Shown: piece by piece, positions 1 through 13,096 of the stretch
Layout of the letters: each line of letters opens with the position of its first letter
Numbering within the stretch: position 1 is the stretch's first letter
Origin: Chthoniobacterales bacterium
Lineage (GTDB): Bacteria > Verrucomicrobiota > Verrucomicrobiae > Chthoniobacterales > UBA10450
Length of the DNA: 13,096 nucleotides
Direction of reading: 5' to 3'
Assembly: GCA_003244125.1 (NCBI GenBank)
Contig: QHBL01000065.1
Coordinates: forward strand, 1 to 13,096
Translations under genes and position numbers: made by a program
Notes under the pieces: generated by a model
The model's database searches: none
What the model saw: only the letters and a program-made list of their open reading frames with translations
What the model was told of the DNA's origin: nothing

Positions 1-112
1 GGATTGGGTGCGGCTGGATTTGGATTACATCGACCGCTGGTCGTTAGGACTGGATTTGAAAATCCTGCTGCGCACGATTCCGGCGGTCTTGTCGGGATTG
101 GGCGCAAAATAA
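1..112 (+). CDS. C-terminal end of a polyprenyl glycosylphosphotransferase (bacterial sugar transferase), partial
   Basis: The reading frame entering the window (first full codon at 2) encodes 36 residues and ends with TAA at 110-112. The tail reads YIDRWSLGLDLKILLRTIP and then a short segment ending VLSGLGAK. This matches the family-typical C-terminus of bacterial sugar transferases that start exopolysaccharide or lipid-linked glycan assembly by moving a hexose-1-phosphate to undecaprenyl phosphate at the inner membrane. The recurring pattern there is Y-(I/V)-x-x-W-S-L-x-L-D-L-K-I-L followed by a conserved VL.G.GA end. The catalytic and membrane parts lie outside the window, so substrate and subfamily cannot be judged. 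The gene converges on ribE, with a repeat-built inverted repeat between them. The assignment rests on recalled family consensus over a short tail. Confidence 0.72.
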   Translation, partial: DWVRLDLDYIDRWSLGLDLKILLRTIPAVLSGLGAK

Positions 113-130
113 GCGCAGTTCGGAATAGCC

Positions 131-205
131 TCACACAAAGTCCACAACGGACACAAACGTGAAATAAAGGTTGTTTCCGTCGTGTCCTTCGTGGACTTCG
201 TGTGA
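131..205. repeat. Inverted repeat made of a 9-nt-period sequence, between convergent genes
   Basis: The 24-nt arms at 131-154 and 182-205 are complementary at 21 of 24 positions and flank a 27-nt loop. Each arm, read on the appropriate strand, has 9-nt periodicity: GTGTCCTTC GTGGACTTC then GTGTGA in the right arm, and GTGTCCGTT GTGGACTTT then GTGTGA in the reverse complement of the left arm. The element lies between the plus-strand sugar transferase tail (ends 112) and minus-strand ribE (ends 213). Its transcript could fold into a long hairpin and act as a bidirectional terminator. There is no T-tract, so terminator activity is inference. Similar strings recur between genes in soil-bacterial genomes, from memory. 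Confidence 0.75.
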
Positions 206-212
206 GCCGCTC

Positions 213-806
213 TTAAGAGGTTCGGACAAGCAGCCGCTCGACGTATTTCGCCAGCACATCGAACTCGAGATTCACGACATCGCTGCTCTGCGCATTCTTG
301 AGAGTTGTCGAGCGACGGGTGTGCGGAATGATCCAACTGACGAAACTCCCGGCGTTCACTTCAGCAATCGTCAGGCTGATGCCGTTCACCGCGACCGATC
401 CTTTCTCCACCACGTAACGCGCAAACTCGTTCGGCAAACCGACCTCTAGACGAAAACCTCCCGACGTTTCCTCGAACCCAAGTACGGGCGCGGTGGAATC
501 GACGTGACCTTGCACGAAATGTCCGCCCAATCGCGCGTTGGCGGCGAGAGCGCGCTCGAGATTAACCAGGCTGTCGCGACGCAGCGCGCCAAGGTTCGTG
601 CGCGAGACAGTTTCGGCCAGAAGATCGAAAGTGATCTGCTCGTGCCGATGTGAAGCGACGGTGAGGCAGCAACCATTGACCGCGATGCTGTCGCCGGTGC
701 GCAGGCCGGCGGAAATGCGCGGCGCCGCGATCTGCAATTGCGTTCCGCGCTCGGTCGCCCGAATCCACAGCACACTGCCGAGTTCTTCAATGAGACCGGT
801 AAACAT
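213..806 (-). CDS. ribE: Riboflavin synthase (alpha chain)
   Basis: Riboflavin synthase catalyses the dismutation of two 6,7-dimethyl-8-ribityllumazine molecules into riboflavin and a pyrimidinedione, the last step of cytosolic vitamin B2 synthesis. The 197-aa product has the usual length and the diagnostic start MFTGLIEE. Two tandem lumazine-binding (beta-barrel) repeats are visible. The first carries GDSIAVNGCCLTV at residues 38-50, and the second carries KGSVAVNGISLTI at 135-147. The family motif GHFVQGHVD is at 95-103. The C-terminus forms the helix expected to trimerise the enzyme (DVLAKYVERLL). The ATG follows the TGA of the upstream transporter gene directly (TGAATG) with no convincing ribosome-binding site of its own, so translation is probably coupled. 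No other rib gene and no FMN riboswitch is visible, so it is separated from the rest of the pathway here. The symbol ribC is used for the same enzyme in some species. Confidence 0.97.
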   Translation of the reverse strand: MFTGLIEELGSVLWIRATERGTQLQIAAPRISAGLRTGDSIAVNGCCLTVASHRHEQITFDLLAETVSRTNLGALRRDSLVNLERALAANARLGGHFVQGHVDSTAPVLGFEETSGGFRLEVGLPNEFARYVVEKGSVAVNGISLTIAEVNAGSFVSWIIPHTRRSTTLKNAQSSDVVNLEFDVLAKYVERLLVRTS

Positions 807-2072
807 TCAGCGAAAAGTGAAGAACCAAACCAGCCAGAGCACGGGCGCAAATACCGGGATGGAGTATTTCAGAAAACCGAAGAAGCCAGGCGTGGACAGG
901 CGCGCTTGGTGCACGGTCGATTTCACCAGAAAATTTGGGCCATTTCCGATGTAGGTGAGCGCGCCGAAAATGACGGCGCCCATGGAAATGGCGACGAGAG
1001 TGAGCGCGTCGCTCTCGAGAAAGCGCGCGATGTGAACCGGATCTTCGATGCTCAACTGCGCGCGGCCCAACGCGGTGGAGAAAAATGTGAGATAGGTCGG
1101 CGCGTTATCGAGCACGCTGGAGAGGCCGCCGGTGACCCAGAAATTTTGACCGGGCGTGCTGATGGGAAAGCGATGCGCGTGCAGCTGCACGTAATCGATC
1201 ACCGGCACCATGGTGGCGAAGATGCCGAGGAAAAGCCACGCCACTTCTTCGATGGGGCGAAGCGAAAAGGAGTTGAGCCGGTGCAGTGACTTCGGGGTGA
1301 AGTAATAGGAGGCGCCGGCCGCCAGGAGCATGAGAATCTCGCGCAGGAATGGCGGATGATCGACGAAGACCGCGGCCAGGATTATGCCGAGAAACCAGAG
1401 ATTGCGCCGGCCCTGAAATCGCGTCAGCTCCGCCGTGTCACCGGCTTCTTCGCACGGCGAGTCGGAGGCGTTGCGGCAGGTCAATTTTTCCAGCGCGTAA
1501 AAGATGACGAGAAGCGACAACATCGCGATGAGCCACGGTTTCCAGCAATGCGCCGCCGGCCACCAGAACGGCACGCCTTTTAAATAGCCGAGCAAGAGCG
1601 GCGGGCCGAGCGGGGTGAGGCCACCGCCAACGTTGCCGATGATGAAAATAAAAAAGGCGGTATGCAGCGCCCGATAACGCCCGCGATTCAATCGCATCCA
1701 CGGCCTGATGAGCAGAACGGATGCGCCCGTGGTGCCGATGACATTGGCGAGGAGACCGCCACCGAGAAGGAATAGTGAATTCTTGATCGGACCCGCGCGG
1801 CCGCGCACCCCGATGTGAATGCCGCCCGTCACCACGAAGAGCGATCCGATTAGCGCGATGAAACTCAGATAGTCGCGCGCTTCATAAATCAGGCGACCCG
1901 GCTGACGGAGGACGAGCGCATAATACGTCACCGGAATCGCTGCCAGGACAATCGCGATGAGATGGTAATAGCGTTCCCAATGATGCTGCAGAATGAGCGG
2001 CAGCAGCGCGATGCAAAGCAACATGGCGACGAAGGGCAAAAGCATGAGCGGGTGCGGCGTGGCAATAGACAT
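807..2072 (-). CDS. NhaD / CitMHS_2-type sodium:proton antiporter or related ion transporter
   Basis: This is a 421-aa polytopic inner-membrane protein with roughly 10-12 hydrophobic segments, from LMLLPFVAMLLCIALLPLIL at the N-terminus to a C-terminal VFAPVLWLVWFFTFR. Conserved-looking helix-break motifs are GTTGASVLLIRPWMRLNRGR near residues 113-132, GGGLTPLGPPLLLGYLKG near 149-166, SSVLDNAPTYLTFF near 320 and GNGPNFLVKS near 375. The paired Gly-rich re-entrant motifs and the DNAP helix are typical of the ion-transporter superfamily that includes NhaD antiporters and citrate/arsenite carriers. Homologues of this length are usually annotated as sodium:proton antiporters or putative citrate transporters, so the transported ion is not certain. 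It is first in a two-gene unit with ribE (stop and start codons adjacent). The ATG at 2070-2072 has no clear ribosome-binding site, but it opens a sensible membrane-protein N-terminus. Confidence 0.85.
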   Translation of the reverse strand: MSIATPHPLMLLPFVAMLLCIALLPLILQHHWERYYHLIAIVLAAIPVTYYALVLRQPGRLIYEARDYLSFIALIGSLFVVTGGIHIGVRGRAGPIKNSLFLLGGGLLANVIGTTGASVLLIRPWMRLNRGRYRALHTAFFIFIIGNVGGGLTPLGPPLLLGYLKGVPFWWPAAHCWKPWLIAMLSLLVIFYALEKLTCRNASDSPCEEAGDTAELTRFQGRRNLWFLGIILAAVFVDHPPFLREILMLLAAGASYYFTPKSLHRLNSFSLRPIEEVAWLFLGIFATMVPVIDYVQLHAHRFPISTPGQNFWVTGGLSSVLDNAPTYLTFFSTALGRAQLSIEDPVHIARFLESDALTLVAISMGAVIFGALTYIGNGPNFLVKSTVHQARLSTPGFFGFLKYSIPVFAPVLWLVWFFTFR

Positions 2073-2203
2073 CGCGCGCTAAGAGCCGTGCGCTTTAATT
2101 CAGCGTCAAGCAAAAGCGCAAGCTGCTGATGAAATCGCCGCAGTGGGCGGACGGCGCAGATATGAGCCCGCCGGCATGTGCCACATACCACGATCCGTCT
2201 TAT

Positions 2204-2233
2204 ATCAGCGAAATCCGCGTCATCCGCGGTTCC
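2204..2233. repeat. Short 9-nt-period repeat (ATCAGCGAA ATCCGCGTC ATCCGCGGT)
   Basis: Three degenerate 9-mers follow head to tail: ATCAGCGAA, ATCCGCGTC and ATCCGCGGT, then TCC. It has the same unit length as the element at 131-205 but a different sequence. It is non-coding, in the spacer between divergent genes. I recall similar ATCCGCGTAATCCGCGG-like strings scattered between genes in soil bacteria. No function is known to me. Confidence 0.6.
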
Positions 2234-2329
2234 CCGCAAACGAAAGTCACTGCGGAAAATTTTGTTGGCCAGCGGCCCAAGACTCGCTACAAACGGGAAC
2301 CGCATAGTGACAAATCCTCAGTCTGACCG

Positions 2330-2392
2330 TTCAAAAATTTTTTCAAAAAAGTGAAAAAATCTCTTGTCAGGGTGTGGATTCTTCATTAATGC
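2330..2392 (+). promoter_or_regulatory. Candidate promoter with A/T-rich upstream element for the TonB-dependent receptor
   Basis: A/T tracts at about 2330-2360 precede a -35-like TTGTCA at 2364-2369. The best -10-like hexamer is ATTAAT at 2385-2390, with a somewhat short 15-bp spacing. The start codon used is at 2428, which gives an untranslated leader of about 30 nt. The -35 neighbourhood TCTTGTCAGGGT is nearly repeated (TCTTGTCAAGGT) upstream of the small exported gene at 9961. The match is suggestive only; no start site can be proved from sequence. Confidence 0.35.
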
Positions 2393-2427
2393 GTTGCCCA
2401 ACCTAACCAAAACCAATGGAGAAACAC

Positions 2428-5400
2428 ATGAGTAGAGACGTATTCAGAGCCTTAGGATTTCGTCGCCTGGCGCTCGTCGCCAGCATCGCACTTCCGCTCT
2501 TTATGAGCTTTAGCGCGCGCGCTCAAATGGCCGCAGGTTCGCCTGCGTCGCGCACACCTGAACTCGGGCCCGGCCCGGCAGCGCCTCCGGCACCTCAAGC
2601 CGCTGGCGAAGCCAGCGCCGAACGCGTTGTCGTCACCGGATCAAACATCCCGACGGCGGAAGAAGTGACCGCGGCTCCCGTGGACACCCTCACGACACAA
2701 GAGGTCAACCGCTCCGGCAGCCAGGAAATTTTAACCGTGCTGCAAAAGCGTAACCCCGACTTCACTGGCGGCGGAAATCTCGGCACGTCGAACGCGAACA
2801 TCGCCTCGGGTTCAACCTTGGGCGGCACCATCATTGCCATTCGTGGCTTCCCCACCCTCGTTTTGTACGAGGGTCGTCGTGTTGCCGATTCCGCGGCTAT
2901 TTCAGTCGGCGGTTTTCAGTTCACCGACGTAGGGCTATTTCCTGCTGCTCTCATCAGCAGGATCGAAGTGCTGAAGGATGGCGCTTCGGCTATTTATGGA
3001 TCGGAAGCGGTTGGCGGCGTGGTCAACATCTTCACGAAAGATGACTTTCAGGGAGCTGAGCTTGGATTCCGCTATGGCACGACTTTGGAAGGCGCCGTAG
3101 CCGAACGCCGCGGGTACGTCATCGGCGGTGTCGGTAACGACACCACCCAGGTGACCGTGGGCATGCAGTATTACGAGATCGACCCGCTCTTTGAAAGACA
3201 GCGCAGCTACTCCAGCCCGACCATCAATGGAACAACCAACTACGCTGGCGCTGCGCGCGATCAAAACGGCCCGGACGGCTCGACCGGATTCTATCTGGCC
3301 ATTGGTGAAGATCCATTGCATTTCCCAGGGCCTATCATTGCGAACTCTCCCTTCAATGTGGGAGTGAAGCCTGGCTCAATCGCACCCGGAGGTGGTTTTG
3401 CGGCAATCCCGCAGTTTTATAGGTCCGCTACCTTTGGCGAGGTTTTGAGTTTCGACTTAGCGCAACGCCCGAACAATACCCTGGACACGTCGCGCACCAA
3501 CGTGATTGCGTCGGCTAGCCATCAGATTTTCGGCAAGCAATTGGAGATATTTGGCAATTTCCTCTATCAAAATTCCGATTACCAAAGCTTTCTCAACGCT
3601 CAACCACTCAACAACACCACCGGCGTGGTCATTCTGGGTTCGATGCGCGTTGACCCGAACGACCCGACCCATCTAATACCGGAAAATCGCGGAGCCCCTG
3701 CTCCGTTTAACCCATTCGTGGAGTCAATCGATGCGTTCTCGGCTTCGGGTCCGTTTAAACTGCAAATCGCTAACCGCTACAACGTCACCAACCCGCGAAT
3801 CTTTGACAATACCAACAACTTCTACCGCTTCCTCGGTGGTATTCGTTCGCAGATCACGCCTGATTGGACCTTCGAAACGGCTGCTTATTATAGCAAGTAC
3901 GACATCTCATTCGTAAACTCCAATCTGGTCAATGCGGAGGTATTAAACCAACGCATTGCAGGGGTAGACGCGAGCGGCAACAAGATCTCTCCGCTTGATT
4001 TCTTTGCCTTCAATCCCATCGGCACCGGCCCCGGGCAGCTCACCCGCGAAGAGTTTAACACTATTTTTGGTGCGAACTTCCGCTCGCTGAGCTCATTCCA
4101 GCGAGTTTTTGATGCCAAGCTTACCGGCTTCCCGTTTGAGCTCCCGGGGGGCAAGATCGGCGTATCAGTCGGCGCTGAATGGAGGCAGGAAGGATTCAAA
4201 GTCGCGGATTCACCCGAGATCTTCATCGGCTCGGTGCCCATCGGGAATATCTCGGTTAAGCGCGATATTTATTCCTTCTTCGGTGAGCTAAGCATTCCAA
4301 TCGTAGGCTCCTCGATGAAGGTTCCGGGGATTTACAGCCTGGAGTTGACTCTCGCGGGACGTTACGACCATTATGCGGGTATCAGTGAAGACGCGAAGGT
4401 TCCCAAGATCGAGTTCCGTTATCAGCCGATCAAGGACCTGACGCTGCGCGCTACTTATTCCAACTCGTTCATCGCTCCAACGCTCTTCCAAACCCAGGGG
4501 CCGACCGTTCAAGGCTTTTCGCCCGCCATCACTCTGGAGGGACAGGTGCAGGATCAGGCTCAGGTGCTCGGTGGATCGAATCCGAACTTGATACCCTCGA
4601 CCGCGGAAAGTTATACGGCAGGCTTTGTTTACAGCCCGAGCTATGTCCCCGGTTTGGTGATCTCGGTTGATTACTTCCGCACTCTCCAGCAGCAGATCGT
4701 AGGCACGCTTGGCGGTCAGCTTATTCTCTCGAGTGTGAACACCTTGGGGCCAGCTTCACCATATGCGAGCTTGGTCGCCTTCAACGCCTTCCCTGGGCAG
4801 ACGGGTGCTCGACCGGTCACTGGGCCACAACAGCTAATCGGCAACCTGGTTGCTGTGTTTTATATTGACAACCTGAGAAACCTCGGTGCGGCGCATGATG
4901 AGGGCCTGGACATGAGTGCGCATTACACCATCGACTTAAAGACATTCGGTCAGTTAGAGCTCGGAGCGAACGCCATCGTTTACACCGAATACGAAGCGAA
5001 GGTTTTGCCCACCGACAACTACTACAACCTCCTTGGGATAGACGGCGCTGAGGGCGTGGGAGTCCTTCCGCGCTATAAGCTGACCTTCTTGAGTGAGTAT
5101 CGCTGGCAGGGCTTTACAGCGTCGCTCGTCGCTAACTATATACCTAAGGTTTATAATGCGCTCGGCCGCGACCCTGTGAACGAGAACTACAGACGGTTCC
5201 AAAGTATCCAGGACTATGCGACCTTCGATGGTCGTATCTCATACACGTTTGTCCGGAACGAAATGCCCGGCGCCACCGTGCCCGAGCCGAAGGACTCCAA
5301 GAGTATGCGCGATGCCAAAAACGCCGCGCCTCCTCCAGTGGCTGGCTCGACCATGAGCATTATGGATAGGATGCTCAACGGGACGACACTGGCGGTGGGG

Positions 5401-5520
5401 TGTAACAACATTCTTGACCGGGACCCGTCCTTCGTCGATGGAGCGAACGGCAATACCGACCTCTCGGTCTACGATCCATACGGCCGCTTCCTCTACTTCG
5501 AAATTGCGAAGAAGTTTTAA
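2428..5520 (+). CDS. TonB-dependent outer-membrane receptor
   Basis: This is a large (1030 aa) outer-membrane active transporter powered by TonB-ExbBD; the ligand is unknown. A signal peptide spans residues 1-32 (basic start, hydrophobic core LALVASIALPLF, cleavage near SARAQ). A Pro/Ala-rich linker follows, then a TonB-box-like ERVVVTGSNIP at 65-75. The plug domain covers about 76-205 and includes EILTVLQKRNPDF, the IAIRGFPTLVLYEGRRV strand-loop and the hallmark DGASAIYGSEAVGGVVNI at 184-201. The rest alternates amphipathic strands of a beta barrel and ends in the terminal aromatic signature YFEIAKKF. No STN signalling domain is present. An ATG at 2416 is in frame, but GGAGA at 2418-2422 sits 5 nt before the ATG at 2428, so the later start is preferred. 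The gene stands alone, closed by a strong terminator, with no adjacent substrate-processing enzymes. An extended hydrophilic insert (about 950-975) lies near the C-terminus. Confidence 0.96.
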   Translation: MSRDVFRALGFRRLALVASIALPLFMSFSARAQMAAGSPASRTPELGPGPAAPPAPQAAGEASAERVVVTGSNIPTAEEVTAAPVDTLTTQEVNRSGSQEILTVLQKRNPDFTGGGNLGTSNANIASGSTLGGTIIAIRGFPTLVLYEGRRVADSAAISVGGFQFTDVGLFPAALISRIEVLKDGASAIYGSEAVGGVVNIFTKDDFQGAELGFRYGTTLEGAVAERRGYVIGGVGNDTTQVTVGMQYYEIDPLFERQRSYSSPTINGTTNYAGAARDQNGPDGSTGFYLAIGEDPLHFPGPIIANSPFNVGVKPGSIAPGGGFAAIPQFYRSATFGEVLSFDLAQRPNNTLDTSRTNVIASASHQIFGKQLEIFGNFLYQNSDYQSFLNAQPLNNTTGVVILGSMRVDPNDPTHLIPENRGAPAPFNPFVESIDAFSASGPFKLQIANRYNVTNPRIFDNTNNFYRFLGGIRSQITPDWTFETAAYYSKYDISFVNSNLVNAEVLNQRIAGVDASGNKISPLDFFAFNPIGTGPGQLTREEFNTIFGANFRSLSSFQRVFDAKLTGFPFELPGGKIGVSVGAEWRQEGFKVADSPEIFIGSVPIGNISVKRDIYSFFGELSIPIVGSSMKVPGIYSLELTLAGRYDHYAGISEDAKVPKIEFRYQPIKDLTLRATYSNSFIAPTLFQTQGPTVQGFSPAITLEGQVQDQAQVLGGSNPNLIPSTAESYTAGFVYSPSYVPGLVISVDYFRTLQQQIVGTLGGQLILSSVNTLGPASPYASLVAFNAFPGQTGARPVTGPQQLIGNLVAVFYIDNLRNLGAAHDEGLDMSAHYTIDLKTFGQLELGANAIVYTEYEAKVLPTDNYYNLLGIDGAEGVGVLPRYKLTFLSEYRWQGFTASLVANYIPKVYNALGRDPVNENYRRFQSIQDYATFDGRISYTFVRNEMPGATVPEPKDSKSMRDAKNAAPPPVAGSTMSIMDRMLNGTTLAVGCNNILDRDPSFVDGANGNTDLSVYDPYGRFLYFEIAKKF

Positions 5521-5547
5521 GTAACCTTCGACAACTAAGGATATTCG

Positions 5548-5585
5548 CAGCGGCCGAGGCGCAAGCCTCGGCCGCTGTTGTTTTT
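5548..5585 (+). terminator. Rho-independent terminator of the TonB-dependent receptor gene
   Basis: A perfect 13-bp stem (CAGCGGCCGAGGC at 5548-5560, complement at 5565-5577) is closed by a GCAA tetraloop. It is followed by TTG and a run of five T (5581-5585), 27 nt after the receptor stop codon. It separates the receptor from the next gene. Confidence 0.93.
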
Positions 5586-5794
5586 GACGGGAAGCCCTTG
5601 CTAGTCGAAGGATGTGTGTAGTTTTTCACCCGCGAGGCGGCGCAATCGAGCTCGGGTGGCGTCGTCGTCGCTTGCTGGTTTTCGCGCCCGCCAGACAATC
5701 TTCCCGAGGGGCGGAAACCACTACACGCGTCGAGTCTCAGAATGCGATTGCGACATTGACCTTTCATCAAAGCAAACGCACCATCGCGAGGGAA

Positions 5795-6280
5795 ATGAAC
5801 AAGATAAGCATTGCCGTTATTTTCACTTTCATCGCAATACATCTTTCCTTCGCCGCGGACCGCTCTTTCCCGGGCTTGAAGAGCGTGATGGATCCGGAAA
5901 CGTACGCTCGTACCGGGTTGCCAGGTCTTTCACCCGAGCAGCGCGCCGAGCTGGACGCATTCATTCGCGATTATGTCGCCGGCAAACAGAAAGAGGCCGC
6001 TGACGTAGCCGCGACGCAGGCGGTTGATCGTGCTGTCAAAGAGCGGAAAGTGCGGGCGCCGGAAATCATCGAAAGCACGATCGTGGGAACGTATACCGGT
6101 TATGGCCCGCGCACAGTCTTCCACCTGGCCAATGGACAAACATGGAAACCGACCAGTGGCGACGTCTTTTACCATTCTGCGGTAAACAATCCCCGTGTTG
6201 TCATCTACCGGCAGGATATCTTCGGCTACAAAATGTTCGTGGAAAACGCCGGCGTGATCCGCGTCAAGAAAGCGGACTAA
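5795..6280 (+). CDS. Small exported protein of unknown function with a C-terminal NGQ-W module
   Basis: The 161-aa product starts with a clear signal peptide (MNKISIAVIFTFIAIHLSFA, cleavage near residue 20-21). An ATG here is preferred over upstream in-frame codons because the signal peptide begins exactly at it and GAGGG lies just before it. The mature protein has a segment with the pattern DPETYARTGLPGLSPEQ then AELDAFIRDYVAG (about 33-63), and a short helical linker. A beta-rich C-terminal part (about 92-158) contains IVGTYTGYGPRTVFHLANGQ at 96-115 with Trp117, and ends VIRVKKAD. From memory this matches uncharacterised exported proteins, common in proteobacteria, that pair a T/DP.ey...GL.kLSpeql motif with an F.L.NGQvW domain. 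Function is unknown. It follows the receptor by 274 bp beyond its terminator, so it is probably transcribed separately. Confidence 0.85.
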   Translation: MNKISIAVIFTFIAIHLSFAADRSFPGLKSVMDPETYARTGLPGLSPEQRAELDAFIRDYVAGKQKEAADVAATQAVDRAVKERKVRAPEIIESTIVGTYTGYGPRTVFHLANGQTWKPTSGDVFYHSAVNNPRVVIYRQDIFGYKMFVENAGVIRVKKAD

Positions 6281-6455
6281 TATAGGAACTCCACGTTGCC
6301 GGCGCGCCATGCCGAATCTCGGCGCTCTCGGCAATCCCTACCGCAGCTTTTCTCCGGCGGAAAAGACGTTGCTTCAGCTCTGCCCTACGATTGAAGGATT
6401 AACTTGGACGGCGCCGATCTCACTGGCGCGTGCGAAAATCCGCAGCGGCGATGGA

Positions 6456-6713
6456 TCATCGCGGCCGTATTTTCGGAGGTGGAATTCCGATGATATCCAT
6501 CGGAATCGCGGTGCTCGGTTTGGGGCCAAGTCGCTCGCATGGTTGCGGAATAAGAGATCCTGAGAGCATCACATAACATGGCTGCCGGGCCAATTTCGAC
6601 TTCGGTAGCTCCTTACCCACGTGGTTGAGGCAAGGTTGCTCGGCCCCAGCAACCGCCGTTGCGTAAGTAAAACAAATCACAGCAGTTTGCTTCATGAGGC
6701 GTCTTCTCGTCAT
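6456..6713 (-). CDS. Probable exported 85-aa miniprotein with a TonB-plug-start-like GSLIP motif
   Basis: I do not recognise a named family. The chosen ATG at 6711-6713 is preceded by GAGAGG six nt upstream. It opens a good signal peptide: basic MTRRRLMK, then QTAVICFTYATAVAGA, cleavage near residue 24. A later ATG at 6695 would lose the basic region. The mature part has three Cys (PCLNH, QPCYV, QPCER) and a Pro-rich basic end (PPPKIRPR). The segment YVMLSGSLIPQPCERLGPKP then STAIPMDII parallels the receptor start VVVTGSNIPTAEEVTAAPVD in this window: GSxIP, then TA-x-P-(M/V)-D. That suggests kinship with the TonB-box/plug N-terminus and with the two miniproteins at 9961 and 10397. It lies 223 bp downstream of the TPR glycosyltransferase gene on the same strand. 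An odd compositional start or a non-coding frame cannot be excluded. Confidence 0.5.
   Translation of the reverse strand: MTRRRLMKQTAVICFTYATAVAGAEQPCLNHVGKELPKSKLARQPCYVMLSGSLIPQPCERLGPKPSTAIPMDIIGIPPPKIRPR
6484..6506. repeat. Perfect 9-bp inverted repeat inside the small minus-strand gene
   Basis: ATTCCGATG (6484-6492) and CATCGGAAT (6498-6506) are exact complements around ATATC. The element falls in the codons for IPMDIIGI near the 3' end of the 6456-6713 gene. It could be an operator-like site or a chance result of coding constraint. Confidence 0.5.
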
Positions 6714-6936
6714 GCCGTACCTCTCACTCAATCCCCCAGTATGATGTCGTGTTGCAGCTAGTGCAAGCGCTCGGGGTGATTCCCTGCAGGTGCATTTCCC
6801 ACTGGTCTCGATTGCAAAGAATAAGCTGTGAAAGACATCAGAGCACAAACCTGCCCCGCGTGCTCTCCGCCGGCCTTACTTACGCTGCGCTCCGAGGATG
6901 GGCTTTGACGATTTGTGAACCGCATCTCAAAAGCGC

Positions 6937-9006
6937 CTACCGGTTATCGCGAAAAGGTAAGCCGAGCTGGTAAAGCTCGATTTGGCGGCGAATAAGGTCG
7001 GCGAGTGTTGTATTCCTTTTATTGCTCGCTAATTGCCGTGCGGCCTCAGCTGTCGTGAGCGCGTCGGTGAAGCGGCCGGCCTCCGCGTACGCGGCGGCGA
7101 GGGTGGCGCCAATAATGGGGTCGGGGCGCGGCGCCAGCTTGGTCGCCAATTCGGCGAGCTCGACCGCCTTGCTGCCATCGCGCACGGCTGGGTCGGGCCA
7201 GGTGGCAAGGACCCAGGCCATGTTCTTAAGAGCTTCAGGGTCGCGCGGATGAGCCGCGAGCGCTTCACCTAAATGCGCCATCGCTTCGTCAGCGCGACGC
7301 AACTGTAGGAGCGTATTGGCAATGTTAAAATGGGCGGCGATGTAGTTGGGATCCATCTTGAGCGCCGCTTGCAACGCTGCGAGCGACTCCTCCGCGTGCC
7401 CCTCCTGGAGGAGCGCATTGCCCAGGTCGTTGTAGGCAAGGAGGTATGTTGGATCGAGCGCAATTGTTTTCTGCAGATAAGGAATCGCCAGGTCGCCCTG
7501 GCCGATCTGCAGAAGCGCGTTGCCGAGGTCGTAGTTCACAACCGCAAAGTCCGGGCGAAGTTCCAGCGCCTTCCTATAATAGGGAAGTGCTTCCTGAACC
7601 CGGCCCATTCGCGCGAGGGCGCGACCAATGTTGTCCTGGGTCTCGACGTTGTTCGGATCGATCTCCTCAGCTTTCCGCAGATGCGTCAGCGCTTCTTCGG
7701 GTTTTCCGTTGCGCAGCAGGACAACGGCGAAACTGTCCTGCGCCATCCAGGATCCCGGGTTCTTTTGAATGGTGTCGCGCCAGAGCGTTTCCAAGTCGTG
7801 ATAAATTCCAATCTGCCGCCACGTAAGTGCAGCGAGCGCGGTGAGCAACAAGAACGGAATCAGCCGTGGCAGGCGGCTGAGTCCGCCGGCGCCGAGCGCA
7901 ATTAATCCGGCAGCGGCCAGGTACTGGAAGTGATCTGCGACAAACGAATAGCGGAAGGGGTAAACGTTGACGAAGCCGAGCGCGGGAAAAAGCGTGGCGA
8001 TGAAAAAGAGCAGCGCCACGAGCGGCCCGCGTCCTATCCGACGCCGTGCAAACCACAGCGCTGCCAGCAACACGATTATGCCCGCCGGGAACAGCCACTG
8101 CCAAGCCAAGCTGACGCTGATCTGCCAGCGTGGATAGATGAAGGTAAGCTTGTCAGGCCAGACAAGCTTCGCAGCATAAAACCAGAGCGCGCGGCCCGCA
8201 ATGAGCACGCGCTCCGTGAACGGGAACGACCATGCGTTGCCTTCCGCGCCGACGTGGTGTTTTTCGATCCAGACCGTGCCCAAAGCGAGGCCCAGGCCGA
8301 GGGCAAAGAAGGGAAGCAATGGAAGAATGTGACGCCATTTCAAGGTTCCAGCCTTCCACCACATCACCAGAAGTAGTGCGACCGGCAAGGAACACGTCAC
8401 CGTCTTACTCAGCAGTGCGCAGAGGAAAAGAACGAGTGCGGCAAAATACCATGCCCACCAATTCTTTGTTTGATTCCTTACGTCCGCGGCGACGAAGCGG
8501 AGATAAACGAGCGCAGCCGCAAAGTAGAAAACCGCCGAGAGGACATTCTTTCGTTCGGAGACCCAAACGACCGACTCGACTGTAATAGGATGGATGGCAA
8601 AAATGGCGGCGCCAATCCATCCCCCGGATAAACGCAGCGTGAGCAGGACCCGCCAGAGGAGAACTGCCGCGAAAGCGTGCAGAACGACATTAACAGCGTG
8701 ATACCCGACTGGGTTCAACGCCCAAAGGTGATACTCCAGCCAGAAGCTGGTGTGGACGAGTGGGTAGTACTGCGGCGTCGCGCTGACGTCAGTCCAGATC
8801 CGGTGAAGACCGTTTAGATCGCGCAGCGTCGGGTTTTCCGTGACATGAAAGTTGTCGTCCCAAATGTAACCGCACTGCGTAGCCCGCGAGTATGCGATCA
8901 GCGTCAGCAGCACGAGGCCGGCCCCGAGAAGCCACGGGTGTTCCGGTGCAAACGCAGGTGCGCGTTTGCTCACCGCAGATGTTGGATCACTCCGTCTCGG
9001 GCTCAT
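6937..9006 (-). CDS. Polytopic membrane glycosyltransferase-like protein with C-terminal TPR repeats
   Basis: The 689-aa protein has a membrane half (about residues 25-400) and a soluble TPR half (about 419-680). The membrane half starts GYIWDDN, with the acidic pair at 50-51 in the first periplasmic loop as expected for the catalytic/metal site of GT-C enzymes. It continues with YYPLVHTSFWLEYHLW, the AIFAIHPITVESVVWVSERK motif (134-153) and RYSFVADHFQYLAAAG (352-367). This is the layout of bacterial TMTC/O-GlcNAc-TPR-like proteins, which use a polyprenyl-linked sugar to modify exported substrates, with TPRs holding partners. Four or five TPRs are regular (for example PYLQKTIALDPTYLLAYNDL), and two more are degenerate. 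Donor and acceptor are unknown. It is divergent from the GT2 gene at 9140, which resembles enzymes making dolichol- or polyprenyl-phosphate mannose. That pairing suggests the GT2 could supply the lipid-linked donor. The ATG at 9004-9006 has only a weak ribosome-binding site. Confidence 0.88.
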   Translation of the reverse strand: MSPRRSDPTSAVSKRAPAFAPEHPWLLGAGLVLLTLIAYSRATQCGYIWDDNFHVTENPTLRDLNGLHRIWTDVSATPQYYPLVHTSFWLEYHLWALNPVGYHAVNVVLHAFAAVLLWRVLLTLRLSGGWIGAAIFAIHPITVESVVWVSERKNVLSAVFYFAAALVYLRFVAADVRNQTKNWWAWYFAALVLFLCALLSKTVTCSLPVALLLVMWWKAGTLKWRHILPLLPFFALGLGLALGTVWIEKHHVGAEGNAWSFPFTERVLIAGRALWFYAAKLVWPDKLTFIYPRWQISVSLAWQWLFPAGIIVLLAALWFARRRIGRGPLVALLFFIATLFPALGFVNVYPFRYSFVADHFQYLAAAGLIALGAGGLSRLPRLIPFLLLTALAALTWRQIGIYHDLETLWRDTIQKNPGSWMAQDSFAVVLLRNGKPEEALTHLRKAEEIDPNNVETQDNIGRALARMGRVQEALPYYRKALELRPDFAVVNYDLGNALLQIGQGDLAIPYLQKTIALDPTYLLAYNDLGNALLQEGHAEESLAALQAALKMDPNYIAAHFNIANTLLQLRRADEAMAHLGEALAAHPRDPEALKNMAWVLATWPDPAVRDGSKAVELAELATKLAPRPDPIIGATLAAAYAEAGRFTDALTTAEAARQLASNKRNTTLADLIRRQIELYQLGLPFRDNR

Positions 9007-9139
9007 GGGAACTCTTTCAGGTAGCCTGAGTTCGCTACCCGCTCAATCATCGGGCGAGGAGATCAGCGTGCAGAGTTTGACCCGCCCGACATCCGTCGTG
9101 AAGCTCGCGCACTAGACGCGATTTAAGACTGATATCCAC
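9007..9139. promoter_or_regulatory. Divergent intergenic region with a small inverted repeat
   Basis: This 133-bp spacer separates the start codons of the divergent TPR glycosyltransferase and GT2 genes, so it must hold both promoters. I could not place good -35/-10 pairs. A 6-bp inverted repeat, GGTAGC (9020-9025) and GCTACC (9034-9039), lies close to the minus-strand start. It would fall in the 5' leader or operator of that gene. Confidence 0.4.
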
Positions 9140-9832
9140 GTGAAGATCTCCGTCGTTATACCTTGCTACAACGAGCGCGCAACGATCGGACAAGTCCTCC
9201 GCGCCGTCCGCGCGACGCAAGGGCACGAACTTGAGGTCATCGTCGTGGACGATGGCTCGACCGACGGGACAACAATGATGCTGAAGGAGACAGGCGCGCC
9301 GCTGGCAGACCGCATTGTGTATCATGAGACAAATCGCGGCAAAGGTGCGGCGTTGCGCTCCGGCTTTGCAGCGGCGAGCGGGGACGTCATCATTATCCAG
9401 GACGCAGACCTGGAGTACGATCCGGCCGAGTATCCGACACTCGTCGCGCCGATCCTGAACGGCAAAGCGGACGCAGTTTACGGCTCCCGTTTCATGGGCG
9501 GGCAAAGCCATCGCGTCGTCTATTTCTGGCACATGCTCGGAAACAAATTCCTTACGCTCTTTTCAAACATGTGCACGAATCTGAACCTCACGGACATGGA
9601 GGTCGGCTTTAAAGCGTTGCGCGCCGAGGTCATCAAAACGATGGACCTGAAAGAAGACGGCTTCGGCTTCGAGCCGGAGATAACCGCGCGCCTGGCGAAA
9701 GCGCGTTATCGCATCTACGAAGTCGGCATTTCGTATTCCGGACGGACCTACGAGGAAGGCAAGAAGGTAACGTGGGAGGATGGAATTCGCGCGTTATACG
9801 CGATCGTGCGCTATAATTTCTTCACGAACTGA
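9140..9832 (+). CDS. Family 2 glycosyltransferase, dolichol/polyprenyl-phosphate mannose synthase-like
   Basis: This 230-aa cytosolic or membrane-associated GT-A enzyme probably transfers a sugar from a nucleotide donor to a polyprenyl phosphate. The start is GTG (9140), which opens the canonical [17 protein letters not shown]. Motifs in order are [10 protein letters not shown] (35-44), [12 protein letters not shown] (65-76), the metal-binding QDADLEYDP (87-95), YGSRFMGG (114-121), TDMEVGFKA (151-159) and [13 protein letters not shown] (175-187, acceptor/base region). The length fits the short DPM1-like class without a C-terminal membrane domain. The C-terminal [20 protein letters not shown] is also typical of this class. 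Exact sugar (mannose, glucose or other) cannot be read from sequence. Divergent orientation with the TPR glycosyltransferase at 6937-9006 supports a donor-maker plus transferase pair. No clear ribosome-binding site precedes the GTG. Confidence 0.92.
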
Positions 9833-9872
9833 AATCAGCTCGTCAGTGGCATGGGACGTTCGCCAGCCATTA

Positions 9873-9908
9873 CGCCAAAAACCAGACCAGTTGCGCCAAA
9901 ACGCCAAG
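9873..9908 (+). repeat. CGCCAAAA direct repeats upstream of the first miniprotein gene
   Basis: CGCCAAAA occurs at 9873-9880 and 9894-9901, start to start 21 nt (two helical turns). A third partial copy, CGCCAAG, is at 9902-9908. They lie upstream of the -35-like TTGTCA at 9926-9931, a position suited to an activator site. Role inferred from spacing only. Confidence 0.35.
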
Positions 9909-9925
9909 CCAACTGTAGAATGATC

Positions 9926-9931
9926 TTGTCA
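9926..9931 (+). promoter_or_regulatory. Candidate -35 element of the first miniprotein gene
   Basis: TTGTCA sits in TCTTGTCAAGGT, nearly identical to the TCTTGTCAGGGT stretch upstream of the TonB-dependent receptor (2362-2373). No convincing -10 hexamer is seen at the usual spacing, so the assignment is weak. Confidence 0.25.
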
Positions 9932-9960
9932 AGGTCAATATCGAGTGGGAATGTTGAAGC

Positions 9961-10296
9961 ATGAAAACTACACCGTTGGTTTTGAAATGTGTCGCCGTAT
10001 CGGTTGGCATAGGCTTGCTTTCGGCTCCCGGGCTGAAGGCAAATACCAACACGGCTGATCAATCGAAGAACATGCCGAATGTGCGGGTGCAACAAGGCAT
10101 CCCAGCAGAACGCGTCGTCTTGGTTCAAACAACCGAGAGCCGCATTCCTAAGCGTGTCGTGATTGCGGGTAATCAGGTCAATGGCGCATCGGCCATGTAT
10201 GTGCTGCAGAGTCGTGATCTGCTGCGCACGGGGGCGACAGATGTCGCCGGCATGTTAAGAAACGATCCGAGCATTTCCTCCTCAAACCGGCACTAA
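9961..10296 (+). CDS. Exported 111-aa TonB-box/plug-start miniprotein (first of tandem pair)
   Basis: Function unknown. The signal peptide covers about residues 1-27 (MKTTPLVLK, then VAVSVGIGLLSAPGLKA). The mature 84 residues begin with a polar segment, then AERVVLVQTTESRIPKRVVIAG, and then MYVLQSRDLLRTGATDVAGM with LRNDPS following. That last stretch is very like the first strand and helix of TonB-receptor plug domains (the receptor here has VDTLTTQEVNRSGSQEILTV at the same place, then LQKRNPDF). The chain stops at SSSNRH; no plug remainder, no barrel, no extra membrane segment. After its stop, no frame continues the receptor pattern, which argues against a simple frameshift. It pairs with the 10397-10699 gene: from the S-x-IP motif both run 52 residues to a shared RH terminus, with common S.IP, D, G, G.L and DPS positions. 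It should act in the periplasm or be secreted. Confidence 0.75.
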   Translation: MKTTPLVLKCVAVSVGIGLLSAPGLKANTNTADQSKNMPNVRVQQGIPAERVVLVQTTESRIPKRVVIAGNQVNGASAMYVLQSRDLLRTGATDVAGMLRNDPSISSSNRH

Positions 10297-10338
10297 GTAG
10301 ACCGGTCACGGGGAGTGCGATTCGGCAGGCAGCACTTC

Positions 10339-10372
10339 GCCAGCGCAACGGGGTTGGACCGCTTGCGCTGGC
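10339..10372 (+). terminator. Strong hairpin between the tandem miniprotein genes
   Basis: A perfect 10-bp stem (GCCAGCGCAA at 10339-10348, complement at 10363-10372) encloses a 14-nt loop that can add three more pairs. It begins 43 nt after the first miniprotein stop and ends 24 nt before the next start. There is no T-tract, so it may be a Rho-type or processing/stability element rather than an intrinsic terminator. Confidence 0.5.
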
Positions 10373-10390
10373 TGGGAGTTAGCATAGATT
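10363..10390 (+). promoter_or_regulatory. Possible promoter placing the second miniprotein on a leaderless transcript
   Basis: TTGCGC (10363-10368) and TAGATT (10385-10390) are separated by 16 bp. The -10-like box ends six nt before the ATG at 10397, so transcription would begin at or next to the start codon. This would explain the lack of any ribosome-binding site. The -35-like box overlaps the right arm of the hairpin at 10339-10372. The hexamer matches are modest. Confidence 0.3.
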
Positions 10391-10396
10391 ATTTGC

Positions 10397-10699
10397 ATGA
10401 AAACAGGGTTTCTTCTTCAGGGTACAGCACTGCTGCTGCTGGTCGTTGGGACGACAGCAAGCGCGCAGACGAATGAGCGTCAGACAAATGCGGTTAAAGC
10501 GGACGATCAGTATGTCGAGCAGTACGTGGTTGTGACTGGCTCCAATATCCCGCGAAAGGTGAAAGTCCGCCGGTGGGGAACAAACACTCCGTATAATGTG
10601 GCGATCTACGGCCAGCACGATATAAAAGTTAGCGGCCGGGCGACGACGGAAGGAGCGCTGCAAACGCTCGACCCGTCAGTCTCTGTTCGCCGGCACTAA
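10397..10699 (+). CDS. Exported 100-aa TonB-box/plug-start miniprotein (second of tandem pair)
   Basis: Function unknown. The signal peptide is clear: MKTGFLLQGTALLLLVVGTT with cleavage near ASA-Q (residue 23). The mature part has a polar stretch, then EQYVVVTGSNIP, almost identical to ERVVVTGSNIP at the TonB-box/plug start of the receptor at 2428-5520. A basic segment RKVKVRRWG follows, then NVAIYGQHDIKVSGRATTEG and ALQTLDPS, resembling the first plug strand and helix. It ends SVRRH, like the SSNRH end of the gene at 9961. There is no barrel or other domain. No ribosome-binding site is visible before the ATG. A good intrinsic terminator follows 21 nt after the stop, so the gene looks complete and self-contained rather than the head of a broken receptor. 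Confidence 0.78.
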   Translation: MKTGFLLQGTALLLLVVGTTASAQTNERQTNAVKADDQYVEQYVVVTGSNIPRKVKVRRWGTNTPYNVAIYGQHDIKVSGRATTEGALQTLDPSVSVRRH

Positions 10700-10719
10700 A
10701 TCGGAGGAAGGGCATCCGT

Positions 10720-10743
10720 GGCGTGATTTCACGCCCGCTTTTT
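10720..10743 (+). terminator. Rho-independent terminator after the second miniprotein gene
   Basis: The stem GGCGTG (10720-10725) / CACGCC (10730-10735) has an ATTT loop, then CGC and a run of five T (10739-10743). It lies 21 nt downstream of the stop codon. Confidence 0.8.
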
Positions 10744-11593
10744 CGCTGACGGCTGGCGTTCGCCTTGCCTGGGGTAGCTGGACTTGGCCGTTGAGCGGAT
10801 GGAGAGAGAATTTGTAACTAACAGTCGCTAGCCCAACTCGGCGGCACGCCGGTGGGATAGAGTTTCGCCGGTCTCCGCCTCGACTAAGCCAAAGCCGCTG
10901 CTATTTACAAAGCGCCGCGTCGGCAATTTCTGCTCTGTCATCCGGAGCGGGTGCGAGGGGACCTCTCATCGTTTACAGGTCACCCAATTGCGCGTGACAA
11001 TTCGAGCCTCCTGAGAGGTTCTTCGCCGTTTGCGCGGCTCCGGATGACACGGCGCTGAGTCACGCCACCACTGCTACCACGCGTGTTTGCGCTGCGTCGC
11101 GTCTGGAATGCGCACATGGTGTAATGCTGGCAGGGAGGGATTTGTTATTCAAGCGATGCTGTACGCTTGGCGGTGCTCGCGCCGGTGAGGGCTTCCGACG
11201 TGCGACGGCTGACGCTCGATACGCGCGGGCTGCGAGGTGGTGGAAAGTGCGAGGTGTGATCGGATGCGATGCGTAGTGTCGTCTCCCGCTCAGGTAAGGT
11301 TAGGCAGAACGTTGATCCTTCATCAGATGCCGGGACGTGTTATCCTGGGGGAACATTTGAGTTTCGTTGCGCAGATCGGTTGTCCTGCTAACCGACGGGT
11401 GAACTCTCGCACGATTCGCTCCAGCCGCTGGCGGGAGGCGGCCACGCCGGCGCTGGGATAGTTCGCGGCTCAAACCGAACGAGAAAGCGCGAATGCTCCG
11501 CGGTCGAGCGCTCGCGGGTCGAAAGCTGGGAATGCTAAGCCCCAGCTGCCGGCCGGAGCGCTGGCATAATGATTGCTTATAACCATAGTAATT
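10744..11593. other. Long intergenic region with a palindromic repeat and no supported gene
   Basis: No coding frame here shows a signal peptide, family motif or ribosome-binding site. The only plus frame of note (11237-11461) has no protein-like features, and a long minus frame entering from the right is the shadow of the peptidase gene. The region holds the 114-bp palindromic repeat at 10936-11049, and a short hairpin at 11524-11547 (AGCTGGG / CCCAGCT, 10-nt loop) about 50 nt before the next gene. I see nothing else defined between 11050 and 11520. Confidence 0.6.
10936..11049. repeat. 114-bp palindromic repeat with TGTCATCCGGAGC ends
   Basis: Exact 13-nt inverted ends, TGTCATCCGGAGC (10936-10948) and GCTCCGGATGACA (11037-11049), bound the element. 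Inside, ACCTCTCA (10961-10968) and TGAGAGGT (11012-11019) form a second complementary pair. It has the look of a REP/MITE-like dispersed intergenic element. TGTCATCC-GAGC...GACCTC strings recur in Acidobacteria and other soil bacteria, from memory. It carries no gene and no obvious target-site duplication. Confidence 0.75.
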
Positions 11594-11599
11594 ATGGTT
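11581..11599. promoter_or_regulatory. Hairpin overlapping the probable peptidase start codon
   Basis: AACCATA (11581-11587) and TATGGTT (11593-11599) are perfect complements around GTAAT. The right arm contains the ATG at 11594-11596. If that ATG is used, the structure would bury the start codon, a possible translational control or operator site. Confidence 0.35.
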
Positions 11600-12175
11600 T
11601 TTATCAGCCTGACGCCTTTTCTCTCCCGGCGAATGCTCGCGGTGCTCTTCGCCATTCTTGCACTTTCCGCCATCAGCTGTTTTGCCGACTCCAACTTGTT
11701 CACGGTGGCAGCTACGCCATACGACCATCAGATGGCGCGGGTCAAGCCGGTGCTCACAGTCGCCCCTGCCAGGGAAACGGAGACTGTGTCGCTTGACGCG
11801 GTGAACCGGTGGATGACCGATTTGCGCGGCATCCCTTACGGTTATTCGATGCAATGGCGCACACCGACCGAAGTCGCGCATGATCCCATGGCCGATTGCA
11901 AGGGCAAGGCCGTAGCGCTTTACGAGCGGATGCGCGCCCACGGAGCGCGGAACATCCGCCTGGTCATCGGGAAACGCGCGCCGAGCAGCCGCGTCACGCA
12001 TGCCTGGGTCGAGTGGACCGAAGATTCACAAACTTACGTTCTTGATCCGACTTTCAATCGCAACGCCTGTGCGGCGGCCGAAATCCCGAGCAAGTCCTAC
12101 GTGCCCTACTACGCGTTTGCCGGGACGAGGAAGTTCCGCGCGGCGTCGGTGGGCGATCTTTACGCGAAATTGTAA
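11594..12175 (+). CDS. Exported transglutaminase-like cysteine peptidase
   Basis: The predicted protein has 193 aa if the ATG at 11594 is the start, giving a basic-hydrophobic export signal (LSRRMLAVLFAILALSAISC, cleavage near FAD). An upstream TTG at 11573 and a downstream ATG at 11633 are alternatives, none with a good ribosome-binding site. The 11633 start would lose the RR pair. The mature domain has the cysteine-peptidase/transglutaminase triad in order: Cys in MADCKGKAVALYERM (about residue 102), His in VTHAWVEW (about 136) and Asp in YVLDPTFN (about 151). This is the arrangement of bacterial transglutaminase-like cysteine proteases (BTLCP), some of which cleave periplasmic adhesin or cyclase-system proteins. 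No LapD/LapA-like partner is present in the window, so the substrate is unknown. It appears to be a stand-alone gene. Confidence 0.85.
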   Translation: MVFISLTPFLSRRMLAVLFAILALSAISCFADSNLFTVAATPYDHQMARVKPVLTVAPARETETVSLDAVNRWMTDLRGIPYGYSMQWRTPTEVAHDPMADCKGKAVALYERMRAHGARNIRLVIGKRAPSSRVTHAWVEWTEDSQTYVLDPTFNRNACAAAEIPSKSYVPYYAFAGTRKFRAASVGDLYAKL

Positions 12176-12475
12176 GGCGGCTGTTCCCCCTCCGGTGGCA
12201 AGCGGCTCGCACGCGCAAGTGCGGCGCCGCTTGCCGCATTTCCGCGGGGCTGTAGGGGAAGCTGTTAGCTTGCCGTGTAGCAATTCGGTTTGGATCAACT
12301 GTGACAAGCTTCCAGCCCATCTAGTTGTCGCTCACTGTGCGGAAACCTCCGAAGCACAAAAGCTCATCCATCATCGGCGAGTTCGTCAAAGGCGGTTGAT
12401 CTCACTGTTTCAACAGCGTGAAACATCTCCGTGGCGCGCTTCGCACAGCGAAGCGGCTACAACTCGCGCTGCGAG
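12176..12475. other. Convergent spacer rich in hairpins, no gene
   Basis: This 300-bp spacer separates the plus-strand peptidase from the minus-strand membrane-protein gene. I see no supported gene. It contains the hairpins at 12197-12235 and 12437-12477 described separately. Confidence 0.6.
12197..12235 (+). terminator. Strong two-part hairpin after the peptidase gene
   Basis: Outer arms GGCAAGCGGC (12197-12206) and GCCGCTTGCC (12226-12235) pair fully. Inner arms CGCAC (12208-12212) and GTGCG (12219-12223) pair around GCGCAA. It starts 21 nt past the stop codon, the usual place for a terminator, but is followed only by GCATTT, so intrinsic termination is not assured. Confidence 0.55.
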
Positions 12476-12477
12476 TT
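12437..12477 (-). terminator. Paired hairpins at the 3' end of the minus-strand membrane-protein gene
   Basis: There are two stem-loops: AACTCGC / GCGAGTT (12461-12467 and 12471-12477), which overlaps the stop codon, and CGCTTCG / CGAAGCG (12437-12443 and 12449-12455) just beyond it. Neither has a T-tract on the minus strand, so they may be mRNA-end stabilisers or a dispersed repeat unit. Confidence 0.45.
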
Positions 12478-13096
12478 ACGGCTGAATCCAATTCGTCCAA
12501 AGGAAGAAGAAGGTCGCGCAGGTATTGATCCCGATTGAAAAGCAGATGAGCGCGATCTGCCATCGGCGCAGCGGAGTGTATTCGAGCAGAAGCAGAAAGA
12601 ACCAGGGCAGCATGACGATTGCGCCCCGATAGGAGAACTGCCAGCCGCCGGTGTTGCCATGACACCAGAATACCGACGTGAGAAGCGCGATGGCGATCCA
12701 GGCGGCGAGATTGCGACTGGGGCGCGGCAGAAAAATGCAAAACAGAAAAGGCGCGTTGAAAAATATCGAGCCGCCGAACCCGTCTGGCAAAAGCCAGGGC
12801 GAATGGGCGACGCGTCGCCACGGCTCGAGCAGCATCTGCCAGGCATTGGCGGGAATGGCGCGCACGGAGAAAATGCCGTGGCCATACCATGGCTCGGCGA
12901 GCACGCCAGGCAGACGCGCCAGCCCGAAATCGAAGGGTGATCCGAAGCGTACGTAGTTGTAGAAGAGGGTAGCAACTCCTAGAACAAGCGGCAGGGCGCA
13001 GAAACGCATCACCATTCGCGCGCGTAATTGCCGCGACGATTCGGAATCCCGCAGCAAGCGGTAGATGAAAATGGGAGCGGTGAGGATGACTTCGGT
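12476..13096 (-). CDS. Polytopic membrane protein, C-terminal part (possible GT-C/ArnT-like glycosyltransferase), partial
   Basis: The frame is open from the right edge of the window to TAA at 12476-12478, giving 206 residues. The true start lies outside the window: in-frame codons continue up to 13096 without a stop. About five hydrophobic segments are seen: LPLVLGVATLFYNYV, a segment FGGSIFFNAPFLFCIFLP, LAAWIAIALLTSVFW, IVMLPWFFLLLLEY and IALICFSIGINTCATFFFLW. The phrase YNYVRFGSPFDFGLARLPGV followed by WYGHGIFS resembles the middle of large bacterial membrane proteins related to family 39/ArnT-like glycosyltransferases, which often carry a YN.RFGsp.d.G motif. The catalytic first loop is missing from the window, so the assignment is by resemblance only. 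It converges on the peptidase gene. Confidence 0.75.
   Translation of the reverse strand, partial: TEVILTAPIFIYRLLRDSESSRQLRARMVMRFCALPLVLGVATLFYNYVRFGSPFDFGLARLPGVLAEPWYGHGIFSVRAIPANAWQMLLEPWRRVAHSPWLLPDGFGGSIFFNAPFLFCIFLPRPSRNLAAWIAIALLTSVFWCHGNTGGWQFSYRGAIVMLPWFFLLLLEYTPLRRWQIALICFSIGINTCATFFFLWTNWIQP

Follow-up and report, generated by a model that had tools for sequence, protein, structure and literature searches.

Paired miniproteins resembling the start of TonB-dependent receptors form a conserved family with a possible role in competition for TonB

Two adjacent short genes, each of which stops after what looks like the first part of a TonB-dependent receptor, raise the question whether such pieces are debris of broken receptors or proteins in their own right, and what they could do in the periplasm. 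The pair, miniproteins A and B, lies in a window of 13,096 bases (the whole stretch of DNA that was analysed). It is an open question how a limited number of TonB complexes serves many receptors, and to our knowledge no layer of outer-membrane transport control like paired barrel-less plug pieces has been described. If the reading developed below is true, a conserved natural protein with a TonB box and no barrel would offer a handle on TonB sharing, and structural work would gain a small natural ligand with which to trap TonB or half-pulled plugs.

The tandem genes and their family

The gene for miniprotein A occupies 9961..10296 on the + strand (111 aa) and is followed in tandem, after a gap of 100 bases, by that for miniprotein B at 10397..10699 on the same strand (100 aa). 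Both ORFs were found with the position and length given in the preliminary description. The signal peptides reported for them were recognised by eye, in residues ~1-27 of A (n-region, hydrophobic stretch, then Leu-Lys-Ala) and ~1-23 of B (the same order, then Ala-Ser-Ala), and would predict export only as far as the periplasm. In A, a variable linker precedes a TonB-box-like stretch with S-R-I-P (residues ~50-63), and a strand-helix (residues ~78-106) comes after a family-specific insert and leads into a basic end. In B, the linker is followed by VVVTGSNIP (residues 44-52), a basic insert, the strand-helix (residues ~67-95) and an Arg-Arg-His end. TTES replaces VTGS in the box of A.

Most of the likeness first noted between the two proteins held on re-examination. 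From S-x-IP to the stop both measure 52 residues, both terminate in Arg-His, and both contain DPS with a shift of one residue. The 11 ungapped identities that had been claimed became 12 on recounting, three of them (S, I and P) within the anchor. Outside the four-residue anchor there are 9 identities against 3.3 expected, a number reached by 0.42% of 20,000 shuffles; since the anchor was picked by eye, the pair by itself is modest evidence.

Relatives were sought among about 5.8 billion proteins, the search covering only intact ORFs whose length was 0.55-1.75 times that of the query, a range in which much longer relatives are invisible. A has 24 relatives (67-81% identity, worst E 2.2e-32) and B has 21 (58-78% identity). 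A joint profile added nine more distant proteins, the outlier group C, from among the best 7,996 candidates by shared words. The family thus comprises 56 proteins (25 A, 22 B and 9 C), the two of the window included. In every one of them the distance from the anchor S-x-I-P/T to the stop is 50-56 residues: 52 in 31 proteins, 51 in nine, 50 in seven, 53 in six and 56 in three. Arg or His occurs within the last four positions in 56/56, with an exact end that varies. Three A proteins and some B proteins have predicted N-terminal extensions. Those relatives to which a source gives a name are all called "hypothetical protein" and none carries a precomputed Pfam domain, which makes the family a target for annotation. 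With 56 members and a nearly fixed stop position, the earlier proposal of a dedicated family of stand-alone receptor starts is borne out and appears very likely to be right. A and B are real genes of a conserved family, and no such family was found described in titles and abstract starts of the open-licence literature among the matches listed.

Mean conservation is higher in the box region and the strand-helix than in the linkers, with 0.90 and 0.82 against 0.75 in A and 0.92 and 0.88 against 0.64 in B. The signal region of A, at 0.87, is conserved about as well as its box and strand-helix, and its tail, at 0.50, is not. The groups were then compared as profiles trimmed to start 14 residues before the anchor, that is, without the signal peptides. 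A and B aligned in hhalign at 96.6% (E 5e-10, score 49.9, against 21.0 for the best of 60 column shuffles and 7.4 for the reversed profile), A and C at 99.94% (score 174.1, top of 60 shuffles 21.2), and B and C at 98.8% (score 80.4, top of 60 shuffles 16.3). With signal peptides retained, the A-B value was 96.9%. The strength of these matches settles the shared architecture of A and B beyond the pair in the window. Six residues inserted after the anchor are also common to all groups and absent from 13 receptors, and within the scope of these 13 this suggests a single origin and later spread over repeated truncation.

A and B probably form a pair. Eleven of the 25 A proteins and 11 of the 22 B proteins, the window's included, are on contigs of identical length, against a mean of 0.12 and a maximum of 3 in a control with jittered lengths. 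The pairing rests on equal lengths of contigs, not on contig names, and identical lengths for 11 pairs make a shared contig very probable. Over these 11 pairs the distance matrices of A and B are correlated (Mantel r 0.74, p 0.001).

Searches of other collections gave no further members. On plasmids, two tblastn queries, a C protein and a B protein, found no match at E up to 1; on viral contigs 28 stretches were picked up with the B profile and none was confirmed; on genome contigs 154 pattern stretches with A and 19 with the B profile were likewise left with none confirmed. The outlying branches of the family are P0048-P0056; the contigs that carry P0050 and P0054 measure up to 118 and 308 kb. 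A common and different mature start (GTVYAGKYRVVKDG or close) is seen in P0053-P0056, so that a further subfamily seems to exist.

Likeness to TonB-dependent receptor starts

The N-terminus of TonB-dependent receptors (PF07715 Plug, PF00593 barrel) has a TonB-box-like strand and then a strand-helix, in the same order as the miniproteins and with equal spacing except for the six-residue insert of the latter. T-G-S-x-I is common to receptors, B and part of C, while A is without TGS; the triplet stands before the anchor in 22/22 B, 5/9 C and 1/25 A proteins. Unlike receptors, the miniproteins are without the remaining plug or barrel, and each is encoded by a gene of its own, with its own stop and signal peptide. 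The window itself encodes a full-length receptor outside the tandem pair (2416..5520, + strand, 1034 aa; Pfam Plug E 9e-15, barrel E 9.3e-26), which carries VVVTGSNIP, identical to the motif of B.

Plug similarity in a profile comparison had been fixed beforehand as a test, and it was present. Against a profile of 13 receptor N-termini (that of the window and 12 chosen from plasmids), B gave 93.7%, C 91.2%, A 16.4%, A with C 81.6% and all 56 proteins 92.9%, scores that 0/60 column shuffles reached in every group. Against near full-length receptors (941 columns) the best matches fell within columns 71-116, which hold the TonB box and the first plug strand-helix, with 90.7% for B, 82.8% for C and 87.7% for all; A matched columns 82-114 at only 3.9%. 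When the anchor and everything before it were removed on both sides, A retained 33.9%, B 54.1%, C 54.5% and the whole family 76.4%, and 0/100 shuffles reached the score in any group. The match thus persists without the box, and both box and strand-helix contribute to the similarity.

In a six-frame search of the window with the receptor profile, the top hit was the receptor, followed by B (E 0.00045) and then A (E 0.039). The reverse search found the window receptor weakly, with E 0.014 for the C profile, 0.02 for all, 0.087 for B and 0.55 for A; the A profile preferred a minus-strand frame (E 0.0089) to that receptor. In a comparison with the single receptor of the window, the B profile gave 49% and the A profile 0.2%. 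The motifs of a receptor N-terminus that had been read into both genes are therefore clear in B and C, by profile and by shuffled and reversed controls, and weak in A taken alone. At the level of sequence, B and C give good support to the receptor-start reading, and A is linked to receptors only through C, which it matches strongly.

A matched Pfam Plug at E 0.021 (15.8 bits against a cut-off of 23.9) over profile positions 6-38 of 107, B had no match in Pfam up to E 1, and a complete plug domain over the Pfam cut-off is absent from both. Weak Plug matches across the family number 1/25 in A, 1/22 in B and 2/18 in alignment A4. In NCBIfam a TonB receptor model matched 1/18 proteins (E 0.0037), and five other models had a single matching protein apiece (E 0.02 or worse). 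Some further Pfam matches were judged to be chance. These are DUF6541, which in A scored slightly better than Plug (E 0.0082, also below cut-off; 5/25 A proteins, best E 0.0012) with a match that begins within the putative signal peptide, at residue 8; SPOC_AIPP2 (4/25 A proteins); and FliO (2/18 in A4, best E 0.0053).

No PDB chain was found at E up to 10 with alignments A1 (A) and A2 (B), and A4 gave two unrelated weak matches (E 0.28 and 0.97). The latter, the antifreeze protein 6eio, has a TGAT-containing stretch in common and was also judged to be chance; no ice-binding family was among the Pfam families listed. AlphaFold models built from shallow alignments have no confident fold (mean pLDDT 49.6 for A and 46.3 for B). 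Such low-confidence models agree with a piece that may be disordered until it pairs with a partner, without proving disorder. The isolated FepA plug behaved as unfolded, as summarised in an excerpted review (PMC11658791).

Possible roles and rival explanations

The best explanation of the whole, which we hold tentatively, is an exported family of receptor-start miniproteins that would compete for TonB. A and B would be exported as a TonB-box-like strand and the first plug strand-helix, then a stop, and the free miniproteins would compete with receptors for TonB, with a plug-like strand-helix that may add affinity or selectivity. By our estimate they would correspond to the box and the first part of the weak plug half which TonB grips and pulls. 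Binding to TonB, and with it the role of competitor, is possible.

Some precedents bear on such a role. In BtuB, TonB opens the channel by pulling out the mechanically weak half of the plug, which is made up of about 50 residues that follow the Ton box (excerpt of PMC5413942). A soluble plug of FpvAI gives partial complementation of a plugless barrel, and in the excerpted text the authors regard competition for TonB1 as the likely explanation of the lower efficiency (PMC10994204). This plug is, like the miniproteins, a periplasmic plug piece without a barrel; it is an engineered whole plug that contains much more of the plug, whereas the miniproteins are natural genes. Ferredoxin, a substrate, takes the place of its receptor on the TonB homologue FusB (PMC13253070, in part), and a title of 1992 has a TonB-box pentapeptide inhibiting in vivo. 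By analogy with BtuB, FpvAI and FusB, free miniproteins could compete for TonB. A natural two-component periplasmic brake or switch, in which paired and diversified barrel-less plug pieces ration the shared TonB motor over many receptors or reseal receptors after every pull, is possible but less likely than not.

TonB-dependent colicins and pyocins are also non-receptor proteins with a TonB box (excerpts of PMC11658791 and PMC10994204). Unlike these bacteriocins, the miniproteins (100-111 aa) have no toxin domain that could be found and little room for one. Pfam gave no further domain in A or B, and no immunity gene was recognised beside the pair; a small toxin of a new type would be possible.

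The main rival to TonB competition is an action of the miniproteins on the receptors instead of on TonB. In the periplasm they would fill the space left by the pulled weak plug half or hold the plug, and in this way reseal, jam or help to assemble particular receptors. The piece that aligns is the plug start, the part that leaves the BtuB barrel (PMC5413942, excerpt), a soluble plug is able to act in trans, and yet the non-labile plug half alone restored no function (both in the excerpt of PMC10994204). Llp of phage T5 binds the FhuA plug from the periplasm and jams FhuA (PMC9586334, in part). Conservation of the strand-helix past the box is also poorly explained by TonB binding alone; however, no receptor was recognised directly adjoining the A-B pair in the window, and an action on receptors is on the whole unlikely. 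That neither a receptor nor a TonB gene was recognised there also speaks against TonB competition.

Beside Llp there is Cor, a phage exclusion lipoprotein. A lipidated cysteine at the mature N-terminus is absent from 56/56 family proteins, none of which has a Cys anywhere between the position 30 residues upstream of the anchor and the C-terminus, and the Cys of A (residue 10) is inside the putative signal peptide. Llp, as a small periplasmic protein acting on a TonB-dependent receptor (excerpt of PMC9586334), is a model for possible miniprotein action. It differs from the miniproteins in being a lipoprotein, and they resemble the receptor itself.

It is likewise improbable that the receptor similarity reflects distant descent only and that the proteins now serve some other purpose in the periplasm, such as that of partner proteins in the envelope or in regulation, with A and B binding each other. 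Such a purpose would fit the 11 probable same-contig pairs with their correlated distances, the basic ends, the insert missing in 13 receptors and the far drift of A from receptors. The positions conserved in B and C are, however, receptor positions, with TGS retained in 22/22 B and 5/9 C proteins.

That A and B are truncated remnants, 5' ends left after a deletion and kept by chance, is very improbable: their sequences do look like a receptor start, a full receptor lies 4.4 kb away in the window and their third-position GC (0.60) is below that of six other measured genes (0.65-0.75), but the stop position is near-identical in 56 proteins across several branches, within the range of intact ORF lengths that the search covered, the miniproteins have the insert in common together with a probable A-B pairing, and A and B are merely 100 bases apart. 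A decaying barrel downstream, named at the outset as the result that would speak for remnants, was not detected in the window: 9833-11600 has no significant match to a beta-barrel, and A and B end at 111 and 100 aa. When this stretch was compared with the window receptor, the best match was B's own box (E 0.15) and the next had E 5.1, and with 12 other receptors the best E was only 0.11, on the minus strand. The pair is probably not a broken receptor. Among the roles suggested, that of a secreted signal is the least supported.

Surroundings of the pair in the window

The window would fit a soil member of the Verrucomicrobiota. A family 2 glycosyltransferase gene (9140-9832, + strand) is the upstream neighbour of A. 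Downstream of B, about 870 bases (10700-11570) are without a convincing gene, and the next neighbour is an ORF of 200 aa (11573-12175, + strand) that is weakly transglutaminase-like (E 0.016 and 0.022, below cut-off). GC by codon position is 0.56, 0.46 and 0.60 in A and 0.62, 0.44 and 0.60 in B; the second-position value is low, as in the six other genes measured, and the downstream stretch differs (0.59, 0.60, 0.64). Antisense ORFs at 9835-10128 and 10379-10663 were rejected, as no support for them was seen and both sense genes have families. Shortly 3' of the full-length receptor, a small apparently exported ORF was seen (5795-6280, 161 aa from an internal ATG), which has no Pfam family over the cut-off.

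Just 3' of B on the + strand, a hairpin of 6 pairs with a T-rich tail (10720-10745) is possibly an intrinsic terminator closing the A-B unit. Terminator-like sites are as common in shuffled sequence (3 observed, mean 3.3 in shuffles), so this reading is based on position only. The hairpin is contained in the first arm of an imperfect inverted repeat of 18 bases (10718-10735 / 11051-11068, 78% complementary). Rfam gave no match over the window.

The predicted N-terminal extensions of P0007, P0010 and P0020 show, by eye, N-V-L-V-N-A-N-F shortly before the Met. In the window, the DNA upstream of A (9910-9960) has N-x-L-V-x-x-N in frame and at equal distance, despite a stop at 9955-9957. This hints at the conservation of a non-coding leader or promoter and not of a coding sequence.
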